DNA from: Tistrella mobilis KA081020-065
Lineage (GTDB): Bacteria; Pseudomonadota; Alphaproteobacteria; Tistrellales; Tistrellaceae
Direction of reading: 5' to 3'
DNA: 64,000 nucleotides
Assembly (NCBI RefSeq): GCF_000264455.2
Contig: NC_017956.1
Coordinates: 3,020,001-3,084,000 of the forward strand
Part shown: positions 1-64,000 of the stretch, in pieces
Layout of the letters: every line of letters begins with the position of its first letter
How positions within the stretch are numbered: position 1 is the first letter of the stretch
Notes under the pieces: model-generated
The model's database searches: none
Told to the model about the DNA's origin: nothing
The model's input: only the letters and a program-made list of their open reading frames with translations
Program-made: the position numbers and the translations under genes

Positions 1-756
1 CATCGCCAGGGCAGCGATCATCCGGTGATGATCAGCGGCGGCCAGCACGCCAACGAGGTCTCGGGCGTCGCCGGTGCGATCCGTGCCGCCGCCCTGCTCG
101 CCGATCGCCCGACCGCGCATTTCACCATCGCCCCGGTCGAGAACCCCGACGGCTATGCCATGCACCGCCGGCTGACCCGAAGCCAGCCCGACCATATGCA
201 TCATGCGGCGCGCTACACCGCACTCGGCGACGACCTCGAGTATCGTGGCCAGACCGGGCCGCTCTACGAGGCTGCGATCCGGGTGGAGGCACGGGCGCGG
301 ACCGGTGCCGACCTGCATCTCAACCTGCACGGCTACCCGTCCCATGAATGGACCCGGCCGCTGACCGGCTATGTGCCGCGCGGTTTCGAGATGTGGACGG
401 TGCCCAAGGGCTTCTTCCTGATCCTGCGCCATCATCCGGGCTGGGAAGACCGCGCCCGCCGGCTGCTGACCCGGGTGACCGCCGAACTTGCCGACCTGCC
501 CGAACTGGCCGCCCTCAACGCCCGGCAGATCGCGCTTTACGAAATCCACGCCGGCCGGCTGGGTTTCGAGATGATCGACGGCTTCCCCTGCATGGTCTCG
601 GAACAGCCGGCCCAGGTGCCGGCGGTCACGCTGATCACCGAATATCCCGACGAAACCGTCTATGGCGCGGCCTTCCGCCTGGCCCATGAGGCCCAGAGCC
701 GGGCGGTGCTGGCGGCCTATGATGCCTGGCAGGAGATCATGACCGGCGCCGACTGA
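1..756 (+). CDS. M14-family zinc carboxypeptidase-like protein (5' partial)
   Basis: The frame is open from the first base, so the N-terminus lies outside the window; the visible part has about 251 residues. Near the left edge, GGQHANE carries the HxxE zinc ligands of M14 peptidases, and DLHLNLHGYP about 75 residues later supplies the usual third-ligand histidine region. The family cleaves C-terminal residues or deacylates small amides using one zinc ion. EMIDGFPCMVSEQPA and LITEYPDE fit the C-terminal region that holds the catalytic glutamate. No signal peptide can be judged. It ends 25 nt before the convergent end of the ABC operon. The fold family is clear; the substrate is unknown. Confidence 0.75.
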   Translation, partial: HRQGSDHPVMISGGQHANEVSGVAGAIRAAALLADRPTAHFTIAPVENPDGYAMHRRLTRSQPDHMHHAARYTALGDDLEYRGQTGPLYEAAIRVEARARTGADLHLNLHGYPSHEWTRPLTGYVPRGFEMWTVPKGFFLILRHHPGWEDRARRLLTRVTAELADLPELAALNARQIALYEIHAGRLGFEMIDGFPCMVSEQPAQVPAVTLITEYPDETVYGAAFRLAHEAQSRAVLAAYDAWQEIMTGAD

Positions 757-781
757 GGCCGCCCCCCGTCATTCCGGCCCC

Positions 782-1636
782 TCATCGCAGACCCAGATCG
801 TCCAGCACCTGGCGGGTGATCTGACGGCGGCGGGTCTCCGCAGCCGGTCCCGTGCCGCGGGCCTCGCCCGTGGTCAGGATGCGCGAGATCCGCCCCGGAT
901 GCGGCCGCATCACCACGATGCGGTCGCCCATCCGGATCGCCTCGTCGACGTCATGGGTCACCATCACCGCCGTCAGGCCTTCGCTCCGGATGATGCCGGC
1001 CACCTCGTCCTGCAGCCGACGACGGGTGATGGCATCCAGTGCCGCGAAGGGTTCGTCGAGCAGCAGGATGCGCGGTCGCGCGACCAGCGCCCGCGCCAGG
1101 GCCACCCGCTGCGCCTGCCCGCCCGACAGCTGCCCCGGCCAGGATCGGGCATGGGCGGAGAGCCCGACACGCGCCAGCTCCGCCCGTGCCCGCGCCAGCC
1201 GTTCCCGGCGCGGCACGCTGTGTGCGACCAGAGCATGGGCGACATTGTCCTCGACCCTGGTCCACGGGAACAGTCGGTGGTCCTGGAAGACGATGCCGCG
1301 ATCGGTATCGGGCCCGTCCACGAGCCGTCCATCGACGAGAATCCGGCCGGTGTCCGGTCGGTCGAGCCCCAGGATCAGCCGGAGCAGGGTGGATTTGCCG
1401 CAGCCCGAGGCGCCGACCACGACCAGTGTCTCGCCAGGGGCGGCCGCAAGCGAAATCCCCGACAGCACCTCGACCTCGCGGCCATCGAGCGGGAAGCGCC
1501 GCCCGACCCGGTCGAGATCGAGCGCCGCGCCGCGTGCCGCGACGACCGGCGGATGCGCAGTCGCCGCAGCATCGGCGGGATCCGCATCGGGCAGGGCAAA
1601 GAACGGAAAATCGATCGGACGGGTCTCGGACATCAC
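782..1636 (-). CDS. ABC transporter ATP-binding protein, NitT/TauT (SsuB/TauB) type
   Basis: This 284-residue protein is the cytoplasmic ATPase of the importer encoded upstream on the same strand. Visible motifs are Walker A GASGCGKST, Q-loop region FQDHRLFPW, signature LSGGQAQR, Walker B ILLLDEP and switch VTHDVDEA, in the order and spacing typical of nitrate/sulfonate/taurine-type ATPases. About 40 residues precede the nucleotide-binding domain. Its ATG overlaps the stop of the preceding permease gene (ATGA), which suggests translational coupling. Its AGGAGG ribosome-binding site lies at the edge of the 18-bp tandem repeat at 1643-1696. The last gene of the operon. Substrate not determinable. 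Confidence 0.93.
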   Translation of the reverse strand: MMSETRPIDFPFFALPDADPADAAATAHPPVVAARGAALDLDRVGRRFPLDGREVEVLSGISLAAAPGETLVVVGASGCGKSTLLRLILGLDRPDTGRILVDGRLVDGPDTDRGIVFQDHRLFPWTRVEDNVAHALVAHSVPRRERLARARAELARVGLSAHARSWPGQLSGGQAQRVALARALVARPRILLLDEPFAALDAITRRRLQDEVAGIIRSEGLTAVMVTHDVDEAIRMGDRIVVMRPHPGRISRILTTGEARGTGPAAETRRRQITRQVLDDLGLR

Positions 1637-2442
1637 GACGTCCTCCTGAAAACGGACGGGCTCCTGAAAACGGACGGGCTCCTGAAAACGGATGGGCCGC
1701 TCACGGCCCCGGTCGGGTGTCGGGTCAGCAGGCGGGTCAGACGCCGGGCAAGCAGGGTCTGTGCGGTACCGAGAGCGCCGAGCAGCACCACGCCCAGGAT
1801 CACCACCTCCATCTGCATATGTTCACGGGCACCGCTCATCAGCCCGCCGATGCCGGGGCCGACCGTCATGAAGTATTCGGCACCGATGGTCCCGAGCCAG
1901 GCATAGATCAGGCCCTGATGCAGACCGGTGGCGATGGCCGGTGCCGCGGCCGGCAGGATCACCGACCCGAACCGCCGCAATGGGCCGAAGCGCAGCACGG
2001 CGGCCACTTCCAGATGCCTGGCCGGCACGGCGGCGACACCGCTTGCGGTGTTGAGCACCACCGGCACCAGTGCCGCCAGGGCAATGAAGGCGAGCTTGGC
2101 CGCCTCGCCGACGCCGAACCACATCGAGATCAGCGGGATCCAGGCGAAGACGGCGATCTGGCGCAGGGCATCGAAGCCGGGCGCCACCAGCCGGGCGGCG
2201 ATACGCGACAGCCCCAGCCATGTCCCGAGCGGCAGGCCGATGGCCACCGCGATCGCAAAACCGCCGAGATCACGGGCGAGTGTCGCCGACAGATCCCGTG
2301 CCAGACTACCGTCACCGGCGGCTGCAAGGAACGCCCCGACCACCGCCGCCGGGGCCGGCAGCAGGGGATGGCCGGCAAACACGGTTCGTGTCGCCAGGTC
2401 CCAGAGGACGAGCAGGAGTACCGGCAGGATCAGGCCCCTCAT
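1633..2442 (-). CDS. ABC transporter permease, NitT/TauT type (second permease)
   Basis: A 269-residue inner-membrane permease with about six hydrophobic segments and the family EAA-like loop (the GAVSGVAAVPARHLEVAAVL region near residue 140). It is paired with another permease of the same family encoded immediately upstream, with overlapping ATGA junctions on both sides. This suggests a heterodimeric channel where homologous SsuC/TauC systems often use a homodimer. The C-terminus ends in three tandem six-residue repeats (PSVFRS), encoded by the DNA repeat at 1643-1696. That tail lies outside the conserved permease fold. Confidence 0.9.
   Translation of the reverse strand: MRGLILPVLLLVLWDLATRTVFAGHPLLPAPAAVVGAFLAAAGDGSLARDLSATLARDLGGFAIAVAIGLPLGTWLGLSRIAARLVAPGFDALRQIAVFAWIPLISMWFGVGEAAKLAFIALAALVPVVLNTASGVAAVPARHLEVAAVLRFGPLRRFGSVILPAAAPAIATGLHQGLIYAWLGTIGAEYFMTVGPGIGGLMSGAREHMQMEVVILGVVLLGALGTAQTLLARRLTRLLTRHPTGAVSGPSVFRSPSVFRSPSVFRRTS
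1643..1696 (-). repeat. Three tandem 18-bp units, in frame at permease 3' end, carrying SD-like AGGAG
   Basis: The unit CTCCTGAAAACGGACGGG occurs at 1643-1660 and 1661-1678, and with one change at 1679-1696. Read on the coding (minus) strand, each unit encodes six residues of the permease tail and contains CAGGAG, a Shine-Dalgarno-like sequence. The promoter-proximal edge of the ATP-binding gene thus has three SD-like motifs, of which the last (AGGAGG, 1641-1646) is correctly placed for its ATG at 1636. Confidence 0.9.
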
Positions 2443-3287
2443 GACCCGGTCCCGATCTTCCAGCGGTCCAGGCGGCGCTGGATCAGGCCGAGCATGCGAT
2501 CGAGCACCAGCCCGATCAGGCCGACCTCGGCCATCGCCACCAGGACCATATCGAGCTGGAAAAGCTGGCGCCCCCAGACCATCAGGTAGCCGAGGCCTTC
2601 CGAGGAGGCGAGCAGCTCCACCGCCACCAGCGCCGCCCAGGCGTGGCCGAGGCCGCTGCGGATGCCGGTGAAGACGGATGGCACCGCCGCCGGCAGCACG
2701 ACACGTGTGAGGCTGCGCAGCGGACCGAAGCCCAGCACCCGGCCGAGATCCAGAAAGCCCGCCGGCACGGCCCGGATGCCGTCGAGGGTGTTGAGCGCCA
2801 CCGGCACCATGGCCGCCTTGGCGATCACGATGACGGTCATGGGCTCACCGATACCCACGGCCAGCATGAGCAGCGGCAGCCAGCCCAGGGCCGGTACCTG
2901 GGCAATGGCCAGGAACAACGGCTCCACCAGCCGCCGCAGCCCCTCCGACAGACCCATCAGGGCGCCGAGCACGAGGCCCGCGAGACTGCCCAGGGTGAAG
3001 CCGGCTGCGACCCGGGTCAGGCTGACCGCGGTGTGGTGGCCAAGCTCGCCATCGGCAATCAGCTGCCGGGCCGTGTCGAGCACGAAGCCCGGCTCGGGCA
3101 GGATCTGGATCGGCACCAGCCCGATGGCGGAACCGACCTGCCAGACCAGCAGTCCGACTGCAGGCAGAATCAGGCCGGTGAGCGGCTGAAGGACCGTGCC
3201 GAACAGACTTGCACCGTGCTGCCGGCGGGTGCGGGCGGCCGGTACCGCCGGGTGAATGACCGTGCCGTATTCGGTTTCGATCGACAT
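2439..3287 (-). CDS. ABC transporter permease, NitT/TauT type (first permease)
   Basis: A 282-residue integral membrane protein. About 35 polar residues are followed by several hydrophobic helices; the DPTD-like permease core includes IAKAAMVPVALNTLDGIRAV and GLGHAWAALVAVELL, typical of binding-protein-dependent permeases of the SsuC/TauC/NrtB group. It overlaps the next permease by 4 nt and starts 16 nt after the binding-protein gene. It probably forms the translocation path together with that second permease. The imported compound is not evident. Confidence 0.9.
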   Translation of the reverse strand: MSIETEYGTVIHPAVPAARTRRQHGASLFGTVLQPLTGLILPAVGLLVWQVGSAIGLVPIQILPEPGFVLDTARQLIADGELGHHTAVSLTRVAAGFTLGSLAGLVLGALMGLSEGLRRLVEPLFLAIAQVPALGWLPLLMLAVGIGEPMTVIVIAKAAMVPVALNTLDGIRAVPAGFLDLGRVLGFGPLRSLTRVVLPAAVPSVFTGIRSGLGHAWAALVAVELLASSEGLGYLMVWGRQLFQLDMVLVAMAEVGLIGLVLDRMLGLIQRRLDRWKIGTGS

Positions 3288-3303
3288 GAGCTGTCTCCGC
3301 CGG

Positions 3304-4416
3304 TCATGAGCCGCCCCCGGCGATCACCGCACCGGTGGCATCGTGTCGCGGCCAGAGCCGGTCGGCATCGATGCCCAGGTCACGGATCGCCGTCTCGACA
3401 TAGTGAGGCTCGAACCAGCCCTCGATATCGACCGGGCGGCGAATCAGTCCGTGCTTGCGGGCGGCCTCGGCCTGATCGGCGTAGCGGGCGAAAAGAAAGG
3501 CGTCGAGACGCGGGTTGGAGCGTTCGGCAAGCGGGGTGCCGTCGAAATCGGCGCGGAAGATGCCGACCGGCACGCCCGACAGACCCCAGATCCGAAACAG
3601 TTCCTCGCGATTGGCCTCGTCCGACGCCCAGGCGGCGGCGCGCACCAGGCCGGTCACGATCTTCTGGACGATCTCGGGGTGTTTCGCCTCGAAAGCCCGG
3701 GTCACCAGCAGATGGGCATGGCGGGTGAAGGCCGGATCGTCACCCTTGGTGTTGTAGACGATCCGGGCGATGCCCTTCTCCTCCAGCCCCAGGAAATCCG
3801 CCTGACCAAAGGCGGCATCGATATCACCGGTCGCCAGTGCGGCCGTCGCGGTCGGGAAGTCCATGTTGATGAACTTCACGTCACGCTCCCCCAGACCATG
3901 GGCCGCCAGCACCTTGTCCGTGGCGAGCTGGAGGTTGGTGCCACGGAACTGTGCCACCTTGCGGCCTCGCAGATCCTCGACCGACGTGATGCCCGAAGCG
4001 GGCGTGGCGGCGAGGTAGAGATTGGACCGGATGCCGCTGGCGGCGATGATCCGGGTTTCGAGCCCGTTGGCCCGCCCCACGATCGACGGCAGGTCGCCCT
4101 GGAGGGCGAAGTCGAGCTGACCGTTGGCGATCGCCTCGTTCACCGCAGGGCCGGCACCCTTGAAGAACGACCAGCGGAGCCGGACCTCTCCCTCTGGAAA
4201 GGCGTCGCGGAGATAATCCCCGGCATGAACCACGGCCAGCGTGTTGCCGCTGCCGTATTCCCGGTTGCCGACACCGATCTGAGCGAAGCCGATCCGGACC
4301 TCGACCGGTTCGGCCCGGGCGGGCGTCGTTGTGACAAAGGCGGTGAGGAGGCCGAAGCCGACCGCGAGGATCGCGGCCAGCTTCGGCCCGGCAGGACGGC
4401 GGCGCATGCCCGTCAT
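3304..4416 (-). CDS. Periplasmic substrate-binding protein, NitT/TauT type
   Basis: This 370-residue protein has a Sec signal peptide: basic MRRRPAG, hydrophobic core to about residue 30, and cleavage motif ARA before EPVEV. The mature part resembles SsuA/TauA-like binding proteins: VRIGFAQIG at the start, GQLDFALQGDLPS, a hinge-like VEDLRGRKVAQFRGT, and DIDAAFGQADFL. It would deliver a small anionic or amide-like ligand to the two permeases. The start codon overlaps the stop of the upstream amidohydrolase gene (ATGA), tying import to that hydrolase. The ligand is unknown. Confidence 0.9.
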   Translation of the reverse strand: MTGMRRRPAGPKLAAILAVGFGLLTAFVTTTPARAEPVEVRIGFAQIGVGNREYGSGNTLAVVHAGDYLRDAFPEGEVRLRWSFFKGAGPAVNEAIANGQLDFALQGDLPSIVGRANGLETRIIAASGIRSNLYLAATPASGITSVEDLRGRKVAQFRGTNLQLATDKVLAAHGLGERDVKFINMDFPTATAALATGDIDAAFGQADFLGLEEKGIARIVYNTKGDDPAFTRHAHLLVTRAFEAKHPEIVQKIVTGLVRAAAWASDEANREELFRIWGLSGVPVGIFRADFDGTPLAERSNPRLDAFLFARYADQAEAARKHGLIRRPVDIEGWFEPHYVETAIRDLGIDADRLWPRHDATGAVIAGGGS

Positions 4417-5963
4417 TCCGCCGCCGCCTGCCGGTTCAGCACCTCTTCAACCGCGGTGCCGCGGAAGAAGGCGGGGTTGGTTCCGGCATAGAAGCGATAG
4501 GGGTTTTCAAACACCAGACTGCGGAAATTGGCCTCGGTCAGGGTCCCGCGCTCGACCAGATCCCAGGTCTCGGCCAGAACCAGGCGCAGATCCGGCACGT
4601 CCCAATGGCCGCTGTCCGAGGCCCAGAACGCATTCAGCTCCACGCCCAGCGGATTGACGCGGGTGTTGAAGGCATGGGCCACGGTCGGGTCGTCGGCCTC
4701 GGAGCCGAAATAGAAGTTCGGCACGAAGCGGTCGCGGATATCCTCGATCCGCTCGATGCCGGCCGCGGCGAAGTCGTCGAGCGCGTTGCGGTCCTGGGGA
4801 ATGCGACGGGCCTGATTGGCGCCGAACGCGACCTCTGCCAGATCCTGAGCCGAGCCCAGCCGCTCCAGCACCGGCCCGTCGGCATGAAGCAGGTAAAGAT
4901 CGTGGAGCAGATCCGCATCCAGCCGGTCGGGATCGTAGCGGCCGATGAAGGGGGCCCCGCGCTTTTCCCAGTGGCCGACCAGATCGGCATAGAGCGACGA
5001 TGCGAAGCCCGCCCCGCCTTCCAGCAGCCCCAGCCGCAGATCAGGGAAACGGCGGGTGACGCCAGCGAAGAAGAGTGATTTGGCGAGCGCTTCCGACGCG
5101 GAGGCGAAATGGCCGATATGGTTGTACATGTAGTTCGACCAGGACGACCGGCTGGTCCAGCCCATGCCGATCGAATGGGTGGTCAGCGGAACCTTCAGCT
5201 CCACCGCCTTCGCCCAGAACGGATCATAGTCATGGGCCGAATCGACGCCGAAAGTGTCGAGCCAGGTGGTATAGCGGACGAGATCCGGGAAGGCATCGCG
5301 GGGATAGCGGCGGGCGAGTTCCGGGATCGGCCGGCGCAGATTGCCCGGGATCAGCGCGACCTTGAGGCCGAGCGTGTTGACCGCGAACTCCAGTTCCTCG
5401 ATCCCCTCCTCCGGTGTATGCAGCGGGATCGCCGCCACCGGGGTCAGCCGGTCGGCATAGGGGCGGAAGACATCGGCATTGTAGGTGTTCACCGCGCGGA
5501 TGATCACCCGGCGCAGCTCCGGATCACCGATATGAACCGCAAAGGTCGAGATGTTGGGATAGAGCACCGCAAAATCGGTACCGCTTTCACCCAGCCGCTC
5601 GTGCAGCAGCCGCGGGATGGATACCGTGGCAAGATCGAGCGTGTTTTCCGACGGCAGAGCCCACCACGGCGGCCGTGGTGCGGCACGGTCGCGGCGCTCG
5701 TCGGGGGTGAGGGCATACCAGTCATTGCCGAGCTGGCCGAAGCCGCGGACCAGCGCCGCGCGCCAGGCGTCGACCGCGCGGGCGCCGCCGATGTCGTCGA
5801 TATAGGCCTCGACCAGCGGGCCGTATTCGACGGTGTGCAGGTCGGTGTCGATCACGGGATGGTCGAGCAGGTCGCGGATCTTCGCCGAGGGTGAACGCTC
5901 CGCGGGCGAAATTCTGCGGCCAGACGGCCTGGACGACCGGGGGGTCGGAGATGAAAAGGTCAT
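4413..5963 (-). CDS. Amidohydrolase-family metal-dependent hydrolase (ACMSD/amidohydrolase_2 type)
   Basis: A 516-residue cytoplasmic protein (no signal peptide). The first metal motif is IDTDLH, the D-x-D-x-H variant seen in ACMSD-like amidohydrolases; LTTHSIGMGW supplies a central histidine, LGLLEGGAGF a later acidic position, and WASDSGHWD the C-terminal catalytic aspartate. The family does C-C or C-N bond hydrolysis or decarboxylation on small carboxylates. First gene of the ABC-importer operon, divergent from a LysR regulator. The ATG at 5963 is preceded by AAGGAGG at good spacing. The likely role is to process the imported compound; the reaction is not identified. Confidence 0.85.
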   Translation of the reverse strand: MTFSSPTPRSSRPSGRRISPAERSPSAKIRDLLDHPVIDTDLHTVEYGPLVEAYIDDIGGARAVDAWRAALVRGFGQLGNDWYALTPDERRDRAAPRPPWWALPSENTLDLATVSIPRLLHERLGESGTDFAVLYPNISTFAVHIGDPELRRVIIRAVNTYNADVFRPYADRLTPVAAIPLHTPEEGIEELEFAVNTLGLKVALIPGNLRRPIPELARRYPRDAFPDLVRYTTWLDTFGVDSAHDYDPFWAKAVELKVPLTTHSIGMGWTSRSSWSNYMYNHIGHFASASEALAKSLFFAGVTRRFPDLRLGLLEGGAGFASSLYADLVGHWEKRGAPFIGRYDPDRLDADLLHDLYLLHADGPVLERLGSAQDLAEVAFGANQARRIPQDRNALDDFAAAGIERIEDIRDRFVPNFYFGSEADDPTVAHAFNTRVNPLGVELNAFWASDSGHWDVPDLRLVLAETWDLVERGTLTEANFRSLVFENPYRFYAGTNPAFFRGTAVEEVLNRQAAAE

Positions 5964-6005
5964 GGACAGGGCCTCCTTGGTGATGCCTCCATTAAACAGT
6001 CTATA

Positions 6006-6019
6006 TTTTCTGTAGAAAA
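6006..6019. promoter_or_regulatory. Palindrome in the divergent amidohydrolase/LysR promoter region
   Basis: TTTTCTGTAGAAAA is a perfect 6+2+6 inverted repeat inside an AT-rich patch, which stands out in this GC-rich sequence. It lies 43 nt upstream of the amidohydrolase ATG and about 120 nt upstream of the LysR gene, and contains a T-N11-A arrangement as LysR sites do. Its role as the LysR operator is inference. Confidence 0.45.
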
Positions 6020-6141
6020 ATTAGATATTCTTCCCAGAACGGCAAAATCAGGCTTTCAACGCCCAAGCCTCGTGAATTTCCAGAGTGCCGTGAATTGCCG
6101 GAAGACCGCCAATCAACCGCCAATCAACGGAGAGCTGCGCC

Positions 6142-7077
6142 ATGACCACCCCGTCTGCCGTATCCGGTGCGAGCCTGCGGCGCCTGCCACCGCTGACGTC
6201 CCTCAGGGCCTTCGTCGTTGCCGCCCGCCAGCTCAGCTTCACGGCGGCGGCGGACGAGCTGTTCGTCACACCTGCCGCCGTCGGCCAGCAGATCCGCCAG
6301 CTGGAAGCCCATCTGGGCCGGCCGCTCTTCCGCAGGGTCGGCCGCAGCCTTCAGCTGACGGAGGACGGACGCGATCTGCTGCCCGGCCTGGCACGTGCCT
6401 TTGAAACCATGGTCGAAACCCTTGCCCGATTGGGCGAAGCGGCGGATGCCGCCACGGTCCGGGTCTCGGTGCCCCCGGCCTTCGCCGCCAAATGGCTTGT
6501 CCCCCGACTGGCCGACTTCTCCGCCAGCCATCCCGGCGTGGGGCTGTCGGTCGCCGCTTCGATGGCTCTGGTGGACTTTGCCCGCGAGGAAGCGGACTGC
6601 GCGGTGCGCTACGGTGCGGGACAATATCCCGGCATGCATGTCACGCGGCTGATGACCGAGCGGGTGGTGCCGGTCTGCGCCCCCACTCTGATCGACGGGC
6701 CTGAACCGCTGGACCATCCCCGCCGCCTGGCCGGCCGCGTCCTGCTTCATGACGATGAACTCAGGGACGATCCCGGCTGCCCCGACTGGCGGATGTGGCT
6801 GCGTGCAGCCGGCATCCGGGACATCGACGCCACCCGCGGCCCGCGCTTCGACCAGTCGAACCTGGCGATCGAGGCCGCGATCGCCGGCCAGGGTGTGGCC
6901 CTGACCCGGCTTCGCCTCGCCGAGGCCGACCTCGCCGCCGGCCGCCTGGTCCGACCCTTCGGCGGCGCGGTGCCGGTCGACTTCGCCTACTGGTTCGTCT
7001 GCCCGCCCGAACGGCTGGATCGCCCACCGGTTCAGGCTTTTGCAGGCTGGCTGGTCGCGCACTGCGCCACCCTGTGA
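6142..7077 (+). CDS. LysR-family transcriptional regulator (GcvA-like)
   Basis: A 311-residue regulator with an N-terminal winged helix-turn-helix at about residues 14-73: LTSLRAFVVAARQLSFTAAADEL, then TPAAVGQQIRQLE and RPLFRR. A periplasmic-binding-protein-like effector domain follows (VRVSVPPAFAAKWLVPRL onward). The sequence style is that of the GcvA subgroup. It is transcribed divergently from the amidohydrolase-ABC operon and shares a 178-nt intergenic region with a palindrome. It most likely controls that operon in response to the imported compound. It should also repress its own promoter, as is common in the family. Confidence 0.92.
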   Translation: MTTPSAVSGASLRRLPPLTSLRAFVVAARQLSFTAAADELFVTPAAVGQQIRQLEAHLGRPLFRRVGRSLQLTEDGRDLLPGLARAFETMVETLARLGEAADAATVRVSVPPAFAAKWLVPRLADFSASHPGVGLSVAASMALVDFAREEADCAVRYGAGQYPGMHVTRLMTERVVPVCAPTLIDGPEPLDHPRRLAGRVLLHDDELRDDPGCPDWRMWLRAAGIRDIDATRGPRFDQSNLAIEAAIAGQGVALTRLRLAEADLAAGRLVRPFGGAVPVDFAYWFVCPPERLDRPPVQAFAGWLVAHCATL

Positions 7078-7139
7078 CACAGTATTGGATAATTTAAGAA
7101 TAATTCTAACTTGCAAATCTTGCGGCGAAGCGTAGATCT

Positions 7140-7158
7140 GAGAATGAGTATCATTCTC
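7140..7158. promoter_or_regulatory. Fur-box-like operator upstream of sitA-like gene
   Basis: GAGAATGAGTATCATTCTC is a perfect 8+3+8 inverted repeat that closely follows the classical Fur box. It lies 15 nt upstream of the metal-binding protein ATG, so a bound repressor would block transcription or its start. Another short palindrome, AGAATAATTCT, is at 7097-7107. Fur or the manganese-responsive Mur is the likely binder. Confidence 0.8.
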
Positions 7159-7173
7159 TGATGAGGCCCCGCC

Positions 7174-8073
7174 ATGGGCATGCGTTCCATCGCCGCCGTT
7201 CTGCTCGCCCTCGTAATGTCCGGCGCCGCGGCCCTGCCGGCGCAGGCGGCGGATAAGCTGAAGGTGCTGACCACCTTCACGGTGATCGCCGACATCGCCG
7301 CCAATGTCGCGGGCGATGCGGCCGAGGTCGTGTCGATCACGAAGCCCGGTGCCGATATCCACACCTACAGCCCCACCCCCGGCGACATCCGTCGGGCCCT
7401 GGGGGCGGGGCTGGTGCTACGCAACGGGCTCAACCTCGAACTCTGGTTCGAGAAATTCCTGCGCAACCTGGGCGAGGTGCCGGCCGCGACCGTCTCGGAC
7501 GGCATCAGCCCGATCGGCATCACCGAGGGCCCCTATGAGGGCAAGCCCAACCCGCATGCCTGGATGTCGCCCGAGGCGGCGAAGATCTATGTCGCCAATA
7601 TCCGCGACGCCCTCTCGGCCGCCGATCCGGGCCATGCCGCAACCTATGCCGCCAATGCCGCCGCCTATACGGCCCGGATCGATGCGGTGGCGGCACCGAT
7701 CCGCGAACGGCTGGCGGCCCTGCCGCCGGACCGGCGCTGGCTGGTGACGAGCGAAGGCGCCTTCTCTTATCTCGCCCGCGATTTCGGGCTGAAAGAAGCC
7801 TGGATCTGGCCGATCAATGCCGATGGTCAGGGCACGCCCCAGCAGGTTCGCCGGGTGATCGACACCGTGCGCGAGCATCAGATCCCGGTGGTGTTCTCGG
7901 AAAGCACCGTCTCGCCCGATCCGGCCCGGCAGGTCGCCCGCGAGACAGGCGCGCGCTATGGCGGCGTGCTTTATGTCGACACGCTGACCGACGCCGACGG
8001 GCCGGTGCCGACCTATCTGGACCTGCTTCGCGTCACCGCCGGCCGCATCGCCGACGAACTCTCCCGTCCCTGA
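7174..8073 (+). CDS. sitA: Mn/Fe ABC transporter periplasmic binding protein (SitA/ZnuA family)
   Basis: A 299-residue cluster A-I binding protein with a signal peptide (hydrophobic segment to about residue 24, AQA cleavage). Metal ligands can be placed: His in DIHTYSPTPGDI, His in NPHAWMSP, Glu in TSEGAFSYLARDFG and Asp in YVDTLTDADGP. Glu rather than His at the third site, and the lack of a long His-rich loop, favour Mn2+/Fe2+ over Zn2+. It heads a four-gene operon (binding protein, ATPase, two permeases) behind a Fur box, the sitABCD layout. GAGG precedes the ATG at suitable spacing. Confidence 0.88.
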   Translation: MGMRSIAAVLLALVMSGAAALPAQAADKLKVLTTFTVIADIAANVAGDAAEVVSITKPGADIHTYSPTPGDIRRALGAGLVLRNGLNLELWFEKFLRNLGEVPAATVSDGISPIGITEGPYEGKPNPHAWMSPEAAKIYVANIRDALSAADPGHAATYAANAAAYTARIDAVAAPIRERLAALPPDRRWLVTSEGAFSYLARDFGLKEAWIWPINADGQGTPQQVRRVIDTVREHQIPVVFSESTVSPDPARQVARETGARYGGVLYVDTLTDADGPVPTYLDLLRVTAGRIADELSRP

Positions 8074-8093
8074 TCCGACAGGATGCCCGTGCG

Positions 8094-9008
8094 ATGACCC
8101 TGTCCTTTCCCCGCACCGCCGCCCGCGCCCGCGCCCGGTTCCCCGAAACCGTCGCCGGTATCGAGGTCGAGGGCGTCACCGTTACCTATCGCAACGGCCT
8201 GACCGCGCTCCGCGATGCCGGCTTCCGGATCCCGCCCGGCAGCATCACCGCGCTGGTCGGCGTCAACGGTGCCGGCAAATCGACCCTGTTCAAGGCGATC
8301 ATGGGGCTGATCCGGCCGCGAGGCGGGCGGATCAGCATTCTGGGCCGGCCTGCCGCCCAGGCGCTCAAGGCCAATCTGGTCGCCTATGTGCCGCAGAGCG
8401 AGGAGGTCGACTGGACCTTCCCGGTGCTGGTGGAGGACGTGGTCATGATGGGCCGCTACGGCCATATGGGGCTGATGCGCCGGGCACGCCCGCGCGATCA
8501 TGCCGCCGTCGCGGCCGCACTCGATCGGGTCGGCATGACCGCCTTCCGCCGCCGCCAGATCGGCGAGTTGTCGGGCGGGCAGAAGAAGCGGGTCTTCCTG
8601 GCCCGCGCCATCGCCCAGGATGCCCGGGTCATCCTGCTCGACGAACCCATGACCGGGGTGGATGTCGGCACCGAAGACCAGATCATCGCCCTGCTCGAAG
8701 CCCTGCGCGACGAAGGCCGGGTGATGCTGGTCTCGACCCATAATCTGGGCAGCGTGCCCGAATTCTGCGACCGCTGCGTGCTGGTGAAGGGCACGGTCCT
8801 GGCCGCTGGGCCGACGGCCGAAGTCTTCACCCGCCGCAATCTGGAAGCGGCCTTCGGCGGCGCGCTCCGTCATGTGGTGCTGGAAGCGGCCGGTGCCGAC
8901 GGCGGGTCGCTGGGCGTGATCACCGATGACGAGCGGCCGCTGCTGCTGCGCGGCGGCCGCGCCGCCACCCGACGTGATGGCTCGGGGGATGTGGAGGTGC
9001 CGCGATGA
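8094..9008 (+). CDS. sitB: Mn/Fe ABC transporter ATP-binding protein
   Basis: A 304-residue ATPase with Walker A GVNGAGKST, Q-loop AYVPQSEEVDW, signature LSGGQKKR, Walker B VILLDEPMTGVD and switch STHNLG. PQSEEVDW is typical of the SitB/ZnuC/MntB group. It is 20 nt downstream of the binding-protein gene and overlaps the first permease by 4 nt. The C-terminal 40 residues are variable. Energises metal import from the cytoplasmic face. Confidence 0.92.
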   Translation: MTLSFPRTAARARARFPETVAGIEVEGVTVTYRNGLTALRDAGFRIPPGSITALVGVNGAGKSTLFKAIMGLIRPRGGRISILGRPAAQALKANLVAYVPQSEEVDWTFPVLVEDVVMMGRYGHMGLMRRARPRDHAAVAAALDRVGMTAFRRRQIGELSGGQKKRVFLARAIAQDARVILLDEPMTGVDVGTEDQIIALLEALRDEGRVMLVSTHNLGSVPEFCDRCVLVKGTVLAAGPTAEVFTRRNLEAAFGGALRHVVLEAAGADGGSLGVITDDERPLLLRGGRAATRRDGSGDVEVPR

Positions 9009-9865
9009 GCCTGCTGCTCGAACCTTTCGCCTATGACTACATGGTCAACGCGATCTGGGTCTCGGCCCTGGTCGGCGGGGTCTGCGGCCTGCTCTCCTGC
9101 TATCTGATGCTGAAGGGCTGGTCGCTGATCGGCGATGCGCTGTCCCATGCCATCGTGCCGGGCGTGGCCGGCGCCTGGATGATCGGCCTGCCCTTCTCGC
9201 TCGGGGCCTTCCTGGCCGGCGGGCTCGCGGCCGGCGCGATGCTGTTCATCCGCCGCCGCAGCCGCCTGAAAGAAGATGCGGTGATCGGGCTGATCTTCTC
9301 GGCCTTCTTCGGCCTCGGCCTGTTCATGGTCTCGGTCTCGCCGGTGCCCGTGGACGTCCAGGCGATCGTGCTCGGCAACATCCTGGCGGTGACGCCGGCA
9401 GACACCCTTCAGCTCGTGTTGATCTCGGCCGTCACCCTGGCCGTGCTGGCGGTGACCTGGAAGGACCTGATGGTGGTGTTCTTCGACGAGGTCCATGCCC
9501 GCTCCGTCGGGCTGGCGGTCACCCGCCTGAAACTCATCTTCTTTACCCTGCTCGCCGCCGCAACCGTGGCCGCCCTCCAGACGGTCGGCGCCTTTCTGGT
9601 GATCTCCCTGGTGGTGGCACCCGGTGCAACCGCCTTCCTGCTCACCGACCGCTTCCCAAGGCTGCTGATCATCGCCGGCCTGATCGGATCGCTCACCAGC
9701 CTGGCCGGCGCCTATGTCAGCTATTTCCTGGACGGCGCCACCGGCGGAATTATCGTGGTGCTGCAGACCCTGGTGTTTCTCGCCGCCTTCGTCGCCGCCC
9801 CGCGCCATGGGCTGATCGCCGCCCGGCGCCACCGCGCCTCGCCGGAGGGAGGATCGGTCGCATGA
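9005..9865 (+). CDS. sitC: Mn/Fe ABC transporter permease (SitC-like)
   Basis: A 286-residue ABC-3 family permease with about eight membrane segments. Family signatures include LSCYLMLKGWSLIGDALSHAIVPG near the N-terminus and GAFLVISLVVAPGATAFLLTDR in the second half. It overlaps both neighbours (ATGA-type junctions), pointing to coupled translation. The second permease of the operon is a paralogue, so the channel is probably a heterodimer, as in SitABCD. Confidence 0.92.
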   Translation: MSLLLEPFAYDYMVNAIWVSALVGGVCGLLSCYLMLKGWSLIGDALSHAIVPGVAGAWMIGLPFSLGAFLAGGLAAGAMLFIRRRSRLKEDAVIGLIFSAFFGLGLFMVSVSPVPVDVQAIVLGNILAVTPADTLQLVLISAVTLAVLAVTWKDLMVVFFDEVHARSVGLAVTRLKLIFFTLLAAATVAALQTVGAFLVISLVVAPGATAFLLTDRFPRLLIIAGLIGSLTSLAGAYVSYFLDGATGGIIVVLQTLVFLAAFVAAPRHGLIAARRHRASPEGGSVA

Positions 9866-10698
9866 ACCCGATCGACGCCCTGATCACCCCCTTCCGCTTC
9901 GCCTTCATGGCGGATGCCCTGATCATCTCGCTGCTGGTGGCGGTGCCGGCGGCACTGCTGTCCTGCTTTCTGGTGCTGAAGGGCTGGTCGTTGCTGGGCG
10001 ATGCCATCTCCCATGCCGTCCTGCCGGGGGTGGTGATCTCCTACGCCCTGGGCCTGCCCTATGTCGCGGGCGCCTTTGTCGCCGGCCTCGCCTGTGCGGT
10101 GGGGACCGGCTATATCCGCGACCATTCGCGCGTCAAACCTGATACGGTGATGGGCGTGGTCTATTCGGGCATGTTCGGCGCGGGGCTGGTGCTCTATGTC
10201 TGGATCCGCCCGGATGTGCATCTGGACCACATCCTGTTCGGCGACATGCTGGGGGTCGCGCGTGCCGACATCCTGCTCACCGGCGGGATCGCACTGGTGA
10301 CCACCGCGGCGATCGCCGTCAAATGGCGCGACCTGCAGCTTCATGCCTTCGATCCGGTGCAGGCACGCGCAGTCGGGCTGCCGACCCGGCTTCTGCACTA
10401 CGGCCTGCTCTGCCTGATTTCGGCAACGGTGGTCGGCGCCCTGGCCGCCGTCGGCATCATCCTGGTGATCGCCCTGCTGATCGCCCCGGGCGCCATCGCC
10501 CTGCTCGTCACCCGCAGCCTGGGGCGGATGCTGCTGGTCGCCGTGGCGGTGGCCGCCGGCGCCTCGGCAGCGGGCCTCATCGCCGCCTTCTACATCGATG
10601 CGGCCCCGGCACCGACCATCGTGCTGCTGCTGGCGGCCGGCTTCGTGGTGGCCTTCGCCATATCGGGTCAACGGGCGGCGATCGCGGCACGCGGCTGA
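9862..10698 (+). CDS. sitD: Mn/Fe ABC transporter permease (SitD-like)
   Basis: A 278-residue ABC-3 permease paralogous to its upstream neighbour: LLSCFLVLKGWSLLGDAISHAVLPG and VGIILVIALLIAPGAIALLVTRS match the same positions. It overlaps the sitC-like gene by 4 nt and ends the four-gene operon. An unrelated response-regulator gene starts 86 nt later on the same strand, so read-through is possible but not shown. Confidence 0.92.
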   Translation: MNPIDALITPFRFAFMADALIISLLVAVPAALLSCFLVLKGWSLLGDAISHAVLPGVVISYALGLPYVAGAFVAGLACAVGTGYIRDHSRVKPDTVMGVVYSGMFGAGLVLYVWIRPDVHLDHILFGDMLGVARADILLTGGIALVTTAAIAVKWRDLQLHAFDPVQARAVGLPTRLLHYGLLCLISATVVGALAAVGIILVIALLIAPGAIALLVTRSLGRMLLVAVAVAAGASAAGLIAAFYIDAAPAPTIVLLLAAGFVVAFAISGQRAAIAARG

Positions 10699-10784
10699 CA
10701 TGGCGCCGTCTGCGGCGCCCGGCTATTCTGGGCATCGTGCGGCCCGCCCGGTGCCGCGGCCAGGACCCGGGGTGCGGCGCGCGC

Positions 10785-11390
10785 ATGAAGCTTCTTCTCG
10801 CCGATGATCACGAGATCTTCCGCGATGGCATCCGCATGCTGATCGAGGCGCGCACCCCGCATCGCATCGTCTGCGAGACGGCATCGGGGAGCGAGATCGG
10901 CCGGCTGGTCCAGACCCATGCCCCCGATCTGGCGGTGCTGGACTATCAGATGCCGGGGGCCGAGATCACCGCGGTGACCGCCTGGCTGAAGAAGCGGTTT
11001 CCGGCGCTCAGGATCGTGATCCTGACCGGCACCACCTCGGGCGTGCTGCATGCAAGGCTGGTCGCGGCGGGCGCCGATGCCGTGCTGCCCAAGGCGGGCG
11101 ATGCCGAAACCCTGCTGAAGGCGCTGGAGGCGGTCGCCGCCGGCCGGCAGGTGCTGCCCCAGGCGATCCGCGAGGGGATCGCGGCCGGGGCAGAGGCGCT
11201 GTCGCTCACCCAGCGCGAATACCAGGTGTTGCGGCTGGTCTGCCAGGGATTGAGCAATGCCGAGATCGCCGCCCGCTTCAACCTGTCGGACCGGACCATC
11301 GCCAAACATCGCGAGAACCTGTTCCGCAAGCTCGGCGTCGGCAGCGCCGCCCAGGCGATCAACCGCGCCGCCGAACTGGGGCTGATCTGA
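10785..11390 (+). CDS. LuxR/NarL-type response regulator
   Basis: A 201-residue two-domain regulator. The receiver domain has the acidic pair D7-D8 (LLADDHEIFRDG), a phosphoacceptor D53 in VLDYQMPG and a conserved lysine in LPKAGDA. The C-terminal LuxR helix-turn-helix is complete: LTQREYQVLRLVCQGLSNAEIA then SDRTIAKHRENLFRKLGV. I chose the ATG at 10785 because the receiver fold starts there; longer frames upstream do not resemble a domain. It lies 2 nt upstream of a histidine kinase gene, its presumed partner, and likely regulates the next gene. Confidence 0.92.
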   Translation: MKLLLADDHEIFRDGIRMLIEARTPHRIVCETASGSEIGRLVQTHAPDLAVLDYQMPGAEITAVTAWLKKRFPALRIVILTGTTSGVLHARLVAAGADAVLPKAGDAETLLKALEAVAAGRQVLPQAIREGIAAGAEALSLTQREYQVLRLVCQGLSNAEIAARFNLSDRTIAKHRENLFRKLGVGSAAQAINRAAELGLI

Positions 11391-11392
11391 CC

Positions 11393-13165
11393 GTGGCGGC
11401 CGGGATGCTACGGCTGCTGACGATGATCCCGGGCCTGCTGCCGCTCGTCTTCGCCGCCGCTGCCATCGCCTCGCCCGCAACCGGGCCGCTGCGCTGGACC
11501 GCCCTGCCGGTCGAGACGGCGGCGGCGGGGGAGGCGGCGGCGGGAGATTTCGTGCTGAGCTTCGGGGTTGCCGATGCCGAAGCGCTGATCGTCCGGCTCG
11601 ACCATGACGGGGAAAGCCGCCTGCTGCTGGTCCAGACCCCCGACAGCGGCTTCGCCACCCGCCCGATCGCGGCACCGATGCTGGCCATGCCCGTGCAGCT
11701 TCCGCCCGGCATCTCGACCCTGGTGATCGGCTACCGGCTGCATGCCGACACCCCCCTTCAGCTCAGGCTCCGCACGGCCGCGGATTACGACCACTGGCAG
11801 GCGACGCGGCATCTGCTCGACGGTGTGCTGCTTGGCCTGTTCGTGGCGATGATCCTGGTGGCGCTGCTGCATTTCTTCGCCCTGCGCAGCCCGGAATACC
11901 TGCTCTATGTCGCGACCTGCGGCATGGTGCTCGCCTTCCTGGCCCAGATCGGCGGCTATGGCTTCATGTATCTCTGGCCGGAGGCGCCGGGCTGGAACCA
12001 GGTGGCACCGATCCTGTTCATGGGCGGGGTGCAGCTCGCCCATCTCGCCTTCACCATCCGTCTGCTCGATCTGCGCCGGCGCGCGCCACTTCTGCGCCGG
12101 GCCATGCTCCTGATCGTGGCGGCGGTGCCGGCGGGCTTCGCGGTCTTCTTCCTGACCGGAACGCTGGCGCCGCTCTTCGCGCTCTCGGTGCTCTACACGC
12201 CCCTGCTGCTGATCGCAGGTCTGGGGGCGGTGCGGGACGGGGTGGCCGGTGCCCGCTTCTTCCTGGCTGGTGCCGCCGCGCTGGTGCTGTTCGTGAATCT
12301 CGCCTTCGGGGCCGGGGTGGTCGGCGGGGTTCCGCTGCCCGGGGGCGATGTTTTCCTCTATCCCAAGCTCGGCTATCTGATCGAGGCCGCCTGTTTCGCC
12401 GGCGCGCTGGCCGACCGGCTGCGGGTGGCGCGGGCACAGGCCGAAACGGCGCTGCGGCTGCGGCTGATCGATGCCGAGGAACTCGCCCGCGCCGAGGCCG
12501 GGAAATACCAGGCGCTGCGCATCGCTCATGACCGGCAGCTGCAACTCGCCGCCTCGGGCCACGATCTCGCCCAACCCCTGCAATCGATCCGCCTGGCCCT
12601 CACCGCCATGCGCGACGACGAGGACAACCGCCGGATCCGGGCGCATATCGACCGGGCGCTCGACCTCACCCGGCTGATGATCGACGAGCTGATCCAGGGG
12701 GCCCGGCGCGCACCCGCCGTGCTGCCGCTGGATCTCGCCGAGGTGTTCGAGGATCTGGCCGAACGCCACCGCCCCCAGGCCGCGGCGCGGCGGATGCGGC
12801 TTCGCATGGTGCCGACGACCGCCCGGGTCGAGGCCTCGCAGCTGGTGCTGACCCGGATCCTCGACAATCTGATCGGCAATGCGCTGCGCTATGGCCGCAG
12901 CCGCGTGGTGGCCGGGGTGCGCCACCGGCCGGGTTTCCTGTCGATCGAGATCCATGACGACGGGCCGGGTATCAGCCCGGCAGAGCGCGACCGCCTGCTC
13001 GCCCCCTTCGTCCAGGGCGGCGGCCAGGCCGGGGCCGAGGGCTTCGGGCTCGGCCTGCACATCGTGCAGCGGCTGTCGGCCCAGTCCGGCTTCGGGCTCG
13101 ACATCCGCGCGCGCCCCGGGCGGGGCAGCGTGTTCACGATCAGCATCCCTCGCAAGCCCCGCTGA
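11393..13165 (+). CDS. 7TM-DISM sensor histidine kinase
   Basis: A 590-residue membrane kinase starting with GTG 2 nt after the response-regulator stop (an ATG at 11405 is possible). A signal-like helix comes first, followed by an extracellular segment to about residue 140. About seven hydrophobic helices (roughly 140-340) in 7TMR-DISM style come next, then a short coiled stretch and the kinase core. The H-box is SGHDLAQPLQS with the histidine near residue 390, the N-box is NLIGNALRYG, G1 is DDGPGI and G2 is GFGLGLHIV. It has no receiver domain of its own. Probably phosphorylates the adjacent LuxR-type regulator in response to an unknown external signal. Confidence 0.9.
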   Translation: MAAGMLRLLTMIPGLLPLVFAAAAIASPATGPLRWTALPVETAAAGEAAAGDFVLSFGVADAEALIVRLDHDGESRLLLVQTPDSGFATRPIAAPMLAMPVQLPPGISTLVIGYRLHADTPLQLRLRTAADYDHWQATRHLLDGVLLGLFVAMILVALLHFFALRSPEYLLYVATCGMVLAFLAQIGGYGFMYLWPEAPGWNQVAPILFMGGVQLAHLAFTIRLLDLRRRAPLLRRAMLLIVAAVPAGFAVFFLTGTLAPLFALSVLYTPLLLIAGLGAVRDGVAGARFFLAGAAALVLFVNLAFGAGVVGGVPLPGGDVFLYPKLGYLIEAACFAGALADRLRVARAQAETALRLRLIDAEELARAEAGKYQALRIAHDRQLQLAASGHDLAQPLQSIRLALTAMRDDEDNRRIRAHIDRALDLTRLMIDELIQGARRAPAVLPLDLAEVFEDLAERHRPQAAARRMRLRMVPTTARVEASQLVLTRILDNLIGNALRYGRSRVVAGVRHRPGFLSIEIHDDGPGISPAERDRLLAPFVQGGGQAGAEGFGLGLHIVQRLSAQSGFGLDIRARPGRGSVFTISIPRKPR

Positions 13166-13192
13166 GCCGCGAAAACCGCGCCCGCCCCCCGC

Positions 13193-13215
13193 GAATTACG
13201 CGCCTGAGCGTATTC
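13193..13215. promoter_or_regulatory. Inverted repeat upstream of the acyl-ACP-reductase-like gene
   Basis: GAATTACGC-gcctga-GCGTATTC forms arms that pair with a single extra T; the core TACGC-N6-GCGTA is perfect. It lies 27 nt after the kinase stop and 78 nt before the next ATG, in the only sizeable gap of this gene group. It is a plausible binding site for the LuxR-type regulator encoded upstream, by inference from position and symmetry. Confidence 0.45.
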
Positions 13216-13292
13216 ATCGCCCCCGGCCCCGCGGCCTAGTCTGCCGCCATGACGACGCGACGGGCGTTGCGGGACAGACGGGGACGAGAACG

Positions 13293-14462
13293 ATGCTGAG
13301 TGACATCTGGCGGGGAATGGTGGCCCTTGCGGACTGGCAGGGCTGGCTGCGGATCGCAACCGGACGACCCGAGGTCGACGTGGTGTTCATCACCAATCTG
13401 CGGGACGAGGCCGACCGGCGGCGCTTCTTCGGCCGCAAGGCGCCGGTATTGGGCCATGCCAACGGGCCGCGCATGCATCTGGACGGTGTCGCCGGCCGGG
13501 TGCGCGGCATCTATGTCACGGCGGCCGAGATGATGACCAGGGACGGCCGCCGCGAGGCCCGCGACCGCTTCATCGCCGCCTGCCAGTGGGCAGAGGCCCG
13601 CGGTGCCCGCACGGTGCTGCTCGCCGCCTCCACCAAGCGGCTGTTCGGCCGCGACGGCCGGGCGCTGAAAGAGATGTTCCCCAACCTGGTCTTCACCATC
13701 GGCGACAACGGCACCTCCAGCCTGCTGATCCGCGACGTCCGCGCCGCCCTGTCGCGGGCGGATCTCGCCCCCGGCCGGGCACGGGTGATGGTGATCTGCC
13801 CCTATGGCATTCTGGGCCGGATGATCACCCGCCGGCTGGTCGGCGACGGTTTCGAGGTCGTCGGCTATGGCGCCAACCCGGCCGCCCTGGCCGAGACCGC
13901 CGCGGAGTTCGGCATCGCCACCACCACCGATCTCGATCGGGTGGGCCGGGTGGACGCGGTCGTGGCCTGCACCCATAACGACGCGTCGAAGCTGACGGCT
14001 GAGGGCATCGCCATGCTACGCCGCCCCGGCCGCCGCCTGCTGGTGGTGGATGTGGCCGAGCCGGCCAATCTGGATCAGGCGGTTTACGAACGCCAGACGG
14101 CGGTGGTGGTGCGCCAGGATGCCGGCAACGGCCATGCCCCGGGGCTGCGCTATGTGCTGGGCGCCTTGTCGTGGCGCAAGCTCACCCTGTCGCGCGGCGT
14201 GGTCTTCGGCTGCTTCGCCGAGGCCATGACCCTGCACCACGCCATCCACCGCCAGGGCCGCACCGACCTCGCCGCCCGCGACTGGTTCGTCATCGACGAC
14301 GCCAACCTCGCCGAGGTCGAAACCCTGATGACCGGCATCGGCTTCGAACCCCCTGCACCACGCTGTTTCGGGCGGCCGGTGGAGAGTTTCCGGCTGGCGA
14401 TCAAAGAGGTGGACGAGTTGCCCTCCTCAGCCTCTCCGACAGTTCCAGTCAGCGTCAGCTGA
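13293..14462 (+). CDS. Homologue of cyanobacterial acyl-ACP reductase (AAR), Rossmann-fold dehydrogenase
   Basis: This 389-residue protein aligns along most of its length with cyanobacterial long-chain acyl-ACP reductase, from memory of that family. GDNGTSSLL (138-145) corresponds to TGNTHTAYV, ICPYGILGRMI (168-178) is the nucleotide-binding glycine loop (GATGDIGSA in AAR), and VVFGCFAEAMTL (303-314) matches MFACFAEAMLL, with Cys307 at the catalytic cysteine position. In cyanobacteria the enzyme makes fatty aldehydes from acyl-ACP. There is no aldehyde-deformylating oxygenase gene nearby. The start at 13293 follows a GGGACGAGAACG leader. The tail overlaps the convergent toxin gene by 8 nt. 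Substrate is inferred, not shown. Confidence 0.7.
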   Translation: MLSDIWRGMVALADWQGWLRIATGRPEVDVVFITNLRDEADRRRFFGRKAPVLGHANGPRMHLDGVAGRVRGIYVTAAEMMTRDGRREARDRFIAACQWAEARGARTVLLAASTKRLFGRDGRALKEMFPNLVFTIGDNGTSSLLIRDVRAALSRADLAPGRARVMVICPYGILGRMITRRLVGDGFEVVGYGANPAALAETAAEFGIATTTDLDRVGRVDAVVACTHNDASKLTAEGIAMLRRPGRRLLVVDVAEPANLDQAVYERQTAVVVRQDAGNGHAPGLRYVLGALSWRKLTLSRGVVFGCFAEAMTLHHAIHRQGRTDLAARDWFVIDDANLAEVETLMTGIGFEPPAPRCFGRPVESFRLAIKEVDELPSSASPTVPVSVS

Positions 14463-14982
14463 AGGCCGCGATGACCGTCTCGATCGGAAGCAGGAGCAGG
14501 CGGCTTTCTTCCGGGTACTCGATGAAATCAGCGCAGTTCAGGTAGAAGCGCCTGGCGCGTTCGTCCTTCGCCTGTACGAGCACGGCACTTATGCCAAGGG
14601 TGCGAGATGCGGCGGCGATACGACCAAACGCGTCCAACAACAGATCGGCGCCGAGGCCCTGCCCGGCGTGATCCAGGCTGACCGCCAGACGGCCGATGAC
14701 CGACACAGGTATCATGTCGGGGGCATTCCGACGCAGCTTGCCGGGAACGGCAGCACGCCCGAGAGCCCCCGCTGAAATGCAGTAATAGCCAACCACCTTC
14801 CGGCCGCGGCACATCACATAGGTTCTTGAGAAACGGCCTTCGTTGCGGAGGGCACGATGCCGCAGCCAGGCATCCAGCTCAGGCGTCCCGCAACTAAAAG
14901 TTGATAAATCATGCTCAGGGCTGAGGGGCTGGGGAGAGGTCAGCGCCTCTCCACCCTCGATCTCGCCGCCTATTTCTCCCAT
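14455..14982 (-). CDS. tacT: GNAT acetyltransferase toxin (TacT-like)
   Basis: A 175-residue GNAT domain protein of the TacT/AtaT group, which acetylates aminoacyl-tRNA and stops translation. Features: FSCGTPELDAWL at about residue 30, the YYCISAGAL beta strand, acetyl-CoA loop VSLDHAGQGLGADLLLDA, and ARRFYLNCADFIEYPE with the family tyrosine. Its start overlaps the end of the antitoxin gene by 13 nt, the standard antitoxin-first layout. Its 3' end runs 8 nt into the convergent AAR-like gene. An alternative start a few codons in is possible. Confidence 0.9.
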   Translation of the reverse strand: MGEIGGEIEGGEALTSPQPLSPEHDLSTFSCGTPELDAWLRHRALRNEGRFSRTYVMCRGRKVVGYYCISAGALGRAAVPGKLRRNAPDMIPVSVIGRLAVSLDHAGQGLGADLLLDAFGRIAAASRTLGISAVLVQAKDERARRFYLNCADFIEYPEESRLLLLPIETVIAAFS

Positions 14983-15314
14983 GCCGGTGTCCGCTTGACG
15001 AGTTTGCGGAGCTTCGGTCCGGGCGCGGGGGGATTGTCGAGCACCTGCAGAAAGGCGTCGTAACGCGCCGGATCGAGCAGAAAGAGCCGCTGGTCGAGGA
15101 TCACGTCAATGGCGAGACTGCGGGCACTTTCGACCATGAACTCGGTGCGGGTCTTGCCCAGTGCCTGCGCTGCCTCGTCGATAAGCTGCCGGGTTCCGGC
15201 ATCAATCCTGAGATTGATGCTGGCCTTGGCATCCGGCGCAGCGCCACGCTCCGCAACTGTGGTCGCGAAGGCATCCGGAGCATCATGCATGGCGGGTCTG
15301 CGGATCCTGGTCAT
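14970..15314 (-). CDS. tacA: DUF1778 ribbon-helix-helix antitoxin (TacA-like)
   Basis: This 114-residue protein has an RHH region in DAKASINLRIDAGTRQLIDEAAQALGKTRTEF (residues about 28-60), the DUF1778 signature. A C-terminal tail (LDNPPAPGPKLRKL) should wrap the toxin. It neutralises the adjacent GNAT toxin and binds DNA to repress the pair. The ATG at 15314 sits only 6 nt after a -10 element, so translation may be leaderless. Alternatively the internal ATG at 15290, which follows AGGATC, is used. An operator-like inverted repeat lies directly upstream. Confidence 0.9.
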   Translation of the reverse strand: MTRIRRPAMHDAPDAFATTVAERGAAPDAKASINLRIDAGTRQLIDEAAQALGKTRTEFMVESARSLAIDVILDQRLFLLDPARYDAFLQVLDNPPAPGPKLRKLVKRTPAWEK

Positions 15315-15320
15315 GATCCG

Positions 15321-15356
15321 AATATGGCTCGGCGTATCTACATCGTCAATACGCCG
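15321..15356 (-). promoter_or_regulatory. tacAT promoter with overlapping operator-like inverted repeat
   Basis: On the minus strand TTGACG (15344-15349) and CATATT (15321-15326) are separated by exactly 17 nt. The perfect inverted repeat CGGCGTAT (15330-15337) / ATACGCCG (15349-15356), with an 11-nt spacer, covers the -35 and spacer. Binding by the RHH antitoxin there would exclude RNA polymerase, which fits known autorepression in this family. Confidence 0.65.
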
Positions 15357-15402
15357 CTCACCAAGACGCTGAAGCCGCAGCTGTCAAGGTGTTGGCGAAG
15401 AA

Positions 15403-15430
15403 GGGCCGGACAGGTCACCCCGTCCGGCCC
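15403..15430 (-). terminator. Terminator-like hairpin after lysS
   Basis: GGGCCGGAC (15403-15411) and GTCCGGCCC (15422-15430) form a perfect 9-bp stem with a 10-nt loop. On the minus strand it is followed by TTCTTC. It lies 28 nt past the lysS stop codon. Confidence 0.65.
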
Positions 15431-15457
15431 GTCGCTTGCGGATCTCCGTCCCCGCGG

Positions 15458-17044
15458 TCAGGCGGTAGCGAATTTGCCGGCCAGGGCGTCCTCGATCAGG
15501 CGGATGGTCTCGGGCCGGCCGTAGAGCTGGATGAACGAGCCCATGCGCGGGCCCTGTTCCTGGCCGAGCAGCACTTCGTAGAGCAGCTTGAACCAGGCGC
15601 GCAGGTTCTCGAAGCCATGGGCCTTGCCCACCTCGTAGACCTCGTCCTGGATCGCCTCGGCGGTGGCGTCGGCCGGCAGGTCGCCGAGCCTTGCCGCCAG
15701 GGCCTCGATCGCCGCGCGCTCGGCCGCATCCGGCAGCTTGTAGCGCTTCTGCGGCTTCACGAAATCCTGGTAATAGTTCACCGCATAGCCGACCAGCCGG
15801 TCCAGATCGGGCTGGGTTTCGGGCGTCGCCTCGGGGGCGTAGCGGGTGATGAAGCCCCACAGCACCGACTTGTCCTCGGCATTGCAGGCGCTGGCCAGGT
15901 TGAGCAGCATCGAGAAGCCGACCGGCGGCTCGCCCGCCGGCGGGTTGCCGCCATGGATGTGCCAGGCCGGGTTCTCCAGCGTCTTCGCCGGCTCATCCGC
16001 GGCGTGGAAGCCGCGGAGATGGGCATAATAATCGTCCACCGCCCGCGGGATCACATCGAAATACAGCCGCTTGGCGCGCTTGGGCTGCTGGAACATGAAC
16101 AGCGACAGGCTTTCGGGCGAGCCATAGCGCAGCCAGTCTTCGATGCTGAGCCCGTTACCCTTCGACTTCGAGATCTTCTGGCCCTCGGCATCGAGGAACA
16201 GTTCATAGGCAAAGCCGTTCGGCTGGCGGCCGCCCAGGATGCGGGCGATCTTGCCCGACAGCTCGGCCGAGGGGATCAGATCCTTGCCGTACATCTCGTA
16301 GTCGACGTCGAGCGCCACCCAGCGCATCGCCCAATCGGCCTTCCACTGCAGTTTGGCCCGGCCACCGGTCACCGGCTGCTCCACCGTCGTGCCGTCCTCG
16401 TCCTGGAAGACGATGGTGGCGGCGGCGGCGTCATAAGACAGGATCGGCACCTGCAGCACCCGGCCGGTCGAGGGGCTGACCGGCAGGATCGGGCTGTAGG
16501 TCTTCTGCCGTTCCTCGCCCAGCGTCGGCAGCATGACCTTCATGATCTCGTCATAGCGCTCCAGCACCCGGCGCAGCGCATCGTCGAAGGCGCCCGCGCG
16601 GTAGCAGTCGGTCGCCGAGCGGAACTCGTAATCGAAGCCGAAAGCGTCGAGGAAGGCGCGCAGCCGGGCGTTGTTGTGGGCGCCGAAGCTCGCATGGGTG
16701 CCGAAGGGGTCCGGCACCGCGGTCAGCGGCTTGCCCAGCGCACCGCGCACCAGTTCCTGGTTCGGAATATTGTCCGGAACCTTGCGCAGCCCGTCCATAT
16801 CGTCGGAAAAGGCGATCAGCTTGGTGGGCATGCCGGTCAGCTGCTCGAAGGCCCGGCGCACCATGGTAGTGCGGGCCACCTCGCCGAAGGTGCCGATATG
16901 AGGCAGGCCCGAAGGGCCGTAGCCGGTCTCGAACAGCACATAGCCCTTCGCGGGCAGTTTTCCGTCCAGCCGCTTTGCCAGATCCTGGGCTTCCTTGAAC
17001 GGCCAGGCCTTGGCCTCGGCCGCGAGACGGCGATCGACGGTCAT
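15458..17044 (-). CDS. lysS: Lysyl-tRNA synthetase, class I
   Basis: A 528-residue class I LysRS, the archaeal-type enzyme that alphaproteobacteria use instead of class II. It attaches lysine to tRNA-Lys. The HIGH-like motif is HIGT at residues 49-52 ([13 protein letters not shown]) and the KMSKS motif is KISKSKG near residue 290. The C-terminal part is the helical anticodon-binding domain. I start it at the ATG at 17044 (MTVDRRL), because homologues begin there; the same frame runs on to 17134 without family similarity. The gene stands alone with a terminator-like hairpin downstream. Confidence 0.95.
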
Positions 17045-17258
17045 GATGGGACGCATCCCTGCGAAGGGGTTGATGGATGGGAACGCGGCGAAGGTATGCG
17101 CAGCGGCGGCAAGGGTCAATCGAGCCGATCTCATACAAGGCCGGCTTCATCTGCATGGCCGAACTGGTACAAGACGCGAACAACCCCTATAACCTACGGG
17201 CACGCCCGCGCGATCGCAGCCATCATCCCTGACGAACGAGCCCCGCGACCGGACCCCG

Positions 17259-20222
17259 ATGCCAGCCCAAGACGACGCCTTCCGGGGTCTCGATCCCGCC
17301 CGCACCGACCCGCTGAACGCGCCCGTCCTGGTCGCGCGTCGCGGCCGCGGCTATTGGAGCGCGCGGCCGGGCGAGACCTCGCGGGCGCTGCGTCCCGACC
17401 GGGTGGCGACCGCCTGGCACGATCATCAGCCGCTGGTGATCCACAAGCCGGCGACGGCGCGACGGCTGGGGTTGGACCCCGTCCAGCTCGAAGCCTTCGA
17501 CCTGCTGGAACTTTTCGCCTTCATCAACCCGGCGGAAACCCCGCCGCCCACCGCGCGCGGCCTTGCCGCGGCGCTGGACGTGGAGCTGCCCGGCGCCGAT
17601 CCCGCGGGCGAGATCGCCTGCATCCGTGCCATCGCCCGCCGGCTGCTCAAGGTCGCCTCGATCAAGCTGCGCCTGCCGGAACCCGCCGCCCTGCTGCACG
17701 AGGCGGCGCAGGCCGGCTGGATCTGGGCCCGGCCGCTGATCCAGGCCTCGGGCGCGGTGCCGCCCGCCGACAGCTGGGGGCTGAGGGTCTGGGGACGGCT
17801 GCCCGAATGGCAGGAACAGCCGCCCGAAGGCCGTCCCACCCAGCTTGGCGTGCTGCCCGAAGAGGCGGTGCAGCGGCTGGAGCGGCTGACCGGCGCCGGC
17901 GCCGAGCCGCGCCCGGAACAGCGCCGCTATGCCATGCATGCCAGCCTGACCTTCGCCGCCCGCCATGAAGGCCAGGGCCCGGCCCTGGTGCTGGCCGAAG
18001 CCGGCACCGGCACCGGCAAGACGCTCGGCTATATCGCCCCCTCCAGCCTCTGGGCCGAGAAGAATGGCGGCACGGTCTGGATCAGCACTTATACCAAGAA
18101 CCTGCAGAAGCAGATCGACGACGAACTCGACCGGCTCTATCCCGATCCGGACGAGAAGGCGCGGCGCGTGGTGGTGCGCAAGGGCCGCGAGAACTATCTC
18201 TGCCTGCTGAACTATCAGGAGGCCATGCGCCGCACCGATACCGGCCCCGACCGGGCGGGGCTGGTGCTGACCGCCCGCTGGATCGGCGCCACCCGCGACG
18301 GTGCGCTCTATGGCGGCGATTTCCCGGGCTGGTTGTCGGAACTGGTCGGCCGGCGGGCGACGCTGGATCTCACCGATCATCGGGGCGAGTGCATCTATTC
18401 CGCCTGCGAGCACTATCGCCGCTGCTTCATCGAACGCGCGCAGCGCCGCTCGCGCCGCGCGCGGATCGTGGTTGCCAATCATGCCCTGGTGATGGTTCAG
18501 GCGGCCACCGGCGGCGATGATCAATACGGCCCCGACCGCTTCGTCTTCGACGAGGGCCATCACCTGTTCGACGCGGCCGATGCCGCTTTCGCCGTCGACC
18601 TGTCGGGCCGCGAGGGCGAGGAGCTGCGCCGCTGGATCGCCGGCCGCGAGACCCAGCGCCGCAGCCGTGCCCGCGGCCTGCGCGACCGGGTGGGCGATCT
18701 GGTCGCCGGCCGCCCGGCTGCGGAAGAGGCGCTGGCCGAGGCGATGCGCGCCGCCCGCGCCCTGCCGGCCGAGGGCTGGCGCCAGCGGCTGGAAGACGGC
18801 CTGCCCGAGGGGCCGTTCGAGGTGTTCCTGGCCCGCGCCCGCGGCACCGTGCTTGCCCGTGCCGCCGGCGATGCCGATGCGCCCTATGGGCTGGAGGCGC
18901 CGGTCGCCCCGCCGGCCCCCGATTTCATCGTGGCAGCCACAGAGCTTGAAGCCGCACTCCGCCTGCTGGAAGTGCCGCTCGGCCGGCTGTCGGAAGCGCT
19001 GGCCGGCATGCTGGATGAAGAGGCCGACACGCTGGAGCCGGGGGACCGGGCGCGGATCGATGCCACCGCCCGGGCGATCAGCCGCCGCGCCGCAGGCCTG
19101 GTCAAATCCTGGCGCGAGATGCTGGGTGCGGTGGAAGAGGGCCCGCCCGCCCATCATGTCGACTGGCTGGCGATCGACCGCGCCTTCGGCCGTGATGTCG
19201 ATGTGGCGCTGAAGCGGCGCTGGATCGACCCGATGCTGCCCTTCGCGCGGGTGTTCGGCGAACGCGCCCGCGGCCTGCTGGTGACATCCGCCACCCTGAC
19301 CGGCGGACGGCTGCCCGCCCGGGCCAAAGCGACGGCGCCCGACGGCGACGGCGACCCGCCAGCCACGGCGGAAACCCGCGACGGTCTGGACTGGCGGACG
19401 GCCTTCACCCGCTCGGGCGCTCGCCACATTCCCGGCACGCCGCAGACGTTGAGCCTGCCCTCGCCCTTCGACTACGGCGCCTCGGCACTGGCCCTGGTGG
19501 TGACCGATCTGCGCCGGTCCTCGGCCGACCAGATCTCGGCCGCCTATCGCGAACTGTTTCTGGCGGCAGAGGGCGGCGCGCTCGGCCTGTTCACCGCCGT
19601 GCGCCGGCTGCGCGTCGTGCACGACCGGATCGCGGCGGCGCTGGAAGAGGCGGGGGTGTCCCTTTACGCCCAGCATGTCGATCCGCTGGACACCGCCACC
19701 CTGGTCGACATCTTCCGCGCCGAGGAAGAAAGCTGCCTGCTGGGCACCGATGCGGTGCGCGACGGCGTCGACGTGCCCGGGCGGTCGCTGCGCCTGCTGG
19801 TGGCCGACCGGGTGCCCTGGCCGCGGCCCGACATTCTGCACCGGGCCCGGCGGCTCGCCTTCGGCGGCAGCCATTACGACGACGCCATCGTCCGGCTGCG
19901 GCTGCGCCAGGCCTTCGGCCGGCTGATCCGGGCGCGGGAGGATCGCGGCGTCTTCGTGCTGCTGGACGGTGCCCTGCCAACAAGGCTGACCACCGCCTTC
20001 CCCGAAGGCGTGACGGTGGAACGGGTCGGCATCGCCGAGGCAATCCGTCGCACCCGTGCCTTTCTGCACCCGCAAGCCGGCCAGGATCGGGACCGGCGGG
20101 ACGGGGCCGGCTTGCCCCTGCCCGAGGCTTCCGGTAACAATCGGGGACCGGCGGTGCCGGGCACCCGGCAACCGGGCGACCGGCAACAGGACAACCGGCG
20201 CCCGGACGACATCTCCGGCTGA
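17259..20222 (+). CDS. dinG: DinG/XPD-family ATP-dependent DNA helicase
   Basis: A 987-residue superfamily 2 helicase. Walker A is AGTGTGKT near residue 250, and DEAH-type box II is FDEGHH near 430. Four cysteines between them (YLCLLN, then C-IYSA-C-EHYRR-C) fit the 4Fe-4S cluster of XPD/DinG helicases. Motif VI is represented by RLRQAFGRLIRAREDRG. It unwinds 5'-3' with roles in resolving R-loops or damaged forks. The first 230 residues are an N-terminal extension. It is divergent from lysS; an ATG at 17259 with no strong SD is the first sensible start. Confidence 0.88.
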   Translation: MPAQDDAFRGLDPARTDPLNAPVLVARRGRGYWSARPGETSRALRPDRVATAWHDHQPLVIHKPATARRLGLDPVQLEAFDLLELFAFINPAETPPPTARGLAAALDVELPGADPAGEIACIRAIARRLLKVASIKLRLPEPAALLHEAAQAGWIWARPLIQASGAVPPADSWGLRVWGRLPEWQEQPPEGRPTQLGVLPEEAVQRLERLTGAGAEPRPEQRRYAMHASLTFAARHEGQGPALVLAEAGTGTGKTLGYIAPSSLWAEKNGGTVWISTYTKNLQKQIDDELDRLYPDPDEKARRVVVRKGRENYLCLLNYQEAMRRTDTGPDRAGLVLTARWIGATRDGALYGGDFPGWLSELVGRRATLDLTDHRGECIYSACEHYRRCFIERAQRRSRRARIVVANHALVMVQAATGGDDQYGPDRFVFDEGHHLFDAADAAFAVDLSGREGEELRRWIAGRETQRRSRARGLRDRVGDLVAGRPAAEEALAEAMRAARALPAEGWRQRLEDGLPEGPFEVFLARARGTVLARAAGDADAPYGLEAPVAPPAPDFIVAATELEAALRLLEVPLGRLSEALAGMLDEEADTLEPGDRARIDATARAISRRAAGLVKSWREMLGAVEEGPPAHHVDWLAIDRAFGRDVDVALKRRWIDPMLPFARVFGERARGLLVTSATLTGGRLPARAKATAPDGDGDPPATAETRDGLDWRTAFTRSGARHIPGTPQTLSLPSPFDYGASALALVVTDLRRSSADQISAAYRELFLAAEGGALGLFTAVRRLRVVHDRIAAALEEAGVSLYAQHVDPLDTATLVDIFRAEEESCLLGTDAVRDGVDVPGRSLRLLVADRVPWPRPDILHRARRLAFGGSHYDDAIVRLRLRQAFGRLIRAREDRGVFVLLDGALPTRLTTAFPEGVTVERVGIAEAIRRTRAFLHPQAGQDRDRRDGAGLPLPEASGNNRGPAVPGTRQPGDRQQDNRRPDDISG

Positions 20223-20271
20223 CGACACCACCTCCTCATCGCATCTCCCGCCCCTCGACGGTTGACGGTAA

Positions 20272-20676
20272 ATGGCTGCTCATCACTCCGCATTGATCCA
20301 CACCATGGTTCTGATCTCCGCCGCCGATCGCGAGATGACCGATTTCGAGATGAAGGCGATCGGCGACACGGTGCAGGGCCTGCCCGTGTTCCGCGATTTC
20401 GACGCGACCACGCTGCCCGCCATCGCATCGGATTGCGTCGGCATGCTCCAGAACGAGGACGGGCTGGATGCCGTTCTCGACCATCTGGCAGCCGACCTGC
20501 CGGCGAAGCTGCGCGAGACCGCCTATGCGCTGGCCTGCGAAGTGGCCGCCGCCAACGGCTCGGTCAGCCAGGAGGTGATGCGCCTGCTCGAAATCCTGCG
20601 CCATCATCTGAACATCGACCGCCTGATCGCGGCTGCGATCGAGCGCGGCGTCCGCGCCCGCTATGCCCATCTCTGA
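20272..20676 (+). CDS. TerB-like (tellurite resistance protein B family) protein
   Basis: A 134-residue all-helical soluble protein. MVLISAADREMTDFEMKAIGDTV near the start and ALACEVAAANGSVSQEVMRLLEILR in the second half form the pair of acidic helix-loop-helix segments typical of TerB-fold proteins, which are thought to bind divalent metal near membranes. It lies between the helicase gene and rnhB on the same strand with short gaps. The name does not imply tellurite resistance here, as no other ter gene is present. Function unknown. Confidence 0.75.
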   Translation: MAAHHSALIHTMVLISAADREMTDFEMKAIGDTVQGLPVFRDFDATTLPAIASDCVGMLQNEDGLDAVLDHLAADLPAKLRETAYALACEVAAANGSVSQEVMRLLEILRHHLNIDRLIAAAIERGVRARYAHL

Positions 20677-20688
20677 TCGGCAGAGCCG

Positions 20689-22709
<2,021 letters not shown>

Positions 22710-22712
22710 GCG

Positions 22713-24104
22713 TCAGCCGCGATAGCGGCGGGTCAGCGCGTCGGCATGGGTCAGCAGCGCCTGGGCACGGGCATCCAGACCAAGCCTGCCATACACATTC
22801 GACAGGGCCCGCAGGGTCGCCGGCACCTCGGGCGTGGCCGCCCGGCGCAGTTCCAGCATCTGCTGGGCCGGCACCAGCCGGTCGGCCCTGATCAGGGCAT
22901 CCAGATAGACCTGTTCGAACAGGTCGCGCTGAGCATGGCTGCCGCCGATCTCCGTCATCCGCGGCAGGGCCTGGCCCAGGCCGCGGATCGCCGCCTGCCA
23001 TTCGCCCTTCGCATGGGCCAGCAGGCCGTCCGCGGCCGGAACCGCCACCTCCGCCCAGGCCGGCACCAGGAAGGGCGGCACGGCGCGGGCATGGGCATGG
23101 ATCGCCAGCCGCAGGGCATCGGCCTTCTCGGTCAACCCGGCGCGGGCCAGACCGTAGAGATATTGCAGGTCCAGGAAGGGCTGGACATGGTCGCCGGTGC
23201 GCAGCGCCAGATAGCTGCCGAGATCGGCCCAGCGGTCGCCGACATCGATCCCGGCCAGTTCCAGCCGCATCAGCAATGAGACCGCATTGATCTGGTCCTG
23301 GGAATATTCCTTCCACACCCCCCAGACCCGGCCGTCATAGATCGCGAAAATCTCGTCCACCCGGTCGCGATCCAGCAGAAACAGGCAGAGATGCCACCAA
23401 TTGTGGGTCGACATGAACGAGTTGAGCCCGACCCAGGTCTCGCTCATCTCCTGCATGAAGGCGAGCCCGTCATCGGTGCGGCCGCGGCTGAGGCAGACAT
23501 GGGCGATGGCATGATGGGCCCAGGGCTCGTCGCGGCGCAGCCGGATCGCCTCGCGCGCTTCCGCCTCCGCCTCGTCGATCAGATGGCACTGTTCCAGCGC
23601 GAAGGCGCGCATGCCGTGCAGTTCCGCCACCTCGGGCGCATGGGGCACGGCATGGTCGACGATGCGCAGCATGGTCGGGCTGTCGCCCAGATTGAAGGCG
23701 TGATACTGGCCGAGCTTGGCGGCGACCAGATCGCGGGGAAAGCGCGCCACCGTCTCTTCATGCAGACGGATCGCCCGCGGCATGTCGCCCCGGACCCAGG
23801 CGCCCACCGCCTCTACCGTCAGCCGCTCGCGCGGGGTGGCATCGCCGGCCGCGGCCTCGGCCCGGGCCAGATAGGGCGTGGCATTGGCGACCGCATCGGG
23901 GGTTTCGGCGAACATGTGCAGGGCTGCCGCATAGGCCTGGGCCAGGGCCGAATCATGATCGGCATCCGCCGCCGGCAGCAGGTCGACCGCCTCGGTCCTG
24001 TAGCCCAGGAAACCGCCGATGAAAGCGTCGATGCCGTCGATGGTGCCCGACCGGCCGGTGGTCACGGCATTGTCGAGACGGTCGGTCTGTCGGCTGATCG
24101 GCAT
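22713..24104 (-). CDS. TTC38-like tetratricopeptide repeat protein
   Basis: A soluble protein of 463 residues made of repeated helix pairs. Recognisable points are HHAIAHVCLSRGRTDDGLAFM and STHNWWHLCLFLLDRDRVDEIFAIYD, features of the TTC38-like family found in bacteria and eukaryotes. No catalytic motif is visible and the molecular role is unknown. I chose the ATG at 24104 (MPISRQ, with GGGGATG upstream); the frame runs on to 24176. It ends 3 nt from the convergent ccrM gene and lies 144 nt downstream of mutY. Confidence 0.75.
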   Translation of the reverse strand: MPISRQTDRLDNAVTTGRSGTIDGIDAFIGGFLGYRTEAVDLLPAADADHDSALAQAYAAALHMFAETPDAVANATPYLARAEAAAGDATPRERLTVEAVGAWVRGDMPRAIRLHEETVARFPRDLVAAKLGQYHAFNLGDSPTMLRIVDHAVPHAPEVAELHGMRAFALEQCHLIDEAEAEAREAIRLRRDEPWAHHAIAHVCLSRGRTDDGLAFMQEMSETWVGLNSFMSTHNWWHLCLFLLDRDRVDEIFAIYDGRVWGVWKEYSQDQINAVSLLMRLELAGIDVGDRWADLGSYLALRTGDHVQPFLDLQYLYGLARAGLTEKADALRLAIHAHARAVPPFLVPAWAEVAVPAADGLLAHAKGEWQAAIRGLGQALPRMTEIGGSHAQRDLFEQVYLDALIRADRLVPAQQMLELRRAATPEVPATLRALSNVYGRLGLDARAQALLTHADALTRRYRG

Positions 24105-24248
24105 GTCCAGGCATCCCCTGCTGTCGCGCTGCGGCGGGCGGTGACCGGGCCGGATGGCCGTCACCGCCGCCTGCACCAGTCTGGGTGCGCCGGGCCCGGC
24201 GGATCAAGGGTTCCGTTTGCCGCAGCCCCCCTGATCCACCGGCCGGGG

Positions 24249-25424
24249 TCAGAAGGGCAGCCCCTGCTGGCGGCCACCGACACCGGCATGTTCGACCAGC
24301 TTGGCCATCACGCTCGGCAGGCCGGCGACGCCCAGATGTTCGGGCTTGCACCAGCGCGGATCGCCCGCCTCCCCCGCTTCGGCCGCATCCAGGGCCGCGG
24401 CTTCGGCCCTGGTCATCCGGCGCAGCATCACCCGCGCCTCCAGCCGGAAATGGGTGAAGACATGAACCACCGTGCCCGGCAGCATCCGCCAGCCGGTGGG
24501 GCCGAGCGGGGCATGGGCCAGGGCCTCTGCCTCGTCCCAGGGCGCCCCCTCGCGCCAGGGCGTGGCCGGCACTTCGGTCATGGCCCCCAGCAGCCCGCCT
24601 TCGGGGCGGGTGCGGATGCGCAGCGCATCGCCGGGCGCCAGGGCCACGAAGGCCACGGCATGGCGCACCGGCCGCTCCCCCTTGGGCAGGCGGGCGGGCA
24701 GGTCGTCGGCGATCTCCCGTGCCTCGGCAGCGCATTCGCCGGTCCAGGGGCAGCGATGGCAGGCGGGGCGGCGCGGGGTGCAGAGCGTGGCGCCCAGATC
24801 CATCATCGCCTGGGCGAAATCGCCCGGCCGGTAGTCATGGGCGAACTGGGCGGCGCGGGCGCGCAGTTCCGGCTTGGCATCCGGCAGGGGCGTCGTGACG
24901 GCATAAAGCCGCGCGGTCACCCGCTCGACATTGCCGTCCACCGGCACGGTCGGCCGGTCGAAGGCGATCGCCGCCACCGCCGCCGCGGTATAGGGGCCGA
25001 CACCCGGCAGATCCAGCAGCCCAGCCTCGGTATCGGGAAAGCGGCCGCCATGATCCGCTGCCACCGCCTGAGCACAGGCATGAAGGTTGCGCGCGCGGGC
25101 GTAGTAGCCGAGCCCCGCCCAGCGCGCCAGCACCTCTTCCCGGGGGGCGGCGGCCAGATCGGTCACCCGCGGCCAGCGGTCCAGGAAGGCGCGGAAATAG
25201 GGCCCGGCCGCGGCAACCGTGGTCTGCTGAAGCATGATCTCGGACAGCCAGACGGCGTAAGGATCTGCGGTCTCGCCCGGCGCTGCCCGCCAGGGCAGCA
25301 CCCGGCGGTTGTGGTCGTACCAGTGCAGCAGCCGCATGCGCAGCCGGTCGCGGCGCGCGGGATCGATCGGCGGCACGGCAGGACCGGCGGCGATCCGGGT
25401 CTTGGGCGGGCGGCCTCGGGGCAT
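24249..25424 (-). CDS. mutY: A/G-specific DNA adenine glycosylase MutY
   Basis: A 391-residue base-excision enzyme that removes adenine opposite 8-oxoguanine. LPWR and WLSEIMLQQT (catalytic Glu region) come first. The helix-hairpin-helix is LPGVGPYTAAAVAAIAFDRP, followed by VDGNVERV with the catalytic Asp. The iron-sulfur motif C-X6-C-X2-C-X5-C is in CTPRRPACHRCPWTGEC. The C-terminal third is the NUDIX-like 8-oxoG sensing domain. I placed the start at 25424 (MPRGRPP); 25466 (MSGPSLV) is in frame and equally possible. Confidence 0.94.
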   Translation of the reverse strand: MPRGRPPKTRIAAGPAVPPIDPARRDRLRMRLLHWYDHNRRVLPWRAAPGETADPYAVWLSEIMLQQTTVAAAGPYFRAFLDRWPRVTDLAAAPREEVLARWAGLGYYARARNLHACAQAVAADHGGRFPDTEAGLLDLPGVGPYTAAAVAAIAFDRPTVPVDGNVERVTARLYAVTTPLPDAKPELRARAAQFAHDYRPGDFAQAMMDLGATLCTPRRPACHRCPWTGECAAEAREIADDLPARLPKGERPVRHAVAFVALAPGDALRIRTRPEGGLLGAMTEVPATPWREGAPWDEAEALAHAPLGPTGWRMLPGTVVHVFTHFRLEARVMLRRMTRAEAAALDAAEAGEAGDPRWCKPEHLGVAGLPSVMAKLVEHAGVGGRQQGLPF

Positions 25425-25504
25425 CGGCGGCGGACATCCTGGCTGAACGAGAGAAGGCCCTGACATAGACCGGAGCAATGCCGGCGGCAAGGCCCGGCTG
25501 CGCC

Positions 25505-26455
25505 TCAACCGCCGCCCCGCGGCGGCGGCAGGGCCTTCAGCTGGCATTCGGCTTCCGCCTGAATCCAGGTCAGGAAATCGCGGATCGGCCGCGCGCCCTC
25601 GCGGTCTTCGGGATAGACCACCCAATAGTCGTGGGGGACGTCCAGGCTTTCGGCGAAGGGCCGGACCAGCGCGCCGGTCACCAGTGCATCGACCGCCAGC
25701 CCCAGCGGCACGATCGCCGCCCCCATGCCGGCCGCCGCCGCGTCCAGGCACAGAAAGGTCAGGCCATAGCGCGGCCCCCGGCCGCCATCGACGCCCGACA
25801 GCCCATGATGGCGCAGGAAATCGGTCCAGCCCGGATCGACGAAACTGCCGGCCGGGTCGATCTCGTCATGCAGCAGGGTAACGCGGGCCAGATCCGCCGG
25901 GCTGCGCAGCCGCGCAGCCATCGCCGGCGCGCAAACCACCACCATCCGCCCGGGCAGGATCCGGTGCGCCACCAGCCCCGGATAGCGGCCACCGCCATAG
26001 CGGATCGCGACATCGACGCCGTCGCGATTGAAATCAGCCAGCGTCGAGGCGGCAAGCAGGCTGACCTGGCGGCCGCCGAGCGCCGCGGTCAGCCGCTCCA
26101 TCCGCGGCAGCAGCCAGCGGCCGGCAAAACTCGCCAGCGTCGAGACGGTCAGGCCGAATTCGGAGGTGACCTCCTGCACCCGCCGGATTTCGGTTTCCAG
26201 CTGGTCGAACTGGTCGGTCAGCGCCGGCTGCAGGCGGCGGGCATATTCGGTCATCTCCACCCCACGCGCATGGCGGGCGAAGAGCGGCCGGCCCAGCCAG
26301 TCTTCAAGCTGGCGGACCTGCTGGCTGACGGCCGCAGCCGTGACGCCCAGCTCTTCGGCCGCGCGGGAGAAGCCGCCAAGGCGCGCGGCGGCCTCGAAAT
26401 GACGCAGCGCCAGCAAGGGCGGCAACCGGCGACGGCGAAGCGGCGGCTGGCTCAC
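25505..26455 (-). CDS. LysR-family transcriptional regulator (GcvA-like)
   Basis: This 316-residue regulator has the N-terminal helix-turn-helix LPPLLALRHFEAAARLGGFSRAAEELGVTAAAVSQQVRQLE and RPLFARHARG, then a substrate-binding-like effector domain (GLTVSTLASFAGRWLLPRM onward, with AIRYGGGRYPGL). It is divergent from a small ORF and an isochorismatase-fold gene; palindromes at 26510-26531 in the gap are candidate binding sites. The likely target is that divergent unit. The effector is unknown. Confidence 0.9.
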   Translation of the reverse strand: MSQPPLRRRRLPPLLALRHFEAAARLGGFSRAAEELGVTAAAVSQQVRQLEDWLGRPLFARHARGVEMTEYARRLQPALTDQFDQLETEIRRVQEVTSEFGLTVSTLASFAGRWLLPRMERLTAALGGRQVSLLAASTLADFNRDGVDVAIRYGGGRYPGLVAHRILPGRMVVVCAPAMAARLRSPADLARVTLLHDEIDPAGSFVDPGWTDFLRHHGLSGVDGGRGPRYGLTFLCLDAAAAGMGAAIVPLGLAVDALVTGALVRPFAESLDVPHDYWVVYPEDREGARPIRDFLTWIQAEAECQLKALPPPRGGG

Positions 26456-26509
26456 GCAGGTGGATCCCGTCCTGGAGGGCGAGCCGTCGGGTCCGGGTCC
26501 TGCCCGACC

Positions 26510-26531
26510 CAGGCTCAGCCTGATTGAGGCT
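26510..26531. promoter_or_regulatory. Nested palindromes in the LysR/isochorismatase divergent region
   Basis: CAGGCTCAGCCTG (26510-26522) is a perfect 6+1+6 palindrome. Its right arm is reused in AGCCT-gattg-AGGCT (26517-26531), so three AGGCT/AGCCT boxes occur in 21 bp. They lie 55 nt upstream of the LysR gene start, a usual place for LysR autoregulatory sites. Confidence 0.4.
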
Positions 26532-26611
26532 ATGGGCGAGAAAGGCTCCGTCGCGGCCGGGGCCGGCTCGCCGTAGTCTCAGGACCGTATCATGAACTCC
26601 GGAGACGAACC

Positions 26612-26824
26612 ATGTCCCCCTCCCCGTCGGCCCCCTGCATGGACCGGCGGCGCGCCGTCTTTCCGTCGGTGGCACCGCTGTCTGCGGCCCTGATCTCCCT
26701 TGTCCGGCACATCGACCGCCTGGTGCGGAGCGACCGTCCCGGCCGGATTCCGGCCGCCGAACGCCAGGCCTATGGCCTCGGCGATCCGTATTGCGAACCG
26801 CCCCGTCCCTGCTGGCCCTTCTGA
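26612..26824 (+). CDS. Small hypothetical protein (70 aa)
   Basis: The reading frame has a Shine-Dalgarno GGAG 7-8 nt before its ATG (ccggagacgaacc). The product is basic, with a possible amphipathic helix (LSAALISLVRHIDRLVR) and a Cys/Pro-rich end (DPYCEPPRPCWPF). It has no recognised domain. It starts 156 nt from the divergent LysR gene and ends 34 nt before the isochorismatase-fold gene, so it could be the first gene of that unit. Support comes from the SD and position only. Confidence 0.45.
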   Translation: MSPSPSAPCMDRRRAVFPSVAPLSAALISLVRHIDRLVRSDRPGRIPAAERQAYGLGDPYCEPPRPCWPF

Positions 26825-26858
26825 AACCGGATCCATCCGCCGCCCCCAACGGAAAGCC

Positions 26859-27482
26859 ATGCCGATGCCACTGACTGCCCCGGCCACCACCCTGCTCGCC
26901 CATGCCGGCACCACGCTTCAGCCGGCCGAACCGGCGCGGGCCGCCCTGGTGCTGGTCGCCGTGCAGGAGGAATATCGCAACGGCCGGCTGCCGCTGGTGG
27001 GGGTGGATGCAGCGCTGGATGAAATCTGCCGCCTGCTGCACCGCATGCGCCGGCTGGAGGTGCCGGTGATCCACCTCCGGCACCTCGATCGGCCCGGCGG
27101 CGGGCTGTTCGATCCGGGCGGAACCGGGGCGCTGATCATCCCGGCCGCCGGCCCCCGCGACGGCGAAATCGTGATCGACAAATCCCTGCCCGACGGTTTC
27201 ACCGGCACTGATCTGGCGGCGCGGCTGCGGGCAGAGGGCCGCGACCAACCGGTCTTTGCCGGCTTCATGACCCATCTCTGCATCTCCAGCACCGCCCGCG
27301 CCGCCCTGCATCTGGGCTTTGCGCCAACCGTGGTCGGCCGCGCCTCGGCCACCCGCGACCTGCCGGCCGCGGCGGGTGAGACCGAGCCGGTCCCGGCCGA
27401 AATCCTGCATCGCGCAACGCTCGCGGCCCTCGCCGACCGCTTCGCGGCGGTGGTGCCGGATGCCGGCGCCTGGGGCGGCTGA
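26859..27482 (+). CDS. Isochorismatase-fold cysteine hydrolase lacking the usual Asp
   Basis: A 207-residue alpha/beta protein of the isochorismatase-like family. The lysine (VIDKSLPDGFTGTDL) and the nucleophilic cysteine (GFMTHLCISSTARAAL) of the Asp-Lys-Cys triad are present. At the first beta strand, however, where relatives read LIDxQ, this protein reads LVAVQEEY, so the catalytic Asp position is Ala34 (26958-26960). Relatives hydrolyse amides or vinyl ethers; with Ala34 the activity may be changed or lost. The ATG at 26859 is used. It is likely under control of the divergent LysR regulator. Confidence 0.82.
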   Translation: MPMPLTAPATTLLAHAGTTLQPAEPARAALVLVAVQEEYRNGRLPLVGVDAALDEICRLLHRMRRLEVPVIHLRHLDRPGGGLFDPGGTGALIIPAAGPRDGEIVIDKSLPDGFTGTDLAARLRAEGRDQPVFAGFMTHLCISSTARAALHLGFAPTVVGRASATRDLPAAAGETEPVPAEILHRATLAALADRFAAVVPDAGAWGG

Positions 27483-27585
27483 CCCCGTCGTTCAAAAAAT
27501 CTCCGCAGGCTGTCGATTGCGGCCCGACCGGTTCGTCGTCATGTCAGGGGGCAACGGAGCCTTCATCGACAACGGAGATAAGACG

Positions 27586-28008
27586 ATGCGTGTCATGGTT
27601 CTGGTAAAGGCAACGGCCGACAGCGAAGCGGGCATCATGCCCTCGGTCGATCTGTTCGAGGCGATGGGCCGCTTCAATGAAGAGCTGGTCGCGGCCGGCA
27701 TCATGCTGTCGGGCGACGGCCTGAAGCCTTCCGCCCAGGGCAAGCGCGTGGCATTCGACGGCCCTGCCCGCAGCGTGATCGACGGCCCCTTCGCCGAGAC
27801 CCGCGAGCTGGTCGCCGGCTTCTGGATCTGGGAGGTGAAGGACATGGCCGAGGCGGTCGAATGGGCGAAGCGCTGCCCCAACCCGATGCCCGGCCCCAGC
27901 GAGCTCGAAATCCGGCCCTTCTACGAGATGGCCGATTTCGCCGATGTCCTGACCCCCGAGGTGGCGGCGATCCACGACCGGGTCCGCGATGACCTTGCCG
28001 GACACTGA
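27586..28008 (+). CDS. YCII/DGPF-domain protein
   Basis: A 140-residue small ferredoxin-fold protein of the YCII-related family. MRVMVLVKATADSEAG opens the fold and VIDGPFAETRELVAGFWIWEV holds the DGPF motif that names the group. These proteins are nearly always encoded next to ECF42 sigma factors, and here the sigma gene overlaps its end by 20 nt. Start at 27586, with GGAGAT 6 nt upstream. Biochemical function is not established for the family. Confidence 0.88.
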   Translation: MRVMVLVKATADSEAGIMPSVDLFEAMGRFNEELVAAGIMLSGDGLKPSAQGKRVAFDGPARSVIDGPFAETRELVAGFWIWEVKDMAEAVEWAKRCPNPMPGPSELEIRPFYEMADFADVLTPEVAAIHDRVRDDLAGH

Positions 28009-29269
28009 CCCCGACGCGGCGGTCCGCCGCGCGGTCGAAACCGTGTTCCGGATGGAGCGGGCCCGCCTGATCGGTGGGCTCGCCCGGATGCTGCGCGACA
28101 TCGATCTGGCGGAGGACCTGGCGCAGGAGGCCCTGCTTGCCGCCCTGGCCGACTGGCCGCGCAGCGGTATTCCCGTCCGGCCCGGCGCCTGGCTGATGGC
28201 GACGGCGAAGCGTCGGGCGATCGACCGCTTCCGCCACCGGCGGATGCAGGCGCGCAAGCTCGCCGAACTCGGCCACGCGCCCGAGGATGACGGCGCGGCA
28301 CAGGTGACGGCGGCAGAGGCGGCGATGGATGATGACCTCGGCGACGAAATCCTGGGCCTCATCTTCGCCGCCTGCCACCCGCTGCTGACGGCCGAGGCCC
28401 GGGTGGCGCTGACCCTGCGCCTGATCGGCGGGCTTACCACCGACGAAATCGCCCGCGCCTTTCTGGCGAAAGACGCCACCATCGCCCAGCGGATCCTGCG
28501 GGCGAAGAAGACACTGGGGCGCGCCGGTCTCGCCTGGGAGATCCCCGAGGGCGACGCCCTGAAGCCCCGGCTCGCCTCGGTGCTGGAGGTGATCTATCTG
28601 GTCTTCAACGAGGGCTATGCCGCCACCGCCGGCGACGATCTGATCCGCCCGGCGCTTGCCGACGAAGCCCGACGGCTGGGGCGGATCCTGGCCGCGGCGA
28701 TGCCTGCCGAGGCGGAGATCCACGGGCTGTGCGCGCTGATGGATCTGCAGGCCTCGCGCTTCGCGGCCCGGGTCGGCCCTGACGGCCTGCCGGTGCCCCT
28801 GACCGATCAGAACCGCCGGCTCTGGGACCGGACGCTGATCCGCCAGGGACTGGATGCTCTCCGCCGCACCGAAGCTTCGGGCGGTGCCGACGGCCCCTAT
28901 GCCCTGCAGGCGGCCCTGGCCGCCTGCCATGCCCGCGCGGGCCGGGCGGAAGACACCGACTGGCCGCGGATCGCCGGGCTCTATGACCGGCTGGCCGTGG
29001 TTATGCCCTCGCCGGTGGTAGAGGTGAACCGGGCGGTCGCCCATGGCGTGGCCTTCGGGCCTGCGGCGGGGCTCACCCTGCTGGCACCGCTCGACGGGCT
29101 ACCGGCGCTTGCCGGCTATGCGCCCCTGCAGGCGGCGATCGGCGACATGCTCGCCCGGGCTGGCCAGCCGGGGGAAGCGCAGGCGCGGTTCACCCGCGCC
29201 GCATCCCTTGCCAGCCATCCCAGGGAGCGGGATTTCCTGCTGGCGCGCGCCGCCGCCTGCGTCGTCTGA
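27989..29269 (+). CDS. ECF42-type RNA polymerase sigma factor with C-terminal TPR-like extension
   Basis: A 426-residue extracytoplasmic-function sigma factor. Region 2 spans VFRMERARLIGGLARMLRDIDLAEDLAQEALLAAL and MATAKRRAIDRFR, and region 4 is TLRLIGGLTTDEIARAFLAKDATIAQRILRAKK. After about residue 190 comes a long helical extension (VIYLVFNEGYAATAGDDL, RPALADEARRLGRIL, LQAALAACHARAG) characteristic of ECF42. No anti-sigma gene is visible; in this group the extension or the DGPF partner is thought to control activity. The 20-nt overlap with the YCII gene suggests one transcript. Confidence 0.9.
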   Translation: MTLPDTDPDAAVRRAVETVFRMERARLIGGLARMLRDIDLAEDLAQEALLAALADWPRSGIPVRPGAWLMATAKRRAIDRFRHRRMQARKLAELGHAPEDDGAAQVTAAEAAMDDDLGDEILGLIFAACHPLLTAEARVALTLRLIGGLTTDEIARAFLAKDATIAQRILRAKKTLGRAGLAWEIPEGDALKPRLASVLEVIYLVFNEGYAATAGDDLIRPALADEARRLGRILAAAMPAEAEIHGLCALMDLQASRFAARVGPDGLPVPLTDQNRRLWDRTLIRQGLDALRRTEASGGADGPYALQAALAACHARAGRAEDTDWPRIAGLYDRLAVVMPSPVVEVNRAVAHGVAFGPAAGLTLLAPLDGLPALAGYAPLQAAIGDMLARAGQPGEAQARFTRAASLASHPRERDFLLARAAACVV

Positions 29270-29340
29270 CGATGCGGTTCGCCTTCCGGCCCGCACGGGG
29301 CTAGAATGGGCGCCGAACCCCGCCAGCCGCCGGAGCCCCG

Positions 29341-29919
29341 ATGGCAGAGACCGCCGCCGATACCGCCCCCGAGCGCCGCCGCGCCGCCAGCCGCCGCGCA
29401 GCGCGGCCCGCTGGCCCGCGCAAAGAGGGGGAGGCCGAGCGGATCCGGGCGGAACGCCGGCTGGCGGATCTGGTGCCCGGGCTTCTGGACCGCGATCTCA
29501 GGCGCCGGGGCTTCATGGCCGGGCGCATCGTCACCGACTGGCCGCAGATCATCGGCCGGCCGCTCGACCGGGTGACCATGCCGCTGGAACTGAAATTCCC
29601 GCCCGGGCGCCGCGCCGGCGGCACGCTGATCGTGAAGGTCGCCGGCCCCTTCGCGACCGAGATCCAGATGCTGAGCCATCTGGTGATCGAGCGGGTGAAC
29701 GCCTATTTCGGCTATGGCGCAGTGGAGCGGCTGCGCATCCAGCAGGGGCCGATCCCCGCCCCCCAGACCCGCCCCCATCCAGTGGTCCGGCCGCTGCCGC
29801 CCGCGGAAGAACGCCGGCTGGGCCAGCTGGTCGCCACCGTGCCCGATGCCGATCTGGCCGCGCGGCTGGAACGGCTGGGCCGGGCGGTCTATGACAAGGC
29901 GGCCCGCCGACGTGCCTGA
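29341..29919 (+). CDS. DUF721/DciA-like protein
   Basis: A 192-residue protein whose core (LADLVPGLLDRDLRRRGFMAGRIVTDWPQIIG, then GGTLIVKVAGPFATEIQMLSHLVIERVNAYFGY) fits DUF721. The best-known members, DciA, help load the replicative helicase DnaB in bacteria lacking DnaC. A basic alanine/arginine-rich N-terminus precedes the domain. It lies 179 nt upstream of the dsbA-like gene and the smc gene, an order often seen in alphaproteobacteria. Whether this copy acts as a loader is inference. Confidence 0.8.
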   Translation: MAETAADTAPERRRAASRRAARPAGPRKEGEAERIRAERRLADLVPGLLDRDLRRRGFMAGRIVTDWPQIIGRPLDRVTMPLELKFPPGRRAGGTLIVKVAGPFATEIQMLSHLVIERVNAYFGYGAVERLRIQQGPIPAPQTRPHPVVRPLPPAEERRLGQLVATVPDADLAARLERLGRAVYDKAARRRA

Positions 29920-30098
29920 TGCGGTTGCGCCCTGTGGGGTTCCGCACCGTCATGCACCGGCTGCGGCCCGCCGCCGCAGGATCGAGACTGGTTTGCAGCG
30001 CCGTCCCGCACTAAACTCCGGTCGCGCGGCGGGTCTCGCCGCCGACGCATCAGCGATTTCCACCCGTATTTCCAGTTGTTAGGGAGCTTCGTCGTCCG

Positions 30099-30797
30099 GT
30101 GCGCAATCTGACCTATGGCCTGATCGGCATCGCCGCCGTCGCCGTCGTCGGCCTCGGTGCCTGGCAGTTCGCCCTGAAGGACGAAGCCCCGACACCGACA
30201 GCGGCGCCGGCCGCCCAGCACGGCCAGGCCAGCCAGAGCCCCGCCACGGGCGGCAATGCCGCAGCCCAGCTCGCCCAGGCGATGCCCGGCGATCATGTGA
30301 TCGGCGACCCGGCGGCGCCGGTCACGATCATCGAGTATTCCTCGCTGACCTGCCCGCATTGCGCCGCCTTCCATGCCGGCACCCTGCCCGAGCTGAAGAC
30401 CCGCTATATCGACACCGGCAAGGCCAAGCTGGTTCTGCGCCACTTCCCGCTGAACGAGCCGGCGCTGGTCGCGGCCAAGCTGGCGGAATGCGTGCAGCCC
30501 GAACGCTATGCCGGTTTCGTCGACGTGCTGTTCCGCTCGCAGGCCGAATGGGCCGTGATGCAGGATCCGACCGAGGGGCTGAAGCGTTATGGCCGCCTTG
30601 CCGGCCTCAGCGATGATCAGATGCAGGCCTGCCTGACCGACGGTGCCATCGAGGAGAAGATCCTGAACCAGCGCCTTGAAGGCTCGCGGGTCTTCGAGAT
30701 CAACAGCACGCCGACCTTCATCGTCAATGGCGAGAAGGTGGTGGGCGACCAGCCGATCGATGCCTTCGCCAAGGTGATCGACGACAAACTGCCGTAA
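30099..30797 (+). CDS. DsbA-family thiol:disulfide oxidoreductase, membrane-anchored
   Basis: A 232-residue periplasmic oxidoreductase. An N-terminal membrane segment (LIGIAAVAVVGLGAWQFAL) lacks a clear cleavage site and probably stays as an anchor. A low-complexity Ala/Gln linker follows, then the thioredoxin-like DsbA domain with active site CPHC (SSLTCPHCAAFH), a helical insertion and the cis-proline region STPTFIVNGEKVVG. It forms or isomerises disulfides in exported proteins. Start is GTG at 30099 behind AGGGAG. It ends 27 nt before smc. Confidence 0.9.
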   Translation: MRNLTYGLIGIAAVAVVGLGAWQFALKDEAPTPTAAPAAQHGQASQSPATGGNAAAQLAQAMPGDHVIGDPAAPVTIIEYSSLTCPHCAAFHAGTLPELKTRYIDTGKAKLVLRHFPLNEPALVAAKLAECVQPERYAGFVDVLFRSQAEWAVMQDPTEGLKRYGRLAGLSDDQMQACLTDGAIEEKILNQRLEGSRVFEINSTPTFIVNGEKVVGDQPIDAFAKVIDDKLP

Positions 30798-30824
30798 ACC
30801 GGCAGACCACCGCGCTTCGCGCCG

Positions 30825-33800
30825 ATGCAATTCGTCCGGCTGGTCCTGAGCGGGTTCAAATCCTTCGCCGATCCGACCACGGTCGAGATCGCGCCGGGGA
30901 TGACCGGCGTGGTGGGTCCGAACGGCTGCGGCAAATCCAACCTCACCGAAGCGCTGCGCTGGGTGATGGGCGAGGCGTCCGCCCGCACCCTGCGCGGCAC
31001 CGAGATGGACGACGTGATCTTCGCCGGGGCCGAAGGCCGTGGCCGGCGCAACCTCGCCGAAGTCACCCTCGTCCTCGACAACGACGACGGCCGGGCGCCG
31101 CCGCCCTGGACCGAAGCCGAGACCATCGAGGTCCGCCGCCGGATCGAACGCGGCCAGGGCACGCAATACCGGGTGAACGGCCGCCCGGCCCGCGCCCGCG
31201 ACGTCCAGATCCTGTTCGCCGATGCGGCCAGCGGGGCCCGGTCCACCGCCATCGTCGGCCAGGGGCAGATCGGTCAGATCATCTCGGCCCGCGCCTCTGA
31301 CCGCCGTGCGATCCTGGAAGAGGCGGCCGGTATCGGCGGGCTGCATGCCCGCCGCCGCGAGGCCGAACAGCGGCTCGGCGCCGCCGAGGCCAATCTCACC
31401 CGGCTCGACGACATCATCGCTACCCTGGCCGAGCGGGTGACGGCGCTGCGCCAGCAGGCGCGCGAAGCCCGGCGTTACGGCCGGCTGTCGCAGCGCCTGC
31501 GCCTGGCCCAGGCCGAGTTGATGCTGGCCCGGCGGATCGCCCTGGTGGAACGCCGGGCACGCGCCGCCGAGCGCGAGGCCATGGCCGAGGCCGGGCTTGC
31601 CCAGGCCACCGCCACAGCCGAGCGCGCCGCCCGCGCCTCTGCCGCGGCCGGTGCTGCGGCGGAGGCCGCCCGCGCCGCACTCGACGCCCCCAGAACCGCC
31701 CGCGATCTCGCCCAGGCCGATGGCGCCCGGATCGCCGCCGAGCGCGCCCGGATCGACACGCTGGCCCAGGAACTGGCCCGCGCCCGCCTTGCCCTGGACG
31801 AGGACCGCGAGGCCGCCACGCGCGAGGCCGGGCTGGCGGAGGCGGAAGCCGGCCGGCTTGCCGCCGAGGCGGAGACGCTGCAGGCCGAAGCCGGCCGGGC
31901 GGCCGAGGCGGCCGCCGCCGACGACGCCGCCGCCGCAGAAGCCGAGGCCGCCCTGGCCCGCGCCGAGGCCGGACACGCAGAGGCCCAGGCCGCGCGCAGT
32001 GCCGCCGAAGCGGCCGCCGCCGCCGCGGCACGCGACCTTGCGGCCCTGGCCCGCGACCGCGACCGGTTGCAGGAAGCGGCCCGCCTGGCCGCCCGCGAGC
32101 TGGAGGATCTGCGCCGCCGGCTGGACGACCGCCGCCGACTGGACGAGGCCGAAACCCGCCTGGGCCGGATGGAGGCCGAAGCCGCCCGCGCCGCAGCGGC
32201 GCGCGATGCGGCCGAGGCGGCGCTTGCCGCGGCCGACACGGCGCTCGGCGCCGCCGAAGCCGCCCGCGACCCGGCGGTTTCCGCCGCAGCCGAGGCCGGC
32301 CAGGTGCTGGGCGCCCGCAAACGCGCCCTGGACGAGGCCCGCGCCGCGGCAGAGGCCGCCCGGCGCCGCGCGCGGGAGATCGAGGCCCGGCTGACGGCCG
32401 CGACCGCCCGGCGCGACCAGGCGCAGGCCGCCCTGACGGCCCTGCCCGACCCGGCCGGACGTGCCGCCGCCGCGGCGGAAGCCGGACAACGCGCAGCCAG
32501 GGCGGCAGAGGCGCAAACCGCGGCCGACGCCGCCGAAGCGGAAGCCGAGGCCGGATTTGCCGCGGCCGAAACCCGGCTGCGCGAGGCCCGCCGCCTGCGG
32601 GCAGAGGCCGAGGCGACCCGCGCGGCGCTCGGCGCCGAGGCCGCCTCTCTCGACCGGCTGATCGCGGCCGAAGCCGCGGGTGGACCAGGGGAAAGACCCG
32701 TCTCGGCAAGCCTGACGCTCGACGACACCCATGCCGCCGCCCTGGCCGCGGCACTCGGCGACGGGCTCGGCGCCGGGCTGGATGCGGCGGCGCGGCGCCA
32801 TTGGGTGGCGGGCAGCACGCCGCCCGCCATGCCCCCGGCGATCATCGATGCCGGCGCCCGGCCGCTGCTGGAGCTGGTGCGGGGGCCCGAGGTGCTGACG
32901 CCCGCCCTCGCCGCCTGCTGGCTGGTGGCGGATGCCGCGACCGCGCAGAGGCTCGCGCCCCTGCTGCCCGCCGGGGCGGCGCTGGTGACGCCCGATGGCG
33001 GGCTGTGGCGCTGGGACGGCTATCGCCGCCGGGGCGGGGCGGCCGAGGATGCCGGCACCGCCGATCTGCGCCGCCGGGCGCGCCGCCGGCAGCTGGAGAC
33101 CGAGATCGCCGCGGCCGATGCGGCACAGGCGGCGGCCGCAACCGCCGGCGACGCCGCAGCCGCGGACCAGACGGCCGCACTCGCCCGGCGCGATGCCGCG
33201 CGCAAGGCGGCGGCCGAGGCACGGCGTCAGGCAATGGCGGCCGCCGATGCCGCCGCCCGGGCCGACAGCGCCGCCCGGGATGCCGCGGCCCGCATGGCGC
33301 TTGCCCGCGAGACGCTCGCCGCCGCCGAAGAGCACCTGGCGGATGCGGCCGCCGCGGCCCGCAGCCTCGCCGACGCGGTCGATCCGGAAGCCGCCATCGA
33401 TCCGGCGCGGGCCGCGGTTGAACAGGCCACGGCCGAAGAGGCCCGCGCCCGGGCGGCCCTGGCCGCGGCCGACCGGGCCTTGGCCGAGGCCCGCCGGGGC
33501 CGCGCCGAGGCCGACCAGGCCCTGCGTGCGGCGGATGGCCGGCTGCGCCAGCTCGACCGCCAGACCGCCGAGGCGCGCGGCCAGCTCGACCGGGTGGAGG
33601 CTGAACGCAAGGCCCTGGCGCGGCGTCTGGAACAGGCCGAAGCCGCCGCCGCCCGCGCCGATGAAGAGGCCCGGACGGCCGTTGCCCGCCATGACGCGCT
33701 TGCCGACCGCCTCGCCGCCGATCCGGCGGTGGACGAGGCCCGTGCCGCCGTGACCCGCGCCGAGGCCGCGCTGGCGCCGCTCCGCGCGGCCCGTGACGAG

Positions 33801-35081
33801 ATCGCCCGCCGCCGGGCGGGCCATGCGGCGGAGATTCAGGCGCTCGCGCGCCGGCGCGAGGGGCTTTCTGCCGATAGGGCGCGGGCGGCGGAGCGCGCGC
33901 GGGCCGCCCTGGACCGCCGTGCGGCCCTGGACCGGCGCGCCGCCGAGATCGACCGGCGCGCGCAGGAGATTGCCGGGCAGCCCGAGGCGCTGGAGGCGGC
34001 GGCCCGCGCCGCCGAAGCCGCGCTTGCCGAGGCCACGGCCCGGCTGGAGGCCGCGACCGAAACCCTGCGTCAGGCCGAAGCTGCACGGGCCGCCGCCGCC
34101 GCCGAGGAACGCGCCGCCGAACAGAAGCTCGCCGAGGCGCGCGAGGCCGGCACCCGGGCCGGCGGCCAGCGCGACCAGGTCCGCGAGGCCTGGAACGCCT
34201 TCGTCGCCGATCTGCGCGAACGGCTCAATCTGGGCCCCGATGCGCTGGAGGATGCGGTGCGCGCCGAGCGCCGCGCCATAGGCGAGGCCGGCGAGGACGA
34301 AGATGATGGCGGGTCCGACGACGGAGAGCCAGAACTGCCGCTCGCGCCGCCGCCCCCCGTGGCGGAGACGGGGCCGCGCTTCGTGGCGCCGGTGCTGCCA
34401 TCGGCCGAAGAACCGGTGCTTGTCCGCCGGGTGGCCGATCTCACCCGCAGGCGCGAGGCGCTGGGCGCCGTCAACCTTCGGGCGGCCGAGGAATATGCCG
34501 CGGCCAGGGCCGCCCATGATGCGACGCTCGCCGAGCGCGAGGATGTCCAGGGCGCCATCGACCGGCTGCGCCGGGCGATCGCCGACATCAACCGCGACGG
34601 CCGCGCCCGGCTGCTTGCCGCCTTCGAAGAGGTGGATGCCGCCTTCGGCCGCCTGTTCGAACGGCTCTATGGCGGCGGCCGTGCCCGGCTGGAGCTGGTG
34701 GAGAAGGATGATCCGCTGGATGCCGGGCTCGAAATCCTGGCGAGCCCGCCGGGCAAGAAGCTTCAGTCTCTGGGCCTGCTCTCGGGCGGCGAGCAGGCGC
34801 TGACCGCGCTGGCCCTGCTCTTCGCCGTCTTCCTGTCCAACCCGGCACCGATCTGCGTGCTGGACGAGGTCGACGCGCCGCTGGACGACGCCAATGTCGA
34901 CCGCTTCCTGTCGCTGGTAGAAGAAATCGCCGCCGCCGGCCGCACCCGCTTCCTGGTCGTCACCCACCATCGCATGACCATGGCCCGGATGGACCGGCTC
35001 TACGGCGTCACCATGGTCGACCGCGGCGTCAGCCGCCTGGTCTCGGTGGATCTGACCGAAGCGGAACGGATGGTGGATTGA
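30825..35081 (+). CDS. smc: Chromosome segregation protein SMC (unusually long)
   Basis: This 1418-residue SMC ATPase organises and separates chromosomes as a V-shaped dimer. The N-head has Walker A GPNGCGKSN at 31-39. Alanine-rich coiled coil runs to about residue 620 and the hinge spans about 624-732. A second coil follows, then the C-head with LLSGGEQALTALAL (about 1318) and Walker B ICVLDEVDAPLDD (about 1343). Most bacterial SMCs have 1150-1200 residues, so the arms are enlarged. An acidic/proline-rich stretch at about 1153-1196 (GEDEDDGGSDDGEPELPLAPPPP) interrupts the coil just before ALGAVNLRAAEEY. ScpA and ScpB are not in the window. Confidence 0.95.
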   Translation: MQFVRLVLSGFKSFADPTTVEIAPGMTGVVGPNGCGKSNLTEALRWVMGEASARTLRGTEMDDVIFAGAEGRGRRNLAEVTLVLDNDDGRAPPPWTEAETIEVRRRIERGQGTQYRVNGRPARARDVQILFADAASGARSTAIVGQGQIGQIISARASDRRAILEEAAGIGGLHARRREAEQRLGAAEANLTRLDDIIATLAERVTALRQQAREARRYGRLSQRLRLAQAELMLARRIALVERRARAAEREAMAEAGLAQATATAERAARASAAAGAAAEAARAALDAPRTARDLAQADGARIAAERARIDTLAQELARARLALDEDREAATREAGLAEAEAGRLAAEAETLQAEAGRAAEAAAADDAAAAEAEAALARAEAGHAEAQAARSAAEAAAAAAARDLAALARDRDRLQEAARLAARELEDLRRRLDDRRRLDEAETRLGRMEAEAARAAAARDAAEAALAAADTALGAAEAARDPAVSAAAEAGQVLGARKRALDEARAAAEAARRRAREIEARLTAATARRDQAQAALTALPDPAGRAAAAAEAGQRAARAAEAQTAADAAEAEAEAGFAAAETRLREARRLRAEAEATRAALGAEAASLDRLIAAEAAGGPGERPVSASLTLDDTHAAALAAALGDGLGAGLDAAARRHWVAGSTPPAMPPAIIDAGARPLLELVRGPEVLTPALAACWLVADAATAQRLAPLLPAGAALVTPDGGLWRWDGYRRRGGAAEDAGTADLRRRARRRQLETEIAAADAAQAAAATAGDAAAADQTAALARRDAARKAAAEARRQAMAAADAAARADSAARDAAARMALARETLAAAEEHLADAAAAARSLADAVDPEAAIDPARAAVEQATAEEARARAALAAADRALAEARRGRAEADQALRAADGRLRQLDRQTAEARGQLDRVEAERKALARRLEQAEAAAARADEEARTAVARHDALADRLAADPAVDEARAAVTRAEAALAPLRAARDEIARRRAGHAAEIQALARRREGLSADRARAAERARAALDRRAALDRRAAEIDRRAQEIAGQPEALEAAARAAEAALAEATARLEAATETLRQAEAARAAAAAEERAAEQKLAEAREAGTRAGGQRDQVREAWNAFVADLRERLNLGPDALEDAVRAERRAIGEAGEDEDDGGSDDGEPELPLAPPPPVAETGPRFVAPVLPSAEEPVLVRRVADLTRRREALGAVNLRAAEEYAAARAAHDATLAEREDVQGAIDRLRRAIADINRDGRARLLAAFEEVDAAFGRLFERLYGGGRARLELVEKDDPLDAGLEILASPPGKKLQSLGLLSGGEQALTALALLFAVFLSNPAPICVLDEVDAPLDDANVDRFLSLVEEIAAAGRTRFLVVTHHRMTMARMDRLYGVTMVDRGVSRLVSVDLTEAERMVD

Positions 35082-35131
35082 GCGGGGTCAGCCGACCCGA
35101 AGGCTGGGGATCGGCTGATCTCACCTTGTCG

Positions 35132-35485
35132 TCAAGGCTGCTTCCGCGCATGTCCAGGCTCGCGCAGAACCTCCGCCGCGCGTGCCAGGACCCTTTCGCG
35201 AACAGCAGGGTGCAGAGTCCGATAGCGGGAACCGTCGGCGCGGTCGACTACCACAAACGCTCCGTGGATGCGCCGGAGTTCGGAGAACTGCCGCCGTGCC
35301 GCCGTCGTCTTCACCAGAGACGCACGAGCGGCCGCGACCGCACATGCCATGACATCAGCCCGCAAGCTGCGTCGGAATGCGCCATCGAACCCGCGGACCA
35401 GCACGAAGAGTGACTGGAACGGCTGCTTTCCACCGCCGCTTGTCGGGCTGACACCGCCGAAGATCCGCCTGAACCAGAGAGCCAT
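35132..35485 (-). CDS. Hypothetical protein (117 aa)
   Basis: The proposed start ATG at 35485 follows AGGGGA at 7-nt spacing; the open frame runs on upstream to 35629 but without an SD. The product is basic and contains LFVLVRGFDGAFRRSLRADVMACAVAAARASLVK and GAFVVVDRADGSRYRTLHPAVRERVLARAAEVL. I recognise no family. It is convergent with smc (50-nt gap) and lies 133 nt downstream of the cobO stop on the same strand. Confidence 0.5.
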   Translation of the reverse strand: MALWFRRIFGGVSPTSGGGKQPFQSLFVLVRGFDGAFRRSLRADVMACAVAAARASLVKTTAARRQFSELRRIHGAFVVVDRADGSRYRTLHPAVRERVLARAAEVLREPGHARKQP

Positions 35486-35618
35486 GGAACATCCCCTGCG
35501 ACGAAAGGCCAGCGGCCGGCCAGCCTCTGACCAGAACATTTCGTGATCAGACGCCACCCGCGTCAAGGGAAAGAGACGGCATTCATGACGTTTACAACGG
35601 TTGATCCCGGCCGCAGCC

Positions 35619-36281
35619 TCAGAACTCAACGCCCGCCTGCGCCTTCACGCCGTCGCGGAAGGGGTGCTTGATCATGGTCATTTCGGTCACCAGATCGGCG
35701 GCCTCGATCAGCGCATCGGGGGCGTTGCGGCCGGTGGCGATGACATGGGTGTCCGGGTGGCGGCGCGACAGGCCCTCGACCACCTCTTCGACCGGCAGAT
35801 AGCCATAGCGGAGCACGATGTTGATCTCGTCCATCAGCACCATGCGATAAGACGGATCGGCCAGCATTTCCAGCGTCGCATCCCAGGCGGCGCGGGCGGC
35901 GGCGATGTCGCGGGCGCGGTCCTGGGTTTCCCAGGTGAAGCCTTCGCCAAGTGCCTTGATCGTCACCTGGTCGGGGAAGCGCTCCAGCACCGTGCGCTCG
36001 CCGGTGTCCCAGGCGCCCTTGACGTACTGGACGATCCCCACCTTGAAGCCGTGGCCGATCGCGCGCAGCACCATGCCGAAGGCGGCGGTCGACTTGCCCT
36101 TGCCCTTGCCGGTATGGACGATCAGCAGCCCCTTCTCGATGGTCTTGCCGGCGACGATCTTGTCGCGCACCGCCTTCTTCTTCGCCATCTTCTCTGCATG
36201 GCGGCGGTCCTGATCCTCGGACAGTGCGTCGGCAGCGGTGGGGGCAGCGGTGGCGGCGGGGGTCTCGGAAGCCTCGGTCAC
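35619..36281 (-). CDS. cobO: Cob(I)yrinic acid a,c-diamide adenosyltransferase
   Basis: A 220-residue CobA/CobO-type adenosyltransferase that transfers the 5'-deoxyadenosyl group of ATP to cob(I)yrinic acid a,c-diamide. The P-loop is HTGKGKGKST, and VLMDEINIVLRYGYL and HPDTHVIATGRNAP are family blocks. A 45-residue alanine/threonine-rich N-terminus precedes the core. The start is GTG at 36281, with GGGAG upstream, and its GTGA overlaps the cobN stop, so the two are translationally coupled. It is the third gene of the cobW-cobN-cobO operon. Confidence 0.93.
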   Translation of the reverse strand: MTEASETPAATAAPTAADALSEDQDRRHAEKMAKKKAVRDKIVAGKTIEKGLLIVHTGKGKGKSTAAFGMVLRAIGHGFKVGIVQYVKGAWDTGERTVLERFPDQVTIKALGEGFTWETQDRARDIAAARAAWDATLEMLADPSYRMVLMDEINIVLRYGYLPVEEVVEGLSRRHPDTHVIATGRNAPDALIEAADLVTEMTMIKHPFRDGVKAQAGVEF

Positions 36282-39200
36282 GGGGTGGTCTCCCTGATGG
36301 CGCGCGCCTCGGCGCGAAGTTGGACGAGTTCGTCCTGAACGGCATTGCGGGCGGGCTGCCAGAGCCCGCGCTCGATCGCCTCGGCAAAGCGGGCGGCCAT
36401 CTCGTCCAGCGCCGGCCGGTTGGCCCCGGCGATGAAATCGCGCACCCGCAGATCGCCCAGATAGGCGTCGTAGAGCTGATCGAAATGATGGCCCTTCACC
36501 GCATCGGTGGTGGCGGCGAAGGCGAAGAGATAGTCGACCGTCGCCGCCATCTCGAAGGCGCCCTTGTAGCCATGGCGCATCACGCCCTCGATCCATTTCG
36601 GGTTGGCGGCGCGACCGCGCACCACCCGGCCGATTTCGGCACCCAGGCTGCGGATCACCGGCAGTTCGGGCCGGCTGTGATCCGGGTGCCAGACCACGGG
36701 CGCCTTGCCCGACAGCGCCTCCACCGCCGCAGCCGCGCCGCCTTCGAACTGGTAGTAGTCGTCGCTGTCGAGCAGATCATGCTCGCGATTGTCCTGGTTC
36801 TGGACCACCGCATCGGCGCGCGACAGCGCCGCCTCGAACAGCGCCTTCGCCCCCTCACCCTCGGCGCCGGCACCATAGGCATGGCCGCCCCAGGTGAGAT
36901 AGGCCTCGGCCAGATCGGCCCGGCCGGACCAGCCGCCCTCGTCGATCAGCGCCTGAAGCCCGGCGCCATAGGCTCCGGGGGCTGAGCCGAACACCCGGAA
37001 GCCGGCTGCACGCCGGGCAAGGTCGGGTTCCATGCCGTCGGCCACAAAGCCCGCGGCCTGGTCGCGCATCGCGGCCGCGATCGGGTTGGTCTCGTCACCT
37101 TCGTCGTCGAGCGCCGCGACCGCGCGCACCGCACTGTCGAAGAGGTCGATCTGGGCCGGGAAGGCATCGCGGAAGAAGCCCGAGACGCGCAGCACGACAT
37201 CCACCCGCGGCCGCCCCAGAACCCCCGCCGGCAGCACTTCGAAGCCGATCACCCGGCCCGAGGCGTCGTCCCAGCGCGGCCGGGCCCCGATCAGGGCCAG
37301 CGCCTGGGCGATGTCGTCGCCGCCGGTGCGCATATTGGCGGTGCCCCAGGCGGTCAGCACCATCCGCCGCGGCCAGTCGCCCTGTTCCTGAACATGGGCA
37401 TCGACCAGCATGCCGGCCGATTTCCAGCCCAGCGCCCAGGCGGCCGGCGTGGGCAGTGCCCGGCTGTCGACCGAGAAGAAATTGCGCCCGGTGGGCAGAA
37501 CCTCGGGCCGGCCGCGGGTCGGTGCCCCCGAGGGGCCCGGGGGCACGAACCGGCCGTCGAGCCCGGCGAGCAGCGCGGCCATCTCGGCGCCCCCGCAGGC
37601 ATCGAGCGCGGGGCCGATCACCGTCTCCGCCGTCTTCAGCACGGCCGCGGTGTCGGTCCAGGCGGGATCGCAGGCGATCTCTCCCGCCACCAGCGCCCGC
37701 GCCAGGGTCTCCAGCCGCTCGACCGTATCGCCCAGGCTGCGCCAGCCGGCAGAGGGGCCCAGCACCGCCGGACGCGGCCCCGTCCAGGGGGCGGCGAAAT
37801 CGCGCGACAGCGGGTCGAAGCCCTCGGCCATCAGCCCCAGATCGCGGGCAAGCGCCCGCAGGATCGAGGCATCGCCGCCCTCGCCCGCATGGCGGGGGCT
37901 GCGCAGAATGGCGACCAGCAGATCCAGGCGCCGGGCCGCATCGGGGCTTTCGCCGAAGATGTGCAGCCCGTCGCGGATCTGAAGTTCCTTCAGGTCGCAG
38001 AGATGGGCGTCGATCCGGGCCAGCGCCGCCTCTTCGGCCATGCCGGTTTCCACGCCGCAATCCCGGTCGAGCCCCAGCCTCGCCGCCTCGGCGACGATGC
38101 CGCGGCCAAGCTCGGGCAGGCGGCGCGGATCCATGCCCGCCGCCTCGTAATATTCATCGACCAGCGCCTCCAGCCGGCCGAGCGGGCCATAGGTGCCGGC
38201 GCGGGTCAGCGGCGGGGTCAGATGGTCGACCACCACCGCGCCGATCCGGCGCTTGGCCTGCGCGCCCTCGCCCGGATCATTGACGATGAAGGGATAGAGA
38301 TTGGGCACGGGACCCAGCACCGCCTCGGGCAGGCAATCGGCCGACAGCGCCAGCGCCTTGCCCGGCAGCCATTCCAGATTGCCGTGCTTGCCGACATGGA
38401 CGATGGCATGGGCGCCGAAATTCCGCCGCGCCCAGCCATAAAAGGCGACATAGCCATGGGGCGGCGGCAATGCCGGGTCGTGATAGCTCTCGGACGGATC
38501 GATGTTGTAGCCGCGGGCCGGCTGTACCGCGACCGCCACCTTGCCGAAGAGGTGCACCGGCAGCCGGAAGGCGCCCTCGGCCACGAAGGGGTCGGCCTCG
38601 GGCGCGCCCCAGCGATCCCCGATCCGGGCAGCCGCACCGGGTGACAGCGTCTCGAAATGTGACCGGTAGCTGTCGATGCTCCAGGCGACGCCGCCCTGGC
38701 GATCGCGGGTCAGATCATTGGTCGGCCCCGCCAGCAGGCGGGCCATCAGCGCGGCACCGTCGGTGGGCGCATCGCCGGTGTCATAGCCGGCATCCTTCAG
38801 CGCCGCCAGGATCCGGGCCACGCTCTCGGGCGTGTCGAGCCCGACGCCGTTGCCCAGCCGGCCATCGCGGTTGGGATAATTGGCGATGACCAGCAGCACC
38901 CGGCGATCGGCCGCCGCCGTGCGCGCAAGCCGCACCCAGGCGGCGGCAAGCTCTGCCACATGATCGATCCGGTCGGGCCGGGGTGCCTGAACCAGGATCG
39001 GGCATTCGGTCGCCTCGTCCCAGCGCGCCTCGGCCTTGAAGGCGACGGCGCGGGTCAGCACCCGGCCGTCGATTTCGGGCAGGGCCACATGCATGGCCAG
39101 GTCCGACGGGCCCAGCCCCCGGCTGCTGCCGGCCCAGGCCGCCTCGGACGCGCCGGACAGCACCACCTGCAGAACGGGGCCGGGCAGGCCGTCGAAGGGG

Positions 39201-40072
39201 GTGCGCGCCGCGCCCCGGCCATTGGCATCGCCCAGCGCGAAAGCGGTGGTGTTCAGCACGATCGCGGCCTTCGCCCGCTCCAGCGCCGCGCGCACGAAAG
39301 CGGCCGCTGCCGGGTCTTTCAGACTTTGGGCGTGGACCATCAGCGGTGCCAGACCGCAGGCCTCCAGCCCCGAGGCCAGCGCCTCCACCGCCGCCGTCTG
39401 GCCGCCGAGCGCCAGAGAGCGGTAGAAGACGATCGCCGCCACCGGTCGGCCGCCGGCCACCAGGGCGTCGATGCGCGCCAGATCCGCCCCGGTCAGCCCG
39501 GCATCGGCCGGGACGGCGCCGGTGGTCGCCGGATGCAGCCCCGCCGGCGGCAGCCGGACAGGTGCGGGACCGGGCACATCCCGCCGACCCAGCAGATGCT
39601 GCGCATGGATCAGCAGCCCGGCGGCATTGTCGATGCCATAGCCGTTGAAATAGGCCCAGATCAGCGCCCGTTCCCGCGCCGAGACGGTCGACAGGCCGTC
39701 GAGCGAACTGTCGGGCCGATCGTCGCCGGGAATGACCACCAAAGCGATGGCGCGGCTGCGGGCCAGCGCCGTCAACCGCTCCAGCCCATAGGACCAGTAG
39801 GCGGCGCCGCCCAGCAGGCGCACGATCACCAGCCGGGCGCGGGCCAACGTGCGGTCGACCCAGAGGTCGACCGACATCGGGTGCTTCAGCCGCTGAAGGT
39901 TGACCAGCCGGAGATCAGGCGCATCGGCGCCCAGCCGGGCCTTCGCGGCCGAAAGACAGGCGAGTTCGGTATCCGCAGCCGTGACCACGACCATCTCCGC
40001 CGGGCTCTGGCGGAGGTCGATCGCCTCGTCGCCATCGTCGATCCGGCCGGGTTCGGCTGCAAGCAGATGCAT
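36278..40072 (-). CDS. cobN: Cobaltochelatase large subunit CobN
   Basis: A 1264-residue protein, about the length of characterised CobN. In the aerobic route CobN with CobS and CobT inserts Co2+ into hydrogenobyrinic acid a,c-diamide using ATP. Family blocks visible include HVGKHGNLEWLPGKALALS, GYNIDPSESYHDPALPPPHGYVAFY, GADVRPR-like VGFEVLPAGVLGRPRVDVVLRVSGFFRDAFP (shown here in part) and HGYKGAFEMAATVDYLFAFAATTDAV. It is related to the magnesium chelatase H subunit. It starts 13 nt after cobW. No cobS or cobT is in the window, so the partner ATPase must be elsewhere. Confidence 0.95.
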   Translation of the reverse strand: MHLLAAEPGRIDDGDEAIDLRQSPAEMVVVTAADTELACLSAAKARLGADAPDLRLVNLQRLKHPMSVDLWVDRTLARARLVIVRLLGGAAYWSYGLERLTALARSRAIALVVIPGDDRPDSSLDGLSTVSARERALIWAYFNGYGIDNAAGLLIHAQHLLGRRDVPGPAPVRLPPAGLHPATTGAVPADAGLTGADLARIDALVAGGRPVAAIVFYRSLALGGQTAAVEALASGLEACGLAPLMVHAQSLKDPAAAAFVRAALERAKAAIVLNTTAFALGDANGRGAARTPFDGLPGPVLQVVLSGASEAAWAGSSRGLGPSDLAMHVALPEIDGRVLTRAVAFKAEARWDEATECPILVQAPRPDRIDHVAELAAAWVRLARTAAADRRVLLVIANYPNRDGRLGNGVGLDTPESVARILAALKDAGYDTGDAPTDGAALMARLLAGPTNDLTRDRQGGVAWSIDSYRSHFETLSPGAAARIGDRWGAPEADPFVAEGAFRLPVHLFGKVAVAVQPARGYNIDPSESYHDPALPPPHGYVAFYGWARRNFGAHAIVHVGKHGNLEWLPGKALALSADCLPEAVLGPVPNLYPFIVNDPGEGAQAKRRIGAVVVDHLTPPLTRAGTYGPLGRLEALVDEYYEAAGMDPRRLPELGRGIVAEAARLGLDRDCGVETGMAEEAALARIDAHLCDLKELQIRDGLHIFGESPDAARRLDLLVAILRSPRHAGEGGDASILRALARDLGLMAEGFDPLSRDFAAPWTGPRPAVLGPSAGWRSLGDTVERLETLARALVAGEIACDPAWTDTAAVLKTAETVIGPALDACGGAEMAALLAGLDGRFVPPGPSGAPTRGRPEVLPTGRNFFSVDSRALPTPAAWALGWKSAGMLVDAHVQEQGDWPRRMVLTAWGTANMRTGGDDIAQALALIGARPRWDDASGRVIGFEVLPAGVLGRPRVDVVLRVSGFFRDAFPAQIDLFDSAVRAVAALDDEGDETNPIAAAMRDQAAGFVADGMEPDLARRAAGFRVFGSAPGAYGAGLQALIDEGGWSGRADLAEAYLTWGGHAYGAGAEGEGAKALFEAALSRADAVVQNQDNREHDLLDSDDYYQFEGGAAAAVEALSGKAPVVWHPDHSRPELPVIRSLGAEIGRVVRGRAANPKWIEGVMRHGYKGAFEMAATVDYLFAFAATTDAVKGHHFDQLYDAYLGDLRVRDFIAGANRPALDEMAARFAEAIERGLWQPARNAVQDELVQLRAEARAIRETTP

Positions 40073-40085
40073 GACGCCGATACCC

Positions 40086-41138
40086 TCAGCTCGCCGGACG
40101 GCCGCCGAGGGCTTCGGCCACCGCGGCGGGATCCAGCCCCTGGGCCCCGATCACCACCAGGCGCGAGCGGCGTGCCTCGCCCGGCTGCCAGGGCCGGTCG
40201 AACTGCTGCTGCAGCCGCGGGCCCACGCCCTGAACCAGCAGGCGCATGGCCTTGCCCGGCACGGCCACGAAGCCCTTCACGCGATAGATCGGGTGCGCCT
40301 CGACCGCGGCCCCGATGCGGCCCGGCAGGGCCTCGTGATCCACGCCCTCCGGCAGTTCGACCACGAAGCTCGCAAAGGCGTCGTGGCCGTGCTCTTCCTC
40401 GCTTTCGCCGTCGTGATGGCTGGGGCGGGCGGCAAGATCGTCCTCGACCGCAGCCCCCAGGCCCAGCAGCACGGCCGGGTCGACCATGCCGCGCGCCGCC
40501 TCCACCACCCGGGTGGCGGGGCGGAGTTCCGGCGCGATCGCGGCCCGGGCCCGGGCCATACCGTCGGCATCCAGCATGTCGGCCTTGGTCACCACCACCA
40601 TATCGGCGCAGGCCAGCTGATCCTCGAACAGCTCATCGACCTCGGCCTCGTGGTCGAGGGTCTGATCGGCGGCGCGCTGACGGTCCAGCGCCTCGGGGTC
40701 GTTAGCGACGCGGCCCTCGGCCAGGGCGGCGCCGTCGACCACCGCGATCACGCCGTCGACGGTGGCGCGGGTCTTCACCCCCGGCCAGGCGAAAGCCTGA
40801 ACCAGCGGTTTGGGCAGGGCCAGGCCGCTGGTTTCGATGATGATGTGATCGGGCCGCGGCTCGCGGGCGAGCAGGGCTTCCATGGTCGGCAGGAAGTCGT
40901 CGGCGACGGTGCAGCAGATGCAGCCATTCGCCAGCTCAATCACGTTTTCATCCGGGCACGTGTCTATTCCGCAACCCTTTAGCAGGTCACCGTCGATGCC
41001 GACATCGCCGAATTCGTTGACGATCAGGGCCAGGCGACGGCCGCCGGCATTCTCGATCAGATGCCGGATCAGCGTGGTCTTGCCCGCGCCCAGGAAGCCG
41101 GTGACGATCGTCGCAGGTATTTTCGCCCGGGTGCTCAT
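40086..41138 (-). CDS. cobW: CobW-type GTP-dependent metallochaperone
   Basis: A 350-residue COG0523 GTPase. Walker A is GFLGAGKTT (14-22), the metal motif CxCC is NGCICC (C73, C75, C76), and the guanine-specificity element is VVTKADML. A histidine/acidic patch (SHHDGESEEEHGHD) lies between the GTPase and the C-terminal CobW domain. It is thought to deliver Co2+ for corrin chelation. First gene of cobW-cobN-cobO, divergent from a cobalamin riboswitch that reads the other way, so its own control is not evident from the sequence. Confidence 0.93.
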   Translation of the reverse strand: MSTRAKIPATIVTGFLGAGKTTLIRHLIENAGGRRLALIVNEFGDVGIDGDLLKGCGIDTCPDENVIELANGCICCTVADDFLPTMEALLAREPRPDHIIIETSGLALPKPLVQAFAWPGVKTRATVDGVIAVVDGAALAEGRVANDPEALDRQRAADQTLDHEAEVDELFEDQLACADMVVVTKADMLDADGMARARAAIAPELRPATRVVEAARGMVDPAVLLGLGAAVEDDLAARPSHHDGESEEEHGHDAFASFVVELPEGVDHEALPGRIGAAVEAHPIYRVKGFVAVPGKAMRLLVQGVGPRLQQQFDRPWQPGEARRSRLVVIGAQGLDPAAVAEALGGRPAS

Positions 41139-41277
41139 GCGCGCCTCGCGTTGGTTCGATCCGATCGCGGCAACGGTAGAGGCCGAATGGCCGCGTCGTC
41201 AATCCACTCTCTGACAGCCGGTCCGGGCTGCGAAATCACGTTGCACGCGCCGGATCGGGCCGCTAGCATCGTGCCCG
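41139..41277. other. Intergenic leader between cobW and the cobalamin riboswitch
   Basis: This is the left part of the 507-nt gap between divergent cobW and btuB. It should hold promoters for both directions, but I see no convincing -35/-10 pair and no reverse-strand cobalamin element for cobW. The right part of the gap holds the riboswitch and about 210 nt of hairpin-rich leader before btuB. Confidence 0.4.
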
Positions 41278-41432
41278 CACGTGGTGCCACCCCGATCCAG
41301 GCGGAGGGGGTGGAGAATTGGGAAAGCGGTACGCGGAAGGCTCATAGCCCCGCAAAGCCGCTGCTGCCCCCGCAACGGTGTGGAAGCTTAAAGGCCGTCG
41401 AAACCACTGGGTCGGAAGACCTGGGAAGGGAC
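41278..41432 (+). ncRNA. Cobalamin riboswitch upstream of btuB
   Basis: Conserved pieces appear in the right order: GGTGCC (41283-41288), GGGAAAGCGGT (41320-41330), GCTGCCCCCGCAAC (41362-41375) and the B12 box GGTCGGAAGACCTGGG (41410-41425). Between GCGGT and AAGCCGCT a short self-complementary stem (GCGG-aaGGCT-cat-AGCC-CCGC) is inserted, which lengthens one arm compared with the usual form. It precedes btuB by about 215 nt, so adenosylcobalamin should repress uptake genes. The expression platform is not clear; paired GGTCCGG/CCGGTCC-like segments follow. Confidence 0.88.
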
Positions 41433-41645
41433 GGCCCCCGGTCCGGATCTCCGGTCCGGCTTCCGAGCCCGGATACCAGCCCGTGACATGACCGGCAGGC
41501 CGCGGTGGGCGGTGAGCGCTGATCCCAAGGGGGTAGCCTTCCGGGCCGTGTTCCGGCCGCCATCTGCCCCCGTTCCGGATCCGTTTACAGACCAGTCTAG
41601 CTGCGGTCGTTGTCCCGTTCCGTCGACGAGGATGCGACCCTGTTT

Positions 41646-43613
41646 ATGCGTTTGACCTATTGGATTCAGGGGCTTGCAGCCCTGCCACCCCTTCTCGCCG
41701 CAGGCCTTGCCGGCGCGGCGGAAACCCACCTCGCCCCCCTGGCGGTCGAAGCGCCGGGCATCGAGGAGACGGCGACGTCAGACCTCGCCCGCCTGGGCTG
41801 GGAGATGGAGGTGGTGACCCGCGCCCAGATCGAGCGGGCCGGCCCCTCGGCCGACGTCACCCGGGTGCTGCAGCGCTATGTGCCGGGGCTCTACGTCGCG
41901 CCCAAGAACGGCCCCTTCGACTACGGCACCTATTCGCTGCGCGGCTCCAGATCGGCGGATATCCTGATCCTGCTCGACGGGGTACGGCTCAACAACCGGC
42001 TCTATGGCGGGCTCTACATCGACACGATATCGACCGCCGCGATCGAGCGGATCGAGGTCGTGAAAGGCGCCCAGGGGCTGATCTTCGGCACTGAGGCGGT
42101 CGCCGGCGTGATCAACATCGTCACCCGGCGGGTGACCGGCGACGATCCGGAGGGCGCGATCACGGCCGGGCTCGCCAGCGACGGCGCCCGCCATCTCGAC
42201 GGCCGGGTCGGCGACCGCTTCCCGAACGCGCTCGGTGCCCTGGATCTGATGGTGTTCGGCTCCCACGACCAGAGCAACGGGTATATCCCCTATCGCAGCG
42301 AGGACATCGACGCCACGGTCAGCGACCGCCGCCGGTCCTATCGCGTCGCCAATCTGGGCTTTCGCGCCACGCAGCATCTGGGCGATACCGCACGCGCGGA
42401 TCTGTTTTACCAGTATGCCGCCGGCAAGCTGGATTTTGCCCGCCCGGTGTCGAACCACGATACCTTCAACGACCGCACCCAGCACATCGTGACCGCAAGC
42501 TTCGAGCACACGCCCTCTCAGGCTTTCGACTACGCACTGCGTGCCCATCTCAATGTCTGGGATACGGACTATACCCGGATCTACAATCAGCCCGGCGGCG
42601 GCACGACCACGGTCAATGACGGCGACTATTGGGGCTTCAAGGATTACGGGCTGAAGGCCCAGGGCCGCTGGCGCTTCGCCGGCCAGGAACTGCTCTTCGG
42701 GGCCGACAGCCAGTTCTACCGGGGCGCCGACGATGTGCTGGTCATCGGCAAGCAGACCGGTGAGGCCTATGGCCTGTTCACCCAGCTCCGGCCACATCTG
42801 GAGGCCCTGCCCGAGACCGATCTGTCGATCGGCACCCGCTACAACTGGACGGCCGACGGCGCCGAGGCCCTGGTCTGGTCGGCCAGCATCCGCCAGGGCT
42901 TCGGTCCGGCCTTCATCCGCGCGCTTGCCGGCACCTCCTTCCGCCTGCCCACCGCCGAGCAGCTCTATGCCAACGACGATTGCTGCGCCAAGGGCAATCC
43001 GGGCCTCGATCCCGAGACCAGCCGCGAGGTGGAACTGGGCGGCGGCGTCGACTTCGATCTCGGCCGCGATGCCCGCCTCACCCTGGAAGTCACGGCCTTC
43101 CGCCGCGAGATCGACGACATGATCGACGGCTCCGGCGACCGCTTCGTCAACATTTCGGAAGGCGTGCTCTCGGAAGGCGTGGAGCTTGAGGCCGGGCTCG
43201 ATTTCGCCCGCGGCTGGTCGACCGGGGCCGGGGTCACTTTCGTCTCGACCGAACGTCGGGACACCGGGCTGCAGCTCGACAACATCCCGACCCGCCACGG
43301 CTTCGTCCGCATCGGCTATGAAACGCCGGATGACACGCGGGGCTTTGCGCCGGGTGACAGTTGGGGCGCCGATCTCTATGCCCGTCATGTCGGCGATGTC
43401 CGCGCGCGTGGCACAGAATATGGCGACTATGTCGTCTTCGATGCCTCGGGCTTCTATGCCTTCGGCCCGAACGGCGCTCACCGGCTGACCCTGACGGTCG
43501 AAAACCTCTTCGACCGCAACTACGCCACCGGCCGCACCACCGGCGCCTCGGGTCAGGTCGACCAGCTCGGCCGGCCGCTCACCGCGGAACTGCGCTATGG
43601 CTACAGTTTCTGA
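41646..43613 (+). CDS. btuB: TonB-dependent outer-membrane receptor (BtuB-like)
   Basis: A 655-residue TonB-dependent receptor for cobalamin-type ligands. The signal peptide (LAALPPLLAAGLAGAAE) is followed by the plug domain: VEVVTRAQIERAGPSADVTRVLQRYVPGLYV-like start, YSLRGSRSADILILLDGVRLNN and IERIEVVKGAQGLIFGTEAVAGVINIVT. The remainder is a beta barrel with alternating hydrophobic strands, ending in RYGYSF with C-terminal Phe. I use the ATG at 41646 (MRLTYW) because it begins the signal peptide, although GAGG is 14 nt away. Its riboswitch and its neighbours mark the ligand as cobalamin. Confidence 0.88.
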   Translation: MRLTYWIQGLAALPPLLAAGLAGAAETHLAPLAVEAPGIEETATSDLARLGWEMEVVTRAQIERAGPSADVTRVLQRYVPGLYVAPKNGPFDYGTYSLRGSRSADILILLDGVRLNNRLYGGLYIDTISTAAIERIEVVKGAQGLIFGTEAVAGVINIVTRRVTGDDPEGAITAGLASDGARHLDGRVGDRFPNALGALDLMVFGSHDQSNGYIPYRSEDIDATVSDRRRSYRVANLGFRATQHLGDTARADLFYQYAAGKLDFARPVSNHDTFNDRTQHIVTASFEHTPSQAFDYALRAHLNVWDTDYTRIYNQPGGGTTTVNDGDYWGFKDYGLKAQGRWRFAGQELLFGADSQFYRGADDVLVIGKQTGEAYGLFTQLRPHLEALPETDLSIGTRYNWTADGAEALVWSASIRQGFGPAFIRALAGTSFRLPTAEQLYANDDCCAKGNPGLDPETSREVELGGGVDFDLGRDARLTLEVTAFRREIDDMIDGSGDRFVNISEGVLSEGVELEAGLDFARGWSTGAGVTFVSTERRDTGLQLDNIPTRHGFVRIGYETPDDTRGFAPGDSWGADLYARHVGDVRARGTEYGDYVVFDASGFYAFGPNGAHRLTLTVENLFDRNYATGRTTGASGQVDQLGRPLTAELRYGYSF

Positions 43614-44358
43614 GCGATCCCCCGATCTGATCCTTCTGCTCGTCCGTCGCGGCTATGGCAGTCCGCGGCGGCTGGAGGCCCTGCGTGCCGCGGTGGCGGC
43701 GCGTCTCGCCGACGAGACCGGTTTTGCAGGGCCGGTGGTGCTGGGTTTCGCAGAACTGGCGGTGCCTTCGGTCTCGGGCGCACTGGATGGCCTGGCCGAT
43801 CAAGGCCGGATCCGGGTGCTGGTGGTCGATCTGATCGTGCCCGCGGATATGAGCCTGCGGGGCTGGCTGCCCGGCGCGCTGCATGACTGGGCCAACCGCC
43901 GGGGCGTCGCACTCGACATCGCCTTTTCGGACCCGGTGGACGGCGACCCCGCCTTCGTCTCGGCGGTGGTCTCGCGGATCACCAGCGGGGCGGCGGAAGA
44001 TGTCCGCCAGAGCCCCGCCACCGACAGCCGGCCGTCCTGGAACGACCCGCCGGATCATGCCTTCCATCTCTTCGCCTGCGACGGGCCACGCTGCGCCCAT
44101 CGCGGATCGGGCGCCGTCTGGACGGCGATGCTGGATGCGCTGGAAGAGGCGGGGCTGCGCGGCAAGACGGCGGAGCGGGTGATGGTCACCCGCACCCGCT
44201 GCCTCTATCCCTGCAATCGCGGGCCGGTGGCGACGATCCATCCGGGCGGCTTCTGGTATGCGGTGCCCGATGCCGAGGCCGCCCGCCGGATCGCGGTCGA
44301 GCATCTGAAGAACGGCCGGCCGGTGGCCGATCTGCTGTTCCGGGAGCGGGGTGATTGA
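43597..44358 (+). CDS. Degenerate CbiX-like domain fused to thioredoxin-like [2Fe-2S] ferredoxin
   Basis: A 253-residue two-domain protein. Residues 10-128 follow the CbiX/sirohydrochlorin chelatase fold (LILLLVRRGYGSPRRLEAL, VLGFAELAVPSVSGAL, IRVLVVDLIVP), but the catalytic GHGS histidine is Tyr20 and the second metal histidine is not seen. Residues 155-245 form a NuoE-like [2Fe-2S] domain with C161, C166, C202 and C206 (CX4C, CX3C). It overlaps the btuB end by 17 nt and the next gene by 4 nt, so it is made with the B12-uptake proteins. It may act as a redox or metal-handling partner; the role is unknown. Confidence 0.75.
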   Translation: MATVSERSPDLILLLVRRGYGSPRRLEALRAAVAARLADETGFAGPVVLGFAELAVPSVSGALDGLADQGRIRVLVVDLIVPADMSLRGWLPGALHDWANRRGVALDIAFSDPVDGDPAFVSAVVSRITSGAAEDVRQSPATDSRPSWNDPPDHAFHLFACDGPRCAHRGSGAVWTAMLDALEEAGLRGKTAERVMVTRTRCLYPCNRGPVATIHPGGFWYAVPDAEAARRIAVEHLKNGRPVADLLFRERGD

Positions 44359-45317
44359 GGCGTCTGGTCGCCCTGCTCCTGCTCTGCACAGCGCTCGGGG
44401 CCGGCCCCGCCCGCGCGGCGGATGCCTGTGGCAACCCGCCCCTGCCCCAGATCCCCCCGCAGCGGGTGGTCGTGGTGCATCAGCAGGCGATCGAGATCCT
44501 GCTCGCCCTGAGCCTTGAAGACCGGATCGCCGCCGCCGGTTATCTCGATGACGCTCTGCCGCCCGATCTTCAGACCGGGTTCGACCGCATCCCCATCCGG
44601 TTCGACCGCTATCTCGCGACCGAAGCCGTCGCGGGTCTGCTGCCGGATCTCGTGCTGGGCGGCTTCGCCGCGGCCTTCGGTGCCGGCGGGCTGGGCCCGC
44701 GGGAGACCTTCGCGGGGCTCGGCATCCCGACCCATGTGCTGGCCTCGGGCTGCATGACCGCAGGCGATGATCCGGTCGCGACCGCCATCGCCGACATCCG
44801 GCAGATGGGCGCGCTGTTCGATCGGCGGCAAAGGGCCGATGCGCTCGTGGCGGAGATCGAGGCCGGGCTGGAGGCCCTGCAGCCCGGGCCGGCACTGACG
44901 GTTTTCATCTATGACGGCGGCGAGAAAGCGCCCTATACCATCGGCCGCGACGGCCTGCTCACCCGCCTGCTCGCCCGCGGCGGTGCGCGCAACGTCTTCG
45001 ACGACACGCCCGGCCGCTGGGCGACGGTATCCTGGGAGGCCGTTCTGGCCCGCGACCCGGATCTGATCCTGCTGGTCGGCACCACGGCCGACCCTGCCGC
45101 CGAGAAGCGCCGACGGCTCGAAGCCGATCCGGCGCTTGCCGGTCTTCGTGCCCTTCAGACCGGGCATGTGGCGACCATCCCCTTCTCCGAAACCGTCGCC
45201 GGCATCCGCACCGGCACCGCCGCCCGCCATCTGGCCCGGATCCTGGCTGCGGCGCGCCAATCGGCCGCAGACGCACCCCTTGCCGGAGATGCCCCATCGC
45301 CCCATAACATTCCCTGA
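44355..45317 (+). CDS. btuF: Periplasmic cobalamin-binding protein (BtuF-like)
   Basis: This 320-residue cluster A-II binding protein has a signal peptide (VALLLLCTALG, ARA cleavage). The mature protein begins with the family strand PQRVVVVHQQAIEILLALSLEDRIAAAGY and holds DLVLGGF, a long backbone helix (DRRQRADALVAEIEAGLEAL) and DPDLILLVGT. Start is TTG at 44355, overlapping the previous stop. It would receive cobalamin after BtuB, but no btuC or btuD follows; a globin gene comes next, so the permease and ATPase must be elsewhere. Confidence 0.82.
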   Translation: MRRLVALLLLCTALGAGPARAADACGNPPLPQIPPQRVVVVHQQAIEILLALSLEDRIAAAGYLDDALPPDLQTGFDRIPIRFDRYLATEAVAGLLPDLVLGGFAAAFGAGGLGPRETFAGLGIPTHVLASGCMTAGDDPVATAIADIRQMGALFDRRQRADALVAEIEAGLEALQPGPALTVFIYDGGEKAPYTIGRDGLLTRLLARGGARNVFDDTPGRWATVSWEAVLARDPDLILLVGTTADPAAEKRRRLEADPALAGLRALQTGHVATIPFSETVAGIRTGTAARHLARILAAARQSAADAPLAGDAPSPHNIP

Positions 45318-45339
45318 AAATGCATCTATGGAGGCCGAC

Positions 45340-45810
45340 ATGACCGCACATCCCGAAGGCGGGCCCGCCCGCCGCCAGGCACTGACCCGCGAGGTGATGG
45401 CGGCCACCGGCCTCGACGATGCGATGATCGGTCTGGTGGTCGACCGCTTCTACGATCGGGTGCGGGCCGATCCCGTGCTGGCGCCGCTCTTCGCCACCCG
45501 GCTGTCGGATGCGGATTGGGGGCCGCATCTGGCGAAGATGAAGCGCTTCTGGTCATCCCTCGCCCTGATGACCGGCGATTATCACGGCCGGCCGATGCAG
45601 GCCCATCTGCCGCTGCCGGTCTCGGGCGCCGATTTCGACCGCTGGCTCGCCCTCTTCCGCGAGACCGCCACCGACCTCTGCACACCCGCGGGCGCCGCCC
45701 TGCTGATCGACAAGGCCGAACGGGTCGCCGCCAGCCTGGAACTCGGCATCGCCGCCGGCCGCGGCCATATGCTCCGCCGGGGCGAGCGGCTGCCGGCGAC
45801 AGAGGCATAG
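45340..45810 (+). CDS. Group III truncated hemoglobin-like protein
   Basis: A 156-residue 2/2 globin. FYDRVRADPVLAPLFATRL holds the early helices, DWGPHLAKMKRFWSSLALMTGDYHGRPMQAHLPLP fits the E to F region with the haem-ligand histidine in MQAHLPLP, and FDRWLALFRETATDLC the following helices. GGAGG five nt before the ATG at 45340 fixes this start over the ATG at 45328. It is 22 nt downstream of the btuF-like gene. Group III members bind O2 or NO with high affinity and are linked to oxidative or nitrosative stress; a tie to B12 is not known. Confidence 0.85.
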   Translation: MTAHPEGGPARRQALTREVMAATGLDDAMIGLVVDRFYDRVRADPVLAPLFATRLSDADWGPHLAKMKRFWSSLALMTGDYHGRPMQAHLPLPVSGADFDRWLALFRETATDLCTPAGAALLIDKAERVAASLELGIAAGRGHMLRRGERLPATEA

Positions 45811-45824
45811 CGCCCGCCACACCC

Positions 45825-45887
45825 CTTATTTAAATTTTCGCGATTTTCTTTAATAAGCCCGCCGGCTGATTAAACGCCTTAAATAAG
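45825..45887. promoter_or_regulatory. AT-rich segment with repeated CTTATTTAA/TTAAATAAG motifs
   Basis: CTTATTTAA (45825-45833), TTTAATAAG (45849-45857) and CTTAAATAAG (45878-45887) are related inverted or direct copies in a 63-nt AT-rich island between two convergent genes. No stem followed by a T-run is convincing, so a simple terminator is not certain. It could be a bidirectional terminator or a binding site. Confidence 0.35.
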
Positions 45888-45926
45888 CGTGGGGCCAGCC
45901 CCCGGGCCGGAACGGCCGGGACCGGC

Positions 45927-46505
45927 TCAATAGACGACGTTGCGCAGGAAACGCAGCAGGCCCGGCCCCGGGTTCACATAGGCGAAGGGGCGGTCGGTGG
46001 GGAAGGCGTGGAAGTCGCCCGCCTCGACGATGCGGGTGATGCCGTCGACCTCGACATGCAGCCGGCCTTCCAGCACATAGACCATGTCCTGCCAGCCGGC
46101 AGGATCGGGGCCCGAGGCATAGCGGTCGCCGGGGCCGAGCGACCAGAGCCAGAGTTCGGCCGCCTGGGCTGCCGCGACGCCGGTCAGCAGCGTACCGCGG
46201 CTTTCAGGTGCCGCACCGGCCCAGGCGAGAGCCGCGATGCGGCCGCGATCTGCCGCCGGGTCGGGGCTGCGGACCAGATCGACGAACAGCACGGCCAGCG
46301 CCGCCGCCAGCCGGTCGAGCGTGGCGAGGCTGACATTGGCATCGCCGCGTTCGATGTTGACCAGCATCCGGCGGCTGACCCCGGCGCGCGCGGCCAGCGC
46401 TTCCTGGCTCAACCCCGCCTCCTGGCGCAGCCGGCGCAGATTGCCCGCCACATGCTCAAGGATCGGCGGCCGCTCCCCGTCTTGACTGTGCATTATATTG
46501 CCCAT
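45927..46505 (-). CDS. XRE-family regulator with C-terminal cupin domain
   Basis: A 192-residue regulator. Residues 18-75 form an XRE helix-turn-helix (NLRRLRQEAGLSQEALAARAGVSRRMLVNIERG), and the C-terminal half is a cupin (SGPDPAGWQDMVYVLEGRLHVEVDGI) for a small ligand. It is divergent from an RhtA-like exporter gene and likely controls it. Two ATGs compete: 46505 has GGAGG only 2 nt upstream, and the in-frame ATG at 46493 has the same SD 14 nt away, so the true start is uncertain. Confidence 0.85.
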   Translation of the reverse strand: MGNIMHSQDGERPPILEHVAGNLRRLRQEAGLSQEALAARAGVSRRMLVNIERGDANVSLATLDRLAAALAVLFVDLVRSPDPAADRGRIAALAWAGAAPESRGTLLTGVAAAQAAELWLWSLGPGDRYASGPDPAGWQDMVYVLEGRLHVEVDGITRIVEAGDFHAFPTDRPFAYVNPGPGLLRFLRNVVY

Positions 46506-46521
46506 ATCCTCCGCTCTGAGC

Positions 46522-46529
46522 AGTATACT
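46522..46529. promoter_or_regulatory. AGTATACT palindrome between divergent regulator and exporter
   Basis: AGTATACT is a perfect palindrome 17 nt upstream of the cupin regulator ATG and 67 nt upstream of the exporter ATG. It contains TATACT, a good -10 element on either strand, but no matching -35 is obvious. It may be a promoter core, an operator for the cupin regulator, or both. Confidence 0.35.
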
Positions 46530-46595
46530 ACACCATGCTCCGGTCACCGGAAGCACCTCCCTCGCACCCGCCCCGCCCGAAAGCCGCTGCGCACC

Positions 46596-47492
46596 ATGTC
46601 CTCCCGTCATCAGGGCTCGATCCTGCTGCCCGTCGGGCTGCTGCTGATCGCGATCGCCTCCATCCAGAGCGGCGCCTCGCTCGCCAAGACGCTCTTCCCC
46701 GAGATCGGGGCTCAAGGGGCGGTGACGCTCAGGCTGGTCTTCGCCGCGATGCTGCTGATGGCGGTGTTCCGGCCCTGGCGGGTGCGCTTCACCACCTCGG
46801 CGCTGAAATCCGTGGCGGTCTACGGCCTGGCGCTGGGCGGCATGAACCTGTCGTTCTATATGGCGCTGCGCACCGTACCGCTGGGCGTGGCGGTGGCGCT
46901 GGAATTCACCGGTCCGCTGGTCGTGGCGCTGGCCGGTGCCCGCCGGCCGATGGATTTCCTCTGGGTAGCGCTGGCGGTGGCGGGGCTTGTCCTGCTGCTG
47001 CCCGTAGGCGGGCTGGAAAACGGCATCGATCCGCTGGGAGCCGCCTATGCGCTGGGGGCCGGGGCCTGCTGGGCACTCTATATCCTGTTCGGCCAGAAGG
47101 CCGGCGCCACCCACGGCATGCAGACCTCGGCCTATGGCGCGCTGATCGCGGCGGCGCTGGTGATGCCCTTCGGCATCCTGCATGCCGGCACCGGCCTGCT
47201 CAACCCCACGATCCTGCCGGTGGCGCTGGTGGTGGCGGTGCTGTCGACCGCGCTGCCCTATTCGCTGGAAATGATGGCGCTGACCCGCCTGCCGACCCGC
47301 ACCTTCGGCATTCTGATGAGCGTCGAGCCGGCCATGGCCGCGCTGTCGGGCCTGGTCTTCATGGGCGAGCAGCTGTCGGGCCTGCAATGGCTGGCGATCG
47401 GCGCGATCATCTCGGCCTCGGCCGGCACCACGCTGACCGCCAGGCGCGAGGCCGCCCCCGCCCCTGCCCGGGCTCAGCCTGCGACCGACTGA
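46596..47492 (+). CDS. EamA-family exporter (RhtA-like)
   Basis: A 298-residue inner-membrane protein with ten hydrophobic segments in two EamA repeats. RhtA-like features include SIQSGASLAKTLFPEIGAQGAVTLRL, LSFYMALRTVPLGVAVALEFTGPL and LPYSLEMMALTRLPTRTFGILMSVEPAMAAL. RhtA exports threonine, homoserine and related amino acids; the substrate here is an inference from family. The start is the ATG at 46596. The cupin regulator encoded divergently probably governs it. It overlaps the convergent cobB end by 19 nt. Confidence 0.88.
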   Translation: MSSRHQGSILLPVGLLLIAIASIQSGASLAKTLFPEIGAQGAVTLRLVFAAMLLMAVFRPWRVRFTTSALKSVAVYGLALGGMNLSFYMALRTVPLGVAVALEFTGPLVVALAGARRPMDFLWVALAVAGLVLLLPVGGLENGIDPLGAAYALGAGACWALYILFGQKAGATHGMQTSAYGALIAAALVMPFGILHAGTGLLNPTILPVALVVAVLSTALPYSLEMMALTRLPTRTFGILMSVEPAMAALSGLVFMGEQLSGLQWLAIGAIISASAGTTLTARREAAPAPARAQPATD

Positions 47493-48814
47493 CCGGCCGC
47501 GATCAGGTGCAGGAACGAGCCGGCGACCCGTCCGGCGCGCAAGCCCCGCGCCCCTTCGACCGCGGCCCCGGTCGCATCCTCCACCGACGACCAGAGCGGG
47601 TCGCCCCGCTCGGCGATGATGGTGGCATAGTGGAATTCATGGCCGCGCCAGAGCCTGCCCTCCAGCGGCCCTGTGACCATCCGGCCCAGGCGATAGCCGA
47701 GATGCAGCCGCCGTGCGGCAAAGCTGGTGGAAAGCCCCAGCAGCCCGGCCATCGGCCAGTCGCGGCCGTCGGCATCGGTCAGCACCTCCCCCAGCGCCAT
47801 ATAGCCGCCGCATTCGCCGAAGATCACCGCACCCCGGTCGCGGGCCGCGACCAGCCCGCGCACCCAGGCGCGATCGGTCGCAAGCCGGCCGGCATGCAGC
47901 TCAGGATAGCCGCCGGGCAGCCAGACGGCATCGGCCGACGGGTCAGGCGCCTGGCCCGCCAGCGGCGAGAAGGGCAGCACCTCGGCCCCGGCCGCGTGCC
48001 AGTCCGCCAGCAGATGCGGGTAGATGAAGGCAAAGGCATCGTCGCGGGCAAGGGCGATACGGCCGCCCGGCGGCGGCACCGCCGGCCCGGGTTCCGCCGC
48101 CACCAGCCGGGCACCCGGGCTCGCAGGTCGGGCCAGCGCCACCACGGCATCCAGATCGACATGGGCCGCCACCAGATCGGCCAACCGGTCAAGCAGCGCG
48201 TCGAGATCGGTGGTCTCGCGGGCCTGCACCAGCCCCAGATGGCGCGACGGCAGGGCGATATCGGCCCGGCGGGGCACGAAGCCCAGCGCCGGCACCCCCG
48301 CCTCGGCGGCAGCCGCCGCCAGCACGCGCCGATGGCCGGGGCCGCCGACCCGGTTGAAGATCACCGCCGCCACCTGAACCGCCGGATCGAAGCTGCGGAA
48401 GCCGTGGATCAGCGCCGCCGCCGATCGCGCCTGGGCCCCGGCATCGACCACCAGCAGAACCGGCAGGCTGAACATACGCGCCAGCGCCGCCGCCGACCCG
48501 TCGCCACTGGCCCCCGGCGCGGGCGCGCCGTCGAACAGCCCCATGACCCCTTCGATGGCCAGCAGCCCCGAAGGCGCCTGCGTCTCGATCAGGCGAGCCA
48601 GCCGGTCGGGGGCCATCGCCCAACCGTCGAGATTGACCGACGGACGGCCCGCGGCGACCTCGTGAAAGGCCGGATCGATATAGTCGGGGCCGATCTTGGC
48701 CGCAGCGGGTGCCAGGCCACGGCGCCGGAAGGCGCGAAGCAGGCCCAGCGTCATGGTGGTCTTGCCGCCCGAAGAGGCGGGGGCCGCCAGGATCAGCGCT
48801 GGCGGCGGGGTCAC
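47474..48814 (-). CDS. cobB: Cobyrinate/hydrogenobyrinate a,c-diamide synthase
   Basis: A 446-residue enzyme that amidates side chains a and c of the corrin ring with glutamine and ATP (CobB in the aerobic and CbiA in the anaerobic nomenclature). The N-terminal P-loop-like element is APASSGGKTT, and AKIGPDYIDPAFH follows. The C-terminal class I glutamine amidotransferase domain has its cysteine in FGECGGYMALGE. Its start overlaps the cobA stop by 4 nt, so cobA-cobB form a two-gene operon. The 3' end overlaps the convergent exporter gene by 19 nt. Confidence 0.94.
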   Translation of the reverse strand: MTPPPALILAAPASSGGKTTMTLGLLRAFRRRGLAPAAAKIGPDYIDPAFHEVAAGRPSVNLDGWAMAPDRLARLIETQAPSGLLAIEGVMGLFDGAPAPGASGDGSAAALARMFSLPVLLVVDAGAQARSAAALIHGFRSFDPAVQVAAVIFNRVGGPGHRRVLAAAAAEAGVPALGFVPRRADIALPSRHLGLVQARETTDLDALLDRLADLVAAHVDLDAVVALARPASPGARLVAAEPGPAVPPPGGRIALARDDAFAFIYPHLLADWHAAGAEVLPFSPLAGQAPDPSADAVWLPGGYPELHAGRLATDRAWVRGLVAARDRGAVIFGECGGYMALGEVLTDADGRDWPMAGLLGLSTSFAARRLHLGYRLGRMVTGPLEGRLWRGHEFHYATIIAERGDPLWSSVEDATGAAVEGARGLRAGRVAGSFLHLIAAGQSVAG

Positions 48815-49710
48815 GAGGCGGCCTTGTGTCCGCGGGTGCCGAGCGGGTCGGCCTTGGGCGTGCGGCTGCCGTCCAGCACCCCCATCCAGTCGAGCGCGGC
48901 GCGCAGCCGGACCACCGGCCCCATCACCACGATCGACGGCGCTTCAAGCCCGGCCGCCACGACATCGTCATGGGCGCGGGCGAGCGTGGTTTCCAGCACC
49001 CGTTGATGGGGGGTGGTCGCCCGGCTGATCACCGCCACCGGCTCTTCTGCGTCGCGGCCACCGGCGATCAGCCGGCTCGAAATCTCGCCCAGATGCTTGA
49101 GGCCCATATAGAGCACGATCACCGGCGAGCCCTTGGCCAGCGCCGCCCAGTCGATGCTGCCGGTCACGCCGCCGGTGGTGTCGTGGCCGGTGATGAAGCT
49201 GACCACATGATTGGTGTCGCGATGGGTGACGGGAATGCCGGCATAGGCGGAGCCGCCGATCCCGGCGGTGACGCCCGGGATCACCCGGAAGGGAATACCG
49301 GCCTCGACCAATGCCAGCCCTTCTTCGCCGCCCCGGCCGAAGACGAAGGGATCGCCGCCCTTGAGCCTGAGCACCCGCAGCCCCTCACGCGCAAGCGCGA
49401 TGATCCTGAGCGTGATGTCGGCCTGTTTGGGCGAGGGCCGGCCGCCGCGCTTGCCGGCATATTCAAGCCGCACATGGGGCCCGGCCAGGGCCAGGATCCG
49501 TTCATCCACCAGGGCGTCATAGACGATGACGTCGGCCGAGGCGATGGCATGGGCCGCCCCCAGCGTCAGCAGCGCCGGATCGCCAGGCCCCGCCCCCACC
49601 AGCCAGACCTGGCCGGGCGCGAAGGCAGGCAGGCCCAGCAGGCCGGGCAGCACCATGCCGGCACCACCCGGGGCCGCCCCCGGCATCTCCTTGCCCTCTG
49701 CCTCGCTCAT
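48811..49710 (-). CDS. cobA: Uroporphyrinogen-III C-methyltransferase (SUMT)
   Basis: This 299-residue enzyme makes precorrin-2 from uroporphyrinogen III by two SAM-dependent methylations at C-2 and C-7. Signatures are VWLVGAGPGDPALLTLGAAHAI at the N-terminus of the core, DVIVYDALVD, and RLKGGDPFVFGRGGEE, followed by VIPGVTAGIGGSAYAGIPVTHR. It is a stand-alone methyltransferase without the CysG dehydrogenase domain. A flexible 25-residue N-terminus precedes it. It supplies the whole corrin pathway encoded around it. Confidence 0.95.
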   Translation of the reverse strand: MSEAEGKEMPGAAPGGAGMVLPGLLGLPAFAPGQVWLVGAGPGDPALLTLGAAHAIASADVIVYDALVDERILALAGPHVRLEYAGKRGGRPSPKQADITLRIIALAREGLRVLRLKGGDPFVFGRGGEEGLALVEAGIPFRVIPGVTAGIGGSAYAGIPVTHRDTNHVVSFITGHDTTGGVTGSIDWAALAKGSPVIVLYMGLKHLGEISSRLIAGGRDAEEPVAVISRATTPHQRVLETTLARAHDDVVAAGLEAPSIVVMGPVVRLRAALDWMGVLDGSRTPKADPLGTRGHKAAS

Positions 49711-49778
49711 CGCGCCATTCCTCCGTTTGTCACGGCCGGGCCCATGACCCTTCCGCCGCTTGATGATATCGTCGCGCC

Positions 49779-50960
49779 ATGACCACGACCCGCGCCATAC
49801 CGGAAACCCTGCCCGGCAATCAGACCTCCGGCCGCAAGCCGGGGGGCGGGCCGGCTGCGCCTCAGCTCCGCTCGGGCTGGACCACCGGTGCCTGCGCCAC
49901 CGCGGCCACCGCCGCCGCCTTCACCGCACTCGCCACCGGCCGCTTCCCCGACCGCGTGGAGATCACCCTGCCCAAGGCCACCCTCCGCACGGGGCAACGC
50001 CCGGTTTTCGATGTCGCCGAGCGCCGGGTGGAGCCCGACGGCGCCATGACCGCGGGCATCGTCAAGGATGCCGGCGACGACCCCGACGTCACCCATGGCG
50101 CACTGATCCTGGCGACGCTGCACCCGGGGCCCCGGGGGACGGGCGTTACCTTCCGCGCCGGCGCCGGCGTCGGCACCGTCACCCGGCCCGGCCTGCCGAT
50201 CCCGCCCGGGGAACCGGCGATCAACCCGGTGCCGCGGCGGATGATGACCGATACCGTGGCCGAACTCGCATCCCTGCTCGACCATCCGGGCGATGTCGTC
50301 GTCACCATCTCGGTCCCCGGCGGCGCGGCCCTTGCCGAGCGGACCTGGAACCCGCGCCTCGGCATCCTGGGCGGGATCTCGATCCTGGGGACCACCGGCG
50401 TGGTGGTGCCCTATTCCTGCGCCGCCTGGATCCATTCGATCCATCGCGGCGTCGATGTCGCCCGCGCCACCGGCCTCGACATGGTCGCCGGCTGCACCGG
50501 GTCGACCTCGGAAGCCATGCTGCGCCGGCTGCTGCCCGATCTGCCCGACCATGCCCTGATCGACATGGGCGATTTCGCGGGCGCGCTCGCCAAATATCTC
50601 CGCAGCCACCCCGTCCCCCGGCTGGTGGTGGCCGGCGGCTTCGCCAAGCTGGTCAAGCTGGCCCAGGGGGCGCTCGACCTGCATTCCAGCCGCTCGACGG
50701 TGGATTTCAGCCGTCTTGCGGGCCTTGCCGCCGGCATCGGCGCCGGGGCGGAGCTGACCGCCGCGATTGCGTCCGCCAACACCGCCAAACAGGTGCTCGA
50801 CCTCTGCAGTGCCGCCGGGCTCGACATCGCCCGGCCGGTGGCCGAGGCGGCCGGAGCGACGCTCGCCGCCGCGGTCGCACCCGCCGCCGTGGCGATAGAC
50901 GTGGTGGTCGCCGACCGGGCGGGCAAGCCCGTCGCCGCCACCGCCGGGATCCGGATCTGA
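49779..50960 (+). CDS. cbiD: Cobalt-precorrin-5B C1-methyltransferase CbiD
   Basis: A 393-residue CbiD. LRSGWTTGACATAATAAAFTAL is the strongly conserved N-terminal block; KDAGDDPDVTHGA, INPVPRRMM and GILGGISILGTTGVVVPYS also match the family. CbiD methylates C-1 after ring contraction in the cobalt-early (anaerobic) pathway; CobF does this in the classical aerobic route and is not seen here. About 28 N-terminal residues are an extension. It is 4 nt upstream of cobK and divergent from cobA. Confidence 0.94.
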   Translation: MTTTRAIPETLPGNQTSGRKPGGGPAAPQLRSGWTTGACATAATAAAFTALATGRFPDRVEITLPKATLRTGQRPVFDVAERRVEPDGAMTAGIVKDAGDDPDVTHGALILATLHPGPRGTGVTFRAGAGVGTVTRPGLPIPPGEPAINPVPRRMMTDTVAELASLLDHPGDVVVTISVPGGAALAERTWNPRLGILGGISILGTTGVVVPYSCAAWIHSIHRGVDVARATGLDMVAGCTGSTSEAMLRRLLPDLPDHALIDMGDFAGALAKYLRSHPVPRLVVAGGFAKLVKLAQGALDLHSSRSTVDFSRLAGLAAGIGAGAELTAAIASANTAKQVLDLCSAAGLDIARPVAEAAGATLAAAVAPAAVAIDVVVADRAGKPVAATAGIRI

Positions 50961-50964
50961 GCCG

Positions 50965-51759
50965 ATGGTCGAGCCGCTCAAGCTTCTGATCCTCGGCGGC
51001 ACGGCCGAAGCCGCCGCCCTGGCCGAGGCCGCCACCGCCACCGGCCACGAGGTCTGGACCTCGCTCGCCGGCGCCACCCATGCACCGCGGCGCCCGCCCG
51101 GCCGGCTGGTTTCAGGCCCGCTCGGCGGCATCGACGGGTTGACCCGGCTGCTGACCGGCGAGGGCTTCGACCGGCTGGTCGATGCCACCCATCCCTTCGC
51201 CGAGACGATCTCGGCCAATGCGGTCGAGGCGGCGCTGCGCGCAGGCGTGCCGCGGATCACGCTCCGCCGTCCGCCCTGGACCGCCGGCATCGGCGACCGC
51301 TGGTACGGTGTGGCGGATCTGGCCGAGGCGCTGGAGACCCTGCCGCGCGCGGCCGCACCCGAAGACGGGCGGGTCTTCGTCGCCACCGGCCGGCGCGGGC
51401 TGAACCTGCTGGCGGCGCGGGCAGAATACAGTTTCGTGGTCCGCACGATCGAGCCGGTGGCCGTGCTGCCGCCCGGGGTCGACGTCACGCTGATCCGCGA
51501 TCGCGGCCCCTTCGACCTTGCCGCCGAACGCGGCTTCTTCACCGAACACGCGGTCTCGGCGGTCATCGCCAAGAATGCCGGCGGCACCGGTGCCGAGGCC
51601 AAGATCCAGGTCGCGCGCGAATGCCACATCGCCGTGCTCATGATCGACCGTCCCCCCTCGCCGCCGGGCCTCTGGGCCAGCCGGGTCGACGAGGTGGTCG
51701 ACTGGCTGGCCCGGCCGGTGGCGGAAGACCAGGCGCTCCCCCCGGTCAGCCGACCATGA
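50965..51759 (+). CDS. cobK: Precorrin-6A reductase
   Basis: A 264-residue NADPH-dependent reductase that reduces the C18-C19 double bond of (cobalt-)precorrin-6A. LLILGGTAEAAALAEAA near the start is the family nucleotide-binding region; LVDATHPFAETISANAVEA, FVATGRRGLNLLA and VIAKNAGGTGAEAKI are conserved blocks. It starts 4 nt after cbiD. Its last 14 nt overlap the convergent hupE-like gene. Confidence 0.94.
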   Translation: MVEPLKLLILGGTAEAAALAEAATATGHEVWTSLAGATHAPRRPPGRLVSGPLGGIDGLTRLLTGEGFDRLVDATHPFAETISANAVEAALRAGVPRITLRRPPWTAGIGDRWYGVADLAEALETLPRAAAPEDGRVFVATGRRGLNLLAARAEYSFVVRTIEPVAVLPPGVDVTLIRDRGPFDLAAERGFFTEHAVSAVIAKNAGGTGAEAKIQVARECHIAVLMIDRPPSPPGLWASRVDEVVDWLARPVAEDQALPPVSRP

Positions 51760-52327
51760 GCACCAGACCAGCGGCGGCGATGCCGGCGCCGATCAGACGC
51801 TCGACCCTGGCCACCTGCAGCTTCTGCAGCCCCATGGCGATGCCGATGCCGGCCAGATGCAGCAGGCCGGTCGCCGCCAGGAAGCCCAGCGCATAAAGCG
51901 CCGCCGAGCCGTCGCCCGCCATCTCGGTGCCATGGGCATGGCCGTGGAACAGGGCGAAGACGCCGGCGATGGCCGCCGCCGCCACCGGGTTCGGGCGGAA
52001 GGCGAAGGCGATCATCAGGCCGAAGACCACGATCGAGGCGACGATGCCCAGCTCCACCCCCGGCAGGCCGATCCCGGCCATGCCGAGCGCACCGCCTGCG
52101 ATCATCAGCGCCATGAAGCCGAGCGGCGCCGCCCAGATCATCCGGCCGCCGGTCTGCCCGGCCCAGAAGCCGACCGCCAGCATGGCCAGCACATGGTCGA
52201 GACCACCGATCGGATGGGCGAAGCCGCTGGCGAAACCGGCCACCTCGTGGCCGGTATGGGCGAAGGCCGGGCCGGCCACCAGGGCGGCAGCGGCGGTCAG
52301 CGGCAGGATCAGGCTGCGTCGGAACAT
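51746..52327 (-). CDS. HupE/UreJ-family membrane protein, candidate cobalt transporter
   Basis: A 193-residue membrane protein with a signal-like N-terminus (PLTAAAALVAGPAFA), then HTGHEVAGFASGFAHPIGGLDHVLAMLAVGFWAG, the histidine-rich HupE/UreJ signature, and about six helices; FALFHGHAHGTEM is the second His motif. Family members move Ni2+ or Co2+. Placement inside the cobalamin cluster makes Co2+ the likely cargo. The ATG at 52327 follows GGAG at 10 nt. It lies 91 nt downstream of cobM on the same strand. Confidence 0.85.
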   Translation of the reverse strand: MFRRSLILPLTAAAALVAGPAFAHTGHEVAGFASGFAHPIGGLDHVLAMLAVGFWAGQTGGRMIWAAPLGFMALMIAGGALGMAGIGLPGVELGIVASIVVFGLMIAFAFRPNPVAAAAIAGVFALFHGHAHGTEMAGDGSAALYALGFLAATGLLHLAGIGIAMGLQKLQVARVERLIGAGIAAAGLVLMVG

Positions 52328-52418
52328 GGGATCGTGTCTCCGTCGTCGGGGCGTCCGGTGCGGACAGGGTTTGGACAAGGCTCCTGAGGGAGCGCCAGAG
52401 TCGAGGGGGGAGGCCGGA

Positions 52419-53264
52419 TCAGCGGAAGATGACATCGGCGTCCCCGACGCGGGGGGCAGCGCCGGCCACGGGATCGGGCAGGCTGCCCCGGGGACGTTTC
52501 GGGGCAGCACGCACCGGCCGCAGCACATGCGCATGTCCCGGATCATAAAGCGCGCTGTCGGCGAAGTCGCCGGGCTCGAAGACCCGGCCGACCAGGATCA
52601 GCGCGGTGCGGGTGATCTTCGCCGCGCGCACCCGGGCGGCGATATCGGCCAGCGTGCCGCGGATGATCATCTGGTCAGGCCAGGTCGCCCGATAGACCAC
52701 CACCACCGGGCAGTCATCGCCGTAATAGGGGGCCAGCGTCCGGTGGATCTGGGGCAGGAAACGGATCGACAGATGGATGGCCAGCGTCGCCCGCGACCGA
52801 CCCAGCTCTTCCAGCGTCTCGCCCTCGGGCATGGGCGACGAGGCATGGCCGGTGCGGGTCACGATCACCGTCTGCGAGATGCCGGGCAGGGTCAGCTCGC
52901 TCTGCAACGCTGCCGCGGCACCGGCGAAGGCAGGCACCCCCGGCGTCACGTCGAAGGGGATGCCCAGCGCCTTCAGCCGACGCATCTGCTCGGCCGTCGC
53001 CCCATAGATCGAGGGATCGCCGGAATGGACCCGGGCGACATCCTCGCCCCGCTCATGCGCCGCCCGCATCTCCTCCACGATCTCGTCGAGGGTGAGGGGG
53101 GCGGTGTCGATGACTCGGGCGCCCCGCGGTGCCCAGGCCACCACCTCCGCCGGCACCAGAGAGCCGGCATAGAGGCAGACCGGGGCGGCGGCGATCAGGT
53201 CGCGGCCGCGGATGGTGATCAGATCGGCCGCACCGGGGCCGGCACCGATGAAATGAACCGTCAT
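52419..53264 (-). CDS. cobM: (Cobalt-)precorrin-4 C11-methyltransferase
   Basis: A 281-residue SAM-dependent methyltransferase (CobM/CbiF). MTVHFIGAGPGAADLITIRG holds the SAM loop, and VARVHSGDPSIYGATAEQM, VTPGVPAFAGAAAAL and TRTGHASSPMPEGE are the family blocks. It methylates C-11 of the ring-contracted intermediate. The C-terminal 25 residues are an extension. Its ATG overlaps the stop of the cbiG/cobJ fusion by 4 nt; it is the last gene of the six-gene corrin operon. Confidence 0.94.
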   Translation of the reverse strand: MTVHFIGAGPGAADLITIRGRDLIAAAPVCLYAGSLVPAEVVAWAPRGARVIDTAPLTLDEIVEEMRAAHERGEDVARVHSGDPSIYGATAEQMRRLKALGIPFDVTPGVPAFAGAAAALQSELTLPGISQTVIVTRTGHASSPMPEGETLEELGRSRATLAIHLSIRFLPQIHRTLAPYYGDDCPVVVVYRATWPDQMIIRGTLADIAARVRAAKITRTALILVGRVFEPGDFADSALYDPGHAHVLRPVRAAPKRPRGSLPDPVAGAAPRVGDADVIFR

Positions 53265-55147
53265 GCCACGGCCTCCCCTGATCCGGTCCGGCCGAAACCG
53301 GCATCTGCAAAACTGTCTTCGCCGCGGCTGCCATAGCCGCGGGGGGTGTAGACCCGGGTGCCCTGCCCCAGTTCCAGCCGCCGGCTGCCCCGGGCGCCGA
53401 CCATCACCAGGGTCAGCATGTCCACCGCATCGACCGCCAGCCCGTCCAGATCGGTGATCGTCACCGTCTCGTCGGGCCGGCCCAGATTGCGGGCCAGGAT
53501 CACCGGGGTGGCGCCGCCGCGCGCCTCGATCAGGATCTCGCGGGCACGGGCCAGCTGATGGCGCCGGCGGCGCGAGACCGGGTTGTAGAAGGCGACCACG
53601 AAATCGCCGGCGGCCGCGGCCCGGATCCGGCGTTCGATCACCGTGAACGGCGTCATGAGATCGGACAGCGAGATGGTGCAGAAATCATGGCCGAGCGGCG
53701 CGCCCGCCCGTGCCGCCGCAGCCTGGAGCGCCGAGATGCCGGGCGAGACCTGCACCGGCACATGGGCCCAGCCGGGGCGGGGCTCGCCCAGATCCTCGCC
53801 GCGCTCGATCAGCTCGTAGACCAGCGCCGCCATGGCATAGATGCCGGCATCGCCCGAACAGACCAGAGCCACGCTCCGCCCCTCCGCCGCCAGATCGAGT
53901 GCCGCGGCGACGCGGCGTTCCTCTTCGCCCAGCTCGTAACCGTGGCGGCGCTTGCCGGCCGCCGCCGGTCCCAGCAGATCCAGATAGAGGCCATAGCCGA
54001 CCAGGTCGGTCGCCTCTGCGACCATGCGGTCGACCTCGGGCGTGCGCCAGTCGGGCCGGCCGGGGCCGATGCCGACGACATAGAGCATGCCCGGCGCGCG
54101 CCCGACGTCGCCCGCCATGATCGGCGCCGGGGCGAGCGCCACCGCACAGGTCGCGCGCGGCGATTTACGCTTGGCCACGATCAGCTCCCCCGCGGGGCCC
54201 GCCGCCGCCAGGGCCGCCGCCTCGGCGACGCCCGCCACCCCCACCGTCGCCCTGACATAGTCGGACGGCGTTGCGAGCCGCGGGGTTTCCTCGGCAAGCC
54301 GTGCGGCGGGGAAGACCCGCACCGGCAGGCCGCGCGCGGCGGCGGCGGCGGCGATCCCGGCCTCGTCGGCCTTGATGTCGATGGTCGCGATCAGGGCCAC
54401 GGCCCCGGGTGCCAGACCGGCACCGGCCAGGGTCTCGTCGATCAGCCCGCCGATCTCCTCGGCCCCGGCACCGCGTTCGCAGCCGATGCCGACGGCAAGG
54501 CGGGCCGGATGATAGAGCAGCCCGCCCGCCGGCACCTCCCGGAGCCGGTGATCGATCACCAGCGGCACGCCGCCCTCCGCCGCCTGCGGCAGGGGGGCAA
54601 GCCAGTCGGGAAGATCCGCCTCGACCCGCACCCAGGCCCCGGCGACCAGTGCCGCCATGGCGGGTTTCGGATCCAGCCCCGCCGCCAGCCGCCAGCCGGC
54701 CGGCGGGTCGTCGAGCGCGACGCCGAAGCGCAGATCGCCCGCGGTCGTGACGGCGGCCACCGCCCCCAGCGCCGTCGCCAGCTGTCGGGCCAGATCATTG
54801 GCGCCGTGATGGCCGCCCAGAAGCGGCACGACCGCGCTGCCGTCCTCGGCGAGTGCCAGCACCGGCGGCTCGGCCGTCTTGTCGGCCAGGACCGGGGCGA
54901 GCATGCGGATCAGCGCGCCGGCAGCCGCAATGCCCAGGATCGGCCGGCCGGCCAGGAACAGGCTGCGCAGCCCCTCAGCGACGGGGTCGAGCGGCGCGAC
55001 CAGGGCGCGATCATCGGCCGCAAGCCGGGCATGGGGGCCGGTGATCACGGCGCCGGGCAGCAGTGCCTGAACCCGCCGGGCCAGCGGCAGCCCCGAAGGT
55101 CCCAGGATCAGAACGGCCGGAGCGGCGGTGGAAGGAATGTCGGTCAT
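53261..55147 (-). CDS. cobJ: CbiG-CobJ/CbiH fusion: cobalt-precorrin-5A hydrolase and precorrin-3B C17-methyltransferase
   Basis: This 628-residue protein joins two steps. Residues 1 to about 370 match CbiG: FLAGRPILGIAAAGALIRMLAPVLADK, LLGGHHGANDLAR and IGCERGAGAEEIGGLIDETL; CbiG opens the delta-lactone formed on ring contraction. Residues about 382-628 match CobJ/CbiH: LYVVGIGPGRPDWRTPEV, ALVCSGDAGIYAMAALVYE and VSPGISALQAAAARAGAPLGHDFCTISLSD. CobJ/CbiH methylates C-17 and contracts the ring. The linkage suits the cobalt-early route. Start ATG 55147, overlapping the cobI stop. Confidence 0.92.
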   Translation of the reverse strand: MTDIPSTAAPAVLILGPSGLPLARRVQALLPGAVITGPHARLAADDRALVAPLDPVAEGLRSLFLAGRPILGIAAAGALIRMLAPVLADKTAEPPVLALAEDGSAVVPLLGGHHGANDLARQLATALGAVAAVTTAGDLRFGVALDDPPAGWRLAAGLDPKPAMAALVAGAWVRVEADLPDWLAPLPQAAEGGVPLVIDHRLREVPAGGLLYHPARLAVGIGCERGAGAEEIGGLIDETLAGAGLAPGAVALIATIDIKADEAGIAAAAAARGLPVRVFPAARLAEETPRLATPSDYVRATVGVAGVAEAAALAAAGPAGELIVAKRKSPRATCAVALAPAPIMAGDVGRAPGMLYVVGIGPGRPDWRTPEVDRMVAEATDLVGYGLYLDLLGPAAAGKRRHGYELGEEERRVAAALDLAAEGRSVALVCSGDAGIYAMAALVYELIERGEDLGEPRPGWAHVPVQVSPGISALQAAAARAGAPLGHDFCTISLSDLMTPFTVIERRIRAAAAGDFVVAFYNPVSRRRRHQLARAREILIEARGGATPVILARNLGRPDETVTITDLDGLAVDAVDMLTLVMVGARGSRRLELGQGTRVYTPRGYGSRGEDSFADAGFGRTGSGEAVA

Positions 55148-55869
55148 GCTGTCGCCTCGCCGCGCCGGTGAACCAGGATCAGGCTGAAATAGGGCGCCAC
55201 CTCGTCGGGGAGGTCGGCAAGCTTCAGGATGCGCTCCCCCGGCCAGGTGGCGCGCTCGACATACCAGGCCCGGGCCAGCAGGCCGGCTTCCTCCAACACC
55301 CGGCGCAGCTTGGGCAGATGCCGGCCGACCTTGAGGAAGGCCATGCCGTCGGCCGCGGCTATCCGCGCCGCAAGCTCGGGTGCGGGCAGGGTGGCGGGGA
55401 TCATCGCCAGACAGTCGGTGCGGGCGGCGAGCGGCAGGCCGATCCGCGCCGCCGCCCCGGCCATGGAGGTGATGCCCGGCACCACCTCGACCGGAAAGCG
55501 GCCCTGGAGCCGGGCGGCCAGATACATGAACGAGCCGAAGGTGAGCGGGTCGCCCTCGCACAAGAGGCCGACATCGCGGCCCTCCGCCAGATGGGCGGCG
55601 ATGGCCGCGGCGCCGGCATCATAGGCAGCGGCCCCGGGGCTGCGGTCGTCGCGCATCGGCATCTCGATCTCGACCAGCACCGCCCCGGGCGCGATCAGCC
55701 CGCCTGCGATGCTGAGCGCCATCCCCCGGCCGGCGCCGGCCGCGCGGATATGGGCGATCACCCCCAGCCTGCCGAGCAGCCGGGCGGCCTTCAGCGTGAT
55801 CAGCTCCGGATCGCCCGGCCCGAGGCCGAGACCAATGAGCCGGCCGGTCGTCGAACCTGCCCCGCTCAT
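55144..55869 (-). CDS. cobI: (Cobalt-)precorrin-2 C20-methyltransferase
   Basis: A 241-residue SAM methyltransferase of the CobI/CbiL type that methylates C-20 of precorrin-2 or cobalt-factor II. LIGLGLGPGDPELITLKAARLL holds the SAM motif; GLLCEGDPLTFGSFMYLAARL and VVPGITSMAGAAARIGLPLA are conserved. It overlaps cobL upstream and the cbiG/cobJ fusion downstream by 4 nt each, implying coupled translation. The sequence alone does not tell the cobalt-containing from the metal-free substrate. Confidence 0.94.
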   Translation of the reverse strand: MSGAGSTTGRLIGLGLGPGDPELITLKAARLLGRLGVIAHIRAAGAGRGMALSIAGGLIAPGAVLVEIEMPMRDDRSPGAAAYDAGAAAIAAHLAEGRDVGLLCEGDPLTFGSFMYLAARLQGRFPVEVVPGITSMAGAAARIGLPLAARTDCLAMIPATLPAPELAARIAAADGMAFLKVGRHLPKLRRVLEEAGLLARAWYVERATWPGERILKLADLPDEVAPYFSLILVHRRGEATA

Positions 55870-57104
55870 GCGCGCCGCCAGGCCCATTGGGTGACCGGCA
55901 TCGCCGTCCGCCAGCCCAGATGCGGCCCGACCGGCTCGGCGCGGGCGATCTGGATGCGGGTCAGATCGCCGCCATGGCGGGCCTGAGCCTCGATCAGCGC
56001 CGCCTCTCCCGACAGCGTCACGGCATTGGCCACCAGCCGGCCGCCCGGCTTCAACAGAGTGACCAGTTGGTCGATCAGCCCCGCCTGGGCCACGGCGCCG
56101 CCCAGGAAGATCGCATCCGGAACCGGCAACCCGGCCAGCGCCTCGGGCAGATGGCCCTCGATCAGCGTCAGTCCCGGCACGCCCAGCCTGAGCGCATTGG
56201 CCCGCGCCCGATCCAGCCGGTCGGGCCGCTGTTCGATGCCGATCGCCCTGGCGGTCGGCTCGGCCCGCAGCCATTCGATCGCGACCGAACCATTGCCGGC
56301 ACCCAGATCCCAGAGCAGCGCACCGGGTGCCGGCATCAGCCGGGCCAGGGTGATCGCCCGCACCTCGCGCTTGGTCAGCTGGCCGTCATGATCGAAAGCG
56401 TCGTCGTCGAGCCCGGCGAGGGTCGGCAGCCAGTCGGTCGCGGGTGCCGCCACCAGTTCGACCGCGACCGTGTTGAGATCGGCCGCCGGGCGCGGATCCC
56501 AGTCGCCGGCCGTCCCGCGGCGCAGGGCTTCGCGCGGGCCACCCAGGCATTCGAGCACGACCATCGGGCTGGCGCCGAAACCGCGTTCGGCCAGACGGGC
56601 GGCGATCGCCGCCGGGGCCGCGCCGTCGTCGGTATATATAACGAGACGCGCGCCGGGCTGAAGATGGCGGTCGAGCAGCGCCAGCGGCCGGCCGTGCAGG
56701 GTGATGATCCGCACCTCGGGCAGCGGCCAGCCCAGCCGGGCACAGACCAGGCTGGCGGCCGAGGGGGCCGGGTGCACGCAGAGCGCATCGGCCCCGAACC
56801 AGCGGGCAAGCGTGGTGCCGACACCCCAGCAGAAGGGGTCGCCGCTCGCCAGCACCACCAGCCGCCGGCCGCGCGCGGCCTCGATCGCCGGCCGCAGATC
56901 CTTGAGCGGGCTGGGCCAGGCCAGGCGCGGGCGGGGGTCGTCATCCGGCAGCATCGCCAGATGGCGATCGCCGCCGATCAGCAGCTCCGCCGCGACCACC
57001 TCGGCCCTGGCCTCGGTGCCGAGCCCGGCCAGACCGTCCTCGCCGATGCCGATCACGGTGATCCAGGGCGCTGGTGCGGTCGTCAGGCTGGCCCCGTCCA
57101 TCAT
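55866..57104 (-). CDS. cobL: (Cobalt-)precorrin-6B/6Y C5,15-methyltransferase, decarboxylating (CbiE-CbiT fusion)
   Basis: A 412-residue bifunctional methyltransferase. The N-terminal CbiE domain (about 12-210) starts with ITVIGIGEDGLAGLG and has VVLASGDPFCWGVGTTLARWF; the C-terminal CbiT domain (about 225-412) has LTKREVRAITLARLMPAPGALLWDLGAGNGSVAIEWLR and DAIFLGGAVAQAGLIDQL. It methylates C-5 and C-15 and decarboxylates the C-12 acetate. Overlaps cobH and cobI by 4 nt. The fusion is the normal state in proteobacteria. Confidence 0.95.
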   Translation of the reverse strand: MMDGASLTTAPAPWITVIGIGEDGLAGLGTEARAEVVAAELLIGGDRHLAMLPDDDPRPRLAWPSPLKDLRPAIEAARGRRLVVLASGDPFCWGVGTTLARWFGADALCVHPAPSAASLVCARLGWPLPEVRIITLHGRPLALLDRHLQPGARLVIYTDDGAAPAAIAARLAERGFGASPMVVLECLGGPREALRRGTAGDWDPRPAADLNTVAVELVAAPATDWLPTLAGLDDDAFDHDGQLTKREVRAITLARLMPAPGALLWDLGAGNGSVAIEWLRAEPTARAIGIEQRPDRLDRARANALRLGVPGLTLIEGHLPEALAGLPVPDAIFLGGAVAQAGLIDQLVTLLKPGGRLVANAVTLSGEAALIEAQARHGGDLTRIQIARAEPVGPHLGWRTAMPVTQWAWRRA

Positions 57105-57739
57105 CCACCCTCCTCATTCGGTGCCCAGAGGGCGTTGACCGCGGCCGAGGCCATGGCACTGCCGCCCATCCGCCCCGGCAGGGTGAGGAAGGGCACGCCG
57201 CAACCGGCCTCGATCAGCGCCTGCTTGCTTTCGGCCGCCCCCACGAAGCCGACCGGAAAGGCCAGGATCGCCGCCGGGCGCGGCCCGCCGGCGGCGATGA
57301 TCTCCAGCAGGCGGAACAGGGCCGTGGGCGCGTTGCCGATCGCGACCACGGCGCCGGCCAGCCGGTCGCCCAGCGCGTCGAGCGCCGCGGCCGAGCGGGT
57401 GGTGCCGTCGCGCGCCGCGATCGCCGCGGTCTCATCGCAGTCCAGCCCGCAGAGAATCTCGGTGCCGGCCGGCAGCCGGCGGCGGATGATGCCCGAGGCG
57501 ACCATGCGGCAATCGGCGATCACCGGCCGCCCTGCGGCCAGCGCGGCACGGCCGGCCGTCGCCGGATCCCCCTGCCAGGCAAGTCGGGAAGCCACTTCGA
57601 CCATGCCGCAGGCATGAACGACCCTGAGCGCCAGCGGCACCAGGGCCGGCGGCAGCCGGTCAAGCTCCGCCTCGGCCCGGATGATGGCGAAGGATCGGGC
57701 ATAGATCTGGTCGGGCACACGCAGCCAGGCCGTGCTCAT
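57101..57739 (-). CDS. cobH: (Cobalt-)precorrin-8X methylmutase
   Basis: A 212-residue CobH/CbiC enzyme that moves the C-11 methyl to C-12, giving hydrogenobyrinic or cobyrinic acid. RVVHACGMVEVASRL contains the catalytic histidine, and VIADCRMVASGIIRRRLP, LAGAVVAIGNAPTALFRLLEII and GVPFLTLPGRMGGSAMASAAVNAL are family blocks. It overlaps the cbiX stop by 4 nt upstream and cobL by 4 nt downstream. Confidence 0.95.
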   Translation of the reverse strand: MSTAWLRVPDQIYARSFAIIRAEAELDRLPPALVPLALRVVHACGMVEVASRLAWQGDPATAGRAALAAGRPVIADCRMVASGIIRRRLPAGTEILCGLDCDETAAIAARDGTTRSAAALDALGDRLAGAVVAIGNAPTALFRLLEIIAAGGPRPAAILAFPVGFVGAAESKQALIEAGCGVPFLTLPGRMGGSAMASAAVNALWAPNEEGG

Positions 57740-58893
57740 CCGCCCGAAGCCTTCTTCAGGCTGGCCGCTTCCCTGTTCAGGCTGGATGGGCCGAGCGGAT
57801 GGTCGGCATGGGGATAGGGGTGGTGGTGATGGCCGTGATCATGGCCGGCCCCATGGTGGTGGTGCCCGTGGTCGTGCCCATGGGGATGATCGTGATCATG
57901 ATGGTGATGATGGTCATGGGTCTGCGCAGGCCCGTGATCATGCCCCGCGGCACCGGTGCCGATGCCCTCCACATGATGGTGGTGGCTTTCCTGCGGCAGG
58001 CCGCGCTCGCCCTCGAAGCCCAGCACCTGAACGCGGTATTTGCACATCTGGCAGTTCATGTTGCCGGTGCCCTGCAGGATTTCCTGCACCCGGTCGATCA
58101 TGGTTTCCACCACCTGCGGGTGGTCGCGCAGATAGCGGGCCTTCACGAATTCGATCCCGGGGAAATCGGCCGCCACCCGGTCGACGGCGTCGTAGATCCG
58201 GTTGACCAGAATGCCGGTGAACAGGAAATACGGGAACACCACGACCCGCCGGAAGCCCAGCCGCACCGCATGGCGGAGCGCCGGTTCGGTCAGCGGGAAG
58301 GTGACGCCCGAATAGGCCGTCTCGGCCCAGCCGAGGCCCAGCCCTTCCCACAGCATGCGCCCGACCTTGGCGACATTGGAATTTGCATCCGGGTCGGATG
58401 CGCCGCGGCCCACGACCACCAGCAGGGTGTCGTGGCGCGGGATGGGGTCGGTGGCCGGGCGGGCGGCGTCGGCACGGGCGATGGCCGCCTCTACCCGCTC
58501 TCCCGCCGCCTTCAGCATCCGCGGGTCGATACCCAGTTCACGGCCATAGCGGATGGTGAAGCCGGGATCGGCCCGGCCGCCGGCCATGTCGCCGCCCGAC
58601 CGCACGCTTTCCTGATAGGTGTTCAGCACCGAGGGGATGTCGTTCTTGGCATGGCCGGCGGCGAACAGCATGCCCGGCACGGCCAGAACCTCGCGCACCC
58701 CCTGGGCTCGCAGCCGGTCCAGGCCGTCGCGGATGATCGGGCGGGCGAATTCCAGATAGCCGTATTCGACGGGCACCGGGGCAAAGCGGCGGCGCAGCTC
58801 TATGGCCAGCTCGGCGAATTCGTCGACCGCCCCCTGATCGCGGCTGCCATGGCCGCAGATCATCAATCCCTGACCGGCTCCAAGCCCGAACAT
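57736..58893 (-). CDS. cbiX: Long sirohydrochlorin cobaltochelatase CbiX with His-rich tail
   Basis: A 385-residue CbiX of the two-domain (long) type that inserts Co2+ into sirohydrochlorin. The first domain has LMICGHGSRDQGAVDEF with the catalytic histidine and GMLFAAGHAKNDIP with the second; the other half repeats the fold (LLVVVGRGASDPD). NMNCQMCKYRV is the MxCxxC iron-sulfur motif. The last 65 residues hold about 29 histidines, probably for metal storage. It heads the corrin operon; the ATG at 58893 has GGAGG upstream. The frame runs on to 59178 without family similarity. Confidence 0.92.
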   Translation of the reverse strand: MFGLGAGQGLMICGHGSRDQGAVDEFAELAIELRRRFAPVPVEYGYLEFARPIIRDGLDRLRAQGVREVLAVPGMLFAAGHAKNDIPSVLNTYQESVRSGGDMAGGRADPGFTIRYGRELGIDPRMLKAAGERVEAAIARADAARPATDPIPRHDTLLVVVGRGASDPDANSNVAKVGRMLWEGLGLGWAETAYSGVTFPLTEPALRHAVRLGFRRVVVFPYFLFTGILVNRIYDAVDRVAADFPGIEFVKARYLRDHPQVVETMIDRVQEILQGTGNMNCQMCKYRVQVLGFEGERGLPQESHHHHVEGIGTGAAGHDHGPAQTHDHHHHHDHDHPHGHDHGHHHHGAGHDHGHHHHPYPHADHPLGPSSLNREAASLKKASGG

Positions 58894-59438
58894 CGCGTTC
58901 CGTCCCTCCGTCACACTGCTGTCGGTGCGGAAGCGGCCGATGGACGAGGGGCATATATATACCGAGAGGAAGCGCGCTGCGTCGGCGTCGCGTGGCAGCA
59001 GAAAACCGTAGCCGCCGGCGGGGTGCAGGCGGCGATGCCATCGCGATCGTCCACGCGGGCTTCCATCCAGGATCCGCCCGTCCGCCGGCGATGATCCCGC
59101 CCGCGAAGCCCCGTCGCGTCTGGCGTCCCGGGGCGTGGTGGCCGGTCCCGCATCGGGCCGGCCTTGTGCAACCACCATGCGTCAACCGCGCGAAGGATGC
59201 AACATCTCGCCGATTTTCAATCAATGGGGGAGAATTCGTCCCGTCACGCATCCCGGGGCATCGAACTCTGTCCCCCACCATGCTGCGGATGCCCGCGCCG
59301 GATACCCTGAGGTTGCACCGCCCGCACCTGCGACACCGGGGCACAGGGTGCCCGGGCGGGCACGAGCCTGAAAGGCGAGTGCTGAAAAATCAATGGGTTG
59401 GCCAAGCCAATCCCTTGTAAAGCAAGGGGTTTTCATTC
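58894..59438. other. Intergenic region between cbiX operon and atp operon
   Basis: This is the left 545 nt of a 722-nt gap without a credible gene. It must hold the promoter of the minus-strand corrin operon; a TATATATAT stretch at 58953-58961 is the best -10 candidate but lacks a clear -35. I looked on the minus strand for cobalamin-riboswitch cores and found none. A hairpin followed by TTTT at 59412-59433 marks the right side. Several GC-rich stems occur around 59330-59365. Confidence 0.5.
59412..59433 (+). terminator. Small terminator-like hairpin just before the atp promoter
   Basis: CCCTTG (59412-59417) pairs with CAAGGG (59423-59428) across TAAAG, followed by GTTTT. It ends 6 nt before the -35 box of the atp promoter and could insulate the operon from upstream transcription. 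The stem is short, so activity is uncertain. Confidence 0.45.
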
Positions 59439-59467
59439 TTGACACGCATAGGGCTTCCCCGTATGGT
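59439..59467 (+). promoter_or_regulatory. Sigma-70-type promoter of the atp (F0) operon
   Basis: TTGACA (59439-59444) and TATGGT (59462-59467) are separated by exactly 17 nt. It is the best housekeeping promoter match that I see in the window. Transcription would begin near 59474, leaving a leader of about 140 nt before atpI. Confidence 0.8.
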
Positions 59468-59615
59468 TCACGCGCCTTCGGCAGCGCTGTTGCGGCGCGG
59501 CCGGCGTGCCCGGGTGACCGGGTGCCAAGGTGCGGCAGCAGAGATGCGGCCCGCCTGGTGCCGGAAATCCAGAGGCGCCTTCCACCGACCGGATGCTCAA
59601 GGCGGGCCGACGCTC

Positions 59616-60020
59616 ATGGATGACCGGGACGACTCGGGACTGAAAGAGCTTGAAGCCCGACTGAAGCAGGCACGATCCTCCACCGGCCGCCGCACGGGCG
59701 ACGGTCCGGGGAATTCGCGTGAGCCGGTGAAGGGCATCGGGTTCGCCGCTCGCGTCGGGACGGACCTCCTGGCGGCTCTCGTCGTCGGGCTCGGGCTTGG
59801 CTGGTTTATCGACCGCTGGCTCGGCACGGCACCCTTCGGAATGCTCGTCTTCTTTCTATTTGGTGCGGCGGCCGGCATACGCAATGCCTATGCCTTCGCC
59901 AAACGGACGATGAACGAGATCGATGAAGGCGAAGCGCAGGGCAACGGCCCGGCCGGGCCCCCGCAAGGGGATGGGTCGGGACGACAGGACGGCACCCGTG
60001 ATGCCGGACGGAAAGATTGA
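59616..60020 (+). CDS. atpI: ATP synthase accessory protein I (AtpI/AtpZ-like)
   Basis: A 134-residue protein with a charged N-terminus (LKELEARLKQARSSTG) and two membrane helices (VGTDLLAALVVGLGLGWFIDRWLG and PFGMLVFFLFGAAAGIRNAYAFAKR), the usual AtpI topology. It aids assembly of the c-ring and may have a role in Mg2+ supply. First gene of the operon, about 140 nt behind the promoter. The glycine-rich C-terminal tail is not conserved. The start at 59616 opens the family-like region. Confidence 0.85.
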   Translation: MDDRDDSGLKELEARLKQARSSTGRRTGDGPGNSREPVKGIGFAARVGTDLLAALVVGLGLGWFIDRWLGTAPFGMLVFFLFGAAAGIRNAYAFAKRTMNEIDEGEAQGNGPAGPPQGDGSGRQDGTRDAGRKD

Positions 60021-60134
60021 CGGGTCTGCGGGTCGACCGCGGGCAAGGGTGCGGAAGGTGGCCGGCATGCGGGAACTCCCCGGTGCCGACGGCTCCGGCC
60101 AGGGTTGAGTTCTTAACGAAGAGCGAGGGCCACG

Positions 60135-60866
60135 GTGGCGGAAGCACATAGCCCGCTTGAGCAGTTCCACATCAAGCGTCTGGTCGACCTCCAGATCGGC
60201 GGCGTCGACATCTCCTTCACCAACTCGTCGCTGTGGATGTTCATCGCCATCGCGGCCGTTACGCTGTTCCTGACGCTGGGCTCGCGCAATCGCGCCCTCG
60301 TTCCGGGCCGCGGACAGTCGATGGCGGAGATGTCCTACGAGTTTGTCGCGAACATGCTTCGAGACAACGTGGGGTCGGAAGGCCGGAAGTACTTCCCCTT
60401 CATCTTCACGCTGTTCATGTTCGTCCTGTTCGCCAACCTGGCGGGCATGCTCCCCTACAGCTTCACCACCACCAGCCATATCGTCGTCACCTTTGCGATG
60501 GCGCTGTTCGTCTGGCTGCTGACCACTGTGATCGGTCTGGTGAAGCATGGCGGTCACTTCTTCAGCTTCTTCGTTCCCCAGGGCGTGCCCCTGTGGATGA
60601 TGCCGCTGGTGGTGCCGATCGAGATCATCTCCTATCTGTCGCGTCCGATCAGCCTGTCGGTGCGACTGTTCGCGAACATGGTTGCCGGGCACACGATGTT
60701 GAAGGTGCTGGCCGGCTTCATCGTCGCGCTCGGTGTCGCGGGCATTGCGCCTCTCGTGGTGGTCGTGGGCCTCACCGCCCTCGAACTCTTCATCGCCGCG
60801 CTGCAGGCCTATGTCTTCGCGATCCTGACCTGCATCTACCTCAACGACGCGCTGCACCTGCATTGA
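60135..60866 (+). CDS. atpB: ATP synthase F0 subunit a
   Basis: A 243-residue integral membrane subunit that forms the proton half-channels. About five helices are visible. MLPYSFTTTSHIVVTFAMAL is the family block, SYLSRPISLSVRLFANMVAGHTMLKVL holds the essential arginine (SVRLFANM), and ALEFIAALQAYVFAILTCIYLNDALHLH-like sequence ends the protein. The start is GTG at 60135 with GAGGG upstream. It lies 114 nt after atpI. Confidence 0.96.
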   Translation: MAEAHSPLEQFHIKRLVDLQIGGVDISFTNSSLWMFIAIAAVTLFLTLGSRNRALVPGRGQSMAEMSYEFVANMLRDNVGSEGRKYFPFIFTLFMFVLFANLAGMLPYSFTTTSHIVVTFAMALFVWLLTTVIGLVKHGGHFFSFFVPQGVPLWMMPLVVPIEIISYLSRPISLSVRLFANMVAGHTMLKVLAGFIVALGVAGIAPLVVVVGLTALELFIAALQAYVFAILTCIYLNDALHLH

Positions 60867-60985
60867 GATCCGGGACCGGATCCGACCGACCGGCGATGTC
60901 GCCGGCCGGTCCCCGGTCACGGGCAGGTATCAGGCGATCGCCTCTCTGAAAACCAGTCCCTTTGTCAAGATAAGGAAGTTGAGCG

Positions 60986-61213
60986 ATGGAACTGGAAGCC
61001 GCAAAGATGATCGGTGCCGGCCTCGCGGTGCTTGCGCTGTTCGGCGTCGGTATCGGTATCGGCAACATCTTCTCCTCGCTGGTCAGCTCGCTGGCGCGGA
61101 ACCCCTCGGTCCGCACCACCGTGTTCCCCCTCGCGATGCTCGGCTTCGCGCTGGTCGAGGCGGTCGGCCTCTTCGCCCTGCTGATCGCGCTGATCATCCT
61201 CTTCGTGTTCTGA
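60986..61213 (+). CDS. atpE: ATP synthase F0 subunit c
   Basis: A 75-residue two-helix hairpin that assembles into the rotor ring. The first helix is [20 protein letters not shown], the polar loop is ARNPS, and the second helix has the proton-binding glutamate in [14 protein letters not shown]. This is a standard H+-type c subunit. It is 119 nt downstream of atpB; a strong stem-loop follows at 61247-61277, in the longer gap before atpF'. Confidence 0.97.
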
Positions 61214-61246
61214 TCAGCACGACGGCCGGGAACCGGTACCGAGCGG

Positions 61247-61277
61247 GCCCGAGGGGTGTGAAAACACCGCCTCGGGC
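61247..61277 (+). other. Stem-loop with GAAA tetraloop between atpE and atpF'
   Basis: GCCCGAGG (61247-61254) and GGTGT (61255-61259) pair with ACACC (61264-61268) and CCTCGGGC (61270-61277), with one bulged G and a GAAA (GNRA) loop. No T-run follows, so it is not a classical terminator. Its place just after atpE suggests mRNA stabilisation or partial processing. Confidence 0.6.
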
Positions 61278-61430
61278 GCGTTCGTGAGGGCGGGGACGGC
61301 AGACGGCCTCCGGAATGAAGCCCGTCAGGGTACGACTTTCCGACCAGGGCACGATCCGCCTGCCACGCCAGACTTTCGCCATGACGGCCGGCCCCGCGGG
61401 GCCCCGTCCACGAAATGCCCCGGGAGACCC

Positions 61431-61934
61431 ATGCCTCAGTTCGAACCGAGCACATTCGCGTCGCAGATCTTCTGGCTGGTGGTGTCCTTCGGCCTGCTCT
61501 ATCTGCTGATGTCGAAGATCGCGCTCCCGCGCATCGCCGATATCCTCGAGGTGCGCCAGGACCGTATCGCCGCCGATCTCGATCGTGCCGAAGCGCTGAA
61601 GCGCGAGGCCGAAGAGGCGCGTGCGGCCTATGAAGCGGCACTCGCCAATGCCCGCGCCGAAGCCCAGAAGCTTCTGGAGCAGGCCGGCGAGCAGGCCCAG
61701 GCCGAGGCCCAGCGGCAGCTCGACGCGCTTGACGAGCGTCTGGCCGCCAAGGTCCGCGAGGCCGAAGCCGCCGTTGCCGCCGCCAAGGCGGACGCCATGG
61801 CCGATCTCGCGTCGCTCGCGACCGAGACCGCCGAGGCGGCCACCGCGAAGCTGGCCGGTGCGCCGGTCGATGGTACTGCGGTCCGCAGCGCCGTCGATGC
61901 CGCCCTGGCTGCCACCTCGTCGCGGAAGGAGTGA
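61431..61934 (+). CDS. atpG: ATP synthase F0 subunit b' (second b subunit)
   Basis: A 167-residue stator subunit with one N-terminal membrane helix (IFWLVVSFGLLYLLMSKIAL) and a long charged, alanine-rich coiled coil (DRAEALKREAEEARAAYEAAL onward). The presence of a distinct b' beside b is typical of alphaproteobacteria and photosynthetic bacteria; the pair forms a heterodimer. The ATG at 61431 follows GGGAG. It overlaps or abuts the b gene. Confidence 0.92.
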   Translation: MPQFEPSTFASQIFWLVVSFGLLYLLMSKIALPRIADILEVRQDRIAADLDRAEALKREAEEARAAYEAALANARAEAQKLLEQAGEQAQAEAQRQLDALDERLAAKVREAEAAVAAAKADAMADLASLATETAEAATAKLAGAPVDGTAVRSAVDAALAATSSRKE

Positions 61935-61939
61935 GGCCG

Positions 61940-62422
61940 ATGTTCTCCGATCCCACTTTCTGGGTCGCCGTCGCCTTCGTCCTCTGCATCGCCGGGCTTG
62001 GCTTCCTGAAGGTCCACAAGGCCATCGGGGGCATGCTCGACGCCCGTGCAGCCGCGATCCGCGCCGAACTCGATGCCGCGCAGAAGCTGCGTGAGGACGC
62101 CCAGGCGCTCCTCGCCCAGTATCAGCGCAAGCAGCGCGAGGCGATGCAGGAAGCCGAGCAGATGGTCGCCCATGCGCGCACCGAAGCGAAGCGCATCGTC
62201 GAGATGGGCCAGACCCAGCTGGCCCAGTCGATCGAGCGTCGCGAGCGCATGGCCGCCACCAAGATCGCCCAGGCGGAAGCCGATGCGATCGCCGAGGTCC
62301 GTGCGACCGCGGTCGATGTGGCGATGGCGGCGACCGAGCAGGTGCTGCGCACCCAGCTCTCGGCCGACCGTCAGGCCAAACTGGTGGACGACACCATCGC
62401 CGGCCTCAAGACCCTGCACTGA
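61940..62422 (+). CDS. atpF: ATP synthase F0 subunit b
   Basis: A 160-residue stator subunit: membrane helix TFWVAVAFVLCIAGLGFLKV, then a coiled coil (AIRAELDAAQKLREDAQALLAQYQRKQREAMQEAEQM). I prefer the ATG at 61940, because AAGGAG lies 8 nt upstream; a GTG at 61931 overlapping the previous stop is in frame. The F1 genes (atpHAGDC) are not here, as expected for alphaproteobacteria, where F0 and F1 operons are separate. The operon ends in a strong terminator 31 nt later. Confidence 0.93.
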   Translation: MFSDPTFWVAVAFVLCIAGLGFLKVHKAIGGMLDARAAAIRAELDAAQKLREDAQALLAQYQRKQREAMQEAEQMVAHARTEAKRIVEMGQTQLAQSIERRERMAATKIAQAEADAIAEVRATAVDVAMAATEQVLRTQLSADRQAKLVDDTIAGLKTLH

Positions 62423-62452
62423 TCCGCGTCTCCCGCGATCCGGGCAGTTCCG

Positions 62453-62485
62453 AAACGCCCCGCCGGTTTTGCCGGCGGGGCGTTT
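62453..62485 (+). terminator. Strong rho-independent-type terminator of the atp operon
   Basis: AAACGCCCCGCCGG (62453-62466) and CCGGCGGGGCGTTT (62472-62485) are perfect 14-bp complements around a TTTTG loop. The 3' arm ends in TTT and the stem is A/T-flanked, so it can work in both directions. It is 31 nt after the atpF stop. Confidence 0.85.
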
Positions 62486-62515
62486 CGCGTTTCGGGACCG
62501 GCCCCCGCAGGTACT

Positions 62516-62629
62516 CCGACGTCAATATAATGCTGCGTCATTGGTCAGATGTATCGACGTCGATGTAATGTCGCGTCACCGGAATGATCCTCCGGCGTCG
62601 ATGTAATGTTCCGTCACCAATGTGGCCCA
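62516..62629. repeat. Three direct repeats with an exact 38-bp period
   Basis: About 29 conserved bases recur at 62516, 62554 and 62592, each exactly 38 bp apart. The shared core reads GACGTCGATGTAATG (GACGTCAATATAATG in the first copy), followed by a variable dinucleotide and CGTCA. The 9-bp segments between copies differ. The array lies between the atp terminator and the start of a Cache/HAMP sensor gene and contains no reading frame of note. It might be an operator array for a regulator of the sensor gene. Confidence 0.85.
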
Positions 62630-62760
62630 CCGTTGACCCGGTGCGTCTGGAGGCTCGCCATGCGGCCGGTGATCAGGCAGGATGCACCGGCGGGAGAAAT
62701 GACGGCCGGCCGGGCGAAGACCTGCCGGACGGCCGGGGCATATGGCGACGGGGACAGGGC

Positions 62761-64000
62761 GTGCGGCAGTTTCGATCACTGAGAGTGGCGGTGTTTCTGG
62801 GCGTGGCCGCCATCCTGGGCGTCACCGCCGCCGTGATCCTGCCATCGACCACCGCCCTGCTGGAGCGGAGCTTCGTCTCGGAACGGGAGCGCGAGGCGAC
62901 CAACACCATCGATCTCTTCGCCACCAGCCTGCGCGAGCGTTTCCAGTCGCTGATCCGCCAGAAGGTCGATGCCGTCGAACAGCGCAAGACGGCGCTGCGC
63001 GACCAGGGAGACCAGGTGGTCTCGGTGCTCTCGGCCCTTCGCCGCCTGGCCGCCAATGGCGGGATGAGCGAGACCGCTGCCCGCAACACCGCCCTGCAAT
63101 GGCTGTCGGACCAGCCGCGCAGCGAGGCCCGCTATGTCATCGTCTATGACGGCGAGATGCGGGTGCTGATCCACCCGGATGCATCGCTGCTGGGCCAGAC
63201 GCTGATCGACGGCCGCGACATGAAGGGTCGCCCGGCCTTCAGGGCGGCGCAGGAGGACGTCCTTCAGTATGGCGACACCTTCTCCACCTTCCCCTGGCAG
63301 AGCCTGGACGCCACCGAGACCCGGCTGAAATTTGGCTATTTCCGCAATTTCGAGCCCTGGGGCTGGACGGTGGCGGTGATCGCCGATGCCGAGGACGTGC
63401 AGCGCGCAGCCGATGCCCAGATGGCGCAGATGATCCGGGATCTGACCAACAGCGTCCATGCTCTCCGCCTGGGCGATCGCGGCCGGGCGATGATCTTCGA
63501 CGGCCAGGGGCGGCTGGTGATCCCGCCCCAGGGCGGCGATACCGCCTGTGCGGCGATCAGTACCGCCGTCGACAGCTGCGCCGACGCCTTCGCCATGCTG
63601 CCGCAGGACCTGCCCCGCCAGGACACGGTGGCCGTGCCGCCGCCGGCCGGGGCGGACGACGTCGTGCTCTACGCCCATCTGTTCAAGCCGCTGGACTGGC
63701 GGGTGACGATGCTGCTGTCGCGCGACGACATTCTGGGCCCGGCGCACGAGGTCACCCGCAATCAGGCGCTGCTGCTGGGTTCCGTGCTGGTGCTGTCGTT
63801 CCTGGCGGCCTATCCGCTCTCGGGCTGGCTGGTGCGGCCGCTGCGCCGGCTGGAGGTCCGGGTCCGCGCCCTCGCCTCGCAGGATTTCACCCGGGATGCG
63901 CCACCCGATCCGGGGCTCCGGCGGATGATCGACGATCGTGCCGACGAGATCGGCCGGCTGGCCTCTGCCTTCGCCTTCATGGACGAAACGCTCCGCGCCA
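62761..64000 (+). CDS. Cache- and HAMP-domain membrane sensor (3' partial)
   Basis: The visible 413 residues start at a GTG at 62761 (start uncertain; a GTG at 62641 is also in frame). An N-terminal helix (LRVAVFLGVAAILGVTAAVILP) and a second helix (ALLLGSVLVLSFLAAYPLSGWLV, about residues 335-357) enclose a periplasmic domain with Cache motifs: YVIVYDGEMRVLIHPDASLLG, KFGYFRNFEPWGWTVAVIA and AMIFDGQGRLVIP. A HAMP domain follows (RPLRRLEVRVRALASQDFTRD, DEIGRLASAFAFMDETL). The output domain (methyl-accepting, kinase or GGDEF) is beyond the window, so the class is open. Confidence 0.8.
   Translation, partial: MRQFRSLRVAVFLGVAAILGVTAAVILPSTTALLERSFVSEREREATNTIDLFATSLRERFQSLIRQKVDAVEQRKTALRDQGDQVVSVLSALRRLAANGGMSETAARNTALQWLSDQPRSEARYVIVYDGEMRVLIHPDASLLGQTLIDGRDMKGRPAFRAAQEDVLQYGDTFSTFPWQSLDATETRLKFGYFRNFEPWGWTVAVIADAEDVQRAADAQMAQMIRDLTNSVHALRLGDRGRAMIFDGQGRLVIPPQGGDTACAAISTAVDSCADAFAMLPQDLPRQDTVAVPPPAGADDVVLYAHLFKPLDWRVTMLLSRDDILGPAHEVTRNQALLLGSVLVLSFLAAYPLSGWLVRPLRRLEVRVRALASQDFTRDAPPDPGLRRMIDDRADEIGRLASAFAFMDETLRA

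Follow-up and report, generated by a model that had tools for sequence, protein, structure and literature searches.

The locus considered here raises the question of what is done by a protein that joins a chelatase-like lobe to an iron-sulfur domain and is encoded inside a cobalamin-regulated uptake operon. The gene lies in Tistrella mobilis KA081020-065, in a stretch of 64,000 nucleotides that was analyzed as a whole (the window), and the features of its operon are as follows:

41264..41498, plus strand: cobalamin riboswitch at the operon head (Rfam RF00174, 83.2 bits; gathering score 31.5)
41610..43613, plus strand: BtuB-like TonB-dependent outer-membrane receptor (TTG start at 41610; Pfam Plug 3.4e-22)
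43597..44358, plus strand: CbiX-like/[2Fe-2S] ferredoxin fusion gene (253 aa, stop included)
43618..44004, plus strand: N-terminal single CbiX/CfbA-type lobe (residues about 8-136; AlphaFold2 model and profile alignment)
43645..43647, plus strand: Arg codon 17, aligned with the first catalytic CbiX His (family alignment column)
43852..43866, plus strand: codons 86-90 (SLRGW), aligned with the chelatase H-x-x-x-D motif (Ser86 for the second His, Trp90 for the Asp)
44050..44346, plus strand: C-terminal thioredoxin-like [2Fe-2S] ferredoxin domain (residues about 152-250; fold match 1m2a)
44077..44214, plus strand: predicted cluster ligands Cys161, Cys166, Cys202 and Cys206 (C-x4-C ... C-x3-C)
44355..45317, plus strand: BtuF-like periplasmic binding protein, Peripla_BP_2 (TTG start; Pfam PF01497 4.6e-21)

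The first-pass annotation had placed the fusion gene between a riboswitch-controlled btuB and a btuF-like gene, an arrangement borne out by the 83.2-bit riboswitch and by the overlap of both flanking ORFs: the BtuB-like ORF ends (43613) 17 bases within the fusion gene, and the TTG start of the BtuF-like ORF (44355) overlaps its final bases. With overlaps on both sides, translation is probably coupled. The BtuB-like ORF has an in-frame ATG at 41646, which corresponds to the ORF start in two relatives of the genus, and it scores about equally against the TIGR01779 (TonB-B12, 145 bits) and TIGR01783 (TonB-siderophore, 143 bits) models, both under cut-off. The BtuF-like ORF is likewise under cut-off for TIGR03868 (165 bits) and for the BtuF model NF002894 (36 bits). 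In a search for a BtuCD partner, PF01032 has 18 matches in the window's genome, and the 10 short loci checked with a home-made profile show no riboswitch.

The family sample comprises 93 loci of Proteobacteria, Actinomycetota and Chloroflexota, gathered by protein similarity alone. From the genome-contig search, the best 80 of 253 relatives were used; from L001-L031, only the relatives in the window's genus and G015 are counted, as L032-L034. The term 'Chloroflexota-type' refers to 16 loci, of which 14 carry the label Chloroflexota and 2 come from a single Gracilibacteria-labelled MAG. Riboswitches were called with Rfam and a home-made profile: that of L100 was added from Rfam, that of L103 was removed as weak (nhmmer 1.2e-4, 48 bases) and unreported by Rfam, and those of L069 and L074 are uncounted because they are located after the gene; L085 begins at a contig end. 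Neighbor labels derive from phmmer (E<=1e-8) against seeds named from annotations and Pfam, with window seeds such as BtuR, CobK and CbiD named by reading only. The family is sparse, occurring in 5 of the 385 genomes in a sample of the window's class (Alphaproteobacteria).

That a chelatase-type domain and a [2Fe-2S] domain are combined at 43597-44358 is confirmed by the ORF, by Pfam and by an AlphaFold2 model (mean pLDDT 91.3), in which both folds are present. The Pfam matches of the window protein fall just under the curated thresholds, with CbiX at residues 27-124 (20.2 bits; cut-off 22) and 2Fe-2S_thioredx at residues 152-215 (19.8 bits; cut-off 24.8). At E<=0.01, these domains are matched by 63 and 79, respectively, of 90 family members, the window protein included. 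No flavin domain is found among the Pfam matches of the window protein or the 90 members at this E value, FhuF_C is absent from the six Pfam families that they match, and no membrane domain is matched in the fusion protein. Most annotated plasmid records name family members only '(2Fe-2S) ferredoxin domain-containing protein'.

The N-terminal domain is an alpha/beta lobe of the CbiX type, which in the AlphaFold2 model matches CbiX 3lyh over 119 residues within residues 8-136 (Z 11.8). The family profile (A5) matches 3lyh (2.3e-13) and SirB 6jv6 (3.4e-15), and it has weak matches to the heme-binding FetB 9b86 (E 1.3e-4 and 1.2e-3), with no stretch passing alone. The absence of the catalytic His reported in the first-pass annotation is confirmed, as residues 16-22 read VRRGYGS compared to the chelatase GHGS. 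Catalytic positions were mapped by alignment to 3lyh, SirB and CfbA; the catalytic pair of A. fulgidus CbiX-S is His10 and His74 in the available text of PMC7689651. Among the 93 members, the first catalytic column holds no His in 86 residues (R47 K14 P10 Q7 S6 N1 A1, with 7 gaps), the second (column 86) holds none in 92 (mostly Ser/Asn, with 1 gap), and at the chelatase Asp column (90) all 93 have Trp. Absence of the catalytic residues from all of these loci excludes a single decayed gene; the lobe descends from a tetrapyrrole chelatase of the small CbiX type, in which the fold was kept while the residues for metal insertion were lost. The signature Trp may have a role in folding rather than in ligand binding. 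A stray His is present somewhere in columns 83-88 in 8 rows of the family alignment.

The small class II chelatases CbiX-S and CfbA (3lyh, 6m25 and relatives) have the single-lobe fold in common with the fusion protein. The latter, by contrast, has both His and the HxxxD Asp replaced, adds a ferredoxin domain and is found mostly with importers rather than with corrin-synthesis genes. The CbiX-L/ferredoxin fusions of haloarchaea and Leptospira (L044, L045, L126-L129; 389-409 aa) have CbiX lobes followed by the same type of ferredoxin and, like the window-type fusion, adjoin B12 genes in the majority of these six loci, but they differ in having two lobes, an intact GHGS His in lobe one and a DUF3209 neighbor (6/6). 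As the second lobe of SirB also reads GRGS, the N-terminal domain was considered as the non-catalytic second lobe of such a two-lobe fusion; this origin is contradicted by profile A5, which scores the first lobe above the second in five haloarchaeal fusions (36.7-47.7 versus 19.3-25.0 bits) and in the Leptospira fusion (23.0 versus 19.1).

The C-terminal domain (residues 153-250 of the AlphaFold2 model) matches the Aquifex [2Fe-2S] ferredoxin 1m2a with a Z of 15.4 and an rmsd of 1.8 over 94 residues. Of the description of a NuoE-like domain with four cluster cysteines, the cysteines hold: all four are present, and Cys161, Cys166, Cys202 and Cys206 are found in 93, 92, 93 and 93 of the 93 members. 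The NuoE-like label does not, as the domain is nearer to the thioredoxin-like ferredoxins of Aquifex (1m2a) and Azotobacter (FeSI 5abr), which share its fold and cluster Cys but are stand-alone proteins. Judged by its sequence, the fusion protein is predicted to carry a [2Fe-2S] cluster.

Linkage to B12 uptake extends beyond the window. Of the 93 loci, 64 have a same-strand cobalamin riboswitch at most 6 kb upstream (62/77 outside the Chloroflexota-type MAGs and 2/16 within), and 22 have one at most 1.5 kb upstream (26 with a looser gene start), compared to 0 of 26 control loci that match the ferredoxin part only (L006-L031, at most 1.5 kb per side). A same-strand importer is within 6 kb at 80 of 93 loci (60 of FecCD/BtuCD and 20 of Nik type), and an importer on either strand is within 8.5 kb at 86 (Fec 63, Nik 23); the Nik label of L106 depends on genes 4.8 kb off. 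Azospirillum brasilense Sp7 is an example of the FecCD type and Paracoccus aminophilus JCM 7686 of the Nik type. On the tree, same-strand labels require a minimum of 6 Fec/Nik changes, 5 forced by well-supported branches, while looser labels need 8 changes of the Nik label, 6 of them forced. The conserved btuB/btuF linkage that the first-pass annotation proposed to check is thus observed, with the importers being of BtuCD/FecCD or Nik type. Its wording 'in the B12-uptake operon' is too narrow, as the gene also occurs downstream of riboswitch-led nrdAB, in clusters for cob biosynthesis and next to Nik- and NMT1-type importers. The fusion protein is a conserved member of the B12 regulon, with a probable cytoplasmic location.

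Family members also occur in genomes in which two markers of corrin synthesis, CbiC and CobJ, are not detected. CbiC is detected in 60 of 79 genomes and CobJ over cut-off in 2 of the other 19, such that 17 of 79 have neither marker. Some of these absences may be assembly gaps, as 12 of these genomes carry a MAG label; the firmer cases, which do not, are two Enterovirga, one Polaromonas and two Variovorax. All 17 have B12-binding-domain proteins and 15 have a PduO-type adenosyltransferase, although the two families are also matched in 12 and 9, respectively, of 14 control genomes. In three (both Enterovirga and the Polaromonas), the gene is within a riboswitch-led TonB/FecCD operon, and in a marker-free Methylobacterium MAG it is directly beside one; thus, its role probably goes beyond cobalt supply for synthesis, and the cargo of these operons is most simply a corrinoid. 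A strict link to B12 synthesis, as in a cobalt-only model, was rejected on the 17 of 79 genomes that have neither marker. NicO (PF03824) is found in 39 of 50 of the 79 genomes, sampled across context types, a count that is uninformative on cobalt-importer redundancy because the family also includes exporters.

As riboswitch-controlled uptake clusters house many of the relatives, the protein probably acts inside the cell on imported B12-type molecules or on their cobalt, by handling or by reduction. The preferred reading, tentative and at somewhat under an even chance, is a cytoplasmic corrinoid-binding reductase that feeds adenosylation. The N-terminal lobe would provide a corrinoid-binding cleft, perhaps as a homodimer like CbiX-S, and the ferredoxin would pass electrons one at a time to the cobalt bound there. 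Corrinoids arriving as Co(III) or Co(II) would be reduced, possibly losing an upper ligand (cyanide, for example), and would then be ready for an adenosyltransferase (PduO/BtuR/CobO); organisms that make B12 could use the same activity for the reduction that precedes adenosylation. Corrinoid binding, electron transfer and this place in the pathway are proposed properties; the tetrapyrrole-binding CbiX/CfbA fold of the modeled lobe favors the reading as a whole. In two Camelimonas, the gene closes the cob operon, and in L051 it is directly followed by a gene like the window's BtuR/CobO-like ORF (labelled by reading); both contexts fit B12 maturation. The earlier claim of a role in corrin uptake or reduction is partly supported, namely as to regulon and importer linkage, while 'corrinoid reductase' is a candidate activity and cobalt handling also fits some contexts.

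Several known systems are comparable. FhuF-type ferric-siderophore reductases are likewise [2Fe-2S] proteins that adjoin a FecCD importer, but the domain differs. In the available text of PMC4083273, the corrin reductase CobR has the chemistry proposed here (reduction of corrin cobalt before adenosylation) and is an FAD enzyme; with no flavin domain matched, the window-type fusion, unlike CobR, would need a separate electron donor. PduS (PMC2982820) is comparable in the same proposed chemistry, reduction of corrin cobalt preceding adenosylation. BtuM is similarly proposed to act on imported cobalamin, which it decyanates, but it is a membrane transporter with a Cys ligand rather than an iron-sulfur protein (PMC8123684, available text). 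The label 'CbtX' was considered for the fusion protein and dropped: CbtX is listed among predicted cobalt transporters in PMC2667541, the available text of which gives no connection to the fusion.

Several contexts argue against a corrinoid substrate or for the handling of cobalt or a cobalt chelate. In this main alternative, possible but rather doubtful, either a Co(III) chelate would be reduced by the ferredoxin after import or Co2+ would be taken from the importer by the lobe and passed to CobW/CobN. The nearest same-strand partner is of Nik type, a family named for nickel/cobalt, in 20 of 93 loci, and we know of no Nik-type importer for corrinoids. A recognized upstream riboswitch is present at no more than 2 of the 16 Chloroflexota-type loci. 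A CobW-like gene is about 2.6-3 kb upstream in L075, L083 and L089 (Chloroflexota). The Camelimonas cob operon end would suit cobalt as well. FhuF-type [2Fe-2S] reductases, which release iron from siderophores, offer an analogy; in a second riboswitch-led FecCD operon on a Rhodococcus plasmid, the corresponding position is taken by a FhuF-like [2Fe-2S] protein, and the Azospirillum TonB receptor is of siderophore type (276 bits versus 95 for the B12 model). A corrin-synthesis marker is present in all 9 tested genomes with a same-strand, riboswitch-led Nik-type operon, in keeping with cobalt, but the contrast is weak, as one is also present in 38 of 42 tested genomes with a FecCD-type riboswitch operon. 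Cobalt handling is further countered by the marker-free genomes (17 of 79), including the three with the gene in riboswitch-led TonB/FecCD operons and the fourth with it beside one, and free Co2+, to our knowledge, requires no reductase. Fe-S centers are dispensable for catalysis in several true chelatases (PMC7689651, available text); thus, the cluster of the fusion need not be a corrin reductant.

A dedicated electron donor, in which the lobe would dock on an adenosyltransferase, class I ribonucleotide reductase or importer ATPase and the ferredoxin would supply electrons, is unlikely. The gene follows riboswitch-led nrdA-nrdB in L101, L123 and L124, nrd-like ORFs are on the opposite strand behind an opposite-strand riboswitch in L118 and L100, and the exchange of importer types about five times on the tree suggests that a shared partner may be elsewhere. 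However, only 5 of 93 loci have nrd-like genes next to them, and three of these belong to one clade; the link may be regulatory only, as a B12-independent reductase is expected in a B12 regulon, and a chelatase fold would be an odd docking domain. Chelatase ancestry, and the CobN-, ExbB- and DUF2149-like genes upstream in L036 and L053 (Azospirillum), would suit a dechelatase or ligand exchanger that takes cobalt from damaged or unusable corrinoids or other tetrapyrroles; this is very improbable, since both metal-handling His and the Asp are lost across the family and we know of no precedent for cobalt removal from corrin. An ordinary active CbiX cobalt, iron or nickel chelatase with shifted active-site residues is hardly credible despite the Pfam CbiX match in 63 of 90 members (E<=0.01), since no His is seen among the 86 and 92 residues of the two catalytic columns, the Asp is replaced by Trp in 93/93, and some members come from genomes that lack corrin-synthesis markers.

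A broader form of the corrinoid-reductase reading, in itself speculative and improbable, is that a chelatase fold turned into a soluble iron-sulfur corrinoid reductase acting for several unrelated ABC importers. On this view, the unrecognized cargo of riboswitch-led Nik-type operons, and perhaps of the NMT1-type operon in Variovorax, would be corrinoids rather than metals, since the same protein has moved between them and BtuCD-type importers about five times.

Reduction of imported cobalamin before adenosylation is unsettled in most bacteria, with housekeeping flavins or flavodoxins usually assumed. The earlier statement that no assigned function is known agrees with the literature searched, which gave no characterized ortholog and no described function for the family; an earlier prediction in Rodionov et al. 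2003 (J Biol Chem 278:41148) is possible. The family is a conserved B12-regulated candidate for corrinoid reduction in several bacterial phyla. Its sharp signatures (mostly Arg/Lys, mostly Ser/Asn, and Trp at the chelatase residues) make the idea directly testable, and its repeated pairing with Nik-type importers provides a handle on the cargo of riboswitch-led transporters.

The CbiX-ferredoxin fusion of Tistrella mobilis is encoded between riboswitch-led btuB-like and btuF-like genes, in agreement with the first-pass annotation, and overlaps both: the BtuB-like ORF runs 17 bases into the fusion gene, the final bases of which contain the start of the BtuF-like ORF.

41264-41498, cobalamin riboswitch (Rfam, 83.2 bits versus a gathering score of 31.5)
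43597-44358, + strand, fusion ORF of 253 aa

Next after the btuF-like gene, at window positions 45340-45810, comes a bacterial globin gene (PF01152, 25.4 bits); the two relatives of the genus likewise have a similar ORF downstream.

Both halves of the fusion are known folds. Pfam matches of the window protein fall below threshold for CbiX (20.2 versus 22 bits) and 2Fe-2S_thioredx (19.8 versus 24.8 bits). In an AlphaFold2 model (82 family sequences; mean pLDDT 91.3, pTM 0.83), VIA-align places residues 8-136 on CbiX (3lyh; Z 11.8, rmsd 3.4, 119 residues) and residues 153-250 on thioredoxin-like [2Fe-2S] ferredoxins (1m2a; Z 15.4, rmsd 1.8, 94 residues). CfbA structures, some carrying Co2+ or tetrapyrrole, are also matched by Foldseek, and a profile of 47 N-terminal lobes, the alignment of which provides the catalytic-residue correspondence to chelatases, matches SirB (3.4e-15), CbiX 3lyh (2.3e-13) and CfbA (~6e-8). 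The C-terminal [2Fe-2S] domain stands as first annotated, but the label 'NuoE-like' does not: the top NCBIfam matches are Azotobacter and clostridial 2Fe-2S ferredoxins, with NuoE behind, and the nearest sequence with a solved structure is the Aquifex ferredoxin. A second ferredoxin-like ORF of this genome (locus L002, G000:C1:3749403-3749720) shares 29% identity with the C-terminal domain.

Of 385 genomes sampled from the class, 5 give a long match to a 12-row profile (the window's own, G033, G162, G015 and G314); thus, the family is sparse there. When the single protein is searched against 289 genomes of the class, long matches spanning both domains are confined to the genus and G015 (35%); the rest mostly align to the ferredoxin part alone. 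Further long relatives are detected by tblastn on plasmids of Azospirillum, Shinella, Neorhizobium, Paracoccus, Roseinatronobacter and Rhodococcus. The set compared here comprises 93 loci (the window, 3 genome loci, 9 plasmid loci and the best 80 of 253 relatives from a scan of genome contigs), and neighbour genes played no part in the choice of any.

The loss of catalytic histidines and the retention of all four cluster cysteines, first noticed in the single window protein, hold family-wide. The cysteines are retained in 93, 92, 93 and 93 of the 93 aligned rows. Histidine is absent from the first catalytic column (86 residues; R47, K14, P10, Q7, S6, N1, A1) and the second (92 residues; S34, N17, Y11, K9, others), while the Asp position of HxxxD is Trp in 93/93. 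A stray His occurs within columns 83-88 in 8 rows, and no row has His near both sites. Thus, the residue loss belongs to the family as a whole, with a conserved signature of its own, and is not the decay of one genome.

Linkage to B12 riboswitches and importers is conserved, in favour of the first-pass annotation. With a profile built from 13 Rfam hits and applied to all 93 loci (Rfam itself was run on the window and 53 of the other 92), a same-strand cobalamin riboswitch ends within 6 kb upstream of the gene in 64/93 loci, including 62/77 outside the Chloroflexota-type MAGs versus 2/16 within. Control loci matching the ferredoxin part only have none (0/26, within at most 1.5 kb each side) versus 22/93 family loci at comparable range. 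In 80/93 loci, an importer is encoded on the same strand within 6 kb (60 FecCD/BtuCD type, 20 Nik type); counting either strand and up to 8.5 kb, the number is 86/93. On a quick tree of the 93 rows, which has long branches at L104 and L107, importer type changes at least 6 times with same-strand labels, 5 of these forced by well-supported branches. The riboswitch-importer setting is itself known (PMC2667541, PMC7689651); in two Firmicutes, NikABCDE systems are preceded by B12 riboswitches (PMC2667541).

No upstream cobalamin riboswitch was recognised in 14 of the 16 Chloroflexota-type loci (L048, L050, L051, L054, L055, L064, L071, L072, L077, L080, L083, L087, L089 and L098); importer genes lie near the family gene, on either strand, in 13 of these 14, and a control element of another kind may have been missed.

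Other neighbours vary. The family gene ends the cob operon in two Camelimonas and precedes a BtuR-like gene in L051; in L075, L083 and L089, a CobW-like gene lies 2.6-3 kb before it. In two Variovorax (L106 and L115), both lacking the corrin-synthesis markers CbiC and CobJ, it lies after an NMT1-type ABC importer whose binding protein has an NMT1_2 domain, and no riboswitch was recognised at either locus. In Azospirillum (L036 and L053), the family operon is preceded by CobN-like, ExbB-like and DUF2149-like genes, and in L036 nikR flanks it on the other side. On a Rhodococcus sp. PD04 plasmid (L039, 6703-11167), a second riboswitch-led FecCD operon, encoding an FhuF-like [2Fe-2S] protein and a DUF7676 protein, adjoins the family operon, as if the FhuF-like and CbiX-ferredoxin proteins were interchangeable.

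The suggested role as a corrinoid reductase gains from the linkage to riboswitch and importers, while corrin binding and reduction are what we infer: the former tetrapyrrole cleft of the CbiX-like lobe would bind a corrinoid, and the attached cluster would provide a one-electron reduction of the corrin cobalt before adenosylation. CobR is a known flavin enzyme for the corrin reduction step (PMC4083273). The main rival is a cobalt-chelate reductase or cobalt chaperone, and genome content bears on the choice. CbiC, taken as the mark of de novo corrin synthesis, occurs in 60/79 genomes; CobJ, the second marker, exceeds the cut-off in 2 of the 19 CbiC-less genomes, leaving 17 without either (5 not labelled MAG). 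As cobalt import predicts, a marker is present in 9/9 of the genomes tested that have a Nik-type riboswitch operon on the same strand, but the contrast is weak because 38/42 of those tested with an FecCD-type riboswitch operon also carry a marker. Against cobalt handling, the marker-less genomes of two Enterovirga and one Polaromonas hold riboswitch, TonB receptor, FecCD importer and family gene in one row. In a marker-less Methylobacterium MAG, the family gene lies behind a riboswitch-led nrdAB and a riboswitch-led TonB/FecCD operon adjoins. The cargo imported at these loci is most simply a corrinoid. Proteins with a B12-binding domain occur in 17/17 marker-less versus 12/14 control genomes and PduO-type adenosyltransferase in 15/17 versus 9/14; as both are common in controls, the 17 genomes are shown only as ordinary B12 users.

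Next after cobalt handling is an electron donor that docks to partner proteins, for which the ribonucleotide reductase contexts speak. Loci L101, L123 and L124 share the order riboswitch-nrdA-nrdB-family gene; at L118 and L100, nrd-like ORFs run opposite to the family gene.

L123 4466-9753, riboswitch, class I ribonucleotide reductase nrdA and nrdB, then the family gene (Bosea sp. CRIB-10)

Because three of these five contexts are one clade, the nrd contexts leave the odds unmoved.

No description of the degenerate CbiX-ferredoxin family or of its link to the B12 regulon was found in the literature searched. Action directly on the corrin cobalt would be the simplest role to account for the gene's presence in corrin makers and non-makers alike, for either importer type, and for its cob-operon and adenosyltransferase contexts.
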